From positions 429,665 through 493,664 of the forward strand of contig NZ_BMLQ01000001.1 of the NCBI RefSeq assembly GCF_014645315.1: a DNA stretch of 64,000 nucleotides, in the 5' to 3' direction. The translations under genes and the position numbers were made by a program. Below, piece after piece: positions 1 to 64,000 of the stretch. The notes under the pieces were generated by a model, which was not told the origin of the DNA, ran no database searches, and saw only the letters and a list, made by a program, of their open reading frames with translations. The stretch comes from Citricoccus zhacaiensis. Its GTDB lineage: Bacteria; Actinomycetota; Actinomycetes; Actinomycetales; Micrococcaceae. Position 1 is the first letter of the stretch. Each line of letters begins with the position of its first letter.

Positions 1-1
1 G

Positions 2-67
2 CGGCCACTCGCCGAGCCGATGTTCGGGCACCCGATGCCCCAGGGCGCGGACACCTCCGGACAATAG
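2..67 (+). CDS. C-terminal end of an unidentified protein (partial)
   Basis: Frame 2 is open from the window edge to a TAG at 65-67 and encodes about 21 residues ending in MPQGADTSGQ. Eighteen of the 21 sense codons end in G or C, as in the clear genes of this window, and a GC-rich hairpin follows five bases after the stop. That is good evidence for a real gene end, but the fragment is too short to recognise a family. Confidence 0.45.
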   Translation, partial: RPLAEPMFGHPMPQGADTSGQ

Positions 68-71
68 GACT

Positions 72-88
72 GCCGGGCTCAACCCGGC
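72..88 (+). terminator. Hairpin after the first partial gene
   Basis: GCCGGG (72-77), loop CTCAA, CCCGGC (83-88): a perfect 6-bp stem with a 5-nt loop, five bases after the stop of the partial gene. There is no T tract, which is common for actinobacterial terminators. Function inferred from position. Confidence 0.4.
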
Positions 89-131
89 GGCGTCGAGGAC
101 TCCCCCCCAACGAGGACGCGGTGGGACAATT

Positions 132-167
132 CTCCTGCGGGGAACGATTCCCCGCATCTCCCAGGAG
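132..167 (+). promoter_or_regulatory. Structured leader that can hide a Shine-Dalgarno sequence
   Basis: A perfect 8-bp hairpin GCGGGGAA-CGA-TTCCCCGC lies at 137-155. The bases just before it, CTCCT (132-136), can pair with AGGAG (163-167), the ribosome binding site of the short reading frame at 176. The structure could therefore close the site in a fold that includes the hairpin. Pairing is visible in the sequence; a regulatory role (temperature, translation or ligand) is only a suggestion. Confidence 0.35.
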
Positions 168-175
168 GTCACGTC

Positions 176-217
176 ATGTCAACGACGCCTGTGCCCGGGC
201 CATCCGATCTGAGCTGA
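176..217 (+). CDS. Possible 13-residue leader peptide
   Basis: ATG at 176 sits 7 nt after a textbook AGGAGG (163-168) and opens a 13-codon frame (MSTTPVPGPSDLS) that ends with TGA at 215-217, thirteen bases before the DUF2231 start. It is the only strong ribosome binding site in this leader; the downstream gene has just a purine run (GAAGAAG). The arrangement suggests translational coupling or a leader peptide. No family is recognisable, and it may be non-functional. Confidence 0.3.
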   Translation: MSTTPVPGPSDLS

Positions 218-230
218 AGAAGAAGCATCG

Positions 231-791
231 ATGCACAGGACAACGGACTCAGAACCACTCTCGACAGCGATGTTGCGCACGGTCGGCGAGAGTTCCACGG
301 CGGAACGCCTGGCCGAGGCCCAGCGATTCGTCTACGGGCCGATCCTCGACCGGGTGCGCCACAGCCCCTTCCACACCAACGCCCTCGGCCACTCGGTACA
401 CCCGCCCCTCACCGACATCACCCTCGGTAGTTGGATGGGCGCCTCCCTCCTCGACCTGGCCGGGGGGACGCCGTCACGCCGCGGCGCCACGCTACTGGTC
501 TCGGCGGGATTGCTGGCCGCGATTCCGACAGCACTCGCCGGCGCTGCCGATTGGACGGAGACCGAGGGGGCCGATTACCGGATCGGCGCGGTCCACGCGC
601 TGGGAACGGATGCCGCCGTCTTCCTGTTCCTGGGATCCCTCGTCGCCCGCCTCCGGGGCCGTCACACCCTCGGGGTCGGACTGGCTGCGGCCGGCAACGC
701 CGTTGCGGCTTCAGCAGGCTTCCTCGGCGGCCATCTGGCCCTGACACGGGGCACCGCGGGACGGGACGGGCCGACTGAGCGCGGCGGGTGA
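231..791 (+). CDS. DUF2231-type membrane protein
   Basis: A 186-residue protein with the hallmarks of the DUF2231 family: an N-terminal segment with HPPLTDITLGSWMGASLLDL, then a hydrophobic stretch ending in the ADWTETEG signature, and two more hydrophobic segments. About four membrane segments are expected between residues 55 and 170. Family members are of unknown function; some sit beside haem or redox proteins, but nothing here points to a partner. The ATG follows a weak purine-rich site and the short frame at 176-217. It ends 4 nt from the end of the convergent metX gene. Confidence 0.7.
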   Translation: MHRTTDSEPLSTAMLRTVGESSTAERLAEAQRFVYGPILDRVRHSPFHTNALGHSVHPPLTDITLGSWMGASLLDLAGGTPSRRGATLLVSAGLLAAIPTALAGAADWTETEGADYRIGAVHALGTDAAVFLFLGSLVARLRGRHTLGVGLAAAGNAVAASAGFLGGHLALTRGTAGRDGPTERGG

Positions 792-795
792 GGAC

Positions 796-1917
796 CTAGA
801 GTCCGAGCACCCGCGTCATCTCCGCGGCCACCTGGTCCAGGTCCGTCAGGAACCCGTCATGACCGATCGGCGAATCGATCATGTGCACCGTGACGTCACC
901 GGGCAGTTGGCGGGCGAGCTCCTGGGACTGGCCCGGGAAGTACAGGCGGTCGGACTCGACGGCGGCGATGAACGGTGTCACCCGGATGGAGCCGAGCACC
1001 TCTGCCTCGGGGCCGCGGCCGCGGGAGACGTCGTGGCTCATCAGGGCCTCGGTTAGCACCAGGTAGCTGTTCGCGTCGAAGCGCTTGACCAGCTTGGCCG
1101 CCTGGTAGTCCAGGTAGGACTCGATCTGATAGCGCCCCTGCCGCCGGACCGGCTCGCCGAACGGGTTCTCCTCGGGCTGCGCGGCGCGGCCGAAGCGGGC
1201 GACCATGTCCGGTTCGGACCGGTAGGTGATGTGCGCGATCTTGCGGGCGATCCCCAGCCCGCCGTCCGGCGTCGGGCCCGGGTAGTAGTCCCCGCCGCGG
1301 AAGTTCGGGTCCAGGGTGATGGACTGCACCTGTGCCTGAGCGAAGGCGATCTGCTCGGCGGTCGAGTGCGCGCCGCAGGCGATGACGGCCATGCCGGCCA
1401 CGCGGTCGGGGTAGGTCGCGGCCCACTCCAGGGCACGGGCGCCCCCCATGGAGCCGCCGATCACGGCCTGGAAGCGCTCGATGCCCAGCGCGTCGGCCAA
1501 CCGCGCCTCGGCATGGACGGAATCGCGGATGGTGGTGAAAGGGAAGCGGGAACCCCAAGGGTTACCCTCCGGGTCCAGCGAGGACGGTCCGGTACTCCCG
1601 TAGCAACCGCCCAGGATGTTCGGGGCGATCACGAACCAGGTGTTGGTGTCGATGGCGCAGCCGGGGCCGACGACGCCCTCCCACCAGCCCTCCTCCGGAT
1701 CACCGGAGGAGGCCGCCACATGCGTGGACCCGGTCAGGGCATGCAGCACCAGCACGGCGTTCGACTTCTCGGCGTTGAGCCTGCCCCAGGTCTCGTAGGC
1801 GATCTCCGCCTCCGGCAGGTGCCCTCCGGTCTCGAAGTCCAGGGCGCCGATGCGCTGGGTGTGCAGGCCGCCCTCGGGCAGGTCCGTGGCGGTCGGCTGG
1901 GGGGTGGTGGTGGTCAT
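796..1917 (-). CDS. metX: Homoserine O-acetyltransferase
   Basis: A 373-residue alpha/beta-hydrolase-fold enzyme that acetylates homoserine with acetyl-CoA, the activation step of methionine synthesis. The nucleophile elbow GGSMGG places the catalytic serine at about residue 156, and the conserved late histidine is in GHDGFL (about residue 353). Length is typical. It is the second gene of a two-gene unit: its ATG lies 16 nt after the metY stop, with GGAG in front. It should therefore share the SAM-IV riboswitch control of metY. The product feeds MetY directly. Family distinction from succinyl-specific MetA is clear because MetA has a different fold. Confidence 0.95.
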   Translation of the reverse strand: MTTTTPQPTATDLPEGGLHTQRIGALDFETGGHLPEAEIAYETWGRLNAEKSNAVLVLHALTGSTHVAASSGDPEEGWWEGVVGPGCAIDTNTWFVIAPNILGGCYGSTGPSSLDPEGNPWGSRFPFTTIRDSVHAEARLADALGIERFQAVIGGSMGGARALEWAATYPDRVAGMAVIACGAHSTAEQIAFAQAQVQSITLDPNFRGGDYYPGPTPDGGLGIARKIAHITYRSEPDMVARFGRAAQPEENPFGEPVRRQGRYQIESYLDYQAAKLVKRFDANSYLVLTEALMSHDVSRGRGPEAEVLGSIRVTPFIAAVESDRLYFPGQSQELARQLPGDVTVHMIDSPIGHDGFLTDLDQVAAEMTRVLGL

Positions 1918-1933
1918 GCGAATATCTCCGGAC

Positions 1934-3310
1934 CTAGGCGCTCACGTCGGCCGCGGCGAAGCCGTTGTCAAGATCGGCCAGGATGTCCTCGATGCTCTCC
2001 ACACCCACGGACAGGCGGACCAGGCCGGGGGTCACGCCGGCGGCACGCTGCTCCTCCTCGGTGAGCTGGGAGTGCGTGGTGGACGCCGGGTGGATGACGA
2101 GCGAGCGGACGTCACCGATGTTGGCCACGTGGTGGTGCAGGCGCAGTGCGTCCACGAACCGGGCCCCGGCCTCGCGGCCGCCGGCGATCTCGAAGGAGAC
2201 GAAGCCGGCCGGGCCCTGCGGCAGGTACTGCTTCGCGCGCTCGTGCCATGGGCTGGAGGCCAGGCCCGGGTAGATGACCGTCTCGGCCAGGGCGTGGCCC
2301 TCCAGGTACTCGGCCACCTGGCGTGCGTTCGCCACGTGGCGCTCCATGCGCAGGGACAGCGTCTCGAGCCCCAGGTTGAGGAGGAAGGCGTTGAAGGGGC
2401 TGATCGCGCTGCCGTAGTCGCGCAGCAACTGGACCCGCGCCTTGAGCACGAAGGCCAGGTTGGCGCCGAGGATGCCGTCCACACCGAGGTCACGGGCGAA
2501 AACGATCCCGTTGTAGCTCTCATCCGGGGTGTTGAAGCCGGGGAAGCGCTCCGGCTGGGCGGCGAAGTCGAAGGTGCCGCCGTCCACGATCACACCGCCC
2601 ATGGCCGCGGCGTGGCCGCCGAGGTACTTGGTGGCGGAGTGGACCACGATGTCCGCGCCGTGCTCGATCGGACGCAGCAGGTACGGGGTGGCCAGGGTGT
2701 TGTCCACGATCAGCGGCACCCCCGCCGCGTGGGCGACGTCGGCGACGGCCCGGATGTCCAGCACGTCCCCGCGGGGGTTGCCGAGGGTCTCACCGAACAG
2801 GGCCTTGGTGTTGTCCTGGATGGCGCTCTTCCACGCATCCGGACTGTCCGGGTCCTGCACGAAGGTGGTGGTGATGCCGATCTTCGCCAGGGTGTGCTTG
2901 AACAGGTTCTGTGTGCCGCCGTACAGCGAGGCCGACACGACGACGTGGTCCCCCGCGCCGGCGAGGTTGAGGATGGAGAAGGTGGTGGCGGCCTGACCCG
3001 AGGCCAGCAGCAGTGCCCCGACCCCGCCCTCCAGGGCGGCGATCTTGCCCTCTACGGCCTCCTGCGTGGGATTGCCGATGCGGGAGTAGATCGGGCCGAG
3101 GTCCTTCAGTGCGAAGCGGTCCGCGGCGACCTCTGCAGAGGGGAAGTCGAACGAGTTCGACTGGATGATCGGCAGCACGGTGGCGCCGTAGGGGTTCTCC
3201 TCGGGGATACCGGCATGGACCTGGCGGGTCTCGAAGCCCCACTGGGCCGGATCGGCGACGGCCTCGGTGTTCGGGGTGGTGTTGGGGGTGTTATCGGGGG
3301 TGTCAGTCAT
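1934..3310 (-). CDS. metY: O-acetylhomoserine sulfhydrylase (aminocarboxypropyltransferase)
   Basis: A 458-residue PLP enzyme of the Cys/Met metabolism family that makes homocysteine from O-acetylhomoserine and sulfide. The PLP lysine lies in HSATKYLGGH (about residue 228), and the GQAATT and SLYGGT segments that bind the cofactor are present. The frame stays open to 3514, but the upstream part lies in the riboswitch; the start at 3308-3310 is preceded by CAGGAG at a good distance and gives the normal family length. First gene of the metY-metX unit. Confidence 0.94.
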   Translation of the reverse strand: MTDTPDNTPNTTPNTEAVADPAQWGFETRQVHAGIPEENPYGATVLPIIQSNSFDFPSAEVAADRFALKDLGPIYSRIGNPTQEAVEGKIAALEGGVGALLLASGQAATTFSILNLAGAGDHVVVSASLYGGTQNLFKHTLAKIGITTTFVQDPDSPDAWKSAIQDNTKALFGETLGNPRGDVLDIRAVADVAHAAGVPLIVDNTLATPYLLRPIEHGADIVVHSATKYLGGHAAAMGGVIVDGGTFDFAAQPERFPGFNTPDESYNGIVFARDLGVDGILGANLAFVLKARVQLLRDYGSAISPFNAFLLNLGLETLSLRMERHVANARQVAEYLEGHALAETVIYPGLASSPWHERAKQYLPQGPAGFVSFEIAGGREAGARFVDALRLHHHVANIGDVRSLVIHPASTTHSQLTEEEQRAAGVTPGLVRLSVGVESIEDILADLDNGFAAADVSA

Positions 3311-3387
3311 GTGACGGCTCCTGTCAGTCCAGGGCCACCTGCATGGTGCCGGCGGGCATGGACATCGTCCAGCAACCCGACGCGGCG

Positions 3388-3506
3388 TGGTGGCCCGCGC
3401 TTGCCGGTGCCGGTTGGCACCTGCCTGGTCCTCACCCGGGGCACCCCACCGCGAGCTGGAGGGTTGCCGGCCAGCAAGCCGGGGCTTGATGCTGGCACTC
3501 ATGACC
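3388..3506 (-). ncRNA. SAM-IV riboswitch
   Basis: On the minus strand, 78 nt before metY, the sequence runs GGTCATGAGTGCCAGC, then CAAGCCCCGGCTTGCTGG, CCGGCAACCCTCC, GGTGGGGTGCCCCGGGTGA, GGACCAGG and finally GCAAGCGCGGGCC. These are the conserved blocks of the SAM-IV class, known from actinomycete sulfur-metabolism genes; the closing helix GGTC...GACC and the pseudoknot partner GCGCGGGCC are all present. It should sense S-adenosylmethionine and lower metY-metX expression. The mechanism downstream (terminator or site masking) is not obvious from the sequence. Recognition is from memory of the consensus, not from a covariance search. Confidence 0.88.
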
Positions 3507-3665
3507 TTCATCAAGTCTGCCAGATCGGCTCCGGGGATTCATCCCCGGCCACCAGGGAACGTCGTAAAGCGCCTCACGGCGGGGTCCGAGCGGCCATCAT
3601 CCTCACGGACTTCGGCACCCGGCATCGAGGGCCGATCAGACCTGTGACCTCGACCACATTCCAAG

Positions 3666-3684
3666 TGAGGTTAACCTAACCGGT
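3666..3684. promoter_or_regulatory. Iron-box-like palindrome (candidate DtxR/IdeR site)
   Basis: AGGTTA (3668-3673), two bases, CTAACC (3676-3681). Both six-base arms match the arms of the 19-bp DtxR/IdeR consensus (TTAGGTTAG/CGCTAACCTAA-type) at the right spacing; only the centre and outer positions differ. It lies 29 nt before the start of the VOC gene and about 160 nt upstream of the divergent riboswitch, in a 399-bp gap otherwise filled by the riboswitch and leader. Function is inferred. Confidence 0.45.
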
Positions 3685-3709
3685 CCGTGACTGAAGAAAG
3701 TGCAACGAT

Positions 3710-4366
3710 ATGGGCATGATGCGCCTGGATCACGTCTCGTACGCCGTTGGACCCGAAGAAGGACTCGCCGCCACGGTGGCCCGCCTCGCCGAAACGCTCG
3801 GCATCGAGCGCGTCAAGGGCGGTGTCCACCCTCGCTTCGGCACGCGCAATGCGATCTTCCCGCTGCGCAACCGCCAGTACCTTGAGGTGGTCGAGGTCCT
3901 GGACCACCCCTCCTCCGAGAAGGCCCCGTTCGGCCAGGCCGTGCGCGCCCGCTCCGAGATGGGCGGCGGCTGGATGGGCTGGTGTGTCACCGTGGACGAC
4001 CTCGCCCCGTTCGAGGAGCGCCTGGAGCGCCAGTCCGTGCCCGGCAACCGCAAGTTCCCGGACGGCCGCGAGCTCACGTGGCGCCAGATCGGCATCAAGG
4101 GCCTCATCGCCGACCCGCAGGTCCCGTACCTCTTGCGCTGGGATGAGGGCACCGAGGACCTGCACCCCTCACAGGCTCACACACCGCAGGCCGAACTGTC
4201 CTCCATCACGATCGCCGGCTCCCGCGACCGGGTTCGCGGCTGGCTGGGCCTGGACGATCCGGAGGAGACGGTCGGGGATCTCAATGTGGTCTTCGAATCA
4301 CCCTCCGGCACCCCCGGCATCCTCGAGGTCACCTTCGAGACCCCCAAGGGCACCATCACGCTCTGA
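3710..4366 (+). CDS. VOC-superfamily protein (glyoxalase-like domain)
   Basis: A 218-residue protein opening with LDHVSYAVGPEEGL, the first strand of a vicinal-oxygen-chelate (glyoxalase/dioxygenase fold) domain, followed by FPLRNRQYLEVVEVL and a second half with LSSITIAG and ILEVTFETPKG. Such proteins usually bind a metal with His/Glu residues and act as lyases, epimerases or dioxygenases; the substrate cannot be told. It stands alone on the plus strand, downstream of the iron-box-like palindrome and ahead of a strong bidirectional terminator. Start chosen at the first ATG; ATG 3719 is an alternative. Confidence 0.75.
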   Translation: MGMMRLDHVSYAVGPEEGLAATVARLAETLGIERVKGGVHPRFGTRNAIFPLRNRQYLEVVEVLDHPSSEKAPFGQAVRARSEMGGGWMGWCVTVDDLAPFEERLERQSVPGNRKFPDGRELTWRQIGIKGLIADPQVPYLLRWDEGTEDLHPSQAHTPQAELSSITIAGSRDRVRGWLGLDDPEETVGDLNVVFESPSGTPGILEVTFETPKGTITL

Positions 4367-4386
4367 CCCCACGCACCACCCTGCGT

Positions 4387-4442
4387 TGAGTCCGGAGGGA
4401 TTCACCTCTCAGCCCCGATATACGTGAATCCCTCCAGACTCA
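4387..4442. terminator. Long bidirectional hairpin terminator
   Basis: TGAGTC-CGGAGGGATTCAC (4387-4405) and GTGAATCCCTCC-AGACTCA (4424-4442) form a 19-bp stem with one C-A mismatch and an 18-nt loop. It sits exactly between the stop of the VOC gene and the stop of the convergent CPBP gene, so it can end transcription from both sides. Confidence 0.85.
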
Positions 4443-4452
4443 CGTCACGGAT

Positions 4453-5376
4453 TCAGGTGCCGAACAGGCCTGCCGCCGCGAGCAGCGGATAGGCCACGAA
4501 CCCGGCGGCATCCAAGAGGAAGTGTGCGATCACCAGCGGCATCACCCGCCGGTATCTCAGGTAGACTGCGCCGAACACCAGCCCCATGAGCAGATTGCCG
4601 ATCCCCGGCCCCACCCCCTGGTAGAGGTGGTAGGTGCCACGTAGGACGGCGCAGCCCACCAGCACAGCAACGGGATTCAAGGGAACGACGGCGCCGCTCG
4701 CCCAGGTGCGCAGCCCGCCGTCCGCTCCGGCGAGGCCTCCGGGCCGGCTCGGATCGAGCCCGGCGCGCCGCTGCTGCAGGTAGCCGATCCGGTCGAAGAG
4801 CCACGCCACCACGATGATCTCCTCCAGCAGCCCGTGCCGCAGGGCGGAGAACAGCAGCACCGGGGTGGTCCACCAGTACTCGTTCAGCGCGCTGCCGACG
4901 ATGGCCGTGGTGACGCCGGCGGCGCGTCCGGCCGCGTAGACCGCCAGGGTTCCGAGGCCGATCGCCAGGAACAGTCCGATTCCGAGGCCCACATCCGCGC
5001 CCGGCCGGCGGAAGTCCAGGCCGAAGGTGCGGAGCGGGTTGCGCCCCCGGATCCACACCAGGTGCAGCACCAGCAGCACCGGGACCAGGGCGAAACCGAT
5101 ATCCAGCAGCTGGTACGTCAGGTCGAAGTACTGCCGATCGTCCAGCGCCGGGTTCAGCGTGGTGGTCTGCCCGGACAGGGGCGCTTGCGTCCACTTGTCG
5201 ATGAGGTTGACGATCGCGTAGACCGCCGACTTCCCCAGGGACAGCGCCAGTACGATGGCGATCTCCCAGCGGACCATCCGGGCGGAGGGCGCCGCCAGGG
5301 CTTCGAGCCCCCCTGCCACTGCCGGCCGGGTCGGCGGAGTCGGGGCGTTCGGAGACGACGAAGCTGGAGTGGTCAC
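4453..5376 (-). CDS. CPBP-family intramembrane metalloprotease
   Basis: A 307-residue membrane protein. After a Pro/Ala-rich start there are about seven to eight hydrophobic segments. The CPBP/Abi signature is present: the paired glutamates in GLLEEIIVVAWLFDR, then RGTYHLYQG with the first histidine, and MPLVIAHFLLDAAG with the last histidine. Bacterial relatives are CAAX-prenyl-protease-like and often process bacteriocins or regulate membrane proteins; no substrate is evident. Start is GTG 5376: TACACT lies 6 nt upstream, fitting a leaderless message. It diverges from the phosphotransferase gene, which looks leaderless as well. Confidence 0.82.
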   Translation of the reverse strand: MTTPASSSPNAPTPPTRPAVAGGLEALAAPSARMVRWEIAIVLALSLGKSAVYAIVNLIDKWTQAPLSGQTTTLNPALDDRQYFDLTYQLLDIGFALVPVLLVLHLVWIRGRNPLRTFGLDFRRPGADVGLGIGLFLAIGLGTLAVYAAGRAAGVTTAIVGSALNEYWWTTPVLLFSALRHGLLEEIIVVAWLFDRIGYLQQRRAGLDPSRPGGLAGADGGLRTWASGAVVPLNPVAVLVGCAVLRGTYHLYQGVGPGIGNLLMGLVFGAVYLRYRRVMPLVIAHFLLDAAGFVAYPLLAAAGLFGT

Positions 5377-5452
5377 CGCCCCAGTGTAGGAGTGCCCGGG
5401 CCCCAGGGCTTCGGTCCCCTCGTCCCGCCCCGGGCAGAGCCGGCTCCCGCGC

Positions 5453-5458
5453 TACCGT
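5453..5458 (+). promoter_or_regulatory. -10 box of a leaderless transcript
   Basis: TACCGT (TANNNT) ends 6 nt before the ATG of the phosphotransferase gene, where no ribosome binding site can be found. This spacing is the standard arrangement for actinobacterial leaderless mRNAs. Confidence 0.5.
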
Positions 5459-5464
5459 GGATCC

Positions 5465-6577
5465 ATGGCCTCCGCACCGACTCCTGACGACGTCGCCGCC
5501 GCCTGCGCCGCGGCCGCCCGGCCCTTGGCCTCTGCCCTCGCCGCTGACGACGGACTCGCTCGCCGGCTGTCCGAGGCGGACTGGCCTGCCGGCGTGATCG
5601 ACGAGGGCGGTCAGTTCCACCGGGTGCTCGTGCTGCCCGGCGTGGGCGCCGTGCGGATGACCCGCACCCACGAGGCCGCGGCACACCTCAGCGACCGCAT
5701 GGCCGCCCTGCAGATCCTCAGCACGACGGCGGCGCTCCCCTTCGCCGTGCCCGTGCCGCTGACCGAGGTGGTCGGGGAGGCGGACGGGCTGCCGGCGGGG
5801 ATGGCCGCCGTGGTGCAGGAGTACCTCCCGGGCGAGGCGCACCCACCGCACACCGGCGAGGTGCCGGTGCTGCGCGAGCTGTGCCGGACGCTGGCGGGAA
5901 TCGACACCGCTCCCCTGGCGCCGTACCTCGGCCCGCCGTTCGCCTACCGTGGCCCCTGGACCGCGGAGAAGGTCGCTGCAGTGCAGTCAGTGCCGTCGAT
6001 GCTGGCGGCGTCGCACGGGCCCGGCGTCTGGACCGACGGGTCGCCGGAGGGTCCGGGTGGCGCGGTCTCAGCGGACCGCTGGGCCGAGACGGTCGCCACC
6101 CTGACCACCACGCACACCGCATGGACGGAGGATCCGGTGGTGCCACCGTCGCTGGTCCACGGGGACCTGGCCGGGCACAACATGCGGTGGCAGCGTTCTG
6201 CCGCCGAAGGGATCGGAAGGGACGGAGATGACGGAGAGCGCTGGCACCTGACCGGGATCCTGGACTGGGATCTGGCCGCCGTGTGGGACCCGGCACTGAA
6301 CCCGGCCTACCTCGCGCTGTGGCACGGCGAGGAGAAACTGGAGGGCATCGCCCGTGACGCCGACGAAGCCCTCCGGGGACGGGTGTGGCTGGGATGGATG
6401 GCTTTGGAGACGATCTACGATGCCTCCCTGCGTGAAGGGCCGGCGAGCGAGATCCCGCCGGCGAACTGGCCCAAGCTGCTGCGGAAGGTACTCCCCCGCA
6501 TCGAACGAGCCGCCGAGGCGCTGGGCCGGTGGCAGGCCGAGCACGTGCCGGTGGCCAGCACGGTGGACGGCTGGTGA
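5465..6577 (+). CDS. Aminoglycoside-phosphotransferase-fold kinase
   Basis: A 370-residue protein of the APH/choline-kinase fold. The catalytic loop is LVHGDLAGHN and the metal-binding segment is LTGILDWDLAAVWDP, both intact, so it is probably an active small-molecule kinase. The substrate is unknown; such genes are common in actinobacteria and should not be called antibiotic resistance on this evidence. A leaderless-type promoter precedes it. Its last bases overlap the start of zapE as GTGA, so the two are translated together. Confidence 0.78.
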   Translation: MASAPTPDDVAAACAAAARPLASALAADDGLARRLSEADWPAGVIDEGGQFHRVLVLPGVGAVRMTRTHEAAAHLSDRMAALQILSTTAALPFAVPVPLTEVVGEADGLPAGMAAVVQEYLPGEAHPPHTGEVPVLRELCRTLAGIDTAPLAPYLGPPFAYRGPWTAEKVAAVQSVPSMLAASHGPGVWTDGSPEGPGGAVSADRWAETVATLTTTHTAWTEDPVVPPSLVHGDLAGHNMRWQRSAAEGIGRDGDDGERWHLTGILDWDLAAVWDPALNPAYLALWHGEEKLEGIARDADEALRGRVWLGWMALETIYDASLREGPASEIPPANWPKLLRKVLPRIERAAEALGRWQAEHVPVASTVDGW

Positions 6578-7611
6578 GCGGCCGGCGTCGGGAACGGGGT
6601 CCGTGGCCGCACCTGCGGGAGACGACCCTGACGGCCGCACTGGAGTCAGACGGCAAGGTGTTGGACGCAGGGCAGCGGGCCACCGTGCAGTTGCTGACCG
6701 GGAGAAGGATCACGCGCGGGGTGTACCTGCATGGCGGGGTGGGGCGCGGGAAGACGTGGCTCGGCGCGGAGTTCTTCAACGCACTCGAGGTGCCGAAGCT
6801 GCGGCTGCACATGCATGCCCTGCTGGGGCAGGTGAACCAGGTGGTCGCGAGCGCGCAGGCGGGCCGGCCGATCGGGATCGACCACGCGGTGGCGCGGATC
6901 GTCGGGGACGCCCGGATGGTGTTCATCGACGAGTTCCACGTCCATGACGTCGGCGATGCGATGCTGCTGCGCCGTGTCCTGCCCGGTCTGCTTTCCCTGG
7001 ATGCCGGGCTCCTGCTGACCTCGAACTACCCGGCCGACGAGCTGCTCCCGGACCCGCTGTTCCACCACACGATGGTGCCCGTGATCGAGATGATCCAGTC
7101 CGCCCTGACCGAGTGGCAGATCCCGGACGGGGTGGACTACCGGCCGTTGAACGCAGGCGACGGACGGGGTTCGGGCTTCGCCTCCGGATCCTGGACGGTC
7201 ACCGGATCGCCGGGGCCGACGGCGGCCGGGACCTTCACGCGCGTGCCAGTCGGGTTCAGCGGGACCCGGCAGCTGGAGGTGGCCTTCGCCGATCCGGAGG
7301 CCGGCGAGGTCGAGGCGACCTTCGGCCAGCTGTGCGGCACGCCGGTGTCCGTGCAGGATTTCCTCGGACTGACTCGGACCTATTCAAGGTGGCGCCTGTT
7401 GGCCGTGCCGCACCCCGAGGAGATCGACGTTCAGGCGTTCCAGCGCTTCGCGTTCCTGGTGGATGTGCTGGTGGATGCCGACCTGCGCCTGGACGTGGAG
7501 GCAACGCTGCCACTGCGGGATTGGGCACGGGCGGCACGCCTGCCCCGGGATGCCGACCGGTTCCTCAGCCGGCTGAGCCTGCTGTGCGTCGGACGGACGA
7601 ACACCGCCTGA
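6574..7611 (+). CDS. zapE: ZapE/AFG1-like ATPase
   Basis: A 345-residue P-loop ATPase. Walker A is GGVGRGKT (residues 54-61) and Walker B is VFIDEFHVHD, the exact signature of the ZapE/AFG1 group; the FHVHD histidines and a later LLLTSNYPADELLPD sensor region also fit. In E. coli ZapE modulates the FtsZ ring; in actinobacteria the role is less clear. Start chosen at GTG 6574, which overlaps the stop of the phosphotransferase gene (GTGA) and removes an unlikely 15-residue extension. No ribosome binding site of its own, in line with coupling. Confidence 0.88.
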   Translation: MSGRRRERGPWPHLRETTLTAALESDGKVLDAGQRATVQLLTGRRITRGVYLHGGVGRGKTWLGAEFFNALEVPKLRLHMHALLGQVNQVVASAQAGRPIGIDHAVARIVGDARMVFIDEFHVHDVGDAMLLRRVLPGLLSLDAGLLLTSNYPADELLPDPLFHHTMVPVIEMIQSALTEWQIPDGVDYRPLNAGDGRGSGFASGSWTVTGSPGPTAAGTFTRVPVGFSGTRQLEVAFADPEAGEVEATFGQLCGTPVSVQDFLGLTRTYSRWRLLAVPHPEEIDVQAFQRFAFLVDVLVDADLRLDVEATLPLRDWARAARLPRDADRFLSRLSLLCVGRTNTA

Positions 7612-7672
7612 ACTGACCCGCCAGCGTGGTGGGGCTGACCGACCAGCGAGAACGTGGTTTCCCCCACATGCG

Positions 7673-7696
7673 CAAGCACCTTGATCAAGTTGCTTG
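7673..7696. promoter_or_regulatory. MarR operator
   Basis: CAAGCA-N2-TTGATCAA-N2-TGCTTG is a 24-bp palindrome with only one mismatched pair. It ends directly in front of the -10 box TATGGT (7697-7702), which lies 6 nt before the GTG start of the marR gene. A protein bound here would cover the -35 region, so autorepression of marR and the efflux gene is expected. TTGATCAA-centred sites are typical of MarR-family regulators. Confidence 0.75.
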
Positions 7697-7708
7697 TATG
7701 GTTGGGGC

Positions 7709-8221
7709 GTGCCCCATGACCTGAACTCCGATTCCGCGCCGACCGCCGAACTGCTCGAAGCCCTGCTCCCGATTCTGCACCGGATCCACGTGGAGCGGAC
7801 CCTGTCCCCCGGCAAGGTGGGGATCCTGCGCCACGTGGCCGAGAACGGGCGGGCCAGCTCGGCGGAGTTGGCCGTCAAGGTCCAGGTCAGCCCTCAGGCC
7901 ATCTCGCTTGCCGCCCGGGAACTCGAGGCTCTGGGACTGGTCGAACGGATCCCGGATGAGATGGATCGACGGCGCTCATGGATTCACCCCACCGAGGCGG
8001 GCCGACTCAAACTGGCCGAGGAGACCCGGACCGGCCGCGCATGGCTCTACGAGGCCATCCGTGAACGCCTGACGCCGGAGGAGCGGCAGACGCTCGCCTC
8101 CGCCATCCCGGTCCTGCGCAGGCTCACGGCCGGGACGGCTTCCGAGACACTCTCCGCGGCTGCGTCCACACCTGCGCCTGAGCCCACGCCTGAGGCACCT
8201 TCTGAGGAGCCGCATGACTGA
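7709..8221 (+). CDS. MarR-family transcriptional regulator
   Basis: A 170-residue winged-helix protein: PGKVGILRHVAENG and SSAELAVKVQVSPQAISLAA form the helix-turn-helix (about residues 30-60), and DEMDRRRSWIHPTEAG is the wing. The C-terminal 30 residues are a Pro/Ala/Glu tail. Start chosen at GTG 7709 because TATGGT lies 6 nt upstream (leaderless); a TTG at 7694 would fall within the operator. It overlaps the MFS gene by 8 nt. It most likely represses both genes and is released by a substrate of the transporter. Confidence 0.85.
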   Translation: MPHDLNSDSAPTAELLEALLPILHRIHVERTLSPGKVGILRHVAENGRASSAELAVKVQVSPQAISLAARELEALGLVERIPDEMDRRRSWIHPTEAGRLKLAEETRTGRAWLYEAIRERLTPEERQTLASAIPVLRRLTAGTASETLSAAASTPAPEPTPEAPSEEPHD

Positions 8222-9608
8222 TACCCCTCGACGCCTGGAGCCGGCCCTGGTCTACGCGGCCCTCTGCACGGCCGTGGTCAGCTCGCTGGGCATGCTGCTG
8301 GTGCCGTCCGTGGCCCAGGACATGGGGGTCTCCGTGAGCACCGCCCAGTGGATGCTCACCGTGAACCTCCTGGTGGGCGCCATCGCCACCCCGGTGATGG
8401 GACGGATCAGTGACGGGCCGAACCAGAAGCGGTTGCTGATGGTGTCCCTGACCGTGATCCTGGCCGGGTCCGTCGTCGCCGCCCTGGCACCGAACTTCAC
8501 GGTCTTCCTCATCGGCCGGGCCCTCCAGGGGCTGACCTACGGCATCGTGCCGGTGACCATTGCCCTGGCGCGCCGGTATCTTGCCGGGCCCCAGGTGCAG
8601 CCGGCCATCTCCAGCCTGTCCGTCACGGTGTCCACCGGGCTCGGCATCGGCTATCCGCTGACCGGCATCATCGCCGGGCTGGTCGACTACCGCTTCGCCT
8701 TCTGGTTCGCCGCACTCTTCGTCCTCTCCGCCATGGTGGTGGTCGCCCGGACCGTTCCCGCCGGTGGCGACGTCGATGCCGTGCGGGCCCCCTTCGACAC
8801 GGCCGGTGCGATCCTGCTGGGCACCGGCCTGGGCAGCCTGCTGCTCGGTATCAGCGAAGGGCCCACCTGGGGCTGGTCCTCCCCCTGGACCCTCGCCACC
8901 CTGATCCTGGCCGCCTTCCTGCTGGCACTCTGGGTGCGGACGTCCCTGCGTGCGCGCCACCCGCTGATCAACCTGCGCGTGTTCGCCAACGGTGAGGTGT
9001 TGCTGGCCAACGCCTCGGCCATCGGGCTCGGCGCCGCCATCTACATCGGCCTCTCGGTCTCCAGCCTGGTGGCCCAGGCTCCCGCCTCCAGCGGATACGG
9101 GCTGGCGCTCCCGGTCTTCTGGGCAGGCTTTGTGATGCTGCCGCTGTCCGTCGGCAGTTTCACCGCCAACCGGATGGTCCGCCGCCTCTCCCACCGGGTG
9201 CCGCTGACGGCCCTGTTGCCGATCGGGGCCGGACTGGCCGCCGCGTCCGGGATACTCCTCTGGTTCGCCCACACGGAGCTCTGGGAGGTCCTGCTCGGCA
9301 TGTTCCTCTTCGGCCTGGGCATCGGCTCCAGCTATGCGGCCATGCCCGCCCTGATCGCCCGGAACGTGGCCGCCGAGGGCCTGGGCAGTTCCGTCAGTTT
9401 CAACCAGGTGCTGCGCACCATCGGCAGCTCCTTCGGCACCGCGGCCGCCGCAGCCATCTTCGCCGTCACCGCGGATCCGGGCGGCCAGACCACCGATGCC
9501 GGGATCACCGGCGCCTTCTCCCTCGGCGCCCTGGTGTGCCTGGCGGTGTGCTGCGCCCTGGTGGCCCGGGCGGCGGCGCGGAGTTTCCGCAGCCGCCGCC
9601 CGGAGTAG
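8214..9608 (+). CDS. MFS drug-efflux-type transporter (DHA2-like)
   Basis: A 464-residue major-facilitator protein with 12-14 hydrophobic segments. The N-terminal half has STAQWMLTVNLLVGAIATP and GRISDGPNQKRLL (motif A), and LIGRALQGLTYGIVPV and TGLGIGYPLTGIIAGL (motif C, antiporter type). These features fit the DHA2 drug:proton antiporters. The ATG overlaps the marR stop by 8 nt, so it is the regulated target of that MarR protein. Substrate unknown. Confidence 0.85.
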   Translation: MTDTPRRLEPALVYAALCTAVVSSLGMLLVPSVAQDMGVSVSTAQWMLTVNLLVGAIATPVMGRISDGPNQKRLLMVSLTVILAGSVVAALAPNFTVFLIGRALQGLTYGIVPVTIALARRYLAGPQVQPAISSLSVTVSTGLGIGYPLTGIIAGLVDYRFAFWFAALFVLSAMVVVARTVPAGGDVDAVRAPFDTAGAILLGTGLGSLLLGISEGPTWGWSSPWTLATLILAAFLLALWVRTSLRARHPLINLRVFANGEVLLANASAIGLGAAIYIGLSVSSLVAQAPASSGYGLALPVFWAGFVMLPLSVGSFTANRMVRRLSHRVPLTALLPIGAGLAAASGILLWFAHTELWEVLLGMFLFGLGIGSSYAAMPALIARNVAAEGLGSSVSFNQVLRTIGSSFGTAAAAAIFAVTADPGGQTTDAGITGAFSLGALVCLAVCCALVARAAARSFRSRRPE

Positions 9609-9662
9609 GCCGAGCCGGGATGCCCACCGGCACCTGGCCGGAGGGCGGTCCCTGCACGTGTC

Positions 9663-11714
9663 CTACACGAGGTCCCGCGGGATGCGGCGGTGCCAACTCT
9701 GCGAGTAGACGCGGGGATCACCACGCTGGGCGTCGAGCTCGTAGGCGTCGAGTTCGGCGTCGATGATGAACTCGGTGGGCGTGGAGGTCAGCACCGTGTT
9801 GGTGGTGACCTCGGCGCCCCAGTCCTGACGCTGGATCCGGCGCACGGTCCGGGTCTCGCCGCGCACGGAGTTCACGTCGTTCCAGCGGAAGCTGTACCAC
9901 TCCTCGGTCCCACGCCGGATGTGGGTGTCGGTATCCTCAATGCGGAAGGCGCCCTGGTCATTGGCGATCTCCAGCGAGGAGACGTTCGTCGCCAGGTCGC
10001 GGGTGACCCGCCAGTGGTGCCGGCCCGGTGAGGTCTGGGTGATCTCCAAGGGGGCGGCGGCCTCCGGCTCCCCGAACTCGCGCAGCCGCGAGTCCTCCGG
10101 CCGGCGGGCACGCTGCGGGACGGTGAGGCTGCTGATCCCGGTGCTCAGGGTGACGGTGGCCGCCTCAGGGGATGGCCAGACGAGGGGCCAGTAGGACGTC
10201 GAGATGGACAACCGGAGGCGGTGGCCGGCCGGGAAGGTCTGGGCGATGCCGTTGAGCGGCACCGTGACCCGGTACTTCTTCCCCGGCTCCAGCGGCCTCG
10301 GGTCCTCACTGCCGTCCCGGTGGGTGAGGTTGAGCAGTCCGTAGGTCACCCGGGTGGCCTCGCCGTCCAGGTTCACGTCGGACAGCCGCACGGCCAGCAT
10401 GGCCACCGGTTGGTCCGCGGAGACCTCCAGGTGGCACTCCGGCAGGCCGAAGATCTCCAGATCCTCGGTGAGCGGACGCGATTCGAAGAAGATGGCACCG
10501 CCATCCTCCTCCCTCTGGTCGAAGGGCAGGTCCGGCACGGCCGCGTACGACGCCCACTTACCGGCGAACATGCCCACGCTCAGGGGCGACTTGACGGCGA
10601 TCTCGGCGTCGGACTCGCCGTGCGGATCGGCGTCCGAGCCGGCCTCTTCCAAGTGGTGGCCACGCAGGATGAACTCACGGTCCTCGATCTCGGGGGCAGG
10701 CCACTGGTCCTCTGCCACCCAGCGCCCTGGGCGATCCTCGTAGGAGGCGGCCGGCGAGACGCTGTCCTGCATCCACACCCGGAGCATCGGCTCGTCCATC
10801 ACCCCGGAGTCCCTGCCCTTGAGCCAGTGGTCCCACCACCGCACGGCTTCCTGGAGGAAGCCGATGGCCGGGCCCGGCACACCGAGGTGCGGATATTTGT
10901 GGCCCCAGGGGCCGATGAGTCCCTTGCGCGGGACGTCCAGGTTCTCCATCAGACGGAACACAGAGTTGGTGTAGCCGTCGGCCCAGCCGCCGACGGCCAT
11001 CACCGGGCACTGCACCTGGCTGTAGTCCTCGCAGACCGAGGCGGTCTTCCAGTAGTCGTCGCGCCGTTGGTGCTCGAGCCAGGTCTCCAGCCACAACCCG
11101 CTGCCGGAAAGCCGTTCGTGCCACATGTCCCGCCACCGTTCGCCCACGATCTGCGGATCGGGCGGGAGGCTGTTGAAGGCGAACATCACGGTGGCCTCGG
11201 AGAGGTTGTCACCCAGCAGGCATCCACCCATGTAATGCATGTTGTCCACATAGATGTCGTCCGTGGCCGAGGCGCTGATGATGGCCTTGAGAGCCGGGGG
11301 CTGGCGGGCCGCCAGCTGCAGGCTGTTGAACCCGCCCCAGGAGATGCCCATCATGCCCACGTTGCCGTCGCACCACGACTGCTCGGCCAGCCAGGCGATG
11401 ACGTCCTCGGCGTCCTCGTGTTCCTGAGCGCGGTACTCGTCCACCAAGACGCCGTCGGAGTCGCCGCTGCCGCGCATATCGACCCGGGCGCAGACGTAGC
11501 CGTGACCGGCCATGTACGGGTGGTTCAGTTCATCCCGAGCCCGGCTGCTGTCCCGCTTCCGGTAGGGGATGTACTCCAGGATTGCCGGAACCGGCTGCTG
11601 CTCGGCGTTGACCGGCATCCAGATCCGGGCGGCGAGCCGGGCACCGTCCCGCATCGGGATGAACACGTTCTCGATGACCCGCGTCTCGTGCGGGAACTCG
11701 GTGATGGTCTTCAT
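9663..11714 (-). CDS. CocE/NonD-family (peptidase S15-like) hydrolase
   Basis: A 683-residue serine hydrolase. Residues 1-300 form the alpha/beta-hydrolase core with RVDMRGSGDSDG and the nucleophile elbow MGISWGGFN (Ser about 125); the C-terminal third is the beta-sandwich PepX-C domain seen in X-Pro dipeptidyl peptidases, cocaine esterase and acyl hydrolases. No signal peptide, so cytoplasmic. Its ATG overlaps the stop of the ATP-grasp gene (ATGA), so the two form a coupled pair. Whether it cleaves an amide or an ester cannot be told; coupling to a carboxylate-amine-ligase-type enzyme makes an amide substrate plausible. Confidence 0.82.
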   Translation of the reverse strand: MKTITEFPHETRVIENVFIPMRDGARLAARIWMPVNAEQQPVPAILEYIPYRKRDSSRARDELNHPYMAGHGYVCARVDMRGSGDSDGVLVDEYRAQEHEDAEDVIAWLAEQSWCDGNVGMMGISWGGFNSLQLAARQPPALKAIISASATDDIYVDNMHYMGGCLLGDNLSEATVMFAFNSLPPDPQIVGERWRDMWHERLSGSGLWLETWLEHQRRDDYWKTASVCEDYSQVQCPVMAVGGWADGYTNSVFRLMENLDVPRKGLIGPWGHKYPHLGVPGPAIGFLQEAVRWWDHWLKGRDSGVMDEPMLRVWMQDSVSPAASYEDRPGRWVAEDQWPAPEIEDREFILRGHHLEEAGSDADPHGESDAEIAVKSPLSVGMFAGKWASYAAVPDLPFDQREEDGGAIFFESRPLTEDLEIFGLPECHLEVSADQPVAMLAVRLSDVNLDGEATRVTYGLLNLTHRDGSEDPRPLEPGKKYRVTVPLNGIAQTFPAGHRLRLSISTSYWPLVWPSPEAATVTLSTGISSLTVPQRARRPEDSRLREFGEPEAAAPLEITQTSPGRHHWRVTRDLATNVSSLEIANDQGAFRIEDTDTHIRRGTEEWYSFRWNDVNSVRGETRTVRRIQRQDWGAEVTTNTVLTSTPTEFIIDAELDAYELDAQRGDPRVYSQSWHRRIPRDLV

Positions 11715-13030
11715 CGTCCGCCCTCCTCGTGGTCGGCTTCAGGCCCTGCACTGGTGTACTCGAACGGCAGCTCCCCGACGATCTGCGCATGGAGCCGGCC
11801 GAGCTCCTCATGGCTGGACGCACCGAGGTAGAACTTTCCGACGACGTACCGGTAGCTGTCCTGGCCTGCCAACTCGGAGAGCCGATCCCCCTCATGCACC
11901 GTCGTGGTCAGGACCGTACCGGGGTATCGTTCCGCCAGCGCCGCCTTGTCCTCCTCGGTGGGCACCCGGGTGACCACGGCGTCCCCGTCATGGAAGACCA
12001 TGCACTGCGCGGCCACCGCAAAATCGCCCTTCCGGTGCGGCATCCGCGGCTCCTGGCCCAGGGCGATATCGATGGCGACCTCATGGTTCGAGGCACCGTC
12101 CACCTTGGCGAACAGGTCGCTGTGGGACTGCGAGATCCGGGTGTTGACCTCGATCATCCACAGCTGGTCCGCCTCTTCGTCCCACATGAACTCGGAGTTG
12201 AAGCATCCGTTGTCAAAGCCGACGTGCTTCATGTACCGCTCGGTGGCATCGATCATGCGCTGCTGCACGTGCTCCGGCACGCTGCTCGCCGGGTAGTCCA
12301 GCCGGTCGAAGCTGGTGCCGTCAGCATCCTTGTGCATGTCCAGGACGCCGTGGACGCGGAACGTCCCCCGGAACACCGTGCCCTCCGGTGCGGCCTGAGT
12401 ACCCTGCACGAATTGCTCGGCCAGGCAGGTGTTGCCGCCCCACTGCTGCAGCTCCGGGGGCAGGTCCACCATGGACAGGGCAGCATCGAAGGCGTCACCG
12501 ATCTCCTCGATATGCTCGCGGATCTCGGCCAGGGCCTCGTGGAAGCCTGCCTCGTCCTCGATCTTGAAGCCGAGGTTCGAGGAGTGGGCCTTGACGGGCT
12601 TGACCCAGAACGGGAAGTCCAGGTCGATCGTGTCCAACGCGTGATCGTCGAACGGGTCGAAGGCGGCGAAGCCGGGCACGCACTCGGGAATGCTGGCCCG
12701 CTGCTCCAGCCGGCTCCAATACTTGTGCTCGCACTTCAGGATGCTCTCCAGTGAGGGGGCCGGCAGCCCGCGCTCGGCCGCCAGAATCGGCACCATCACG
12801 CTGACCGGGAAGTCCCAGTGGGCGATGATCGCATCCACCGTCCCATCGAAGGCATCGAGCTGGCTGCGAGCGGCCGCCAACAGCTCCTCGAAATCGATCT
12901 CGGCCGTTTCCACGAGCCGCTCGTAGTCGAGCACGTTGTGGAACGCCAGGTTCTCAGCACCAGAGACGGTCTCGAGTTCGTGCCGTTGGACCTCGGTCAT
13001 GCCCAGGACGTGGACGTTGGTCTTTGCCAT
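11711..13030 (-). CDS. ATP-grasp ligase-like protein
   Basis: A 439-residue protein with an ATP-grasp fold: a variable N-terminal domain (residues 1-110), FPFWVKPVKAHSSNLGF (ATP-binding lysine), and MIEVNTRISQSHSDL, the metal-binding E-N-R signature. A C-terminal domain of about 100 residues follows. Known relatives join a carboxylate to an amine or thiol through an acyl phosphate. Substrates are unknown. Start at ATG 13030 with AGG nearby; a GTG at 13039 is possible. Translationally coupled to the CocE-type hydrolase, so the pair may make and break, or make and modify, the same small amide. Confidence 0.78.
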   Translation of the reverse strand: MAKTNVHVLGMTEVQRHELETVSGAENLAFHNVLDYERLVETAEIDFEELLAAARSQLDAFDGTVDAIIAHWDFPVSVMVPILAAERGLPAPSLESILKCEHKYWSRLEQRASIPECVPGFAAFDPFDDHALDTIDLDFPFWVKPVKAHSSNLGFKIEDEAGFHEALAEIREHIEEIGDAFDAALSMVDLPPELQQWGGNTCLAEQFVQGTQAAPEGTVFRGTFRVHGVLDMHKDADGTSFDRLDYPASSVPEHVQQRMIDATERYMKHVGFDNGCFNSEFMWDEEADQLWMIEVNTRISQSHSDLFAKVDGASNHEVAIDIALGQEPRMPHRKGDFAVAAQCMVFHDGDAVVTRVPTEEDKAALAERYPGTVLTTTVHEGDRLSELAGQDSYRYVVGKFYLGASSHEELGRLHAQIVGELPFEYTSAGPEADHEEGGR

Positions 13031-13133
13031 CTGATGCACCTATCGTCGTCGAACAGCTCCTCTCGAGCCTGCGGCCACCGTAGGCACGGCTGTGGACGGA
13101 ACACAACGTGGGACCGGACGGGCGCGTCGAGCC

Positions 13134-14069
13134 TCAGCCCAGCAGGCCCCGCCCCAACGGGCGCAACGCCTCCCCCGGGGACTGGGCCGCGAAGATGAGC
13201 GCGTAGTTCACCGCCCAGCCCTGCGCCCGGGCCCACAGGGCAGAGTCCGGAACCAGACCGGCGTCGTAGGCGGTCATGAAGGCCTCCCGGCCGGAAGGTG
13301 AGAAATGCAACAGGGCCGAGCCCAGGTCCGAGGCCGGATCCCCGGCACACAGGTCACCGAAATCCACGAGCACCGGAGAACTGTGCAGGGGCCCCGGCCC
13401 GACGCCGGCCAGCACCGTGTTGTTCGGGTGCGGATCCCCGTGGAGCCAGACCCGGGGACCGCAGTACGGCGCCGCGTTCACCGCCCGGCTCCAGACCTCG
13501 GCGAGCTGGTCCCGGCGTTCCCGGCCGAGATCGCCGGCCAAGGCATCCCAGCGCCGGGCGAAACGGTCCTCCACGTCGGCCAGGTCCACCCCGCGAAAGG
13601 CGCTGGCGGGGGCGTCGGCGGGTGCCGGCTGGTGCAGTGCCCGCAGGGTGGCGGCCAGGCTGGGGGCGTAGGCATCCCGGACCTCGAGGGGCGCGTGGAC
13701 CGCCGGTGTCCCGTGCACCCAGGGCACCACGGCCCAGCGGAACGGGTAGCCGGCGCCAGGCACGCCGGTGCGGGCCGGCGTCGGGATGGCGGGGATGGTG
13801 TGCGGTGCGGTGCCGGACGGCAGTCCGGCCAGCAGCTGGGACGCCAGCCGTGGCAGCCAGGCGACTTCCCGGTCGAGCAGCGTCTCGGCCTGGGCATGCC
13901 GGGGCAGGCGGAGGGCGAGCCGCTCCCCGAGCCGGACCATGGTGTTGTCCCAACCGCGGACGGGCTCCCCCAGCGGCATGCGGGCGAGGTCGGGGTGCTG
14001 CTCTCTCAGCAGGGCGCGGGCCAGCGCCGGGTCGATGACCGGCTCACCGTCACGCAACTCCCACGGCAT
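13134..14069 (-). CDS. Aminoglycoside-phosphotransferase-fold kinase
   Basis: A 311-residue kinase-fold protein, distinct from the one at 5465. The nucleotide-binding part has GWDNTMVRLGERLALRLPR, the catalytic loop is VWLHGDPHPNN and the metal-binding segment VLVDFGDLCAGDPASDLG. All key acidic residues are present. It lies 46 nt downstream of the gatB stop on the same strand? No: it is transcribed in the same direction and its ATG is at 14067-14069, after gatB, so it may be read through from gatCAB. Substrate unknown. Confidence 0.78.
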   Translation of the reverse strand: MPWELRDGEPVIDPALARALLREQHPDLARMPLGEPVRGWDNTMVRLGERLALRLPRHAQAETLLDREVAWLPRLASQLLAGLPSGTAPHTIPAIPTPARTGVPGAGYPFRWAVVPWVHGTPAVHAPLEVRDAYAPSLAATLRALHQPAPADAPASAFRGVDLADVEDRFARRWDALAGDLGRERRDQLAEVWSRAVNAAPYCGPRVWLHGDPHPNNTVLAGVGPGPLHSSPVLVDFGDLCAGDPASDLGSALLHFSPSGREAFMTAYDAGLVPDSALWARAQGWAVNYALIFAAQSPGEALRPLGRGLLG

Positions 14070-14115
14070 GCTGCCCCTCTCTGGGAACCTGGTCTCTGGG
14101 AGGTTGACGGGTGGG

Positions 14116-15630
14116 CTACTCGCTGACGCCCAACTGCTCCATCACGATCTCGCGGACACGGGCGGCGTCCGCCTGGCCGCGAGTGGCCTTCATGACCGGG
14201 CCGATCAGGGCACCGATGGCCTGCAGCTTGCCGGCCTTGATCTTGTCCACCACGCCCGGATTCTCGGCGATGGCGGCCTCCACGGCGGCGTTCAGCGCGC
14301 CGTCGTCCGAGACCACGGCGAGCGAGCGGGCCTCAACGATGGCCCGCGGGGCACCCTCGCCGTCGGCGACGAAGCCGAGGACCTGCTTGGCAAGCTTGTC
14401 ATTGATGGTCTTCTCGGCGATCAACGCCTCGACCTCGACCACGTCCGCCGGGGTGACCCCGAGCTCGGCGATGTCCTTCTCGGCCAGGTTGGCCAGGCGG
14501 GCGATCTCCCCCATCCACCACTTGCGGGCGGCGGAGGCGCTGGCGCCGGCCTCGATGGTGGCGGCGATCTCGTCCAGCACGCCGGCGTTGACCACGTCCC
14601 GGAACTCCTCGTCCGAGAAGCCCCAGTCCGCCTGCAGGCGCTTGCGGCGCTCGGCCGGCGGCTCCGGCAGCTCAGCGCGCAGGCGCTCGATCCACTCCGC
14701 CGTGGTGTGGATCGGCACGAGGTCCGGCTCCGGGAAGTAACGGTAGTCGTCCGCGTCCGACTTGGGACGGCCCGAGGTGGTGGTGCGGGTGCCCTCCTGC
14801 CAGTGGCGGGTCTCCTGCGTCACGCTGCCGCCGGAGGCGAGGACGGCGGCCTGGCGCTGGATCTCGTACGTCACCGCATGGGCCACGGCCCGGGTGGAGT
14901 TGACGTTCTTCGTCTCGGTGCGGGTGCCGAACACGGTGGAGCCCTTCGGCATCAGGGACACATTGGCGTCGCAGCGGACGTTGCCGCGCTCCATCCGGGC
15001 GTCCGAGATGCCGAGGTTCTTGACGATGTCACGGATCTGGGTGACATAGGCCTTGGCCAGCTCGGCGGCGCGCTCACCGGCCCCGGTGATCGGCTTGGTG
15101 ACGATCTCCACCAGCGGAACGCCGGCGCGGTTGTAGTCCACCAGCGAGGAGGCGGCGTCCTGGATGCGGCCGGAGGCCCCACCCTGGTGGGTCAGCTTGC
15201 CGGCGTCCTCCTCCATGTGGGCGCGCTCGATCTCCACGCGGAAGACCGTGCCGTCCTCGAGTTCGACGTCCAGCCAGCCGTCGTGGGCGATCGGATCGTC
15301 ATACTGCGAGGTCTGGAAGTTCTTCGGGGTGTCCGGGTAGAAGTAGTTCTTCCGGGCGAAACCGCAGACCTCCGCGATCTGACAGTTCAGCGCCAGCCCG
15401 AGCTTGATGGAGTACTCCACGGCCTTGCCGTTGACCACGGGCAGCACGCCCGGCAGGCCGAGGTCCACCGGGGTGACGTTGGTGTTCGGCTCGTCGCCGA
15501 AGCCGTTGGGGGCCGAGGAGAACATCTTGGTCTTCGTGTTGAGCTCCACGTGGACCTCGAAGCCGAGCACGGGCTCGTACTGGGCCATCGCCTCGTCGAA
15601 CGTGAGCACCTCGTCAGTGACGGCGGCCAT
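14116..15630 (-). CDS. gatB: Aspartyl/glutamyl-tRNA amidotransferase subunit B
   Basis: A 504-residue GatB: it phosphorylates mischarged Glu-tRNA(Gln)/Asp-tRNA(Asn) and accepts ammonia from GatA. The start region YEPVLGFEVHVELNTKTKMF, the cradle motif NVTPVDLGLPGVLPVVN, KNYFYPDTPKNFQTSQYD and the C-terminal YqeY-like tail (about residues 350-500) are all intact. Last gene of gatC-gatA-gatB; its ATG overlaps the gatA stop by one base (TGATG). An indirect route for Gln-tRNA or Asn-tRNA is therefore expected in this organism. Confidence 0.96.
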   Translation of the reverse strand: MAAVTDEVLTFDEAMAQYEPVLGFEVHVELNTKTKMFSSAPNGFGDEPNTNVTPVDLGLPGVLPVVNGKAVEYSIKLGLALNCQIAEVCGFARKNYFYPDTPKNFQTSQYDDPIAHDGWLDVELEDGTVFRVEIERAHMEEDAGKLTHQGGASGRIQDAASSLVDYNRAGVPLVEIVTKPITGAGERAAELAKAYVTQIRDIVKNLGISDARMERGNVRCDANVSLMPKGSTVFGTRTETKNVNSTRAVAHAVTYEIQRQAAVLASGGSVTQETRHWQEGTRTTTSGRPKSDADDYRYFPEPDLVPIHTTAEWIERLRAELPEPPAERRKRLQADWGFSDEEFRDVVNAGVLDEIAATIEAGASASAARKWWMGEIARLANLAEKDIAELGVTPADVVEVEALIAEKTINDKLAKQVLGFVADGEGAPRAIVEARSLAVVSDDGALNAAVEAAIAENPGVVDKIKAGKLQAIGALIGPVMKATRGQADAARVREIVMEQLGVSE

Positions 15631-17246
15631 CAGTTCTCTCCTCCTGCAGTTGCGGTAGCGGCGGCGTTCTCGACGCCGGCCGGTGCGGCGGCGCTCGAGG
15701 CGGCCAGTTCCGGGGCCTGGGCCCAGAACGGGGTGCCCCAGGCCTCCTCGAGGCGGGACTCGAGTGCGGCGGCGGCGCGGTACATGGTGGCATCCCCCCG
15801 GGCGGGGGCCAGGAACTGGATGCCCACGGGCAGGCCCTCGGACAGGCCGGCCGGCACCGAGATGCCGGGGATGCCGGCCAGGTTGGCGGGGATGGTGGCG
15901 ATGTCGTTGTTGTACATGGCCACCGGGTCATCCAGCTTTTCCCCCAGCGGGAAGGCGGTGACCGGCGAGGTCGGCGAGATCAGCAGGTCCACCTGCTCGA
16001 ACGCGGCGGCGAAGTCGCGCTGGATCAGGGTGCGGACCTTCTGCGCGGAGCCGTAGTAGGCGTCGTAGTAGCCCGCCGAGAGCGCGTAGGTGCCGAGGAT
16101 GATGCGGCGCTTGACCTCGTCGCCGAAGCCGGCCGCACGGGTGGCACCCATGACCTGCTCGATGGTGCCGCCGCCGTCCGGGACCACGCGGTTGCCGAAC
16201 CGGACGCCATCGAACTTGGCGAGGTTGGAGGAGACCTCCGAGGGCATGATCAGGTAGTAGGCGCCCAGGGCGTAGCCGAGGTGCGGGCAGGAGACCTCGG
16301 AGACCTCTGCCCCGGCGTCCTTGAGGACCTGCACTGACTCCTGGAAGCGGGCCAGCACGCCCTCCTGGAAGCCCTCGCCCTCGAGTTCTGCGATGATGCC
16401 GATGCGCAGCCCGGCGAGTTCGCCGTTGCGGGCCGCCTCGAGCAGGCCGTCCATGGGCTCGGGCAGGGAGGTGGAGTCCTTGGGGTCGTGACCGCCGATG
16501 AGCTCCTGCAGGGCGGCGGCATCGGAGACGGTACGGGTCACCGGGCCCACCTGGTCCAGGGAGGAGGCCATGGCGATGACGCCGTAGCGGGACACCGCGC
16601 CGTAGGTGGGCTTGGCGCCCACGGTGCCGGTGACGGCGCCGGGCTGGCGGATCGAGCCGCCGGTGTCCGTGCCGAGGGCCAGGGGGGCCATGAAGGCCGC
16701 CACCGCGGCGGCGGAGCCACCACCGGAGCCGCCGGGAATCCGGCCCAGGTCCCACGGGTTGCGAGTGTCCCCGAACGCGGAGTGCTCGGTGGAGGATCCC
16801 ATGGCGAACTCATCCAGGTTGGTTTTGCCCAGGATCGGCAGGCGGGCCGCGCGGATCTTCTCCACCACGGTGGCGTCATAGGGGCTCATCCAGCCCTCGA
16901 GCATCTTCGAGGCCGCGGTGGTCGGCTGGCCGACGGTGACGATGAGGTCCTTCACCGCGATGGGGACGCCCGCCAGCGGGTGCAGGTCCTGCGCCTCGGT
17001 GCCGCCGGCGGCTCGGATCGCGTCCACCTCGGCGGCCACGGCGAGCGCCTCCTCGGTGTTGACGTGGAGGAAGGCGTGCACGCCGGTGCCCTGGCCGTCG
17101 GCCGGGCCGTCCACCGCAGCGATGCGGTCCAGGTGGGCCTGGGTGAGCTCCACCGAGGTGATCTCGCCGGCGCGCAGGCGCTCGGCCATCTGCAGGGCGG
17201 TCAGCTTGATCAGTTCATTCGCGGAGAGTTCAGTCAGCTCAGTCAT
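15630..17246 (-). CDS. gatA: Aspartyl/glutamyl-tRNA amidotransferase subunit A
   Basis: A 538-residue amidase-signature enzyme that releases ammonia from glutamine for GatB. The catalytic Ser-cisSer-Lys set is visible: IAVKDLI, then [13 protein letters not shown] and [12 protein letters not shown]. The start at ATG 17246 has GGGGAG eight bases upstream; a GTG at 17255 overlapping the gatC stop is the alternative. The last 40 residues are an Ala-rich tail. Lies between gatC and gatB in the usual order. Confidence 0.95.
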
Positions 17247-17251
17247 GCCGA

Positions 17252-17548
17252 TCACTCCCCGTCCAGGATCGCGGGGACCTTGAACTGGCCGTCCTCGGCG
17301 TCCGGTGCCATGGCGAGTGCCTGTTCCTGTGTGAGCATGCCCGAGGGCACGTCCTCGCGGAACACGTTGCGCAGCGGGATCGGGTGGGACGTGCGGGGCA
17401 CGTCCTGGCCGGCGACCTCGCTGACCGAGGTGATGGCATCCATGATGAAGGCGAGTTCTCCGGACATCTTGTCCAGTTCGTTCTCGTCCATCCGGATGTG
17501 GGCCAGTCGCGCCAGGTGGGCGACGTCCTCACGGGTGATGGCGGACAT
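17252..17548 (-). CDS. gatC: Aspartyl/glutamyl-tRNA amidotransferase subunit C
   Basis: A 98-residue GatC, the small subunit that wraps around GatA and stabilises the complex. [20 protein letters not shown] and the C-terminal [10 protein letters not shown] are characteristic. The frame stays open upstream, but ATG 17548 has AGGAG at good spacing and gives the usual size. First gene of gatC-gatA-gatB, six bases from the gatA start. Confidence 0.94.
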
Positions 17549-17619
17549 GAATCTCCTGTGGTTCCGCGGGCGGGGTGGTTCGGTCACCCAGTCTAGTGCG
17601 GACTACTGCCGAGCTGGGT

Positions 17620-18306
17620 TCAGACCGCGCGCCGGTAGACCCAGTACAACGGGTCCTCGCCCGACGTCGGCGCCTGGCCGATGTCCGAGAGGCGCCAGTC
17701 CCGCTCGGGGACCCGGACGAATCCCTCGGATTCGTAGAGCCGGTGCGCTCCGGTCATGGTCACCATGGTGGTCAACACGATGGCGTCGATCCCCTCCAGC
17801 TGCTCGGCCCGGTCGATCGCGGCACGGACCAGGGCGCGGGCCACCCCGCGGCGCTGGACCCGCGGGTCCACCGCCAGCATCCGGAACTCGAACTCGCCCT
17901 CCCGGGCGGTCTCGGACATCGGCATCCCCGGCAGGGTCAGCACCACCGACCCGGCGACGACGGTGCCCGCGGCGCTGGGTGCGGCCAGGCCGGCGTCGGG
18001 CTCGCCAGGATGTGATGGTGGCTCGGCGAGCGTGCTCGCCTCCACCTCTCCGACGAGGACGCGGGCCTGGCGTGCCCGGGTGGCCACGTCCTGGAGGTTC
18101 ACGATGTACTCGTCCTCAGGGTCAATATGACCGCCGTCGATGTAGGAGGTCACCGTGAGGTGGGCGATCGCCGCATGATCCTCCGCCCGCGCGTCACGCA
18201 CCATGACGCCGGGTACGCGCGAGACCGACTGCGGCCACCCGGCGGCGCGGAGGGCCGGGTGCAGGTCTTCGGTGGGGTCTGGATTCTCAGGGCGTTCGTG
18301 CGGCAC
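17620..18306 (-). CDS. GNAT-family N-acetyltransferase
   Basis: A 228-residue GNAT protein. FRMLAVDPRVQRRGVARALV is the acetyl-CoA pyrophosphate loop (R/Q-x-x-G-x-G/A), and MTGAHRLYESEGFVRVPERD is the last conserved segment. A loop of about 25 residues rich in Pro and Ala interrupts the middle. The GTG start lies inside the end of the DUF2809 gene (20-nt overlap), so the two are likely co-transcribed. Substrate unknown; often a small amine or an N-terminal amino group. Confidence 0.8.
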   Translation of the reverse strand: MPHERPENPDPTEDLHPALRAAGWPQSVSRVPGVMVRDARAEDHAAIAHLTVTSYIDGGHIDPEDEYIVNLQDVATRARQARVLVGEVEASTLAEPPSHPGEPDAGLAAPSAAGTVVAGSVVLTLPGMPMSETAREGEFEFRMLAVDPRVQRRGVARALVRAAIDRAEQLEGIDAIVLTTMVTMTGAHRLYESEGFVRVPERDWRLSDIGQAPTSGEDPLYWVYRRAV

Positions 18307-18742
18307 GGCTGAATCCTACGCCGAGCAGACGGTCGGCCGCGTAGGCGAGGGCGACTCCTCCGGCGTAGGCCACCAGGTCCACGAACCCGAAGGTGGTGCC
18401 CAGGACCAGGCGCAGCGGTGCCCACAGTGCCCCCAGCTCCGCCGAGAGGCCGGTGAGCTGGAGCAGCTCCACCACAACGCACCCGGTCAGCGCCAGGCCG
18501 GCCACGAGGACCCGGGGCCGGGCCGGAAGCAGGATGGCGACGAGGAGGTAGATCAGCACGGCATACAGGGCATCTCCGGCCGGCCCCGTCCAGGCTGCCG
18601 TGCTGAGGGCGCGGATGCCCAGCCCGAGCGCGATGGTCACGGGGACGGCGGTGCCGAGGAGAAGGCGCCTGGTGCGGGTGGGGAGGGCCTGGGTCGGCTC
18701 GGAGATGGCGGTCCCCTTCCGGGAGGTCGTTCGGGCTCCCAT
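18287..18742 (-). CDS. DUF2809-type small membrane protein
   Basis: A 151-residue protein with four hydrophobic helices. The pattern LGLGIRAL...GDALYAVLIYLLVAILLPA, VVELLQLTG and LGTTFGFVDLVAYAGGVALAY matches the DUF2809 family, whose glutamate in the ELLQ-type segment and aspartate in FxxxDLxAY are conserved. Function unknown; a distant likeness to VanZ proteins is sometimes noted. TACACT lies just ahead of the ATG. Overlaps the acetyltransferase gene downstream. Confidence 0.7.
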   Translation of the reverse strand: MGARTTSRKGTAISEPTQALPTRTRRLLLGTAVPVTIALGLGIRALSTAAWTGPAGDALYAVLIYLLVAILLPARPRVLVAGLALTGCVVVELLQLTGLSAELGALWAPLRLVLGTTFGFVDLVAYAGGVALAYAADRLLGVGFSRAARTP

Positions 18743-18817
18743 TGAGTGTAGACAGCTGCAGGGCGGACAGCGCGCCGGTCATCGCAGGCTGATCAGAGCC
18801 GTGGTAGGCCTGAACCG

Positions 18818-19705
18818 ATGCGCACGTCATTCATTCTTCCGGTCCTTCTGGCCCCGCTGCTCCTCACGGGGTGCAGCCCTGCTGCGGAAGCCGGGCCCGC
18901 TGCCTCCAGTGCTCCGTCCACAGATCAGGCCCTGACCGATCTGGAGGAGCGGTTCTCCGGGCGGGTGGGGGTCTACGCCGTGGACACCGGGACGGGCGAG
19001 GAGGTCCAGTACCGCGCGGACGAGCGTTTCGGATATGCCTCGACGCACAAGGTGTTCTCCGCCGCCGCCGTGCTCGCCCAGAGTCAGCCGGCGGACCTGA
19101 ACCAGCGGATCCACTACTCCGCCGAGGACCTGGTGGCGAACTCTCCGATCGCCGAACAGCACGTGGAGACGGGCATGACCCTGGAGCAGATCATCGGGGC
19201 CGCCATCAGTCACAGTGACAACACCGCCGGCAACCTGCTCTTCGATGCACTCGGCGGCCCGGAGGGCCTGCAGGCCGCCTTGGTCCGCATGGGGGATGGG
19301 ATCACCTCGGTGGACCGCGAGGAGCCAGCGCTGAACGAGTGGGCTCCCGGAGAGACCCGGGACACCACGACGCCGCGCCAGGCCGCAGAGAACCTGCGCG
19401 GTTACGCCCTGGGAGAGACCCTCGAACCGTGGGCGCAGGATGAGCTGCTGGAGGCCATGCGGGCCTCGGAGAACAGCGAGGGGCTGATCCGGGCGGCTGT
19501 GCCGGAGGATGCCCCCTGGACGGTGGCGAACAAGAGTGGTGCCGGGCTGGGCCACGGCACCCGCAATGACCTCGCCGTCATCGAGCGCGAGGGTGATGCC
19601 CCGCTGCTGGTGGCCGTCTACACCAACCTCGATGACCCGGAGGGGCAGTTCCAGGACGACTTCGTGGCCCAGGCCGCCACCGTGGCCGTTGACGATCTGA
19701 CCTGA
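18818..19705 (+). CDS. Class A beta-lactamase, lipoprotein type
   Basis: A 295-residue serine beta-lactamase. Signal: hydrophobic stretch and lipobox LLTGC, with Cys19 as the lipidated residue. Catalytic motifs: STHK at 75-78 (Ser70-xx-Lys), SDN at 133-135, EPALN at 169-173 (Glu166 loop) and KSG at 239-241. All key residues of an active Ambler class A enzyme are present, so hydrolysis of penicillins outside the membrane is likely. No AmpR/BlaI-type regulator is adjacent; expression may be constitutive. Similar chromosomal lipoprotein enzymes are known in actinobacteria. Spectrum cannot be predicted from the sequence. Confidence 0.9.
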   Translation: MRTSFILPVLLAPLLLTGCSPAAEAGPAASSAPSTDQALTDLEERFSGRVGVYAVDTGTGEEVQYRADERFGYASTHKVFSAAAVLAQSQPADLNQRIHYSAEDLVANSPIAEQHVETGMTLEQIIGAAISHSDNTAGNLLFDALGGPEGLQAALVRMGDGITSVDREEPALNEWAPGETRDTTTPRQAAENLRGYALGETLEPWAQDELLEAMRASENSEGLIRAAVPEDAPWTVANKSGAGLGHGTRNDLAVIEREGDAPLLVAVYTNLDDPEGQFQDDFVAQAATVAVDDLT

Positions 19706-19750
19706 GATGCCGAGCAGGAGCCCGACGATGTTCACTGGAATGAGCGCCTT

Positions 19751-19770
19751 CCCCCTCACAGAGAAGGGGG
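19751..19770. terminator. Weak hairpin between bla and arsR
   Basis: CCCCCT (19751-19756) and AGGGGG (19765-19770) form a 6-bp stem with an 8-nt loop in the 69-bp gap between the convergent beta-lactamase and arsR stops. Position supports a terminator; the stem is short. Confidence 0.35.
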
Positions 19771-19774
19771 CGGT

Positions 19775-20161
19775 TCAGCCGATCTCGAGCAGGCTGCGCA
19801 GGGCGGCGAAGGCCTCCGGCACCACGGTGTAGTGCGCCCACTTGCCGCGCTGTTCGCGGGCGATCAGCCCGGCGTCGACCAGCTTCTTCATGTGGTGGCT
19901 GACGGTGGACTGGCTGATGCCCAGGTCCTCGGTGAGGTCACAGGCACAGACCGCCTCGCACCCTTGCGCGGCCACGTGGGACAACAGGCGCAGTCGCATG
20001 GGGTCGGCCAGAGCCTTGAACATGCCCGCTGAGCGGTGAGCGTCGTCGACGCCGATCGGACCGGCCGCCAGGGAGCAGCACCCGGATGAATCGGAGGCTG
20101 CGCGGTGGCGGTCCGCGGTGTCAGCGGCGGCAATGGCCGTCTGGGTAGCTGTCGGTACCAT
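19775..20161 (-). CDS. arsR: ArsR-type arsenite-responsive repressor
   Basis: A 128-residue winged-helix repressor. The helix-turn-helix is CDLTEDLGISQSTVSHHMKKL. Cysteines occur as a pair in the N-terminal extension (28, 29) and at 68, 72 and 74 near the recognition region. In the Corynebacterium ArsR an N-terminal Cys pair plus one Cys further on bind As(III), and this protein has the same layout rather than the E. coli CxCxxC in the DNA-binding helix. Start taken at ATG 20161 because TAAGAT lies 6 nt upstream, fitting a leaderless message; ATG 20164 is adjacent. Divergent from acr3. Confidence 0.88.
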   Translation of the reverse strand: MVPTATQTAIAAADTADRHRAASDSSGCCSLAAGPIGVDDAHRSAGMFKALADPMRLRLLSHVAAQGCEAVCACDLTEDLGISQSTVSHHMKKLVDAGLIAREQRGKWAHYTVVPEAFAALRSLLEIG

Positions 20162-20167
20162 CATCCC

Positions 20168-20224
20168 ATCTTACATTGACGATCATCGATATGACCAGTA
20201 GTGTTCCCATCGATGGTTATCGAT
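20168..20224. promoter_or_regulatory. arsR-acr3 divergent control region
   Basis: The 80-bp gap holds the arsR -10 box (TAAGAT on the minus strand, 20168-20173) and three copies of ATCGAT at 20185-20190, 20209-20214 and 20219-20224; the first and third are both embedded in TNATCGATAYG. The last two form ATCGAT-N4-ATCGAT, a symmetric site suitable for a dimeric repressor. Assignment to ArsR is inferred from position. Confidence 0.5.
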
Positions 20225-20241
20225 ACGAGAGTTGGGCCTGC

Positions 20242-21354
20242 ATGAGCACCACCACCGCCCCGCACCAGCCGGTGATGAAGGAGATGTCTTTCCTCGACCG
20301 TTGGCTGCCGGCCTGGATCCTGCTGGCCATGGTCGTCGGACTGGCCCTGGGCCGATTCATCCCCGGCCTGAACACCGCCCTGGAAGCAGTGAAGGTCGGC
20401 GAGGTGTCCCTGCCGATCGCCATCGGCCTGCTGGTGATGATGTACCCGGTGCTGGCCAAGGTCCGCTATGACGAGACCCACCGCGTTGCCGGGGACAAGC
20501 GGCTTATGGTCACCTCCCTGATGTTGAACTGGGTCGTCGGACCGGCCCTGATGTTCGCCCTGGCCTGGATGCTGCTGCCGGACCTGCCCGAGTACCGCAC
20601 CGGGCTGATCATCGTCGGCCTGGCACGCTGCATTGCCATGGTCTTCATCTGGAACGACCTGGCCTGCGGGGACCGGGAGGCCGCCGCAGTACTGGTGGCC
20701 ATCAATTCCGGCTTCCAGGTCATCGCGTTCGGCGCCCTGGGCTGGTTCTACCTCCAGGTACTCCCGTCCTGGCTGGGGTTGCCGACCACCTCGGCCGATT
20801 TCTCCGTCTGGTCGATCGTGCTCAGCGTCCTGGTGTTCCTGGGCGTTCCCCTGCTGGCCGGGTTCCTGACCCGCCACTTCGGTGAGAAGGCCAAGGGCCG
20901 GGACTGGTACGAGAACCACTTCCTGCCCCGCATCGGCCCCTGGGCCCTCTACGGACTCCTGTTCACGATCGTTCTGCTGTTCGCCCTGCAGGGTGAGGCC
21001 ATCACCACCAATCCCTGGGACGTCGCCCGGATCGCTCTGCCCCTGCTGGCCTACTTCGTACTCATGTTCGGCATCAGCCTCATCGCGTCCAAGGCCATCG
21101 GGCTGAACTACGCCAAGTCCACCACCGTCGCGTTCACTGCCGCCGGTAACAACTTCGAGCTCGCCATCGCCGTGGCCATCGGCACCTTCGGCGTCACCTC
21201 CGGCCAGGCCCTGGCCGGCGTCGTCGGCCCCCTGATCGAGGTGCCCGTGCTGGTCGGGCTTGTGTACGTGTCCCTGTGGGCCGGCCGCAAGCTCTTCCCC
21301 GGCGACCCCACCGTCCCCGCTCGCGCTGAGGCCCTCTCGGCGACCCGCGCCTGA
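20242..21354 (+). CDS. acr3: ACR3-family arsenite efflux transporter
   Basis: A 370-residue membrane protein with ten hydrophobic segments. It carries the ACR3 hallmark [19 protein letters not shown], including the essential cysteine, and the second signature [19 protein letters not shown] with GPLIEVPVL near the end. It exports arsenite driven by the proton gradient. The open frame runs upstream to 20176, but ATG 20242 gives the normal family length and follows the operator region. First gene of acr3-arsC-flavoprotein. Confidence 0.93.
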
Positions 21355-21383
21355 ACCGTCGCCCCGACAGGAGACCTGTAGAG

Positions 21384-22247
21384 ATGTCCACCGATCCACG
21401 ATCCCCATCCCGTCCGTCTGTGATGTTCGTCTGTGCGAAGAACGGCGGCAAGTCCCAGATGGCCGCGGCCCTGATGGAGTACCGGGCCGCCGATGCCGTT
21501 GAGGTCCATTCCGCTGGCACCCAACCCGGCGAGACGATCAACGCGCTCTCGGCTGAGGTCATCGCCGAGGCCGGCGCGGACATGTCTGCTGGGCGCCCCA
21601 AGCCCATCGACCCGCGCCTGCTGGCCCGCGTGGACCGAGTGGTCGTCCTCGGCGACGAGGCCAAAGTCGAGCCGGTCGACGGCATGGCCGGCACCATCGA
21701 GACCTGGCACACCGACGAGCCCTCCGCCCGCGGAATCGAGGGAGCCGAGCGGATGCGCCTGGTCCGCGACGACATCGACACCCGCGTCAGGGTCCTCCTC
21801 GCCGAGCTCACCGCCACGACGCACAAGCCCTCTGTGCTGTTCGTGTGTGTGCACAACGCCGGCCGCTCCCAAATGGCCGCCGCCTACCTGTCGCACCTGG
21901 CCGGAGGCCGGATCGAGGTCCGCTCCGCAGGCTCCGCCCCGGCAGACACCGTGAACCCAGCTGCGGTGGAGGCGATGGCCGAGGAAGGCATCGACATCAG
22001 CGCGAACCAACCCAAGGTGCTGTCCGAGCAGGCCGTGAAGGACTCGGACGTGGTCATCACCATGGGGTGCGGAGACGCCTGTCCGTTCTTCCCCGGCAAG
22101 CGCTATGAGGACTGGAAGCTGGAAGATCCGGCCGGCCAGGGCATCGAGGGCGTGCGCCCCATCCGCGACGACATCAAGGCCCGCATCCAACAGCTCATCA
22201 CCGAGCTGCTGCCCGACCCCTCGACGCCGTCCACACCGAACGATTGA
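21384..22247 (+). CDS. arsC: Two-domain arsenate reductase (fused LMW-phosphatase-like modules)
   Basis: A 287-residue protein with two LMW-phosphatase/arsenate-reductase domains in tandem. Domain 1 (about 11-140) has [12 protein letters not shown]: nucleophile Cys17, but the invariant P-loop Arg is replaced by Lys23; its acid region is WHTDEPS. Domain 2 (about 148-275) has [12 protein letters not shown] with Cys155 and Arg161, [17 protein letters not shown] with Cys229 and Cys233, and LEDPAGQG. Actinobacteria usually encode these as separate proteins of about 130 residues. Domain 2 looks fully active; domain 1 may be a lysine variant of the ArsC4-like type. Reduces arsenate to arsenite for Acr3. 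Two modules 45% alike by eye came from ancient duplication or gene fusion. Confidence 0.88.
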
Positions 22248-22258
22248 GGATCATCCCC

Positions 22259-23707
22259 ATGGTTGAGGCCTTTTCCACCACCACACCCCCACCCACCGAG
22301 GCGCAGGACCTGCCCATCGTGGTCATCGGCGCCGGGCCCGTAGGACTGGCTGCCGCGGCGCACCTGCACGAACGCGGCCTGACATCGCTGATCCTGGAAG
22401 CAGGGCACGACGTCGGCACCGCCATCCGCGCGTGGGGCCACACCCGCCTGTTCTCACCCTGGCAGTACAACATCGACGCCGCCGCGGCCCGCCTACTGCA
22501 CACCACCGGCTGGACCGAACCCGACGCCCAGACCCTGCCCACCGGCACCGAACTGGTGGATCAGTACCTGGAACCGCTGGCCATCACCACCGCGTTGGCC
22601 GAACACGTGCGCACCGACACTCGGGTCCTCGCCGTGACCCGGGCCGGGATGGACAAGACCCGCACCACCGGCCGAGCCGACACCCCCTTCTTGGTCCGGA
22701 CCCAGCACACCGACGGCACCATGGAGGATATCCAGGCCTCCGCGGTGATCGACGCCTCCGGAACCTGGACCCGGCCCAACCCCCTGGGCCAGTCCGGACT
22801 GCCCGCCCCCGGCGAGACCGAGGCGCTCGCGGCCGGGCGCATCACCGCCGCGTTGCCAGACGTCACCGGTCGGGATCGGCAGCGGTTCGCCGGCCGGCAT
22901 GTGCTCGTCGTAGGGGCCGGCCACTCGGCCGCCAACACCCTGCTCGAGCTCGGTTCCCTGGCCGAGGACGAGCCGGACACCCGGATCTCGTGGGCCGTGC
23001 GCTCGGCCGACGTCTCCAGCGTCTACGGCGGCGAGGATCGCGACGAGCTGCCCGCCCGCGGCACCCTGGGCACCCGGCTGCGCCGTTTGGTGGATTCCGG
23101 GGTTATCGAGATCCACACCTCTTTCACCATCACCAGATTCACCACCACAGAGCATGGATTCTCCGTGCATGCCTCCACTCCGACCGGCGAGCAGACCGTG
23201 GCTGCGGATCTGGTGGCCCCAGCCACGGGGTTCCGCCCGGATTTGGGCATGCTGTCCGAACTCCGGTTGGACATGGACCCGGCCGTGGACGCACCCCGTC
23301 AGCTCGGCCCGCTGATCGATCCGGAGTTCCACTCCTGCGGTTCTGTGGCCCCACACGGGGCGCGGATGCTCGCGCACCCCGAGTCGGATTTCTACATCGC
23401 GGGCATGAAGAGCTACGGGCGGGCCCCGACCTTCCTGATGGCCACCGGCTACGAACAAGTCCGCTCCATCGCCGCCTCCCTGGCCGGGGACCAAGCCGCC
23501 GCTGACGCCGTGCAACTGGACCTGCCCGAGACCGGAGTCTGCTCCACCGACCTGGGTGGATCCTGCGACACACCGGCCCCCATCACGCAAGAAGCTGTCC
23601 AGAGTTGCTGCGCCCCCGTCACCGTGACGGACGGGCCCGGTGCCGACGGACGGCGGCTCGGTTCGCACACCGCACTGAGCAGTACCGCTGGCGGCCGTTG
23701 CGGGTGA
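22259..23707 (+). CDS. ars-linked FAD/NAD(P)-dependent oxidoreductase
   Basis: A 482-residue flavoprotein. FAD-binding motif IVVIGAGPVGLAAAAHL near residue 25, and a second dinucleotide fold HVLVVGAGHSAANTL near 220, as in flavin monooxygenases and thioredoxin-reductase-like proteins; ATGFRPDLG closes the fold. The C-terminus carries Cys residues (VCSTDLGGSC, SCCAP). Such flavoproteins recur at the end of actinobacterial ars operons and have been named ArsO or similar; the reaction is not settled. ATG 22259 has GAGGA at good spacing, 11 nt after the arsC stop. Its last 89 nt overlap the convergent CGNR gene. Confidence 0.8.
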   Translation: MVEAFSTTTPPPTEAQDLPIVVIGAGPVGLAAAAHLHERGLTSLILEAGHDVGTAIRAWGHTRLFSPWQYNIDAAAARLLHTTGWTEPDAQTLPTGTELVDQYLEPLAITTALAEHVRTDTRVLAVTRAGMDKTRTTGRADTPFLVRTQHTDGTMEDIQASAVIDASGTWTRPNPLGQSGLPAPGETEALAAGRITAALPDVTGRDRQRFAGRHVLVVGAGHSAANTLLELGSLAEDEPDTRISWAVRSADVSSVYGGEDRDELPARGTLGTRLRRLVDSGVIEIHTSFTITRFTTTEHGFSVHASTPTGEQTVAADLVAPATGFRPDLGMLSELRLDMDPAVDAPRQLGPLIDPEFHSCGSVAPHGARMLAHPESDFYIAGMKSYGRAPTFLMATGYEQVRSIAASLAGDQAAADAVQLDLPETGVCSTDLGGSCDTPAPITQEAVQSCCAPVTVTDGPGADGRRLGSHTALSSTAGGRCG

Positions 23708-24143
23708 CATCGACGACGACGTTGCAGCAAGGCTCGCCGGCACAGCGTCCCAGCCGGTGCATCCCCCGCGTGGCCAGGTGCAACGAGGTCCCCACGCTGA
23801 TGACAGCGCGCAGGACGAAGGGCATCGAGTCGTTCTCGCCCCGATAGTGGAGGTGCCACCCCTCGCCGTCGTGATCGGTCAGGCGTGGGTAGGCCGCAGC
23901 CGCCGCCATCTGCTCGTTCAGCAGGCGGGCACGCTCACCGTCCTCCGGCGGCGCATCGACGACGCGCAGCCAGTCCTCCACCACCGCGCCGGTGGCGGCA
24001 TGGTCATCTGCTCCGGCCGGGAAGATCATCGTCATCCCGAAGGCCCGGGTGCGCTCCTCGATGCCCTGGCGGTCATCAGGCCACTCGTTGGCCAGGGAGG
24101 CCGCGAGCAGGACCGCGTATTCTCCGTAAGGGTTGAGATGCAT
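23619..24143 (-). CDS. CGNR zinc-finger protein
   Basis: A 174-residue protein. The C-terminal zinc finger reads CAGEPCCNVVVDVTRNGRQR followed by YCSVRCANRAAVRRH, matching the CGNR family (first two Cys plus CSxxCxNR; here CANR). The N-terminal part is the helical ABATE-type domain typical of the family. These are thought to be stress-related or transcriptional regulators. Starts only 25 bp from the divergent small gene at 24169, with TAATG-C-CATTA between them. Its 3' end overlaps the ars flavoprotein gene by 89 nt on the opposite strand. Confidence 0.82.
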   Translation of the reverse strand: MHLNPYGEYAVLLAASLANEWPDDRQGIEERTRAFGMTMIFPAGADDHAATGAVVEDWLRVVDAPPEDGERARLLNEQMAAAAAYPRLTDHDGEGWHLHYRGENDSMPFVLRAVISVGTSLHLATRGMHRLGRCAGEPCCNVVVDVTRNGRQRYCSVRCANRAAVRRHRARPSR

Positions 24144-24168
24144 AATGCCATTACATCACGATGGCCTC
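24143..24168. promoter_or_regulatory. Short divergent control region with a near-palindrome
   Basis: Only 25 bp separate two divergent starts. TAATGCCATTA (24144-24154) is an 11-bp near-palindrome and is the only AT-rich stretch nearby. On the minus strand TAATGG lies 4 nt before the CGNR start, so at least that message may be leaderless. A candidate operator for the CGNR protein itself; inferred. Confidence 0.3.
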
Positions 24169-24399
24169 ATGACCTCACCCCACACGTTCCCTCTGCCCCT
24201 GCAGGAAGACCGGACCACCCGGCACGAGCATGCGTGGCGCGCGGAATCGCGGCATCTGACCTCCGAGGGGCTGGTGCTCTATGTGCGTTGCACCGGCTGC
24301 GGAACCCTCCGGGTCGATGTCCAGGGGAACGATGGCCTGCCGCCCGCGGCGCTGAGCCGGGTGATCGGGGTCAGTCCACCGGAGTGGCTCCGCGGATGA
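24169..24399 (+). CDS. Small CxxC protein of unknown function
   Basis: A 76-residue protein. The centre, GLVLYVRCTGCGTLRVDVQ, is a beta-hairpin with one CxxC pair and looks like half of a zinc ribbon; metal could be shared across a dimer. The rest is polar. The codon pattern is typical for the window. It is divergent from the CGNR gene and overlaps the end of the membrane redoxin gene by 29 nt. Not recognised beyond this. Confidence 0.5.
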   Translation: MTSPHTFPLPLQEDRTTRHEHAWRAESRHLTSEGLVLYVRCTGCGTLRVDVQGNDGLPPAALSRVIGVSPPEWLRG

Positions 24400-24835
24400 C
24401 GGCCTTGGCCCGGTCATAGGACTCGGCGTCCTTGGCCACGAAGTGGTCGTCCGCGGTCACCACCGTCGGGACGGTCTCGAAGCCGTGGTGGTAATGCCGG
24501 ACGCGGTCTGCGGCGCCGGCGTCCTTCCAGATGTTCACCCAGTACACGCGCTCCCGCCCCTCGGTGCCGAGCTCGCGGATGAGCCGGGCGCAATACTGGC
24601 AGCCGGGCCGCCAGTACACCACCACTCCCCCGGCCGCCAGGTGCTCGTCCACCCCGGAGACCGGCAGGGACCGCACCTGGGTGGTGGAGACGAAGCGCAG
24701 GGCGAAGAACAGCAGGATGGCCGCGGCCACGTAGTTCAGCGGGCCCCGGCCGATCAGCCCCCAGTAGGCGAAGAGCAGCCCGAGGGCGAGCATGACGGCG
24801 GGCACGAACCACGCCTTGGACATCAGCTGGCGCAT
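24371..24835 (-). CDS. Membrane-anchored glutaredoxin/mycoredoxin-like protein
   Basis: A 154-residue protein: two membrane helices (about residues 8-50), then a thioredoxin-fold domain with YWRPGCQYCARLIRELG, so the active site is CQYC, and a cis-proline segment TVPTVVTAD. In actinobacteria such domains work with mycothiol rather than glutathione. The frame is open far upstream, but ATG 24835 (or 24823) removes an Arg-rich artefact. It lies 4 nt after the phosphatase gene stop and is likely co-transcribed with ligA and that gene. Facing of the redox domain is not certain. Confidence 0.72.
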   Translation of the reverse strand: MRQLMSKAWFVPAVMLALGLLFAYWGLIGRGPLNYVAAAILLFFALRFVSTTQVRSLPVSGVDEHLAAGGVVVYWRPGCQYCARLIRELGTEGRERVYWVNIWKDAGAADRVRHYHHGFETVPTVVTADDHFVAKDAESYDRAKAVIRGATPVD

Positions 24836-24839
24836 GGAC

Positions 24840-28327
<3,488 letters not shown>

Positions 28328-28357
28328 CTAGCCGCGCTAACCCCCGGGATAACCCTC

Positions 28358-28373
28358 CGCCCGCCCTCGGGCG
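28358..28373 (-). terminator. Hairpin after the arylsulfotransferase gene
   Basis: CGCCCG (28358-28363), loop CCCT, CGGGCG (28368-28373): perfect 6-bp stem one base after the stop of the arylsulfotransferase-like gene, within the 56-bp gap before ligA. It would separate the two minus-strand transcripts. Confidence 0.45.
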
Positions 28374-28374
28374 C

Positions 28375-30042
28375 TCACCGGGCCTGGGCCGTCCCGAGCA
28401 CCGTGCCCTCGGCGTCCAGGGCCTCGACGACGGCGTACGGCAGTTCCGCGGCAGCGTCCGGAACCGGGATGGCCGTCTCGAATCCCTCGCGGTCGACGAC
28501 GGCCTGCTCGGTGGCGCTGCCCTCGTCCTCGCCGGCCATGAGCCGCCACCGGGTGACCTCGGTGGCTCCGTTCCAGGAGACGAAGGCAACCGGGCCGCCG
28601 TCGTACTCCTCACCGCCGTCCTGGACCACCACGTCCGGGTCGGACGCCGGCCGTCCCTCCCAGGCGAACTTGTACGCCCGATAGCTGCCGCCGCCGCCCT
28701 CGAACTCGTCCTCCCGGCATTCATCGCCGTGGCAGACGTCGTAGATGAGCTCGCCTCCCGGCGTGTACTCGGAGTAGTGCGGGCGGGCGCCCCAGCCGAT
28801 CAGCATGTTCCCGTTGGCCAGCTGCTGCACGTTCGCCATGGAACTGGCCACCCGGTCGGCGGGCGGCAGGTACTCGGTGGCCACCTCCGCGGTCATCGCG
28901 TCCCCGTCCAGGGCCAGGCGCAGTCCGCGGGAGGACTCGTCGTCACTGCCGCCGTGGGAGTGGTTGTCCAAGAGGGTCAGCGTGCCGTCCGGGCTCCGGT
29001 GTGCATCGTGCTGCCAGGTGAAGTCCGCTCCCTCGCCCATCTCGAAGTCGCTGGCCGAGCCGCCCAGAGTCCATTCCACCGCGCCGGTGGCGCGGTCCAG
29101 CTTGTACACCGCGTTGGTGTGGCGGGCCGAGACCAGCAGAGAGCCGTCATCGTCCTCCGTCACGGAGTTGATGTGGAAGTAGTCGAAGGGGTGCTCTTCC
29201 GTGCCGAGCTCGGGCGGTCCGGTCTGTGAATCGGAGGCTTCGGACGAGTCGGCCTGTTCGGATTCCTCGGCCTCCTCGGCTTCCTTTTCCAGTTCCGCCT
29301 GTTCGTCATCGAAGTCGAGCAAGGTCTCCGTGAGGGGTACATGGCCGATGGCGCTCCACTCGAAGAGCACGTCACCGGTGGCGATGTCGACCTCCTGGAC
29401 CACGGCGTCCTGGATGTGCCCGTCCTCCGGGCCGCCCACGTCCCTGAGGTCTGCCGGTGCCGGCACGTAGGCGGCGATCAGCATGGTGTCCTCCGGCGTG
29501 ATCGTCGTGTCGTGGAAGTCCGCCTGGCCGGGCCCCAGCGAGCCGCCGGTGGTGACGCGGGCGATCTCCTCATAGGACTGGTCGAGGACGATGATCTCGC
29601 CATCCCCCATGCCGCCGTCACTGGTTCCCTCGTAGACGGTGAGCACCGGCTCGCCCTGGTACTCCTGGACCCGGAGGTCGAACGGATTGTCCTCCGGGTC
29701 GTCATCCTCGGCCGGGCTCATCCACACCAGCTCCCCACGGGCGTCCAGGATCACGGCCCCGTCCGAGGGAGTCTTCGAGCCGTAGTTGGGGGTCAGGAAC
29801 GTGAACTCCTCGGACTGCTCATACTCGGCTGACCACGCGGGACCAGGGGTGATCTCCACCACCGGAGGCTTGAGGTCCGGGCGGCTGGCGAAACTCTGGT
29901 GCGGAATCGGCTGCTTCCCCGCTGCGGCTCCACCGCCGCCGTCAGCCGTGCAGGCGGAGACCGCCAGCGCCACGGTCAGCATCGCGGACGCCGCGAGCAC
30001 CCGAGAAGGCTGCTTGCCCCCGTATCCAGACCCTGCACACAT
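28375..30042 (-). CDS. Arylsulfotransferase-like lipoprotein
   Basis: A 555-residue exported protein. The signal peptide ends in the lipobox AVSAC, so it should be membrane-anchored outside the cell. The rest is a beta-propeller-like repeat pattern with FHINSVTEDDDGSLLVSARH, DFTWQHDAHRSPDGTLTLLD and GNMLIGWG, matching the arylsulfotransferase (ASST) family, where a histidine accepts sulfate from aryl sulfates. The conserved His-rich segments are present. An acidic insert (about residues 255-285) is odd. It could also be a non-enzymatic propeller. TAGACA lies 6 nt before the ATG, so it may be leaderless. Confidence 0.75.
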   Translation of the reverse strand: MCAGSGYGGKQPSRVLAASAMLTVALAVSACTADGGGGAAAGKQPIPHQSFASRPDLKPPVVEITPGPAWSAEYEQSEEFTFLTPNYGSKTPSDGAVILDARGELVWMSPAEDDDPEDNPFDLRVQEYQGEPVLTVYEGTSDGGMGDGEIIVLDQSYEEIARVTTGGSLGPGQADFHDTTITPEDTMLIAAYVPAPADLRDVGGPEDGHIQDAVVQEVDIATGDVLFEWSAIGHVPLTETLLDFDDEQAELEKEAEEAEESEQADSSEASDSQTGPPELGTEEHPFDYFHINSVTEDDDGSLLVSARHTNAVYKLDRATGAVEWTLGGSASDFEMGEGADFTWQHDAHRSPDGTLTLLDNHSHGGSDDESSRGLRLALDGDAMTAEVATEYLPPADRVASSMANVQQLANGNMLIGWGARPHYSEYTPGGELIYDVCHGDECREDEFEGGGGSYRAYKFAWEGRPASDPDVVVQDGGEEYDGGPVAFVSWNGATEVTRWRLMAGEDEGSATEQAVVDREGFETAIPVPDAAAELPYAVVEALDAEGTVLGTAQAR

Positions 30043-30165
30043 GCGATGTGTCTACCGTGCACGGCAGTGCCGCGCCAAGCTTCGGCCGGCGGTGGCCGGT
30101 GATGTACTCAGTCGGGCGGCCCCGCCCGGTACAGCCGGTTCAGTCCAGATGGCAGAGCAGCCGCG

Positions 30166-30954
30166 TCAGTCCTCGTCGCCGAGGGACTGGTCCAGCAGCG
30201 GCAGGTCATCCGGAGTGACCAGGTGGGAAGTCACAGCATGCTCCACCAGGCGGGCACGGCGGTTCGTGGCCAGCTTGCCGCCACCACCGCGCAGCCCGGC
30301 CACGCCCACGCGATCCAACTTGTCGCAGACGTTGTCCAGCTTGCGGTTGAACCGGGTCAGCGGCCAGCCCAGCCTCTTGGCGGCATTGGCGGAGGAGGGC
30401 ACCGTGGAGAATCCGGTGCCACCGCGGCGCAGGATCGGCTCGGCCAAGGCCACGATGAGTGCCTTCTGGGCCGGGGTGAAGATCACCGGGCCGATGGTGG
30501 TCTCCCCCACGGCGTCATTGCCGTTGGACTGCTGCATGAACGAAGGGCTCTTCAGGTGAGCCGAGAACTCATAGGTGGTCGGCCCGGCCGTGAACACCAC
30601 GTTGAGTTGGCCGAAGACCAACGGGATGCGGGAGCCGGGCGAGACCCAGGCCTGCATGCCGCCGGAGGAGTCCGCCACGGTCGCGGAGATCATGGTGCCC
30701 ACGTTGGACAACCACCACAGCCCGTCGATCTGCCGGATCTCCATGAACCGGCGGTGCAAATACGGGTTGTCGTCGATCTCCAGGTCACCCTCGCGGCCGA
30801 TGGTGAACACCTGGTCCGGCATGACCTCGTACCACTCGCCGACGAAGTCGATCGACAGCGCCGCCGAGCTGCCCTCGGTGAGCTGCTGGTCTCGATGGTC
30901 CTGCTCGTCCGGCGAAGCCGGCTGGACCCGTTGACCTTGCTCGTCCACGCTCAT
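30166..30954 (-). CDS. FHA-like domain protein with C-terminal helical domain
   Basis: A 262-residue protein. FTIGREGDLEIDDNPYLHRRF and DGLWWLSNVGTMIS resemble the phospho-threonine-binding core of an FHA domain (Gly-Arg, Asn, Arg-Arg-Phe). After residue 145 follows a helical part with TPAQKALIVALAEPIL and RLGWPLTRFNRKLDNVCDKL that looks like a winged-helix/HTH domain. A phospho-peptide-gated DNA-binding or adaptor role is plausible but unproven. Start chosen at ATG 30954 with GGGAG seven bases upstream. Lies 75 nt after the kinase gene, likely the last gene of the big operon. Confidence 0.65.
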   Translation of the reverse strand: MSVDEQGQRVQPASPDEQDHRDQQLTEGSSAALSIDFVGEWYEVMPDQVFTIGREGDLEIDDNPYLHRRFMEIRQIDGLWWLSNVGTMISATVADSSGGMQAWVSPGSRIPLVFGQLNVVFTAGPTTYEFSAHLKSPSFMQQSNGNDAVGETTIGPVIFTPAQKALIVALAEPILRRGGTGFSTVPSSANAAKRLGWPLTRFNRKLDNVCDKLDRVGVAGLRGGGGKLATNRRARLVEHAVTSHLVTPDDLPLLDQSLGDED

Positions 30955-31029
30955 CGCCACTCTCCCTGAATCAACGTCACAGTCCCATGATGCCCGTGAA
31001 TCCTGTGCGAGCCCGTATTGAGACAGGGT

Positions 31030-32715
31030 CTAATTCAGACAACCCACGGTCGGATCTGACTGTTTGCCGTTGGACCGGATCACCACGACCTCGATGCACG
31101 TCCGGTCCTCCTCCAGCACGGGGGTGGTGGCCGTGGCCTCGTCCGCAGTGGTGATCCGCCCCTGGCCCGTGGCCGTGGACGTCCTCCACATGTAGGTGTC
31201 CCCCTCCTTCGGATCCGGGTTCTCCCAGGTGAACACGGCATCCGTTCCGTCCACCGTGGCCGTCACGTTCTCGGCGGCCACCACGGGATCTTCAGGTTCC
31301 GGCAGCGGCAGCCCGGGTGACTCACTGATGAAGGCGGGGTCCGGGTCCTCCCGTGGCTGGACTGCCATGCTGTTAGCCAGCCAGACGGCACCCACGATGC
31401 CCAGCACCAGCACCACCAGTGAGGCGATGATGCCGATCTTGTTCTCGCCCATCCAGGCGGCGAACGGCGAACCCGCCGGTTGTTCCTCCACGCGCCGCGC
31501 GGTGGTGCCGTCGGGCTCCCACTCCCCGCCGGCGTCGGGATAGGACCTCGCCGGGCGTGACGGCGCCCGAGATCCTGCCAGGCCGCCACCGACGCGCCCG
31601 CCCATGATGGTGGGGTCGTCGTCCGGGGTCGGACCGGCCGCCGCGGTTCCCCGGGCAGGCCGCATGACCGTGGCGTCGTCCACGTGCTCGTGCGGGCGTC
31701 CCGGCGCGGAGGGAGGGGGCATCGGCGGGAAGTGGCGGGACGTGTTCGTGGAACCGCGATCAGGATCGATCGAGACGATCTGCCGCACGCGGGTGGCGTC
31801 CCCGCCCTCCTCGACCTCGTCGTCCTCCGCTTCCAGCGACCCCGACTCGTCCATGACCTCGAATGGCGTGACAGACAGGCCCAACTCGGTCTGGACCCGT
31901 TGCAGCGCCAGCGCGAACGAGTGCGCCGAAGGGAAGCGGGAGCCGGGGTTCTTGGCCATCGCCGTGGACAGCACCAACTCCAGCGAGGCCGGCATGTCCG
32001 CCCGGTTCAAGGGCGGCAGCGGTGCCTTGGCGATCCTGGAGATCAATTCCTTCTGCGAGTTGTCCGCTCCCGGCCGCACGAACGGGGACCGCCCGGCGAG
32101 CAGGGTGTAGAGCGTGGCGCCGAGGGACCACACGTCCATGGCGAACCCGTCCGGGCTCCCCCCGGTGAAGGCCTCCGGCGCGGACCACGGGATGGACATG
32201 CCGGCATCGTCGTCGAGCATGTCCGTGGTGCCGGAGATGCCGAAGTCTGTCAGGGCGGGGCGGTTGTAGTCCGTGGTGAGGATGTTGGCCGGCTTGATGT
32301 CCCGGTGCACGATGCCGGCCCGGTGCGCGGACTCCACGGCGGAGGACACCTGGATCCCGACGGCCAGGACCTCGTCCACGCCCAACCGGGAGCGGCGGTA
32401 GCGCAGGTCCAGGGAGGGCCGGGAGCAGTACTCCATGGCCAGGTAGGAGTGGCCGTCCTCGGTGATGTCCGCCTCGTAGATCGTGACGATGTACGGGTGC
32501 GAGGACAGCTGGGCCATGAGGTTGGCCTCGGATTCGAAGGACTTGCGCGCCCGTTCGGTCTTGAGGCCGGAGAGCAGCACCTTGACGGCCACCTTGCGGC
32601 GAGGCCGGTCCTGCTCGTAGAGGTAGACGTCTGAGAAGCCGCCGGAGCCCAGCAGGCTGACGTACCGGAACCCATCGATGTGCGGCGGCGGGGCCGGTGG
32701 CCGTTTACCGCTCAC
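31030..32715 (-). CDS. Ser/Thr protein kinase, membrane type
   Basis: A 561-residue Hanks-type kinase. Gly loop GSGGFSDV, ATP lysine Lys45, catalytic VHRDIKPAN (Asp139) and TDFGISG (157-161) are all intact. A Pro/Gly-rich cytoplasmic linker leads to one membrane helix (about 427-447) and a small extracellular domain of about 110 residues with an Ig/FN3-like stretch (ENVTATVDGTDAVFTWENP) and two Cys. It has no PASTA repeats, so it is not PknB. Its stop-start overlap with the FHA protein (ATGA), and a PP2C two genes earlier, suggest a kinase-phosphatase-FHA circuit that serves the giant-protein locus. Confidence 0.92.
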   Translation of the reverse strand: MSGKRPPAPPPHIDGFRYVSLLGSGGFSDVYLYEQDRPRRKVAVKVLLSGLKTERARKSFESEANLMAQLSSHPYIVTIYEADITEDGHSYLAMEYCSRPSLDLRYRRSRLGVDEVLAVGIQVSSAVESAHRAGIVHRDIKPANILTTDYNRPALTDFGISGTTDMLDDDAGMSIPWSAPEAFTGGSPDGFAMDVWSLGATLYTLLAGRSPFVRPGADNSQKELISRIAKAPLPPLNRADMPASLELVLSTAMAKNPGSRFPSAHSFALALQRVQTELGLSVTPFEVMDESGSLEAEDDEVEEGGDATRVRQIVSIDPDRGSTNTSRHFPPMPPPSAPGRPHEHVDDATVMRPARGTAAAGPTPDDDPTIMGGRVGGGLAGSRAPSRPARSYPDAGGEWEPDGTTARRVEEQPAGSPFAAWMGENKIGIIASLVVLVLGIVGAVWLANSMAVQPREDPDPAFISESPGLPLPEPEDPVVAAENVTATVDGTDAVFTWENPDPKEGDTYMWRTSTATGQGRITTADEATATTPVLEEDRTCIEVVVIRSNGKQSDPTVGCLN

Positions 32716-34748
32716 AGCAGTCCCTCGAAGCGCAGCGAGACGCCATCGCCCAGATCGGCGATGTCACCGTCCAGCACCATGAGGGACTCGCCCTGACCCA
32801 GCCGCCGCGGCGCCTGCCCCTCGCGGATCAGCACCGTGCCGTTCGTGGCCTTGAGGTCCCGCAACTGCACATGCCACCCCTCCAGCACCACCTCGCAATG
32901 CGAGCGGGAGATGTCACCGTTGGGGCTGCGGACCTGGAGCATGCGCGGCATGGTGCCGGAGCCGACCCGGTGGGCCTGCGGCTGGCGCCCGATCACGGCG
33001 GGACGGTCCAGCTCCACGACCTCCCCCGTGGACATGCGGATGCGGCCCAGGGACGGACGGCGCAGCTGTTGCGCCTCCCCCGAGAGGGACTGGCCGCAGA
33101 TGCCACAGGTGGCGCTGGTCGGCGGGTTGGCGTGGCCCTGGGAGCACTGGCGGGCCAAGACCACCGGTCCCGTCGCCGGCGGCGGGACCGGAGCGGGGGC
33201 GGGCGCGTTGGGCGGTAGATCCTGGAGATCGAGGTCCGACTTCATCACGGTCTCACCGTCATGGTCCTCCTCCATGGCCGCGGTCCCCGCAGGGCCCGAC
33301 GCCGGCCCGGCCGGGGGTGCAGGTGGGGCCGGGATGGGTGCCGGGATGGGCGTCAGGCCAGGAGCAGACGGTGACATGACCGTGTCAGCGTCATCCGCAT
33401 CCTGCGCGTTGGTCCGGGTTCCGACGGCGGCATCGGAACGGGACTCCGGATGGTCGTGCGGGTGGTCGTCCGAGTGGTCGTCCGGCGACTGCTCCGGGGC
33501 AACCGTCATCCCCAGATCAGCCGGGACCTCGACCATCTCACTGGCCGCCGGCTCCGGAGGCTGTGCTGGGACGGTCCTGCGGGCTGCGGCCAGCCACGGC
33601 ACCGAGTCGATCAGCTCCTGGGGGCCGGGAACGGCGCCGCTCGGCCGAGACTGCCCTTCGCTCGCGGCCTCCACTGCGCTCGGCGAGGCAGGGGGCCCGG
33701 CGATGGTCCGGTCATCGACCTCGTCGGTGCCCGTGCCGGCCCCGTCGTAGGTCTGCTCCTTCTCGCCGTTCACATCGCCGCTCTCATCAGCGTTCTCGTC
33801 CGGGTCCTCGGCGTCAGTCGTCTCCGTGCTCGGCTGAACCCGGGTGGTCTCACCCGTGGTAGCCGTAGCCTGCTCGGGTTCGGCATCGGACAGCTCCGAG
33901 CGGGGGCCCGGCGCAATCGTGGCGTTGATGTCCGGTTCGAGCTCTGGTTCCGACTCGTTCTCGGGGCCGGCTTCGTCGGCATCGTCGGCATCACGGTCTT
34001 CGTCCGCTGACTCCCCGCCCTCAACGTCGGATGTCGCGGCGTCGACCTCGAACGTTGCTGCGTCGTCGTCGATGTCCTCAGCCGGCGCGGGGCTGGCATC
34101 GGCGTCCACGTCCTCGTCCATCCCGGACGTCTCCTCGTCCTCGACGGCGTCGGTCGAGGACTCCTCGGCGTCGTCGGCCCGGCCGACGGCAGGCACGGCG
34201 TGATCGTCAGCGACCGCCTCATCGGCCTCGCCTGGCTTATCTGCCTCCGCTTCCGCTTCTGCCTCGTCCGAACTCGACTCGGACCGCAGCACCAGATCCG
34301 CGCGCACGGAGGCCAGCCGCACAGCCCCAGACTCCAGGGGCAGGTTCTCCACGTCGGCGACGGCGTCGTCCACGAGCAGCTCGAAGGACTCGACGCCGTG
34401 GACGACCCGCTCATTCCAGGTGGCCACGCCGGTACCGATCAGTTCGGTGTGGCTTCCGTCGGTGCAGTTCATCCGCAGGGCCACGTCACCCCGCAGGATG
34501 GCGTGCAGCGTGGTGCCGTCACGGAAGGACACGATGGCGAAGGAGGGCAATCCCGTCAGGTCCAGGCGGCCGGACAACACGGTGGCCAGCAGCCGTTCGA
34601 CACCGGGCGTCCCGGCGAGCAGGTCCCAGGCCACGGCGGCGGTCTCCTCGCTGGCGTCTGCGGGCAGCGCCACCAGGCACCGTCCGCGCACGAGGCCCAA
34701 CCATGGGCCCGCGCTGTAGCGGACCTTCGCCGTCTGGCTCATCGTCAT
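32712..34748 (-). CDS. Acidic-linker protein with zinc ribbon and FHA domain
   Basis: A 678-residue protein in three parts: a compact N-terminal domain (about 1-150; PWLGLVRGRCLVALPAD), a long linker of some 370 residues very rich in Asp, Glu, Ala and Pro, and a C-terminal zinc ribbon (CSQGHANPPTSATCGICGQ; Cys 535, 548, 551) followed by an FHA domain (VIGRQPQA, DISRSHCEV, KATNGTVL). The FHA Arg, Ser, His and Asn are present, so it can bind phosphothreonine, perhaps on the neighbouring kinase. Overlaps PP2C and kinase genes by 4 nt each. The acidic region may be a flexible spacer. Confidence 0.85.
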   Translation of the reverse strand: MTMSQTAKVRYSAGPWLGLVRGRCLVALPADASEETAAVAWDLLAGTPGVERLLATVLSGRLDLTGLPSFAIVSFRDGTTLHAILRGDVALRMNCTDGSHTELIGTGVATWNERVVHGVESFELLVDDAVADVENLPLESGAVRLASVRADLVLRSESSSDEAEAEAEADKPGEADEAVADDHAVPAVGRADDAEESSTDAVEDEETSGMDEDVDADASPAPAEDIDDDAATFEVDAATSDVEGGESADEDRDADDADEAGPENESEPELEPDINATIAPGPRSELSDAEPEQATATTGETTRVQPSTETTDAEDPDENADESGDVNGEKEQTYDGAGTGTDEVDDRTIAGPPASPSAVEAASEGQSRPSGAVPGPQELIDSVPWLAAARRTVPAQPPEPAASEMVEVPADLGMTVAPEQSPDDHSDDHPHDHPESRSDAAVGTRTNAQDADDADTVMSPSAPGLTPIPAPIPAPPAPPAGPASGPAGTAAMEEDHDGETVMKSDLDLQDLPPNAPAPAPVPPPATGPVVLARQCSQGHANPPTSATCGICGQSLSGEAQQLRRPSLGRIRMSTGEVVELDRPAVIGRQPQAHRVGSGTMPRMLQVRSPNGDISRSHCEVVLEGWHVQLRDLKATNGTVLIREGQAPRRLGQGESLMVLDGDIADLGDGVSLRFEGLL

Positions 34749-35644
34749 TGCCCTTCACCCTCATCCATGCCGAACACGCGTTCCCCGTTGATCATCCGTC
34801 CGCCGCTGCCCCCGTCGAACCGGGGACGAGTGGTCTGTTGCTCGTCTCCCTCGCCGGGCCGCGGCGATGTGGACCCGCGATCGCTCTCAGCCTCAGTGTC
34901 CTCCACATCCACCACGATCACCGTGATGTTGTCCCGGCCGCCACCGTCCAGGGCCCGCCGGATCAACGAGTCCACGGCATCCTGCGGTGAGTGGTTCTCT
35001 GCCAGTTCGCGGCGGATCTCCTCGTCCGGGACCTCTGAGGTCAGTCCGTCCGAGCAGACCATGAGCCGGTCGCCGTCATGGACGGAGAGCATCCAGAAGT
35101 CGGACTCGGACGCCTCACCGGTGCCCAGGGCCCGGGTGATGACATGCCGGCGCGGGTGGTGCCGGGCCTCCTCATCCGTCAGGTACCCCCCGTCCACCAT
35201 CTCCTGGACCTCCGAGTGGTCCACGCTGACCTGCTCGAACTCGCCCTCGGAGAGCCGGTAGGTGCGGGAGTCCCCCACGTTGAAGACCATCCAGTACAGC
35301 CCCTGCAGTTCCCGGACGATGGCCACCCCGGCCAGCGTGGTCCCCGCACGGGATCCCCCGACCCGGCGAATGGCCTGGTCTGCCGTGACCATGAGCTGCT
35401 GCAGCTCGTCAGCGGTGAGATCGTTGCGGACCTCCTTGACCCCCGCGGCCAGCGTCTCCACGCAGATCCGGCTGGCGACCTCGCCGGCCTCGTGGCCGCC
35501 CATGCCATCGGCAACGGCGAAGAGGTTGCCGGTCACCACCAGCGAGTCCTCGTTCAGTTGCCGCCGCAGGCCCCGATGGGAACCGAAGCCGTAGTTCAGG
35601 CGGAAAGGTCTTTGGGGCACGTCCACACTGGCATCCAAGGTCAT
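34745..35644 (-). CDS. PP2C-type Ser/Thr protein phosphatase
   Basis: A 299-residue metal-dependent phosphatase. N-E-D at 31-33, VADGMGGHEAGEVAS (46-60), SDGLTSEVPDEE and GGRDNITVIVVDV are the PP2C metal-binding signatures, all intact. About 50 disordered residues follow the catalytic domain. No membrane segment. It should counter the kinase two genes downstream. Overlaps both neighbours by 4 nt (ATGA). Confidence 0.93.
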   Translation of the reverse strand: MTLDASVDVPQRPFRLNYGFGSHRGLRRQLNEDSLVVTGNLFAVADGMGGHEAGEVASRICVETLAAGVKEVRNDLTADELQQLMVTADQAIRRVGGSRAGTTLAGVAIVRELQGLYWMVFNVGDSRTYRLSEGEFEQVSVDHSEVQEMVDGGYLTDEEARHHPRRHVITRALGTGEASESDFWMLSVHDGDRLMVCSDGLTSEVPDEEIRRELAENHSPQDAVDSLIRRALDGGGRDNITVIVVDVEDTEAESDRGSTSPRPGEGDEQQTTRPRFDGGSGGRMINGERVFGMDEGEGQ

Positions 35645-36957
35645 GCAGCCGACACCGTGAAGGAACGGTCACCAAAATGCACCGTGGCCCCGACCGCCGC
35701 CAAGACGGGCTGACCCGGATCGAGGCGCTGACGTTCGCCCCCGCGCGGGGTCACGCCCGAGCCGTTGGTGGAATTGCGGTCGGTCACCCACACGCCGGTC
35801 GAGTCGACGGTCAAGTGCAGGTGCGTCTTGGACACGGAACGGCCCATGTCAGCGAATGGGATGAGCAGGTCGACGGTCTCCCCCGCGGCGGCAGCCGGGT
35901 TGCGGCCCACCAGGGCCGAGCCGGCGAGTTCGTGGCTCTGGCCGTCGTCGAACCGGAGCCTGACGGCAGCGGGTCCCGCGCTCACCTGGCTGCGCAACTG
36001 GGTGGATCCCATCTCCTGGTCCGGGTCACCCGGGTTTGCCGTCTCGGCAGCGCCCCCGACCAGGACGACTTGATTCTCGTTGTAGCCCGCGGAGGACTGC
36101 CCCGCACCGGACGTGGCCGGGGCTGGAGCCCCCGCGGGCGCCGGGGCTGGTGCTCCGGCGGCGGTCGGCGCGTTGGGCGCCGGCTGGACGGCGGGCGCCG
36201 GCCGGGCTGCGGGTGCGCCGGTCGCGGGTCCGGGCATGGAGCCCGACGGCGGCTGGGCCGGCTGCTGCGGTGCGCCCGGCTGGGGTGCCCCGGGGACGGC
36301 GGCGTGACCCGCACCGGGCACGGAGGTGATGGGCCCGGCGGCGACGGCAGGGTTGAACGCCGGCCAGCGGGAGGCCGGCGGCACGGACACACCGGTCTCC
36401 GGATGACCGGGATCCCCGGGCTGCAGGGCGCCTGGCGCGAAGGTGGACGGGCCATAGAGGCCACCGCTGGTCAGCGGGTTGCGGCCGGTGTTGACGTCCA
36501 CCACGAGCGTGCGGGCCACCTTGTCATGCCAGCCCTGGCGCTGGTGGTTGGTGTCCCAGATATTGGACAGCAGCATCAGGATGGGGCCGATCACCGGGAC
36601 GACACCGCTGACGGAGATGATGACCCAACGCAGGAAGATCGGGCCCCAACCGGCGGGAGTGCCCTCCTCGGAGGTGACGCGCAGACCCAGAACCAGGTTC
36701 CCGGGAGTCTTGCCCGCGGACGCCTGCCAACCCCACAGCCACACCGTGTAGGCCAAGGACACCACCGAGGCGATGAGCAGTGCCATGGTGAAGGTGGCCA
36801 ATGCCTCCTGTTGGGCCACGCCGGCGGAATCCAGCACCGCGGGGAACGTGGCACCGGTGGCGATGCCCACGGCCAGCGCCGGAATGATCTGGTCGATCAC
36901 CCAGGCCGCCAAGCGCTTGCCGGCCGGTGCGTTGACCAGGTTCAGGGTTTTCTGCAC
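35641..36957 (-). CDS. RDD membrane domain fused to FHA domain
   Basis: A 438-residue fusion. Residues 1-170 are an RDD domain (AGKRLAAWVIDQIIPALAVG with the R-D pair, then three membrane helices and GKTPGNLVLGLRVT). A Pro/Ala/Gly linker follows, then a C-terminal FHA domain (LVGRNPAA, SVSKTHLHL, TDRNSTNGS). This places a phosphothreonine reader at the membrane. GTG start with AAGG upstream, 8 nt after the transglutaminase-like gene. Confidence 0.85.
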   Translation of the reverse strand: MQKTLNLVNAPAGKRLAAWVIDQIIPALAVGIATGATFPAVLDSAGVAQQEALATFTMALLIASVVSLAYTVWLWGWQASAGKTPGNLVLGLRVTSEEGTPAGWGPIFLRWVIISVSGVVPVIGPILMLLSNIWDTNHQRQGWHDKVARTLVVDVNTGRNPLTSGGLYGPSTFAPGALQPGDPGHPETGVSVPPASRWPAFNPAVAAGPITSVPGAGHAAVPGAPQPGAPQQPAQPPSGSMPGPATGAPAARPAPAVQPAPNAPTAAGAPAPAPAGAPAPATSGAGQSSAGYNENQVVLVGGAAETANPGDPDQEMGSTQLRSQVSAGPAAVRLRFDDGQSHELAGSALVGRNPAAAAGETVDLLIPFADMGRSVSKTHLHLTVDSTGVWVTDRNSTNGSGVTPRGGERQRLDPGQPVLAAVGATVHFGDRSFTVSAA

Positions 36958-36965
36958 GGGGTACC

Positions 36966-39527
36966 TTATTCCTGTTTCTCGCTAGCTTGCTGGTCCACTG
37001 TACGGACTGCTCGGCTCCGGCCGCCACGCCGGGCGGTACGGGCCTGGAGTTCGGCGATCCGGTCGCCTCCGCGCCTTTCGGCCATCCGGGCACGATCCGC
37101 CTGGCGCTGCTGTTTCTTCAGCTGACGTCGCTGCCGGCGGCGAGCCCGGGCCTCGAGCATGAGCGAACGCGGCGTGTACTTCGCCCGGAACCGCTGCCAG
37201 CCGCTCACCGAGCCACGCATGCCGGCGATGTTCTCGTCGACCCGCGCCCAGTAGTCGGCGACCTGGGCCTCGTTCGGTTCCCCCGGGCCGAAGACGGCCT
37301 GGTCCGCGCGGCGGGCCAGCAGCGTGGTGCCTGCGGCCGCCGTCGGGAAGGTCCCGGCCAGCTCCGTGGCGTGCTCCCGCCGGGTGCCGGAACGCTGGGG
37401 TTCGGAGCCGAGGTCCGTGGCGAGGCTCAACACCTCGGACCAGCCGCCCGAGACCTGCTCGGCGGGAGTCTGCGCCTCACGCCGCCTCTTGCGGCGGCGG
37501 CCCTTGAGGATCGCGATGATCAGCAACGGGATCATCAGGATCAGCAGCGGGATCAGCGAATAGACCACGATCATGACGATGTGGCCCCACTGGTCCCACC
37601 AGGACCGTTCCTCCTGCTCGGCGTCCTGGGGCTCCGGTGCCGTGTCCGGGGGCAGGTCGGCCTGCTCCTGCGGCGGCGGCGGGGGCTGGAGCACCTGCGG
37701 CTTGGGCGTGGACTTGGGCTCCTGCTGCGGCGGCGTGGGAACGTTGTCCTTGTCCGGGGTCGGGTCCAGGGCGATCCAGCCGACGTTCGCGAAGTTGACC
37801 TCTACCCAGGCGTGGACATCCTTGCCCTTGATCTGGATCGCGCCACCGTCCGCCGGATAGCTCTCCGGATAGAAGCCCATGACCACACGGGCCGGGATGT
37901 CCAGGGACCGGGCCATCAGGGCCATGCCCACGGCATACTGCTCGTCATCACCGATCCACTGCTCGGCGTCCAGCAACTGGGTGATGCGGCCGGCATAGTG
38001 ACCGGAGAGGGAGGTGACCTCGCCCTCACGGCCGTTGGAGAAGGCGCCGGACTCGTGGAGGGTGGACGCCAGGCCGCTGACGATGCCGAAGGGCTGGTCC
38101 TGGTTGCCCGTCAGTTCAGCCGCCTTCTCCGGGACGACCTGCGGCACCCCGGTGAGCTCCGGCATGACGATCTCGCCGAAGTCCTGCCCCTCGAGATCCT
38201 CGGACGCCACCTGCACCGGGAAGACCACGTCCGCGGTGTAGGAGTCGCCCTCCTGCAGCGGGATGGTGGACAGGGCGGTCTCATTGCCGTCGTTGTAGTA
38301 GAGCGATGTCGAGAGCTGGTCCGCCCGCGGTCCCTGCAGCACGGCGCCGTTGAGCTTGCCGCCGCCGGGCAGCCAGACCCCGTTGTAGGCCTCGATGCTG
38401 ATGTCCAGGGTGCCGGTGGCCCGGTTCGGGATCTCGGTCTCGGCGGTGCCCGAGAGCCGGGAGGCATCTCCGACTGGCGAGAAGTTGCCTCCGGACTGCG
38501 GGTTCACGTTGTAGACCATGCCGTCATAGGCATCCAGCGCGGCCAGGCGGACCCGCTGCCCCTCCGGCAGGCCCTCGACCGTGAACAGGACCTCCTCGTG
38601 CTGGTCCTTGACGTACTGGCGGAACTTCATCAGCGGGCTCGGGTAGTCGAACAGCTCGATCGGCGGATCGACGACGTCGCGCAGCACCTTGCGGTCCTGG
38701 TCCTGCAGCAGCAGCGGTGAGGCGGAGGCGGTCAGCAGACCGGCGACGGCGAGCACGGCGGCTCCCATGCCGACGCGGCGCCAGACCATCTTGCGTGCGG
38801 TCGCCGGGTTGGACACAGTTGTGGTATCGGTTGTGCCTGCCGCGTCAGCGCCGGTCTGGGTGCCCTGCACGCGCATCCGGTGGTGACGCCAGGCGAGCCA
38901 GGCGACGGCGCCCATGATCAGCAGCATGCCGCGCACCACGGCCATGGGCGCGTCCTTGGTGCCGAACATGATCCCGACGACGGTCATCACCAGCACGGGG
39001 ATGACGGTCCAGTAGGGCAGACGGACCCGCCAGGCCAGGAGCCCGGCCACGAGTGCCGTGAGCATCCCGGACAGGTAGGGGGCCACGAGCATGCCGCCAT
39101 TGACGCCGACCGGGGCCGCCACGGTGAGGATGTCCTTCCAGGCGGTGACCGGCCCGGTCACCAACACGAGGAGGGCATCCAGGCTCGGAAGGAAACCGGC
39201 GGCGGCCTCAGAGGGGGCTGCCAGCGCGAACCCGAAGACGAGGTAGCCGAGGACGGCCACACCGGCGGTCATCCAGACATTCCAGCGCAGGTAGGCGCTG
39301 GCCAGGGCGACGCCGAGGCCCAGCGCGATGCCGCCGAATCCGGCCACCAGGTAGTGCCAGTCTCCGGCGAAGGTGTCCTGGAAGCCCAGCAGGCCGAGGC
39401 CGAGCAGCACGATCAGCACCGCAGCGTCGATCGCGATCTGGGCCCAGGAGCAGCCGAACCTGACCCCCTTCTGCCGGGGCTGCTTCGGCAGGGTGGGCAT
39501 GGACTTCCTCGTGCCGCGGGCCATCAT
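36966..39527 (-). CDS. DUF3488/transglutaminase-like membrane protein, Cys-to-Asp variant
   Basis: An 853-residue protein: about seven N-terminal membrane helices, an extracellular transglutaminase-like domain, a Pro-rich linker (QQEPKSTPKPQ), a last membrane helix, then a basic cytoplasmic tail rich in Arg. The core segments SLDIPARVVMGF, KGKDVHAWVEV and GWIALDPTPD hold the His and Asp, but the usual catalytic Cys (CEQ/A) is Asp528 in IGDDEQYAVGM. It is therefore unlikely to be a working transglutaminase or protease and may bind peptides instead. Overlaps DUF58 by 4 nt. This trio MoxR-DUF58-TGase is widespread. Confidence 0.88.
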   Translation of the reverse strand: MMARGTRKSMPTLPKQPRQKGVRFGCSWAQIAIDAAVLIVLLGLGLLGFQDTFAGDWHYLVAGFGGIALGLGVALASAYLRWNVWMTAGVAVLGYLVFGFALAAPSEAAAGFLPSLDALLVLVTGPVTAWKDILTVAAPVGVNGGMLVAPYLSGMLTALVAGLLAWRVRLPYWTVIPVLVMTVVGIMFGTKDAPMAVVRGMLLIMGAVAWLAWRHHRMRVQGTQTGADAAGTTDTTTVSNPATARKMVWRRVGMGAAVLAVAGLLTASASPLLLQDQDRKVLRDVVDPPIELFDYPSPLMKFRQYVKDQHEEVLFTVEGLPEGQRVRLAALDAYDGMVYNVNPQSGGNFSPVGDASRLSGTAETEIPNRATGTLDISIEAYNGVWLPGGGKLNGAVLQGPRADQLSTSLYYNDGNETALSTIPLQEGDSYTADVVFPVQVASEDLEGQDFGEIVMPELTGVPQVVPEKAAELTGNQDQPFGIVSGLASTLHESGAFSNGREGEVTSLSGHYAGRITQLLDAEQWIGDDEQYAVGMALMARSLDIPARVVMGFYPESYPADGGAIQIKGKDVHAWVEVNFANVGWIALDPTPDKDNVPTPPQQEPKSTPKPQVLQPPPPPQEQADLPPDTAPEPQDAEQEERSWWDQWGHIVMIVVYSLIPLLILMIPLLIIAILKGRRRKRRREAQTPAEQVSGGWSEVLSLATDLGSEPQRSGTRREHATELAGTFPTAAAGTTLLARRADQAVFGPGEPNEAQVADYWARVDENIAGMRGSVSGWQRFRAKYTPRSLMLEARARRRQRRQLKKQQRQADRARMAERRGGDRIAELQARTARRGGRSRAVRTVDQQASEKQE

Positions 39528-40960
39528 GCCGCCGCCTTGCGCAGGGCCAGCCCGAGGTCCTGCAGGTCGCCGATCGAGACCACGGTGAGGTCACCGATGT
39601 TGGCGCGCTGGGTCTCCAGGCCGTGGGCGCAGCGGATGGCGAACGCACGCACGCCCGGCGGCACGTGGTTGGTGGCCTTGCGGAGGTCTCCGGCGGTCGG
39701 CTGGTCCCCGGTGATGAGGAAGAACACGGAGGCATTGGGAACGTGGTCAGCGGTCTCCCGGGCCACGTCCACACTGGTCTTGCGCAGGGGCTTGCCCTCG
39801 ATCCGGGTCATGTCATCCAGCATGTTGCGCCCCGTCTCCGTGTGGACCGGGCCGGCATGGGTGCGGATGGACAGGTTGCGCTGCTCCTTGAAGGCCTCGA
39901 GCCCGATGGAGGACGCGACCGAGATCGCGAGCTCGAAATCGTTCTCCGTGGCGTACTCAGACGTACTCGTGGACAGGGCGATGGCCAGGTGTGCGCGCCG
40001 GGTCTCCTCGAACTGGCGCACCATGAGCTTGTTGGTGCGGGCCACCGTCTTCCAGTGGATGTGGCGGCGATCATCCCCGGGGACATAGTCACGCAGCGCG
40101 TGGAAGGAGACATCAGCACTGGACAGATCACGGGTGGGCAAGCCTTCGAGATCGCGGATGAACCCGGCCGAGGAGCCCTGCAGTGCCACCGTCCTCGGGT
40201 GGACATACAGTTCCTCCGGCTCGGTCCACTTCAACTGGCGGCGCAGCAGGGCCAGCGGATCCTGGCGCACGGAGCGCACGGGACCGACCGTGATGACCGC
40301 GCGGCGATGCGTGGGGATGGTGAAGAGGTCCTCGTGCACGGCACCCGGGCGCATACGCGGCAGCTGGAAGACAGCCGTGGCCCGCCCCACGGGCAGTTCC
40401 ATGGCGGCCGGCATCAAGGCCCTGTCCGCCGTGTTGGTCACCTCGATGGCGCCCACGGCACGGTCACCCACGGCCACGCGGGACCGCGCCAGGTCCAGAT
40501 CCACCTTGTACGAGGACCGGCCCAGGATGAACCCGATGGCGAGCAGCAGCAGGAACACGCCGACCAGCCCGGCCACGATGGCCTCGGCCCAGCCGAAGAC
40601 GAGTCCGACGATCCAGGACCCGACGGTGATGACCAGCACGAGCCAGCCCAACGGGGAGATGACCTCCAGGACCGGCTGGACATTCTTGCCCCACCACCCG
40701 GTCGCGGCCTCGCGGGCCGGCTCGGTGGTGACCGCCGTCGTCTCCCGCAGGCGCCGCCAGCGGTCCTGCAGCTGGACCGCCGCCTTGCTGGCCCGTTCGG
40801 AGGACTTCGAGGGGCCCTTCTGCCGCGGGATGGCCGTGGGTGCCGATCCGCGGCGGCTTGGGGCCGTGGCGGAGCGCCGGGCTGCTGGACTGCCCTGCTC
40901 TGCAGGGCTTGTCTGGCTTCGACGCGAACGTCGCGTTTCGGGTGATGACTGCGTGCTCAT
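39524..40960 (-). CDS. DUF58-family protein
   Basis: A 478-residue protein. After an Arg/Ser-rich cytoplasmic start come two membrane helices (about 90-145), a beta-rich domain, and the DUF58 signature LRDYVPGDDRRHIHWKTVART followed by a VWA-like domain. DUF58 proteins occur next to MoxR ATPases almost everywhere and are thought to be their clients. The frame is open to 41002, but ATG 40960 has GAGGGG in front and clears the MoxR gene by 16 nt. Confidence 0.88.
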   Translation of the reverse strand: MSTQSSPETRRSRRSQTSPAEQGSPAARRSATAPSRRGSAPTAIPRQKGPSKSSERASKAAVQLQDRWRRLRETTAVTTEPAREAATGWWGKNVQPVLEVISPLGWLVLVITVGSWIVGLVFGWAEAIVAGLVGVFLLLLAIGFILGRSSYKVDLDLARSRVAVGDRAVGAIEVTNTADRALMPAAMELPVGRATAVFQLPRMRPGAVHEDLFTIPTHRRAVITVGPVRSVRQDPLALLRRQLKWTEPEELYVHPRTVALQGSSAGFIRDLEGLPTRDLSSADVSFHALRDYVPGDDRRHIHWKTVARTNKLMVRQFEETRRAHLAIALSTSTSEYATENDFELAISVASSIGLEAFKEQRNLSIRTHAGPVHTETGRNMLDDMTRIEGKPLRKTSVDVARETADHVPNASVFFLITGDQPTAGDLRKATNHVPPGVRAFAIRCAHGLETQRANIGDLTVVSIGDLQDLGLALRKAAA

Positions 40961-40976
40961 GTGGTGCGGGGGCCCC

Positions 40977-42053
40977 TCAAGCACCCGTGGCGGACGAACC
41001 ACCGCGGTACACGGTGTCCCCGTTCGCCTCGTCGGCGGCAGAACCGGCAGCCGGACCGGACGCCATGGCGGCGGCCGGCGCGGGGGCCTCGGACCGGTGC
41101 TGCGGGGCGCCGACGGTGGCCAGAACGTGCGTCAGAACGGCCTGGGGCGTGGCCCCGGCGAACTCGGCCTCCGGGTCCAGCACGAGCCGGTGGGTCCATA
41201 CGTGCGGGGCGAGGTCCTTGACGTCGTCCGGCAGCACGTAGTTGCGGCCGTAGGAGGCGGCACGCACCTTGGCCGCACGCACCATGGCCATGGCCCCACG
41301 CACGGAGACGCCCAGCCGGGTCTCGTCCGCCAGGCGGGTCTCCTCGGTCAACTCGGCGATGTAGTTCAGTACGGCCCCGTCCACGTGCACCGTGGTGGCC
41401 AGCTCGGTCATGTCCCGGATGGCCTGGGTGGTGATGATCGGGGCCAGGGCACCGGAGCGGTCCTTCGTGGCGGCGCCGGAGAGCAGCTCCACGGTGGACT
41501 GGCGGTCCGGGTAGCCGATCGAGGTCTTGATCAGGAAGCGGTCCAGTTGGGCCTCGGGGAGCTTGTAGGTACCGGCCTGCTCGATGGGGTTCTGGGTGGC
41601 GATGACCATGAAGGGGCGCTCGTTGGTGTAGGTGACGCCGTCCACGGTCACCCGCGCCTCCTCCATGACCTCCAGGAGGGCCGACTGCGTCTTCGGCGAG
41701 GCGCGGTTGATCTCATCGGCCAGCACGATGTTCGCGAAGATCGGCCCCTGGTGGAACTCGAACTCCTGGGACTTCTGGTCGTAGATCGTCACGCCCGTGA
41801 CGTCCGAGGGCAGCAGGTCCGGCGTGAACTGGATGCGGGAGTGGGTCCCCTTGACCGTGGCGGCCAGCGAGCGGGCGAGCATGGTCTTGCCGGTGCCCGG
41901 TGCATCCTCGAGCAGGACGTGGCCATCCGTGAGCATGGCCGTGAGGACCAGCGAGATGACGTCTTCCTTGCCCAGGATGGCCTGGCCGATGTTGTCCGAG
42001 ATCTTCTCGAACGTCCCGGCGAACCACTCGGCCTGTTCGGTGGTCATGGTCAT
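40977..42053 (-). CDS. MoxR-family AAA+ ATPase
   Basis: A 358-residue AAA+ ATPase. Walker A APGTGKT (51-57), Walker B IVLADEINRASPKTQ, sensor 1 VIATQNPIEQAGTYKLPEAQ and a C-terminal lid domain are intact. MoxR ATPases act as chaperones for VWA/DUF58-type partners, such as in metal insertion or assembly. First gene downstream of the giant gene after an AT-richer gap of 93 bp, and followed by DUF58. Confidence 0.92.
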   Translation of the reverse strand: MTMTTEQAEWFAGTFEKISDNIGQAILGKEDVISLVLTAMLTDGHVLLEDAPGTGKTMLARSLAATVKGTHSRIQFTPDLLPSDVTGVTIYDQKSQEFEFHQGPIFANIVLADEINRASPKTQSALLEVMEEARVTVDGVTYTNERPFMVIATQNPIEQAGTYKLPEAQLDRFLIKTSIGYPDRQSTVELLSGAATKDRSGALAPIITTQAIRDMTELATTVHVDGAVLNYIAELTEETRLADETRLGVSVRGAMAMVRAAKVRAASYGRNYVLPDDVKDLAPHVWTHRLVLDPEAEFAGATPQAVLTHVLATVGAPQHRSEAPAPAAAMASGPAAGSAADEANGDTVYRGGSSATGA

Positions 42054-42146
42054 GGGTGTTGCTCGCTTTCGTGGTGCGGTGGAGGCTGGAGACGTATAAC
42101 AGGGGCGGATTAGATACTGAGGGTCAGATGTTTGCCGGGCGCTGTG
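42054..42146. other. AT-richer gap between giant gene and moxR
   Basis: This 93-bp gap is visibly richer in A and T than the rest of the window (for example GTTATACG and GTATCTAATCC on the minus strand), and the end of the adjoining gene shares this trait. A TATACG box could serve a promoter for the moxR unit, but no convincing -35 box was found. Confidence 0.3.
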
Positions 42147-45100
42147 TCACCAGGCATTGATTCGCCCGGAATCAACAACGTGGTTTCCATTGTGGTATAC
42201 CCTCGCCCATACCTTTACTCCGGATACCCTCCCGTGATAACAACCAACGTCCTGCCGCGCGGTCCGACTCGATCCAACCGTGATCGTATGGTCGTACGTA
42301 CCGAAACGGTGATCGCCGCCCTGGTCTGACCAGCAATGCACGGTGTACGTCGCCGGATTGATGTCCTTCAGCTCTACGTTCAGCTTGTAGCAGCTGATAT
42401 TGCATTCGTCATTGCTGACCGGGGCACCTCGACGCACAGTCGCAGAGGGATTCGGCGGTGGCGGCGGGGCCGCGTCTGAGGTCGCGCTGGCCGACCAGGA
42501 CTCGGCCCTACCCTCGGTCGGGGTGGCGGTCACGGTGATGGTGCGCTTCTCCGAGTACCCGGTGTTCACGCTCTGGGAACCGTCGTTGGGGGTACCGCCC
42601 GAGCCGGAGATGGACACCGTGACGGTGACCGGGCGCCCGTTCGCGTAGGCCGAGGCGTTGGAACCCCAGCTGAAGTTGACCTTCTTCTCCCCACCGGTGG
42701 CCTTGATGTTCGAGGCGTTCCTGACCGGCCCGTAGGCGCTCTCCTGGTTGGAGGCGCTCGAGGCGTCGCCCGCGCCGGCGGCGTTGAGAGCCCGCACTTT
42801 GACGGTCACGTTCTTGCCGTTGCTGCCCACGTTGATGGTGCTGCCGGGCCCGCTGAGGGAATTCCAGCCACCGCCACTCACCTGGTATTGGTACCCGGTG
42901 ATCGGCGAACCATTGGCGGAGCCGGCGCTGAAGTCGACCTTGATGGTGTTGTTCTTGCCGGTCGCATCGATCGTGGGTGTGGACGGGGACTTCGGCCGGC
43001 CGTAGGGGGTGACCGCGGTGGAACGCGGCGAGGCTTCGGACGCCCCGACCCTGTTCTCGGCCTCCACGGCGAAGGAGTAGGCCGAGGTGGTCTTCAGATC
43101 GGTGACCTGCTGCGAGGTACCAGAGATGTCTTTGAGCGTCCTGACCAGCGTGCCGCCCTCGTAGACGTGCAGGTGGTACTTCGAGATGGACGCGCCGTTG
43201 TTGTTGGGCGCGCTCCACCGCACGTTGGCCACACCACCGTTGACGGCGGACTCGGCACGGGAGGCCGAGGGTGCCAAAGGCTGCATGGGCACCCCGGCCG
43301 GGGTGATCGAGGACGACCAGCCGGAGAACTCGCTGGGCCGGTCTGCGTCGTTCACCGCTTGGATCCGGAACTGGTAGGCCGTGCCGTTCGTCAGACCCTC
43401 CCACGTGGTGGAGGTGCCGGAGACCGACTTCTGCGTCACGCCGTTGGCCGGCGCCGGGGAGATCTCCACCGTGTAGGAGGTGATGGGCGAACCACGATTA
43501 ACCGGGGCGGTCCACGTCAGATCGATCTTCTGGTCCCCATCGGTGCCCTTCGGCGTGGCCGGTTGCTCCGGCTCCACGTCCGGACGGGCCGGAGCGGAGG
43601 CCACGGAGGGATCCGACTCGCCGACCTCGTTCGTGGCGGTCACAGTGAAGGTGTACTCCTGGTTGTTCGTCAGCCCGGAGATGGTGCACGTGGTGGCCGC
43701 GCACTCTTGGTTCACGCCGTCCGCGGTCACGGTGTAGCCGGTAATGGCTGCTCCGTTGTTGGCCGGGGCGTCCCACGTCAACACCACCTCAGAGTCGCCC
43801 ACGGAATCCACCCGGGGCACGCTGGGAGCCTCGGGGACGCCCTTCACGTTCAGCGTGATGGTGCCCTGGACCTGACGGTCCGGGTCCTCCGTCATGTCCT
43901 GCACGGTGTACTGCACGGTCATCTGGCCCACGAGGTCGTCGGCCGGGGTGACCACCACGTTGTCGCCGGACACCACTGCCGAGCCCTGGGAGGGATCTCC
44001 CTCCGTGCTGATGATCGTCAAGTCACCCTCCCCCTCGAACGGATTCACGTCGTTCGCGAGGACGGGAACGGTCTCAGCCCGGCCCTGGTGGGCGTCCGGC
44101 ACGGTGTCCGGATTCGCCACCGTCAGCGGGCGGTCCGAGGCGTTGACCGTGAGGGTCACCTGCGCCGGCACGGGATCGGACTTGCCGTCCGTCACGGTCA
44201 CCTGGACGGTGCCGCGGGTTCCCTTCGGGGTATCGGCCCCAGCGCTGGCGGTGAGCACGGATCCGTCGAGGTTGACGTCCACGCCCTCGATGGACGACTC
44301 GCCCAGCGCGAAGGTGAGGTTCTCGGCATCGTCCGGGTCCGGATCGGACGCGGCCTGGGCCAGGTCGAGACTCGCCGGATCGCCACCGGCGGCAACCTCC
44401 ATGGTGTTGGACTGGAACAGCGGAGGGATGTTCTCATCCGGACGCGGCAGCACGCGGACCGGCTGGGTCAGGACCGCCTTCAGGCCCTCGGCATCATCCG
44501 GTCCGGAGCCGTCCGTCACCTCGAAGGTCACGGAGGCGGCACCGGTGAAGTCCGCGGGTGCGGTGAAGACCAGGTCGGTGGCGGAGCGGACCAGGCCACC
44601 CTCGGACTCCGGCGTCGAGGACACCTTGGACTCCTCGGTGAGCCGCGGCGACTTGCCGTCCCGGACCACTACGAGATCGTCCAGGTTCAGAGGCAGTTCC
44701 TCTCCGGCCGTCACCTCGATCGGCGCGTCCGAGCGCAGCGTCGGGCGGGCCTCACCGGCTCCGGGAACGATCACGAAGGCGTAGGCGGACAGGTCATCGG
44801 CATCCGTGAGCCGGTAGGTGATCACCTGCGGGTTGGATTGCACGGGGACCACCAGCTGGTTGTCCTCCGTGAGGGTCACGCCCTCCGGGTTCTCGGGCAG
44901 GTCCACCACCAGGTCGTCCGGGGTGCCATCCGGGTCCTCATCGTTCTTGAGGATGTCCACCGTGACCTGGTCCTGGTCCACGGTCTCGCGGAAGGAGACC
45001 CGGTCGTCCCGGGCGATCGGCGCACGCAACGGCGCGTTCGGGTCCGACTCGACCGTCAGCGTTCCGGTGTCCTGACCACCACGGCCGTCCGTGATCGTGT

Positions 45101-48100
45101 AGCGGACTGACGTGAAGCCGGCCTCGGGCGGTGAGGTCAGCAGGATCCGGCCGTCCACCAGGGCGGCGTCCGAGCCCTCGGTGGCCTCCAGTGCGTCCAC
45201 GAACTTCAACTCGTCACCGTCCGCGTCCGTGTCATTGGACAACACGTCCACGGCCACCGGCCGGTCCGGGCGCACCTTGATCGAATCGTTGACCGCCACA
45301 GGAGGAGTGTTCTCCTGCGCCACGGGGGCGATGCCGACCATGATCGTCCCGGTGGAGCGGGCCCCGAGGCGGTCCTCGACCACGTAGGTGAACACGTCCG
45401 TTCCGGTGGAGCCGGCCGTGGCCGTGTACTCGATCGAGTTGGCTGTGACCTTCGCGGACCCCTTGGTGGGGGGATTCTCCAGCTGCACCAGGGACACCGA
45501 GTCCCCGTCCGGGTCGATCCCGTCCAGCGGGATCGGGATGGCCACGGTCTCGCCGGAGAACACGCGGCCCTCCACCGTCTCCGGGGACGGCGGTGAGTTG
45601 TTCTCCAGGTCCAGCGCGTTGATGTGGAACGTCACCCGGGCCGAGGCCTGCTGTCCGTCCGGTCCGGAGACGGTGTAGACGGCGGAGACCGTCTTGGCCT
45701 CCTCGCCGGCGCGGAACCGGATCTTGTTGTCCGAGACGGACACCAGGCCGTCTGCCTCGTCGACGCCCTCGGCCAGCTCGGGCTCGAGGGTGAGTTCGGC
45801 GCCGTTGGGATGGACGTCATTGTCCAGGACCGGCACGGTGACCACGTCTCCGGCCCGCACCACGGCGGTGTCCGGGTTGGGCCGCGGCGGCTCCATGGAC
45901 TCGGGGGCCGGGATCGGGATGACGGTGACCTCGCCCTTCGAGGCGGCCGTGCCGTTCGTGACGGTATAGGTGAACGTCACCGGCTCGGTGAGTCCCTGCT
46001 GGTCGGTGACGCGCAGGACGGCGTTGCGCTCCACGGACACGTTGAAGGGGGCATCCTCCGGCACGTCCACCTGCTGGGCCACCAGCACGCCGCCCTCGGG
46101 ATCGGAGTCGTTGCCGAGGATGTTGACCAGCACCTCGCCGTTGGCGGGCAGCAACGCCACGTCACGCACGGCCACCGGCGCACCGGTGTTCTTGTCCGGG
46201 TCCCTCACGTCCACCCGGATCAGCCCCGGGGCGGAGGCCGGCCCGTTGGTGGCGACGTACTTCAGGTAGAAGGTCTTCTCCTGGTCCGAGCGGAAGGACA
46301 CGGTGCCCGTGTCACTGTTCATGTCCACGTCCGCACCGGAGATCGGGTCCACATGGGCCAGGCGCAGCTCGGTGCCGGTCGGGTCGAAGTCGTTCTCCAG
46401 GGGCGAGAAGGTGGCCTCCTCCCCCACGTTGACGGTCACGTGGTCCGTGGCGGTGATCGGCGGGGCCGCGCCCTTGGGCAGCACCTCGATGACCACGCGG
46501 CCGGTCTCCGACTCGCGGCGATCGGAGACGGTGATCTCCAGTTCCTTGGTGCCGTCGGTCTTGCCGACGTCCTCGAAGGTCAGCACGCCGTCCGGGCGCA
46601 CCCGGACCACGTCGCCGTCCTCGGAGACGGCCCCCATCAACTGAAGGTCATCCCCGTCCGGGTCCTTCCAGTCCGTCAGGATGTTCTGCGAGACCTCGGT
46701 GCCGGCCTGGACCCGCAGGGTGGTCACACGCTCCTGGACGGGCTTGCTGTTCTCGTCCTCCGGGACCACGCGCACGGTGGCCTGGGCCTGGTCGGTTCCC
46801 CCACGCCCGTCGTCCGCGGTGTAGGTGAAGGAGGATGATCCGCTCGCGTCCTCGGGGACCACCATCTGGAATCCCGTGCCGTCGTAGATCTCCTGCAGGG
46901 TGCCCGTCTCGGGTTGGTCCCCGGCCAGTTCCGCGGTCAGCAGGTCACCGTCCGGGTCCACGTCATTGAACAGCACCGGCAGCGCGGTCGTGCGCCCGGC
47001 GCGGACGCCGAAGGTGTCGTCCTCGGCGACCGGTTTCTGGTTCTCCTCCTGGCGGTCCGGCAGTTCGATGGAGTCGGTGATCTCGTCCGACTCCTCTTCC
47101 TCCTGCTCGCCCTCACCCTTCGGCGGTTCCAGGTCCGCCCAGTTGTTGACGATCTTCATGCCGTCCGCCACGAGCCAGGTGTTGCCCTGCGAGATGTCGT
47201 TGAGCACCACCACGTCCCGGTTGACCCGGAACACCATCTGGGCCTCGGCCGGCATCTCGGGGATCTGCTCAGTAGTGTCCTGGGAATCATCGTCGCAGTC
47301 ACGCTGGTACAGGCCGGAACCCTGCCAGGCCGCGTGCGTGCAGGTCCCCACGCGCACCGGTTGGATCGGGCTACCAGTGGCCTCCACGGTGGTGTACTGC
47401 GGCTCCCCGCCACCCAGCGGAACGGTCGCGGTCTTGTTGGCGAGCGCGACGACGGCCCCGGCCGCCTCCGGTCCCGGCGCTTGGAGCTTTCCCCCGGCGG
47501 GGTCGACGACGGTGGCGGCCTCGCCCTCGGAGGTCACCAGGGTGCCGGAGGACGCATCGAAGACGACGCCCGTCTCCCCGACGGCCGAGATCTGGGGCTC
47601 GGCCATCCCGGCGAGCCCGTCGATCTCGGTGGAGGAGACCTCCCGGAACCCGGCCGGGTCGCCGTCCGCGCCGTCGTCGTCCTCGGGGGTGCCGGACTCA
47701 TCCGCTGCGTCCTCGGCGGTCTCGCCGTCCCCGACGGCCTCGGTCGAGGACTCGGACTGCTCGCGCAGCTCCTCGTCGGTCAATGGGCGGAAGCCCTTGA
47801 TGAGGTTGGCGTCCAGATCGGCCACCCAGACCGTGTCATCGCGGCCCACGGCCGAGAGCACCCTGCCCTCGGCTTCATAGAAGGGTTCGGCCGATTCGGA
47901 GGCGATGGACCCGAGGGTCTGGGTGGTGGCAGCGTAGACCCGGCCCTGATCCGTGTCCGAGACGGCCACGATGTTCTCGCCGTAGGAGAAGGAGGAGTTG
48001 GCCGGGAGCATCGTCTCGTCGGAGAGGACGAAGGCGGCCGGGTCCACGGTCGTGGCCGCGCCCATCTCGAGGTCCCGGAGGTAGACCTGGTCCGCATGCT

Positions 48101-48344
48101 GCGCCAGGTCGAACTCGGTCATGGTGGTGGCCACGCCGCCGTCGAGGGTCTGCGACTGGTAGTTGAGGTGGGCGACCTTGTTCTCCGCCGTGTTGACCAC
48201 CCACACGCCGCCGTCGTTGAGATCGACGTCCGCGGTCTGGAATCCCGGGTAGAGGATCGCGCCGGTCACGGCCACCGCAGAGACGCCGACGAATGCGGTC
48301 GCCTTCAAAGCACCTTGGCGCCCGGCGCCGAAACCTGTCCCCAC
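42147..48344 (-). CDS. Giant Ig-like/fibronectin-III surface protein
   Basis: A 2065-residue protein. One membrane helix near the N-terminus (about 15-32), then a propeller-like domain of about 370 residues with an acidic insert, about 11 tandem Ig-like modules of 90-100 residues (435-1500; each opens with PVA-x-D and carries NDxDPDGD-like Ca-binding loops), five FN3 modules (1505-1950; VVLTWDAPANNGAAITGYTV-like), and a last domain of about 95 residues with four Cys (ECNISC, HC, GC). Likely type II anchored with a long extracellular stalk. Start at GTG 48344 with GGGGGA upstream, though the frame opens at 48404. The last ~90 codons have only about two-thirds GC at third positions versus about nine-tenths elsewhere. 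Confidence 0.9.
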   Translation of the reverse strand: MGTGFGAGRQGALKATAFVGVSAVAVTGAILYPGFQTADVDLNDGGVWVVNTAENKVAHLNYQSQTLDGGVATTMTEFDLAQHADQVYLRDLEMGAATTVDPAAFVLSDETMLPANSSFSYGENIVAVSDTDQGRVYAATTQTLGSIASESAEPFYEAEGRVLSAVGRDDTVWVADLDANLIKGFRPLTDEELREQSESSTEAVGDGETAEDAADESGTPEDDDGADGDPAGFREVSSTEIDGLAGMAEPQISAVGETGVVFDASSGTLVTSEGEAATVVDPAGGKLQAPGPEAAGAVVALANKTATVPLGGGEPQYTTVEATGSPIQPVRVGTCTHAAWQGSGLYQRDCDDDSQDTTEQIPEMPAEAQMVFRVNRDVVVLNDISQGNTWLVADGMKIVNNWADLEPPKGEGEQEEEESDEITDSIELPDRQEENQKPVAEDDTFGVRAGRTTALPVLFNDVDPDGDLLTAELAGDQPETGTLQEIYDGTGFQMVVPEDASGSSSFTYTADDGRGGTDQAQATVRVVPEDENSKPVQERVTTLRVQAGTEVSQNILTDWKDPDGDDLQLMGAVSEDGDVVRVRPDGVLTFEDVGKTDGTKELEITVSDRRESETGRVVIEVLPKGAAPPITATDHVTVNVGEEATFSPLENDFDPTGTELRLAHVDPISGADVDMNSDTGTVSFRSDQEKTFYLKYVATNGPASAPGLIRVDVRDPDKNTGAPVAVRDVALLPANGEVLVNILGNDSDPEGGVLVAQQVDVPEDAPFNVSVERNAVLRVTDQQGLTEPVTFTYTVTNGTAASKGEVTVIPIPAPESMEPPRPNPDTAVVRAGDVVTVPVLDNDVHPNGAELTLEPELAEGVDEADGLVSVSDNKIRFRAGEEAKTVSAVYTVSGPDGQQASARVTFHINALDLENNSPPSPETVEGRVFSGETVAIPIPLDGIDPDGDSVSLVQLENPPTKGSAKVTANSIEYTATAGSTGTDVFTYVVEDRLGARSTGTIMVGIAPVAQENTPPVAVNDSIKVRPDRPVAVDVLSNDTDADGDELKFVDALEATEGSDAALVDGRILLTSPPEAGFTSVRYTITDGRGGQDTGTLTVESDPNAPLRAPIARDDRVSFRETVDQDQVTVDILKNDEDPDGTPDDLVVDLPENPEGVTLTEDNQLVVPVQSNPQVITYRLTDADDLSAYAFVIVPGAGEARPTLRSDAPIEVTAGEELPLNLDDLVVVRDGKSPRLTEESKVSSTPESEGGLVRSATDLVFTAPADFTGAASVTFEVTDGSGPDDAEGLKAVLTQPVRVLPRPDENIPPLFQSNTMEVAAGGDPASLDLAQAASDPDPDDAENLTFALGESSIEGVDVNLDGSVLTASAGADTPKGTRGTVQVTVTDGKSDPVPAQVTLTVNASDRPLTVANPDTVPDAHQGRAETVPVLANDVNPFEGEGDLTIISTEGDPSQGSAVVSGDNVVVTPADDLVGQMTVQYTVQDMTEDPDRQVQGTITLNVKGVPEAPSVPRVDSVGDSEVVLTWDAPANNGAAITGYTVTADGVNQECAATTCTISGLTNNQEYTFTVTATNEVGESDPSVASAPARPDVEPEQPATPKGTDGDQKIDLTWTAPVNRGSPITSYTVEISPAPANGVTQKSVSGTSTTWEGLTNGTAYQFRIQAVNDADRPSEFSGWSSSITPAGVPMQPLAPSASRAESAVNGGVANVRWSAPNNNGASISKYHLHVYEGGTLVRTLKDISGTSQQVTDLKTTSAYSFAVEAENRVGASEASPRSTAVTPYGRPKSPSTPTIDATGKNNTIKVDFSAGSANGSPITGYQYQVSGGGWNSLSGPGSTINVGSNGKNVTVKVRALNAAGAGDASSASNQESAYGPVRNASNIKATGGEKKVNFSWGSNASAYANGRPVTVTVSISGSGGTPNDGSQSVNTGYSEKRTITVTATPTEGRAESWSASATSDAAPPPPPNPSATVRRGAPVSNDECNISCYKLNVELKDINPATYTVHCWSDQGGDHRFGTYDHTITVGSSRTARQDVGCYHGRVSGVKVWARVYHNGNHVVDSGRINAW

Positions 48345-48504
48345 GTCTAATCCCCCGATGGTGAAATCACGGGCCCTCCTGCGCGCCAACGGCACAGCGG
48401 CCACTCGGGTGGAAGTCTACCGGTTCAGCCGAAGGCGCAAACCTGAAATTGGCCTGAGGGGATGGGTAGTTCTCCCCATGCACGCCGGTTGCGGTGGGCG
48501 GACC

Positions 48505-49830
48505 TCAGTCGACGACGAGGCCGTTTCCGGAGCCGGGCATGAGGATGGACGGCCGGATCTCGCCGAACCCCCGGACCATCCGCGGGGGCTGCGGGACCAG
48601 GACGAACCGATCGTCCGCCTCCAGTGCCATGGCCGTCATCGCGTCCACCAGGACAGTGCCGGGATCCGCGAGCGCGGTCAACCGGGAGGCGAGGTTCACG
48701 GTCGGGCCGTAGATGTCCCCCAGCCGGGAGAGTACGCGGCCCCACACCACGGAGACACGGGACGAGGGCAGCACGGGGTCGTCGGCCATGGCCTGCGCCA
48801 GCGCGAGGCCGATCTGGGCGCCGGCCTCCGGCGTCTCGGCGTTGAACAGGACCTCGTCACCGACGGTCTTGACCAGCCGGCCGCCGCCGATCGAGATGAT
48901 CTCGGCGCACTTGTTCTCGAAACGCTGCACCATCTGGGCCAGCGTGCGCTCGTTCATCTGCCGGGACAGGGACGTGTAGGAAACCATGTCCGCGAAACCC
49001 ACCGCGCGGGCGAGCGGCAGCGGGGCATCGTCTTCAGAGCCGTCCCGGCCCACGGCACTGGCAGCCAACCCCGCCTCCACCCGGACGGTGAGCCGCTGCA
49101 GCGCCGAGTTGAGCTGCCTTCGGTAGGAGTAGGCCATGACCTCTTCGAGCGGCTCGATGATCTCCGGCAGCATGCGGACCACCTCGCGGCGGGCGAGCGG
49201 GTCCGTCATGCCCTCGCTGATCTTGTTCTCCACGAGGGCCTCGATCTGCCACACGACCATGCGGTCCGTCATCTGGCCGATGGAGCGGGTCAGCGAGATG
49301 GCCGTCTCCTCGTTGAGGATCCCGCGCCGGACCAGGTCGATCATGGTGCCGATCGCGTCGGTGTCCTGCTGCGTGAACGCCCGGTCCTCGTCCTTGACGT
49401 TGGGGAAGCCGAGGGCGCGCCAGAGCTTGCGGGCCGAGATCAGGGAGACGCCGAGTTCACCGGCCATGTCCCGCCGAGTCATCGATCGGGGACCACCCAG
49501 CAAGTCCTTCTCCAAGGCCGAGATCGCCTGGGTCCAGGTGGTGACCTCCTGCTCGTCCTCCAAGGCCAACGCGGACGTGGCGGTGGTGTCCGGGGCCGCC
49601 TGCGGCCGGCCCTGGCGCTCCACACTCTCGGCGGGGACCTGCTCCATCTGCGCGGTCCGCCGCAGCGGAGCATCGGCGAGCCCGTCCCCGGATGCCGAGG
49701 CAGGACCGGAGGGCTGACCGGCCGCGGGCTGGACGCCCTCGGTCAGCAGGCCCAGATCGCCGTGGTCATCCAGGGACGTCGTTTCGGGCAGGTCGTCCCA
49801 GTCGTCCATCGGACCGGTGTACTCAGCCAC
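48505..49830 (-). CDS. Class III nucleotide cyclase with regulatory N-terminal domain
   Basis: A 441-residue cyclase. The catalytic domain (about 265-420) has VGFADMVSYTSLS (first metal Asp), RLVKTVGDEVLF (Lys for adenine, second metal Asp) and GDIYGPTVNLASRLT (Asn and Arg for transition state), so adenylate cyclase activity is expected. Residues 90-250 form a helical segment like the adenylate-cyclase regulatory domain, with an HTH-like stretch MTRRDMAGELGVSLISARKL. No membrane helix. GTG 49830 is chosen as it overlaps the upstream stop by 8 nt and has GAGGGG at good spacing. Product cAMP may steer neighbouring genes through a CRP-type regulator. Confidence 0.88.
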   Translation of the reverse strand: MAEYTGPMDDWDDLPETTSLDDHGDLGLLTEGVQPAAGQPSGPASASGDGLADAPLRRTAQMEQVPAESVERQGRPQAAPDTTATSALALEDEQEVTTWTQAISALEKDLLGGPRSMTRRDMAGELGVSLISARKLWRALGFPNVKDEDRAFTQQDTDAIGTMIDLVRRGILNEETAISLTRSIGQMTDRMVVWQIEALVENKISEGMTDPLARREVVRMLPEIIEPLEEVMAYSYRRQLNSALQRLTVRVEAGLAASAVGRDGSEDDAPLPLARAVGFADMVSYTSLSRQMNERTLAQMVQRFENKCAEIISIGGGRLVKTVGDEVLFNAETPEAGAQIGLALAQAMADDPVLPSSRVSVVWGRVLSRLGDIYGPTVNLASRLTALADPGTVLVDAMTAMALEADDRFVLVPQPPRMVRGFGEIRPSILMPGSGNGLVVD

Positions 49831-50446
49831 GGTAGCCACCCCTCATCATTGGTCCTCGTGCTGATCCTGGTGCCGGTCCTGGTGCCGGTCGTAATTCCGG
49901 TCCTGGTGCCGCCGGTGGACCGGCCGTCCCGGCGTGGGCGGAGATCTCCTGGCGCAGGGCGCCGACCTCCCGGAGGATCAGTTCCCGGAAGCGCGCCGCC
50001 TCGGGCATGTTCGCGAGCACCCACGAGCCGCCGGCCCCGTGGTCCACCAGAAGGTCCCCGGAACGAGTCATCTTCTGCCCGCGGCGCTGGCGCAGGCGCA
50101 CGTCATAGACGGAGAGCAGGTGCAGGGAACGCTCCCTGGACGTGCCGATTCGCGCCCGTTGCAGGATGCGGCGCGTGGTCAGCAGGGTGCGGCGGTTGAA
50201 CCAACGCGAGGCGGGGCGCAGGCAACCGAAGAGCAAAGCCACTGCGGCCAGGATCCAGGCCACGACCACCAGCCAGCTGCGGGATTCCACCAGAAAGTCC
50301 GCCAGGTCCGGCCGTGCGAGGAAGCCCTGCACGTAGCCGGTGGCCAGGGCGATCAGCATCAGGCGCAGGACGGGCATGGTCAGCGCACGCGGGTGCGAGC
50401 GGGTGCGCACGCGTACCTGCTCACCGGGTGCCAGCCTCAGTCCCAC
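49823..50446 (-). CDS. Membrane protein with bacterial PH domain
   Basis: A 207-residue protein: two membrane helices (about 30-48 and 62-80), then a PH-like beta-domain with TTRRILQRARIGTSRERSLHLL, SVYDVRLRQ, SGDLLVDHG and SWVLANMPEAARFRELIL, and a Pro/Gly tail. Such bPH2 proteins are common in actinobacteria and of unknown function. Start GTG 50446 with AAGG six bases upstream. Overlaps the cyclase start by 8 nt (GTGGCTGA), so the two are coupled. Confidence 0.78.
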   Translation of the reverse strand: MGLRLAPGEQVRVRTRSHPRALTMPVLRLMLIALATGYVQGFLARPDLADFLVESRSWLVVVAWILAAVALLFGCLRPASRWFNRRTLLTTRRILQRARIGTSRERSLHLLSVYDVRLRQRRGQKMTRSGDLLVDHGAGGSWVLANMPEAARFRELILREVGALRQEISAHAGTAGPPAAPGPELRPAPGPAPGSARGPMMRGGYRG

Positions 50447-50510
50447 GTCGGGCCTTTCTTTCCAGGAATCGTCGGGTTGCCTCGGACGGCTGCGGTCCGG
50501 CTGCAGTCCG

Positions 50511-51317
50511 TCAGCGGCGCAGGTGCACCACGTCAGCGGCGGAAACCTCCAGCAGGTCACCGCGTCGAGTGGTGCCGGGCACCGCTGTGTCCATCTTCCC
50601 ACGGTCGGCCGGCGCCACGAGGAGGGTTCCGCCGGGGCCCAGCGCTCTCGCGGTCCCCGCCAGCCGGGAACCGTCCGGCAGGTGCACGGTCACCTCGGTG
50701 CCCAGGGTCGCCAGCTGGCCCACGACGCCGGCCGCGGCCGGGTGTGCCCCGTCCACCTCTCCGGGGTGCTCGCGGACCGCGCGGGTGAAGTCGTCCAGGC
50801 GCGCCGACAGCGCGCCCAGCACGGCATCCAGCAGGTCCGGTGCCGAGGGCACGGCACCCTCGGGCACCCACTCGGCGACCGACGTCGCCGTGGGGACCGG
50901 TGCCCCGCCGGGACCAAAGTCCAGGTTGAGGCCGAGTCCCAGCACGATCCCGGACTGGTCCGGCAGCACCGAGGCGAGGATGCCGCAGAGCTTGCGGCCG
51001 TCCTCTGCCAGCAGGTCGTTGGGCCATTTCACCTGGGCCGGGACTCCGAGACTCCGCAGCTTGGCACTGGTGGCGGCAGCCGCCACCAGCGTGACCCAGC
51101 TGAAGTGCTCCACGGGCAGTTCCGGACGCAGCACCACGGAGACGGACAGGGCCGTCCCGGGAGCGGTGGTCCAGCCGCGCCCCCTGCGGCCCCGGCCGGA
51201 CCGCTGGTCCAGGGTGGCCAGGGCGGACAGGTGCGGCCACCGCCCGGGTTGGGCCGCAGCCTGGACGATGAGTTGTTCCTGCGTCGAGTCGGCCTGCTCC
51301 AGCCAGCTGATGGTCAT
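50511..51317 (-). CDS. birA: Biotin--[acyl-CoA carboxylase] ligase
   Basis: A 268-residue biotin ligase that attaches biotin to the BCCP lysine. GRGRRGRGW (biotinyl-AMP loop) and VKWPNDLLAEDGRKLCGIL are intact. The protein starts directly with the catalytic domain; it has no N-terminal winged-helix, so it cannot be the biotin repressor found in E. coli. Divergent from the carboxylase beta gene, which is part of its target enzyme. Confidence 0.93.
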   Translation of the reverse strand: MTISWLEQADSTQEQLIVQAAAQPGRWPHLSALATLDQRSGRGRRGRGWTTAPGTALSVSVVLRPELPVEHFSWVTLVAAAATSAKLRSLGVPAQVKWPNDLLAEDGRKLCGILASVLPDQSGIVLGLGLNLDFGPGGAPVPTATSVAEWVPEGAVPSAPDLLDAVLGALSARLDDFTRAVREHPGEVDGAHPAAAGVVGQLATLGTEVTVHLPDGSRLAGTARALGPGGTLLVAPADRGKMDTAVPGTTRRGDLLEVSAADVVHLRR

Positions 51318-51383
51318 GCTTCTAGGTATAGCGGGTGGTACTGGTCATTCGCTGGACCAATCCGGGGGCCACTGGCACCAATC

Positions 51384-51400
51384 TTGTGCGGTTCCTACAA
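51384..51400. promoter_or_regulatory. Operator copy 1 of acyl-CoA carboxylase genes
   Basis: TTGTGCGGTTCCTACAA, an imperfect palindrome (TTGTnSG-N3-CCTACAA; C and G at the flanks extend it by one pair). The same motif occurs at 60829 and, inverted, at 60882 before the alpha-subunit gene. It lies just upstream of the -35 area for a -10 box TAGACT at 51423-51428. Confidence 0.6.
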
Positions 51401-51422
51401 GAGGTCGAGCCCCGGGCATCAT

Positions 51423-51428
51423 TAGACT
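51423..51428 (+). promoter_or_regulatory. -10 box of accD-type gene
   Basis: TAGACT matches TANNNT and lies 85 nt before the GTG start, just after operator copy 1. No convincing -35 is present, fitting an activator or repressor-controlled promoter. Confidence 0.4.
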
Positions 51429-51512
51429 GGGCCCTGGCCGTGATGTTCACGGGGCGTGCCCCGAAACCACCGCCGCACCGCTTGTATGAAAGTTCCAACC
51501 GACGGAGGACCT

Positions 51513-53099
51513 GTGACCGAACCGGATCTGACCACCACGGCCGGCAAGCTGCAGGACCTGGAGCGCCGCCGGGCCGAAGCGGCCCTGCCGTCCGGCCAGG
51601 CCGCCGTGGACAAGCAGCACGACCGGGGCAAGCACACCGCCCGCGAGCGCGTCGAGCTGTTGCTGGATCCGGGATCGTTCATCGAGTTCGACGCCCTCGC
51701 GGTGCACCGCACCACCGCCTTCGGCATGGAGAAGAAGAAGCCGATCGGGGACGGGCTGGTGTCCGGCTACGGCACCATCGACGGCCGCATGGTGGCCGTG
51801 TACTCCCAGGACTTCACGGTCTACGGCGGCTCCCTGAGCCAGGTCAACGGCGAGAAGATCGTCAAGGTCCAGGAGTTCGCCGCCCGGAACGGCTGCCCGG
51901 TCATCGGGATCAACGACGGCGGCGGGGCGCGGATCCAGGAGGGCGTTGCCTCCCTGGCGATGTTCGCGGACATCTTCCGCAACAACGTCATGTCCTCCGG
52001 TGTCATCCCGCAGATCACCCTCATCATGGGCCCCTCGGCCGGCGGCGCCGCCTACTCCCCCGCCCTGACCGACTTCATCATCATGGTGGACAAGACCTCC
52101 CACATGTTCATCACCGGCCCGGACGTGATCAAGACCGTCACGGGCGAGGACGTGGACATGGAGACGCTCGGCGGCGCCCGCCAGCACAACGCCTCCACGG
52201 GCACCGCCGCCTACCTGGCCGCCAACGAGGAGGACGCCCTCGAGTACGTGCGCGAGCTGCTCGAGTTCCTTCCCTCCAACAACCTGGCGGAGGGGCCGGT
52301 GGAGCCCTTCGAGGAGGAGTTGGAGGTCACCGCGGAGGACCTCGAGCTGGACACATTGATCCCCGATTCGGCGAACCAGCCCTATGACATGCTCACCGTG
52401 ATCGAGCACGTGGTGGACGACGCCCACTTCCTGCAGGTCCAGGAGCTCTACGCGCCCAACGTGATCTGCGGACTCGGCCGGGTCGAGGGGCATTCCGTGG
52501 GGATCGTGGCCAACCAGCCGATGCAGTTCGCCGGCACCCTGGACATCAACGCCTCGGAGAAGGCCGCCCGCTTCGTCCGGTTCTGCGATGCCTTCAACAT
52601 CCCGGTCATCACGTTCGTGGACGTCCCCGGGTTCCTGCCCGGCACGGACCAGGAGTTCTCCGGGATCATCCGCCGCGGTGCCAAGCTCATCTACGCCTAC
52701 GCCGAGGCCACTGTGCCGAAGCTGACCGTGATCACCCGCAAGGCCTACGGCGGCGCCTACATCGTCATGGGGTCCAAGAAGCTCGGCGCGGACCTCAACC
52801 TGGCCTGGCCCACCGCCCAGATCGGCGTGATGGGAGCCCAGGGAGCGGTCAACATCCTCTACCGCCGGGACCTCAAGGCCGTCGAGGAGTCCGGGGGCGA
52901 CGTGGAGGCCAAGCGCCAGGAGATCATCGAAGGCTACGAGGCGGAACTGCTCAACCCCTACCAGGCGGCCGACCGCGGTTACGTGGATGCCGTCATCACG
53001 CCGGCCGAGACTCGGACCCAGATTGTGCGCGGCCTGCGGGCCACGTTCCACAAGCGCGAATCGCGGCCCGCCAAGAAGCACGGGAACATCCCGCTGTGA
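51513..53099 (+). CDS. Acyl-CoA carboxylase beta (carboxyltransferase) subunit
   Basis: A 528-residue carboxyltransferase of the AccD/PccB type, moving CO2 from biotin to acetyl- or propionyl-CoA. [71 protein letters not shown] and [12 protein letters not shown] are the conserved acyl-CoA and biotin-binding segments. GTG 51513 is used because GGAGG lies four bases upstream; the upstream ATGs have no such site. Substrate (acetyl or propionyl) cannot be settled by eye. Pairs with the epsilon gene downstream and the alpha gene at 60999. Confidence 0.93.
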
Positions 53100-53170
53100 G
53101 TCGTCGGGACAGCCTCGACCACACTGAGAACCCCAACACCACTGCGACTGAGACAACCCGGGAGGCCATG

Positions 53171-53425
53171 ATGGACACGCAGCACCCCACCCCTGAGACC
53201 AATCAGGCAGCGGAGCCGGCCCTGCTCGTCAAGGGCAACCTCGATGCCGAGGAGACGGCCGCCCTGACCGCGGTCATCCATGCCGTGGCCGCTCAGGCCG
53301 AACAGCACCGGCGTGAGGGTGCTGGACGCACCGACCGGGACCGCACCCTCGACCGGCGGCGCCGCCTCGGGCTGTGGGCCCGACCCGGCTCCGGCTCCTG
53401 GAAGCACGCCGCCGGACAACGCTGA
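53171..53425 (+). CDS. Acyl-CoA carboxylase epsilon subunit
   Basis: An 84-residue basic protein. ALLVKGNLDAEETAALTAVI followed by a Trp near the end and PGSGSWKHAAGQR matches the small epsilon subunits of actinobacterial acyl-CoA carboxylases, which stabilise the beta-alpha complex. ATG 53171 has GGAGG five bases upstream; a GTG at 53096 that overlaps the beta-subunit stop is an alternative and would add 25 residues. Confidence 0.8.
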   Translation: MDTQHPTPETNQAAEPALLVKGNLDAEETAALTAVIHAVAAQAEQHRREGAGRTDRDRTLDRRRRLGLWARPGSGSWKHAAGQR

Positions 53426-53490
53426 GGCATGCTCCTGGTCAACATCGGCGATGACACGGGGTTGTGGTTCCCGGCCCGGAGACGTTGTGG

Positions 53491-54657
53491 TCATCTGCGG
53501 GCCAGCCGGACCGTGAACTCCGAACCTTGGCCGGGCCCCGAACTGGCGGCCGTCAACGTCCCGCCCTGGGCCTGGACCAGGGCCTTGCTGATGGCCAGAC
53601 CCAGCCCGGATCCGGCAGGCCGGGCCTCCCGCCCCTCGCCGACTCTGTAGAAGCGCATGAAGATGCGGCCGAGGTCCTCGGGTGGTATGCCATCCCCGGT
53701 GTCCGTCACCGTGAAGACCACGTCTCCCTCACTCTCGGCCAGGCCCACGGTGACCCGGCCACCGGCCGGTGTGTGGCGCAGGGCGTTGTCCACCAAGTTG
53801 CTCAGGACCTGCTCCATCCGGGCCCGATCCATCAGCACCGGCGCCAAGAAGGCCGAGGGCATGGTGGCCGCGAGCTCCACGTTCCGAGATGTCGCCAGCT
53901 GCTGCGCCGCGGCGACCACGTCCACCACGACGTCGGCGGGGTTCTGCTTGTCGGGGCGCAGGTGGACCATCCCCTCCTCTGCCTGGGTCAGCGACCTCAT
54001 GTCCTGGGCCAGATGTTCCAGGCGGCTGATCTGGCCCGCCAGGATTCCCGAGGTCCGATCATCCAGGTTGACGATCCCGTCCTCGATGCCCTCCAGGTGG
54101 CCCTTCAGGTTGGCCAGCGGCGTCCTCATCTCATGGGCCAGGTCGGCCAGCATCTGGCGCCTGGTCTGGTCGATCGCGTTGAGCTTCGCCGCCATGTCAT
54201 TGAAGGACTCGGTCAGGTCGTCGAATTCCGAACCGAGCTGGCTGGGTTCGAGGCGGACGTCGTATTCGCCGGAGGCCACCCGGGTAGCCGCCCGTCCCAC
54301 TTCAGAGATCGAGTGGCGGATCCGGCGCGTGATGAGAAAACTCACGGACGTGGCGATGACCATGGCCGTCAACCCGCCAATCGTCACGGAAAGCAGGCTC
54401 ACGTCACGGAAGACGTCATCCAGTTGAAAGATGGCCCGCGCTGCCCTGCCATGTCCCTGCCGGAAGAGTTCATTGATGTACATCGTCGGCCCGAGGAGCA
54501 GGGACGTCGCTGCGACGACCGCCAGTGCGACCACCAGGACGATGGCCTGCACGAAGAGCAGCCGGGCAGTCAGGGACATGCTGCGTGGTTCCGACTCATC
54601 GGCGTCGGCGGCCTCGGGACCCCATTCCCACACGTCATCGCCCCGGAACTTCGCCAT
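53491..54657 (-). CDS. Sensor histidine kinase
   Basis: A 388-residue kinase: membrane helices at about 31-55 and 88-110 with a very short outside loop (about 32 residues), HAMP linker, DHp domain with ADLAHEMRTPLANLKGH (His175) and a full ATPase domain (NLVDNALRHTP, DTGDGIPPEDLGRIF, GSGLGLAISKALV). Catalytically complete. The frame stays open upstream, but ATG 54657 gives a sensible protein. 29 nt downstream of its response regulator; the small sensing loop suggests a membrane-embedded signal. Confidence 0.9.
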   Translation of the reverse strand: MAKFRGDDVWEWGPEAADADESEPRSMSLTARLLFVQAIVLVVALAVVAATSLLLGPTMYINELFRQGHGRAARAIFQLDDVFRDVSLLSVTIGGLTAMVIATSVSFLITRRIRHSISEVGRAATRVASGEYDVRLEPSQLGSEFDDLTESFNDMAAKLNAIDQTRRQMLADLAHEMRTPLANLKGHLEGIEDGIVNLDDRTSGILAGQISRLEHLAQDMRSLTQAEEGMVHLRPDKQNPADVVVDVVAAAQQLATSRNVELAATMPSAFLAPVLMDRARMEQVLSNLVDNALRHTPAGGRVTVGLAESEGDVVFTVTDTGDGIPPEDLGRIFMRFYRVGEGREARPAGSGLGLAISKALVQAQGGTLTAASSGPGQGSEFTVRLARR

Positions 54658-54686
54658 GCGGTGGTGGGGGTCTGCCGGGCCGCCGG

Positions 54687-55412
54687 TCAAGCCGGCCCCA
54701 CCATGCGGTACCCGATGCCACGCACCGTGTGGATGTACGTCGGGTTGGCGGCGTCCTCGCCCAGCTTCCGCCGCACCCTCGCCAGATGGACGTCCACGAG
54801 GTGCTCGTCGCTCATGACCCCGCCACCCCACACCATCTCGATCAACTGGCGCCGGCTGAGGGCCTGATTGGGGTGGGCTGCCAAACTGGCCAGCAGGTCG
54901 AACTCGGTTTTCGTCAGCAAGACCGGTAACCCAGCAATCCGAACCTCCCGCGCAGACTCATCCACCTCCAGCTCGCCGATGGCGTACCTGCCGAGGCCGG
55001 ATTCCTCGGAGGCTTGCACAGCCGCAGCCGAGGAGGACCGCGCACGCCGCATCATCGACTGCACCCGGGCGACCAGTTCGCGCGGGCTGAACGGCTTGGT
55101 CACGTAGTCATCCGCACCCAAGGACAGACCGACGATCTTGTCCACCTCATCGTCCCGGGCGGTGAGCACAAGAACGTGACACTCGGAGAAGACCCGTACC
55201 TGCCGCAAGACCTCAAACCCGTCAATGCCCGGCAGGCCGATGTCCAACACCAGGACGTCGGGCGAGTGCTCCCGGACAGCTTCCACGGCTTCGAGACCAT
55301 CGGAGACCACCTCGACTCCGAAGTTGGCGTTCCGCAGGTAGTCGCCCACCAACCGGGCGAGATCGGGCTCGTCCTCGACGACGAGAACCCGCCCTGACGT
55401 GGAATCGGCCAT
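54687..55412 (-). CDS. OmpR-family response regulator
   Basis: A 241-residue regulator. Receiver: EDEPDL, LVLDIGLPGIDG with phosphoryl Asp57, TARDDE and KPFSP (Lys106). C-terminal winged helix: LTKTEFDLLASLAAHPNQ, SRRQLIEMVWGG, VDVHLARVRRKLGED and IHTVRGIGYRM. A 20-residue Ala/Ser linker joins them. ATG 55412 with GGA close by, 11 nt after the DUF418 gene, so it is in one transcript with that gene and the kinase. Confidence 0.93.
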   Translation of the reverse strand: MADSTSGRVLVVEDEPDLARLVGDYLRNANFGVEVVSDGLEAVEAVREHSPDVLVLDIGLPGIDGFEVLRQVRVFSECHVLVLTARDDEVDKIVGLSLGADDYVTKPFSPRELVARVQSMMRRARSSSAAAVQASEESGLGRYAIGELEVDESAREVRIAGLPVLLTKTEFDLLASLAAHPNQALSRRQLIEMVWGGGVMSDEHLVDVHLARVRRKLGEDAANPTYIHTVRGIGYRMVGPA

Positions 55413-55423
55413 GGTCCTGAAGT

Positions 55424-56641
55424 TTAGCCGGTGACCGCGCGCTGGGTGGCCTTGACGGGGAGTGCGACGAGCTTCTCCAGGGGTCCTTGGCCCACCATGC
55501 GATTCCAGAACCAAGCGAATCCGAAGGCCGCCGCCAGATGCACCACGAACCACAGGACCGGTTCGCTGTAGTGGATCTCCAGGGCCAGGGCGATCAGGTG
55601 GGCGGAGTACAGGGTCAGGGTCATGGTGCCCGCGGCGGCCAGCGGAGTCAGCCATCGGCCGGCGCGGTGGGCGATGAGCTGAAACAGCCCCACGGCCAGA
55701 AGGCTCATGCCGAGACTGGTGGCCAGGGCCAGGGGAGTGTTGGTGTGGGGAGTGGCGATGGCCAACCACCAGGCAGAGGTGTTCGGAAGGTAGTCGGGAC
55801 CGTAGACGATGGCCTCGTCCAGGGCGGCCTCGCTCAACCCCGTCGCCAGCAGCGCCTCGTAGCCCCCAGCCATGTACAACAGGACAGAGGAAACCACCGA
55901 TGCCAGGATGGCCAGAGCCGCGCCGATCCCGGCGATGATGCCCTGCACCTGGGTGCTGCGCAGGTTGAGACGGCCGAGGCCCATGCCAGCCAGGATGAAT
56001 GTCATGTACGGCAGGGCCGGGTAGGTGCCGGTAAGCAGCAATTGGGAGACCACGGAGGCCGGCTCGGACAGCAGGTGTCCCAGCGTGGGGTTGTACGAGG
56101 TCCAATCCGGCAGCACCGGGATCATGGCCTGCATGAGGATCGGGGTGATGACGCCGAAGGCCGCTGCGCTGATGAAGAGTGCCTTGGGCCCGAGATGCAG
56201 GAACGGGATGGCCAGCAGGAAGAAGGCGGCGTAGTACAACATGATGCCGTACGCGGGCGGGCCCTCTTGCGGCATCACCGACGCGATCACCAGGGCGATC
56301 ACGGCGATCATGACGGCCCTGACCGCCAGACCGGCCCGGTCCGCCCTGAGCCTGTGTCCCCGGTGCAGCTGCTGGCCCCCGGAGGACAGGGCCAGTCCGA
56401 CGCCGGCCAGCAACGCGAACAGTGCTGCCGAATCGCCGGAGAACAGTTGCCACACCAGGGTCGGTTCGCCGGTCTCCTCGTCATAGTTGGGCAGCATGTG
56501 GATGGCCATCAGCCCGATCAGGGCAAAGCCACGCGCCGCATCGATGCCAATCAACCGCTTCCGGGGCGGGCTTTTCACCACCGTGGCAGAACCCGCTGCC
56601 GGGATATTCGCGGTGTCCTGGGGAATCTTGTCTGAGTCCAT
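55424..56641 (-). CDS. DUF418/acyltransferase-like membrane protein
   Basis: A 405-residue protein with about ten membrane helices. IGIDAARGFALIGLMAIHML at the start and LIALALEIHYSEP, FAWFWNRMVGQGPLEKLV at the end match the DUF418 group, related to heparan-acetyltransferase-like membrane proteins. Predicted to act on or export a cell-envelope compound; not known. The ATG at 56641 has AGGAC upstream. First gene of a unit with the two-component system, so it may be sensed or regulated by it. Confidence 0.8.
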   Translation of the reverse strand: MDSDKIPQDTANIPAAGSATVVKSPPRKRLIGIDAARGFALIGLMAIHMLPNYDEETGEPTLVWQLFSGDSAALFALLAGVGLALSSGGQQLHRGHRLRADRAGLAVRAVMIAVIALVIASVMPQEGPPAYGIMLYYAAFFLLAIPFLHLGPKALFISAAAFGVITPILMQAMIPVLPDWTSYNPTLGHLLSEPASVVSQLLLTGTYPALPYMTFILAGMGLGRLNLRSTQVQGIIAGIGAALAILASVVSSVLLYMAGGYEALLATGLSEAALDEAIVYGPDYLPNTSAWWLAIATPHTNTPLALATSLGMSLLAVGLFQLIAHRAGRWLTPLAAAGTMTLTLYSAHLIALALEIHYSEPVLWFVVHLAAAFGFAWFWNRMVGQGPLEKLVALPVKATQRAVTG

Positions 56642-56790
56642 GCGTCCTGGAGTCCTTCTGTCTCGACCACCTGCCCATGCCGTGCCGTCGCCGCTTTCGG
56701 CGCCGATGCAACGCGTGCTGAGGCCCGTCACCGGTGACCTGGTGTGGATTCAGACTGGCGGAAGGACCTTGAGCAATGCCTTCGGTCTCT

Positions 56791-56808
56791 TGAAGATTTC
56801 ATGAAGAT
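56791..56808. promoter_or_regulatory. Direct repeats fitting an OmpR-type regulator site
   Basis: TGAAGAT at 56791-56797 and TGAAGAT at 56802-56808, spaced 11 bp start to start, i.e. one helical turn. OmpR-family regulators typically bind such tandem repeats. It lies about 150 bp upstream of the DUF418-regulator-kinase unit. Assignment is inferred. Confidence 0.4.
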
Positions 56809-56909
56809 ACCTGCGCCCAAGGAACGGTCGCCGCCAGCACGCAGAGCGTGCCACCCCTGTTCGCCGCATCGAAGAGGTCCAACGCCTCAGCGGGTCACGG
56901 TATACCGTC

Positions 56910-56915
56910 TAGGGT
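56910..56915 (+). promoter_or_regulatory. -10 box of a leaderless transcript
   Basis: TAGGGT (TANNNT) ends 6 nt before the ATG of the DUF885 gene, which has no ribosome binding site. Typical leaderless arrangement. Confidence 0.5.
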
Positions 56916-56921
56916 CTTGCC

Positions 56922-58616
56922 ATGACCAATGTGCCCTCAATCGCCGCCCAGCAGCCACGCCAGCCCAGTGACATCGACGCGCTCGCCAACCGCTACTTCG
57001 CTGACACCCTCGCCCTGCACCCCGAGGAGGCCACCGCGCTCGGCCACCCCGGCCACGAGACCGAGTACTCGGACTACTCCCCCGCCGGATCGGCCGCCCA
57101 GGACGAGCTGAACCGGGCCCTGCTGGAGGACCTCGACCGCCTCACTCCCGCCGACGACGTGGACCGCGTCACCGCCGCCGCGCTGCAGGAACGGGTGGGG
57201 CTGGAACGCCGGATCCATGCCACCGGCCGCACCGAGCTGAACAACCTGGCCTCCCCGGCCCAGGAGATCCGCAACATCCTGGACCTGATGCCCATGGAGA
57301 CCGAGCAGGACTGGGCCCAGATCGCCGGCCGGCTGGCCAACCTGCCCAGTGCCCTGGCGGGATACGCCGAGTCCCTGCGGGCATCGCGCGACACCGGCCA
57401 GGTCGCCGCCCAGCGTCAGGTGGACATCGTCATCGAGCAGGCCGAGGCCCACTCCGCCCCCGGGGGTTTCTTCCCGGGACTGGTCGAGCGCGCGTCCGCG
57501 GCCGGCGTCGTGCCCTCCGCCCTGCTCACCGAGCTGGAGGCCCAGGCGAGCAAGGCCGGCACCGCCTACCAGGGGCTGGCGGACTTCCTGAAGGAGGAGG
57601 TGCGGGGCAGCGCCCCGGAACGGGACGCCGTCGGGCGGGACCTCTACCAGCTGTACTCACAGGAGTTCCTCGGCGCGCAGATCGACCTGGAGGAGACGTA
57701 CGCGTGGGGACAGGAGGAGCTCGCGCGGATCGTCGAGGCCCAACAGGCCGACGCCGAGAGGATCCAGCCGGGCGCCACCATCGACGAGGCCCGCGCGATC
57801 CTGAACGCGGACTCGGCCCGCCGACTGCAGGGCACCGCGGCGCTGCGGGACTGGATGCAGGGCGTCACCGACACCGCACTACAGGAGATGACCCGCTACT
57901 TCGAGATCCCCGCCCCGATGGACCGGGTCGAGTGCATGATCGCCCCCACGCAGGAGGGCGGCGTCTACTACACGGGCCCCTCGGACGACTTCTCGCGGCC
58001 CGGCCGCATGTGGTGGTCCGTGCCGGCCGGGGAGGACTCCTTCACCACCTGGCAGGAGACCACCACCGTCTACCACGAGGGCGTCCCGGGCCATCACCTG
58101 CAGATCGGCACCGCCATGCTGGCCCAGGACGAGCTGAACGATTGGCGGCGCAATGGGCTGTGGACCTCGGGGCACGGCGAGGGCTGGGCCCTGTACGCCG
58201 AGAAGCTGATGGACGAGTTCGGCTTCCTGACGGATCCGGGCGACCACCTCGGCATGCTGGACGCTCAACGGATGCGTGCGGCCCGAGTGGTGTTCGACAT
58301 CGGCGTGCACTGCGGCTTCGAGGCCCCGGCATCCGAGGGTGGCGGCGTGTGGACCCCCGAGCAGGGGTTCGCGTTCCTGACGAAGCACCTCAACGACTCC
58401 CCCGGACAGATCCGGTTCGAATTCATCCGGTACCTCGGCTGGCCGGGGCAGGCACCCTCCTACAAGGTCGGCCAGCGCATCTGGGAGCAGATCCGTGCCG
58501 AACAGGCCGACCGTGCTGCGGCTCAGGGCCGCGAGTTCGACCTCAAGTCCTTCCACACCCGGGCCCTGCGCCTGGGTTCCATGGGGCTGGACACCCTCCG
58601 CCAGGCGATGGCATGA
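56922..58616 (+). CDS. DUF885-family putative metallopeptidase
   Basis: A 564-residue protein. The second half holds YHEGVPGHHLQIGTA, an HE-x4-H(H)-like zinc motif, and HGEGWALYAEKLMDE, with an additional Glu, both conserved in DUF885. The first half is helical. No signal peptide. The fold and motif suggest a cytoplasmic zinc peptidase; no substrate is known. Its stop overlaps the maf start (ATGA). Confidence 0.85.
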   Translation: MTNVPSIAAQQPRQPSDIDALANRYFADTLALHPEEATALGHPGHETEYSDYSPAGSAAQDELNRALLEDLDRLTPADDVDRVTAAALQERVGLERRIHATGRTELNNLASPAQEIRNILDLMPMETEQDWAQIAGRLANLPSALAGYAESLRASRDTGQVAAQRQVDIVIEQAEAHSAPGGFFPGLVERASAAGVVPSALLTELEAQASKAGTAYQGLADFLKEEVRGSAPERDAVGRDLYQLYSQEFLGAQIDLEETYAWGQEELARIVEAQQADAERIQPGATIDEARAILNADSARRLQGTAALRDWMQGVTDTALQEMTRYFEIPAPMDRVECMIAPTQEGGVYYTGPSDDFSRPGRMWWSVPAGEDSFTTWQETTTVYHEGVPGHHLQIGTAMLAQDELNDWRRNGLWTSGHGEGWALYAEKLMDEFGFLTDPGDHLGMLDAQRMRAARVVFDIGVHCGFEAPASEGGGVWTPEQGFAFLTKHLNDSPGQIRFEFIRYLGWPGQAPSYKVGQRIWEQIRAEQADRAAAQGREFDLKSFHTRALRLGSMGLDTLRQAMA

Positions 58617-59353
58617 GCGGCGATTCGGGCGCTGAGCTGAGCGCCGCGCTGGCCGCCGGACCGCAGGCCACCGAACGTCAGGACCACGACGGCGGCGCAC
58701 CGGTATCGCGGCTGGTGCTGGCCTCGGCCTCGCCGGCCCGGGCCCGGATCCTCGAGGCCGCCGGCCTCCCCTTCACCGTGGTGGTCTCGGACGTGGACGA
58801 GGACGCGATCGCCGCTGCCCATCCGCTGGCCAGTCCGGCCGAGACGGCTCAGCTGCTCGCCCGGGCCAAGGCCGAGGACGTCGCGGGGCACCCCGAGGCG
58901 TCGGGCGCCCTGGTGATCGGCTGCGACTCGGTGTTCGAGCTGGACGGCGTAGCCTACGGCAAGCCCTGGGAACCTGAGGTCGCCCTGGAGCGCTGGCGGG
59001 CGCAGTCCGGCCGTACAGGCGAGCTGCACACCGGCCACTGGGTCGTGGACAACCGTGACCCCGCCAGCCGTGACGTCGAGACGCCGCTCACGCGGCCGGC
59101 CACCGGCGCGCTGTCGAGCGCCAGGGTGAGTTTCGCCGACGTCGACGAGGAGGAGATCGCCGCGTACGTGGCCACGGGCGAGCCCCTGCAGTGCGCGGGG
59201 GCCTTCACGATCGACGGTCGCGGAGCAGCCTTCGTCACCGCGGTGGAGGGAGACCCGAACGCCGTGATCGGCCTGTCCGTCTCCACGCTGCGCGGCCTGC
59301 TGGCAGAGTTCGGGATCTCTCTGGCGTCCCTGTGGGAGGCCGACGGCGCCTGA
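58613..59353 (+). CDS. maf: Maf-like nucleoside triphosphate pyrophosphatase
   Basis: A 246-residue Maf protein, which removes modified or non-canonical nucleotides by hydrolysing NTPs to NMPs. LVLASASPARARILEAAGLPF is the N-terminal signature, VIGCDSVFELDGVAYGKP is the catalytic loop with Asp and Lys, and FADVDEEEIAAYVATGEPL follows. The first 30 residues are an extra Ala/Gln/Asp-rich extension. ATG overlaps the DUF885 stop (ATGA), so the two are coupled. Confidence 0.9.
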   Translation: MSGDSGAELSAALAAGPQATERQDHDGGAPVSRLVLASASPARARILEAAGLPFTVVVSDVDEDAIAAAHPLASPAETAQLLARAKAEDVAGHPEASGALVIGCDSVFELDGVAYGKPWEPEVALERWRAQSGRTGELHTGHWVVDNRDPASRDVETPLTRPATGALSSARVSFADVDEEEIAAYVATGEPLQCAGAFTIDGRGAAFVTAVEGDPNAVIGLSVSTLRGLLAEFGISLASLWEADGA

Positions 59354-59371
59354 GCAGGGATTGCCGGAGCC

Positions 59372-59414
59372 GGCGGTATGCCTGCCATAACTGTGCACGC
59401 TGGCGGTGTGCCTG
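59372..59414. repeat. Short direct repeat upstream of MFS gene
   Basis: GGCGGTATGCCTG (59372-59384) and GGCGGTGTGCCTG (59402-59414) are 12/13 identical and 30 bp apart. A box TAACGT (TANNNT) lies at 59466-59471 and could be the promoter of the downstream MFS gene. Role unknown; could be a regulator site. Confidence 0.35.
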
Positions 59415-59521
59415 TTCTCACACGGCCGCAGGCACTTTTCGGGTGAGGCGGCCGAGGCCGCGGCGTTAACGTGGAGAGGCCCGTGCGGAGTGATCCGCCA
59501 CCGTCCACCAGGAGAACGCCC

Positions 59522-60817
59522 ATGGCCCCCACCCAGACCACCGAGGCGACCCTCACGGCGTCCGGCCTGGCGGCGCCCGAGCGCCCCGGTCACCCCGGCC
59601 ACCCCCGTCACCACGGGCAGCCACCGGTTCCCGCGAGGACCGCGCGGCTGGCCATCTTCGCCCTGGCGATCGGCGCATTCGGCATCGGCACGGCCGAGTT
59701 CGCCACCATGGGCCTGCTGCCGTACATCGCCGAGGGCTTCGGCGCCACGATCACCGAGGCGAGCCACGCGGTGTCGCTCTACGCGATCGGGGTGGTGGTC
59801 GGGGCACCCCTCATCGCCGCACTGACCGCCCGGATGGAACGCCGGCGCCTGCTGCTGGGGCTGGCGGCCCTGTTCGTCATCGGCAGTATCGGTTCCACCC
59901 TGGCACCGTCGCTGCCGTGGATGCTGGTGTCACGCTTCATCACCGGGTTGCCCCACGGGGCGTTCCTGGGCATCGGTGCCGTGGTCGCGTCCACCCTGGT
60001 CGCCCCACACCGCCGGGCCACGGCCATGGCGAGGGTCATGCTCGGGCTGACCGTGGCCAACATCGTGGGTGTGCCCGCGGCGGCGGCCCTGGGAGCCCAG
60101 TTCGGCTGGCGGACCGCCTACGGCATGGTCGCCCTGATCGGGTTGCTCACGCTCGTGGCCGTGTTCGCCCTCGTCCCGCGCAGCAAGCCCGCCCTGGCCC
60201 CGTCCATCCGCGGAGAGCTCCGCACCCTCAAACGTCCCCAGGTCATCCTCACCCTCGTGGCCGGCTCCATCGGCTTCGGCGGGATGTTCGCCGTCTACAC
60301 CTTCATCTCACCGACGATGACCGACCTCACCGGGCTGCCCGAGTCGGCCGTCCCCTGGGTGCTGGTCTGCTACGGAGTCGGCATGACCCTCGGCTCGCTC
60401 ATCGCCGGCCCACTCGTGGACCGCTCGATCGAGAGGTCCGCCCTGCTCGGCGTCACCAGCCTGGGGCTGGTCCTCTTGGCGTTCGCCGCCCTGGCCCACG
60501 TCCCCGCCGTGGCGATCGCCTGTGTGCTGCTGCTGGGAATCGCCGGGTCCCTCTTCACGACTGCACTGCAGGTGCGCCTGCTACGTGAGAGCGGCGATGC
60601 CCCCTCCGTCAGCGCGGCCATGAACCACGCTGCGTTCAACTTCGCCAACGCCTTGGGCGCCTTCCTCGGCGCCGTCGTGGTGGACGCCGGGCTCGGGTAC
60701 CGGTCGCCGGCATTGCTCGGCACCGGACTGACCGTGGTGGGACTGGCCGTCATGGTCCTGGCGGTGGTGACGCACCGGCGCGCTCGCACGGGGACCGCAC
60801 CGTCACCTGGGAGCTAA
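59522..60817 (+). CDS. MFS transporter (DHA1, Cmx/AraJ-like)
   Basis: A 431-residue 12-helix transporter. FGIGTAEFATMGLLPYIAEG and SHAVSLYAIGVVVGAPLIAA at the start, RMERRRLLLGLAALF (motif A) and ITGLPHGAFLGIGAVVA are typical of the Cmx/AraJ drug or sugar efflux group. The first 40 residues are polar with His/Pro. ATG 59522 has AGGAGA in front. A role in drug efflux is possible but not shown. Confidence 0.83.
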   Translation: MAPTQTTEATLTASGLAAPERPGHPGHPRHHGQPPVPARTARLAIFALAIGAFGIGTAEFATMGLLPYIAEGFGATITEASHAVSLYAIGVVVGAPLIAALTARMERRRLLLGLAALFVIGSIGSTLAPSLPWMLVSRFITGLPHGAFLGIGAVVASTLVAPHRRATAMARVMLGLTVANIVGVPAAAALGAQFGWRTAYGMVALIGLLTLVAVFALVPRSKPALAPSIRGELRTLKRPQVILTLVAGSIGFGGMFAVYTFISPTMTDLTGLPESAVPWVLVCYGVGMTLGSLIAGPLVDRSIERSALLGVTSLGLVLLAFAALAHVPAVAIACVLLLGIAGSLFTTALQVRLLRESGDAPSVSAAMNHAAFNFANALGAFLGAVVVDAGLGYRSPALLGTGLTVVGLAVMVLAVVTHRRARTGTAPSPGS

Positions 60818-60828
60818 CACGAGCTCGT

Positions 60829-60845
60829 TTGTGGGATACCTACAA
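60829..60845. promoter_or_regulatory. Operator copy 2 of acyl-CoA carboxylase genes
   Basis: TTGTGGGATACCTACAA: palindromic, TTGTGGG against RC TTGTAGG with one difference. Same motif as at 51384 (13 of 17 positions identical). Confidence 0.6.
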
Positions 60846-60850
60846 TCGTT

Positions 60851-60865
60851 CCCGCGCGACGCGGG
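60851..60865. other. Hairpin between the two operators
   Basis: CCCGCG-CGA-CGCGGG is a perfect 6-bp stem with a 3-nt loop, midway between operator copies 2 and 3. It may terminate the upstream MFS transcript, or align the operators. Confidence 0.35.
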
Positions 60866-60881
60866 GAAAACGCGCCGGATC

Positions 60882-60898
60882 CTGTAGGAAACCCACGG
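60882..60898. promoter_or_regulatory. Operator copy 3, inverted, over the -35 region
   Basis: CTGTAGGAAACCCACGG is the opposite-strand form of the motif (TGTAGG-N3-CCCAC shared with copy 2). Its TGTAGG lies 17 bp before the -10 box TAGGCT (60906-60911), so it overlaps the -35 of the alpha-subunit promoter. Confidence 0.55.
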
Positions 60899-60905
60899 CC
60901 GCGTC

Positions 60906-60911
60906 TAGGCT
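60906..60911 (+). promoter_or_regulatory. -10 box of the carboxylase alpha gene
   Basis: TAGGCT (TANNNT), 88 nt before the ATG; the hexamer TGTAGG 17 bp upstream can serve as the -35 box and is part of operator copy 3. Confidence 0.45.
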
Positions 60912-60998
60912 CGGCAGGTGGGCCGCTCCGGCATCAGGTCGGGTCCGGCCCCCTTCGCAGATCGCCTGCGCCGACGCTTATGAAGGAGTCCCGCCCCG

Positions 60999-62822
60999 AT
61001 GTCCCAGCCGACGCCGACCGCCACCACCGCAGCCCGTCCGTTCTCGCGGGTGCTCGTGGCCAATCGCGGGGAGATTGCCGTCCGCATCATCCGCGCGGCA
61101 CATGACGAGGGACTCACCGCAGTGGCCGTCTATGCGGAACCGGACCGTGAATCCCTGCACGTACGCATGGCGGATGACGCCATCGCCTTGGGCGGGGCCT
61201 CGGCGGCCGACTCCTACCTGGTGGTGGACAAGATCCTCGCGGCCGCCCAGGCCTCCGGCGCCGATGCCGTCCACCCCGGCTACGGCTTCCTGTCCGAGAA
61301 CGCGGACTTCGCCCGTGCGGTCGAGGCGGCCGGCCTGGTGTGGATCGGCCCTCCGGCCGGGGCCATCGAGCAGCTGGGGGACAAAGTCTCCGCGCGCCAC
61401 CTGGCCCAGAAGGTCGGCGCGCCACTGGTGCCCGGCACCGCAGACCCGGTGGCGAACGCGGACGAGGTCCTCGCCTTCGCCGACACCCACGGTCTCCCCC
61501 TGGCCATCAAGGCTGCCCACGGTGGCGGCGGCCGCGGCATCAAGGTGGTCCGCAACCGCGAGGACATCCCCGAGATGTTCGACTCCGCGGTCCGTGAGGC
61601 CACCGCCGCCTTCGGCCGTGGAGAGTGCTTCGTGGAGCGCTTCCTGGACGCCCCGCGCCACGTGGAGACCCAGTGCCTGGCCGATGCCGCGGGGAACGTG
61701 GTGGTGGTGTCCACTCGCGACTGCTCCCTGCAGCGCCGCAATCAGAAGCTCGTCGAGGAGGCCCCGGCTCCCTTCCTGACAACCGAGCAGCAGCAGCGGC
61801 TGTACGAATCCTCCAAGGCCCTGCTGGTGGAGGCCGGCTACGTGGGGGCGGGCACCTGCGAGTTCCTCGTGGGCACGGACGGCACCATCTCCTTCCTCGA
61901 GGTCAACACCCGCCTGCAGGTGGAGCACCCGGTCTCGGAGGAGGTCACCGGCTTGGACCTGGTGCGCGAACAGTTCCGCATCGCCCGCGGTGAGGAGCTG
62001 GGCTACGGCGATCCCGCAGTGCGCGGCCACTCCTTCGAGTTCCGCATCAACGGCGAGGACGCCGGCAAGAACTTCATGCCATCCCCCGGCACCCTGACCC
62101 GCTTCCGCCTGCCCTCCGGCCCGGGCGTCCGCGTGGACACCGGCGTGGAGGAGGGCGAGACCATCACCGGCGCCTTCGACTCCATGGTGGCCAAGCTGAT
62201 CGTCACCGGCGCCACCCGCGAGCAGGCCCTGCAGCGCTCCCGCCGCGCCCTGGCCGAGATGCAGGTCGCCGGCATGCCCACCGTCCTGCCGTTCCACCGC
62301 GCCGTGGTCGCCGACCCGGCCTTCGCGCCGGAAGACGGAGCGCCGTTCACCGTGCACACCCGGTGGATCGAGACCGGCTTCGAAAACACCATCGCCCCGT
62401 TCGCCGGGATCCCGGCGGCCGCCGGGGACGCCGAGGAGGAGCACGAGGACCGCCGCTCCGTGACCGTGGAGGTCAATGGCAAGCGGGTCGAGGTCACCCT
62501 GCCCGCCATCCTGGGCGCCATCTCCACCGTGGCCACCGGCGCCAAGGCCGGCTCCCGCCGCCGGAAGTCGCGCGGCACCCGGGGCGCCACCGCCACCGGG
62601 GCCAACGGGGATACCCTGACCTCGCCGATGCAGGGCACGATCGTCAAGGTCGCGGCCAGCGTCGGGGACACCGTGGCTGAAGGCGACCTGATCGTGGTGC
62701 TCGAGGCGATGAAGATGGAGCAGCCGCTGACCGCGCACCAGTCCGGGACCATCACCGAGCTGAGCGCCGAGGTGGGCGCCACGGTCACCGCCGGTGCGGC
62801 GATCGCCACCATCGCGGACTAG
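60999..62822 (+). CDS. Acyl-CoA carboxylase alpha subunit (biotin carboxylase plus BCCP)
   Basis: A 607-residue fusion. Biotin carboxylase: [51 protein letters not shown] (ATP-grasp loop), [21 protein letters not shown] and [15 protein letters not shown]-terminal BCCP with the biotin site EAMKMEQ (Lys572). A linker of about 70 residues, Ala/Arg-rich, joins the two. ATG has AAGGAG ten bases upstream. Works with the beta and epsilon subunits at 51.5-53.4 kb, and needs BirA. AccA/PccA type; acetyl and propionyl specificity lies in beta. Confidence 0.94.
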
Positions 62823-63054
62823 GACCACCCAGGGCCACGTCCACGCTGGGCTCGCCTCCCGGGGGCTCGCTCCTCCCGTGGCGTGGCAGGCGGCACGGCC
62901 ACAGCCTGATAACCGCTGCGTGGCAAGGCCGTCTCACTATCTGGACCTGTTGTCCGCATGGTGGCGCCCGCGCGTAGAGTCGTCGGGTCGCATTTCGCGC
63001 CGGCCAGGAGCCGGCACACCATTGATCTTGCATTGCATTGCATGAGGAGCAACC
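62823..63054. other. Intergenic region before the MHS transporter
   Basis: A 232-bp gap. A plausible promoter is TTGTCC (62950-62955), 19-bp spacer, TAGAGT (62975-62980). A run TTGCATTGCATTGCATG lies just before the ribosome binding site GAGGAG. No clear terminator for the carboxylase gene was seen. Confidence 0.35.
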
Positions 63055-64000
63055 ATGTCCACTGACCTGTCCCACGGCAGCTCAACCCCGGATCCCGGGG
63101 CCGGCGCGGTCGATGTCAAGGACGATGGCACCAAGGAACTGGGCGTCCCCCGGTCCCGCGTGGTGCTCGCGTCCCTGATGGGCACCACGATCGAGTTCTA
63201 CGACTTCTACGTCTACGCCACGGCGGCGGTCTCGGTCTTCCCGCTGATCTTCTTCGCGGCCGGTGACGAGGGCGCGGCCCTGCTGGCCTCCATGGCCACC
63301 TTCGGTGCGGCCTTCGTGGCCCGGCCCATCGGCTCGGTGGTGTTCGGCCACTTCGGTGACCGCATCGGCCGCAAGGCCACCCTGATCGGCTCCCTGCTCA
63401 CCATGGGCATCGCCACGTTCCTCATCGGCCTGCTGCCGACGTACTACCAGATCGGCCTGTGGGCTCCGGCCCTGCTGACCATCATGCGCTTCTGCCAAGG
63501 CCTCGGGCTCGGCGGCGAGTGGTCCGGCGCGGCCCTGCTGGCCACCGAGACCGCGGCCAAGGGCAAGCGCGCCTGGGCGGCGATGTGGCCCCAGCTCGGC
63601 GCCCCCATCGGCTTCCTGCTGGCCAACGGCCTCTTCCTGATCCTGACCCTGAGCTTCAACCACGACTCCACGAACCCGGACATGGACGGGGCCTTCCTCA
63701 CCTGGGTGTGGCGGCTGCCGTTCCTGCTGTCCCTGGTCATGGTGGCCGTGGGTCTCTACGTCCGCCTCCGCCTGCAGGAGACCCCGGTCTTCCAGCGCGC
63801 GGTGGACAATGACGAGCGCGTCAAGGCTCCCCTGGGCGAGGTCTTCCGGAAGAACTGGAAGGAGCTCATCCTGGGCACCTTCATCATGCTGGCCACCTAT
63901 GTGCTCTTCTACCTGATGACCACGTGGATCCTCTCCTACTCCATCAGCTCCCCCGAGGCCAGCGGCCTGGGCGTGCCCTACGCGGACTTCCTGGTGCTGC
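63055..64000 (+). CDS. MHS-family MFS transporter (partial, runs off the window)
   Basis: The first 315 residues of a major-facilitator protein of the metabolite:proton symporter group. MGTTIEFYDFYVYATAAV, VARPIGSVVFGHFGDRIGRK, MRFCQGLGLGGEWSGAALLA and LRLQETPVFQ are the known MHS signatures, shared with ProP, ShiA and alpha-ketoglutarate permease. Probable import of an organic acid or osmolyte; substrate unknown. ATG 63055 has GAGGAG upstream. The frame stays open to the window end. Confidence 0.88.
   Translation, partial: MSTDLSHGSSTPDPGAGAVDVKDDGTKELGVPRSRVVLASLMGTTIEFYDFYVYATAAVSVFPLIFFAAGDEGAALLASMATFGAAFVARPIGSVVFGHFGDRIGRKATLIGSLLTMGIATFLIGLLPTYYQIGLWAPALLTIMRFCQGLGLGGEWSGAALLATETAAKGKRAWAAMWPQLGAPIGFLLANGLFLILTLSFNHDSTNPDMDGAFLTWVWRLPFLLSLVMVAVGLYVRLRLQETPVFQRAVDNDERVKAPLGEVFRKNWKELILGTFIMLATYVLFYLMTTWILSYSISSPEASGLGVPYADFLVL

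Follow-up and report, generated by a model that had tools for sequence, protein, structure and literature searches.

We analysed a window of 64,000 nucleotides from the genome of Citricoccus zhacaiensis, in which one open reading frame encodes two arsenate reductase (ArsC) domains in tandem (Table 1). The fused arsC is flanked by an ArsR-family gene, an ACR3 gene and a flavoprotein gene, which mark the locus as an ars operon. The flavoprotein scores far under the cut-off of the ArsO model (58.4 bits versus 425) and carries a cysteine-bearing C-terminal tail (GVCSTDLGGSCD ... SCC) that is common to its homologue on a Dietzia plasmid. Near the operon lies a class A beta-lactamase gene (18818-19705, forward strand; 262.4 bits, with a general class A cut-off of 200).

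Table 1. Features of the ars operon and of the fused arsC gene, in coordinates of the window.
Feature	Position	Strand	Basis
arsR-family repressor, divergent	19775..20164	-	NF033788, 88.9 bits, cut-off 55
acr3 arsenite efflux transporter	20176..21354	+	TIGR00832, 434.2 bits, cut-off 282.8
Fused two-domain arsenate reductase	21384..22247	+	287 aa, single ORF, two PF01451 matches
Domain 1, single-Cys Lys P-loop ArsC, mycothiol class by homology	21384..21812	+	PDB 3rh0 best match; one Cys
P-loop CAKNGGKS, nucleophile Cys17, Lys23 at usual Arg place	21432..21455	+	sequence
Junction, site of 92-nt gap versus unfused pair	21810..21827	+	DNA alignment
Domain 2, three-Cys ArsC, Arg P-loop, CGDAC pair	21822..22247	+	PDB 3t38 best match
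P-loop CVHNAGRS, nucleophile Cys155, Arg161	21846..21869	+	sequence
Putative resolving pair Cys229-Cys233 (CGDAC)	22068..22082	+	aligned to CGDVC of 3t38
Flavoprotein oxidoreductase, alternative TTG start 22244	22259..23707	+	Pfam Pyr_redox_3; recurs in related ars operons

The fused gene runs from an ATG start to a TGA stop with no internal stops, and its product has only four cysteines, at residues 17, 155, 229 and 233. Searched singly, each half exceeds the gathering score of the Pfam low-molecular-weight phosphatase model (LMWPc, PF01451; 58.8 bits for domain 1 and 85.3 bits for domain 2, cut-off 23.2) and so belongs with the arsenate reductases of that fold. Four in-frame start-type codons (ATG, GTG or TTG) fall in the region of codons 118 to 160, namely ATG124, GTG151, GTG154 and GTG156; all of these are intra-domain, so that a separate start for domain 2 is not evident. 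The preliminary description of this DNA had proposed that two sorts of ArsC are fused in frame with neither stop nor start between them, and the single frame with its two PF01451 halves agrees with that.

Domain 1 best matches PDB entry 3rh0 (E 2.1e-44), which we take to be the mycothiol-dependent ArsC2 of C. glutamicum and whose P-loop, CVGNGGKS, also has lysine. The likeness to what are presumably the ArsC1/ArsC2 enzymes of C. glutamicum covers the Lys P-loop and the whole of domain 1; theirs are single-domain proteins, whereas the Citricoccus one is fused to a second ArsC. Domain 1 has one cysteine and lacks a second Cys pair. To place the lysine, we collected segments by similarity to the fused protein, kept the 45 distinct ones that resemble domain 1 more closely than domain 2, and dropped 8 mis-anchored rows; among the remaining 37, for which the anchor demands Cys and Ser, 35 carry Lys at the position, one carries Thr and one Glu. 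A CGDxC-type pair is absent from all 45, and 33 of 35 segments in a set chosen for K or T at the Lys position have a single Cys. Because lysine is found in 35 of 37 segments of this type and in a solved homologue, it is the class state, and the anomaly that the preliminary description saw in a Lys-for-Arg P-loop is dismissed. With its nearest solved relative, single Cys and Lys P-loop, domain 1 falls within the mycothiol-dependent ArsC class of the C. glutamicum ArsC1/2 type, provided that 3rh0 itself belongs there. Of the roles earlier suggested for domain 1, that of a thiol-transfer partner would come close to the known activity of this class, and we found no support in the sequence for a regulatory site or for a reductase slowed by its lysine. 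The lysine can be lost, as seen in one of 14 fused proteins (L125, genome G020), where the motif reads CVKNGGTS. A natural domain-1-type protein with Glu at this position (L037, CVKNGGES) also exists.

Domain 2 best matches PDB entry 3t38 (E 1.1e-41), presumably ArsC1' of C. glutamicum; the two share the CVHNAGRS P-loop and a CGDxC pair (CGDVC in 3t38). With its nucleophile Cys155, Arg161, Cys229 and Cys233, domain 2 is a three-Cys ArsC. It covers residues 82-205 of the 213 in the 3t38 chain and thus lacks the N-terminal part of roughly 80 residues that distinguishes 3t38, being preceded by domain 1 instead. It stays under the equivalog cut-offs of both NCBIfam models tried, with 101.3 of 157.6 bits for glutaredoxin-type ArsC (TIGR02689) and 86.1 of 174.3 bits for thioredoxin-type ArsC (TIGR02691). 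An extra ArsC gene lies downstream of the flavoprotein gene in two related loci (L007, 12038-12418; the Dietzia plasmid L137, 8185-8814); in the Dietzia protein, residues precede the ArsC domain, the place where the 3t38 chain also has its extra residues. A literature search on the entry codes 3rh0 and 3t38 found no paper.

We also searched the genome for the thiol systems on which such enzymes depend. The MshC model matches at 564 bits against a cut-off of 485.1, and mycothiol is therefore probably made; in a control of 14 genomes a loose search matched all 14, and the cut-off was passed in 1. The models for MshA (372.2 versus 462.5 bits) and mycoredoxin (54.1 versus 89.5 bits) stay under their cut-offs in this genome. 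The best match to the mycoredoxin model falls within the same window (24437-24625, reverse strand), in a glutaredoxin-like protein (24371-25018, reverse strand) that has a CQYC motif, preceded by a stretch judged hydrophobic by eye.

According to published reviews, C. glutamicum ArsC1 and ArsC2 form an arseno-mycothiol adduct that is reduced by mycoredoxin-1 (PMC4360819; PMC10950700), and ArsC1' receives electrons from the thioredoxin pathway (PMC4360819). Fusion proteins of the ACR3-ArsC and ArsR-ArsC kinds are known from actinobacteria (PMC6514093). These resemble the Citricoccus protein in that an ArsC is joined in frame to another ars product; their partner is a transporter or repressor, whereas here it is a second ArsC of a different sort. 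We found no fusion of two ArsC proteins in the literature searched, outside of which most subscription papers lie. The fusion is a new arrangement of already known enzyme parts.

The same genome also encodes both sorts of ArsC as separate proteins, which the preliminary description had mentioned as known in actinobacteria. On contig 10, two adjacent genes (68330-68767 and 68851-69267) are 86% and 91% identical to the fused halves and are followed by a thioredoxin reductase gene (trxB) and a flavoprotein gene. Alignment with this pair shows a gap of 92 nt in the fused gene, covering the stop of the upstream gene, the spacer and the start of the downstream one; the distance from P-loop to P-loop, 506 bases in the unfused pair and 414 in the fused gene, agrees with this gap. 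We infer that the direction of change was deletion rather than insertion. A second genome of the genus (G006) has a fused gene of 90% identity with the identical 138-codon spacing between P-loops. This recurrence, together with a 92-nt gap rather than a point change, argues against sequencing error and against a stop missed between residues 140 and 148, which the preliminary description had named as one outcome that would undo its claim. Comparison of the fused gene with its G006 counterpart gives a dN/dS of 0.149 in domain 1 and 0.080 in domain 2; over 12 comparisons (7 of the first domain, 5 of the second) the values span 0.037-0.305. These values are well under 1 for both halves, both of which look maintained.

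The preliminary description had asked how common the fusion is, and would have given up its claim had the fused gene been the usual form in the family. It is not: at least 12 of 395 family genomes have it, and 336 have any match at E 1e-40. The family count is a lower bound: the matches behind it extend down to about E 7e-67, and up to six candidates were scored in the rows of each of the three large samples. All 12 family fused proteins, a set found by whole-length similarity, keep both P-loop cysteines and the CGDxC pair. Within the genus, a fused gene is present in 3 of 8 genomes. At E 1e-75, a threshold that could miss more distant fusions, 3 of 396 genomes match in the order sample (2 fused, both already counted in the family, and 1 whose in-frame pair contains a TGA), and the class sample of 394 has a single match, the Citricoccus zhacaiensis genome itself; the family, order and class samples overlap. 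Searches of single genera at E 1e-65 gave 2 of 27 (g5), 5 of 11 (g14), 2 of 9 (g21) and 0 of 30 (g12).

Fusions also occur outside the family. At least one Propionibacterium metagenome-assembled genome is fused (L036), among 80 loci kept from at least 512 confirmed relatives. On the Dietzia plasmid both halves lie in a single open frame; its gene table records the second half only, starting at an ATC codon inside the frame, and the first half is absent from it. This plasmid is one of 3 examined from 57 records with at least 80% cover; the other two (H14 and H24) were rejected as fusions, having a stop between the halves and Arg in both P-loops. Five whole-length matches were set aside for 1 or 2 TGA stops inside: G275, G296, G164 and G008, the four further family genomes in which both genes share a frame, and G671 from the order sample. 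Six others (G221, G351, G327, G299, G310 and G175), which extend past one domain or have an early start, were read as unfused. In the translations read for the set-aside group (L118, L120, L121 and L136), the stop is between the halves. The two-domain fusion is genuine and uncommon, and apparently recurrent.

The domain 1 tree and the domain 2 tree both imply 9 changes between fused and separate states, on topologies with many weak forks and flagged long rows. A single clade of the 14 fused domain-1 rows is rejected (AU test, p 0.000138), so that a single origin of the fusion is rejected on the domain 1 data; a clade of the nearer six fused rows, a group defined after inspection of the tree, is also rejected (p 0.002). 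It follows that the fusion arose repeatedly, or that genes were exchanged or split. The rejection supports repeated fusion; exchange between lineages or fission may also have occurred, as the change counts are blind to gain versus loss.

The unfused and fused operons differ in what follows them. With trxB called as a gene within 2.5 kb that shares at least 55% identity with the contig-10 copy, it lies directly downstream in 14 of 16 unfused tandem operons versus 0 of 13 fused. The main count, 13 of 15 versus 0 of 13, gives a Fisher p of 2.8e-6 with kinship ignored; the 16th unfused tandem, G280, has trxB. This count started from 34 loci, of which 29 have an adjacent or fused pair and 28 enough downstream sequence; L036 (727 bases downstream) and L173-L177 (no adjacent pair) were left out, and G275 and G296, whose domain-1 rows are identical, were each counted. 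When kinship is considered, all branches together yield 6 independent pairs and the well supported ones 2, neither of them contrary, and the sign test is not significant. Downstream of the 13 fused operons, 6 have a flavoprotein match without trxB (partial in L160) and 7 have neither, so that the entire tail may be absent in the latter. Two unfused operons (L165 and L066) also lack trxB; L165 groups with the Citricoccus fused gene in a small clade without resolved branching, and trxB loss may therefore precede fusion.

The Citricoccus protein is probably a bifunctional arsenate reductase with both halves intact, made by a short deletion that joined two neighbouring arsC genes in frame. We infer catalysis by each half, as well as the electron donors of both, from the classes to which they belong. 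In domain 1, Cys17 and the Lys P-loop would bind arsenate and help its transfer to mycothiol, and mycoredoxin would then release arsenite from the mycothiol adduct. In domain 2, Cys155 would attack arsenate and Cys229 and Cys233 would resolve the intermediate, after which a thioredoxin-type donor, the least certain step, would re-reduce the domain. Arsenite would leave through the ACR3 pump encoded just upstream.

Whether the joining itself has consequences is a separate matter. That the deletion only tethers two enzymes which act as they do when separate is, in our judgement, an even call; it is compatible with a bifunctional reductase, and our confidence in one takes nothing from the other. 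Linkers that vary in length and sequence across the 14 fused proteins, the unfused pairs alongside in the same genome and genus, and the scatter of fused forms across the trees all favour such a neutral joining, although its repeated appearance and the absence of trxB from all 13 fused operons examined hint, without proof, at a functional correlate. The trxB contrast and the position of the flavoprotein, which where kept in fused operons comes after domain 2 without trxB, could instead mean that the tethered halves share electrons or intermediates, making the operon's own thioredoxin reductase dispensable. We consider this unlikely, given that no more than two independent pairs are well supported and the sign test is not significant, and in view of the unfused operons that also lack trxB, the possible loss of the whole tail in 7 of the 13, and the trxB in the second operon of the Citricoccus genome. 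Equally doubtful is the broader proposal that recurrent, convergent fusion couples a mycothiol-class to a three-Cys ArsC and so frees the ars operon from its own thioredoxin reductase.

Domain 1 could also be decaying or regulatory, with arsenate reduced by domain 2 alone. The Thr in L125 and a dN/dS above that of domain 2 among the nearest relatives (0.149 versus 0.080; 0.120 versus 0.037) point that way, but Cys17 and Lys23 are kept, dN/dS stays at 0.120-0.305 over the seven domain 1 pairs, and the similarity to 3rh0 is strong; we regard this as improbable. That an artefact of sequencing or assembly merged two genes, for which no support was found, is barely conceivable in view of the G006 counterpart, a gap that no single-base error would make and fused genes in further genera.

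With the lysine a false puzzle is removed. A testable one takes its place: why two arsenic enzymes whose genes frequently lie side by side have apparently been fused on several occasions, and whether tethering alters the thiol system from which the cell meets the cost of reducing arsenate. For the fused enzyme, the genome itself supplies a control in the unfused pair.
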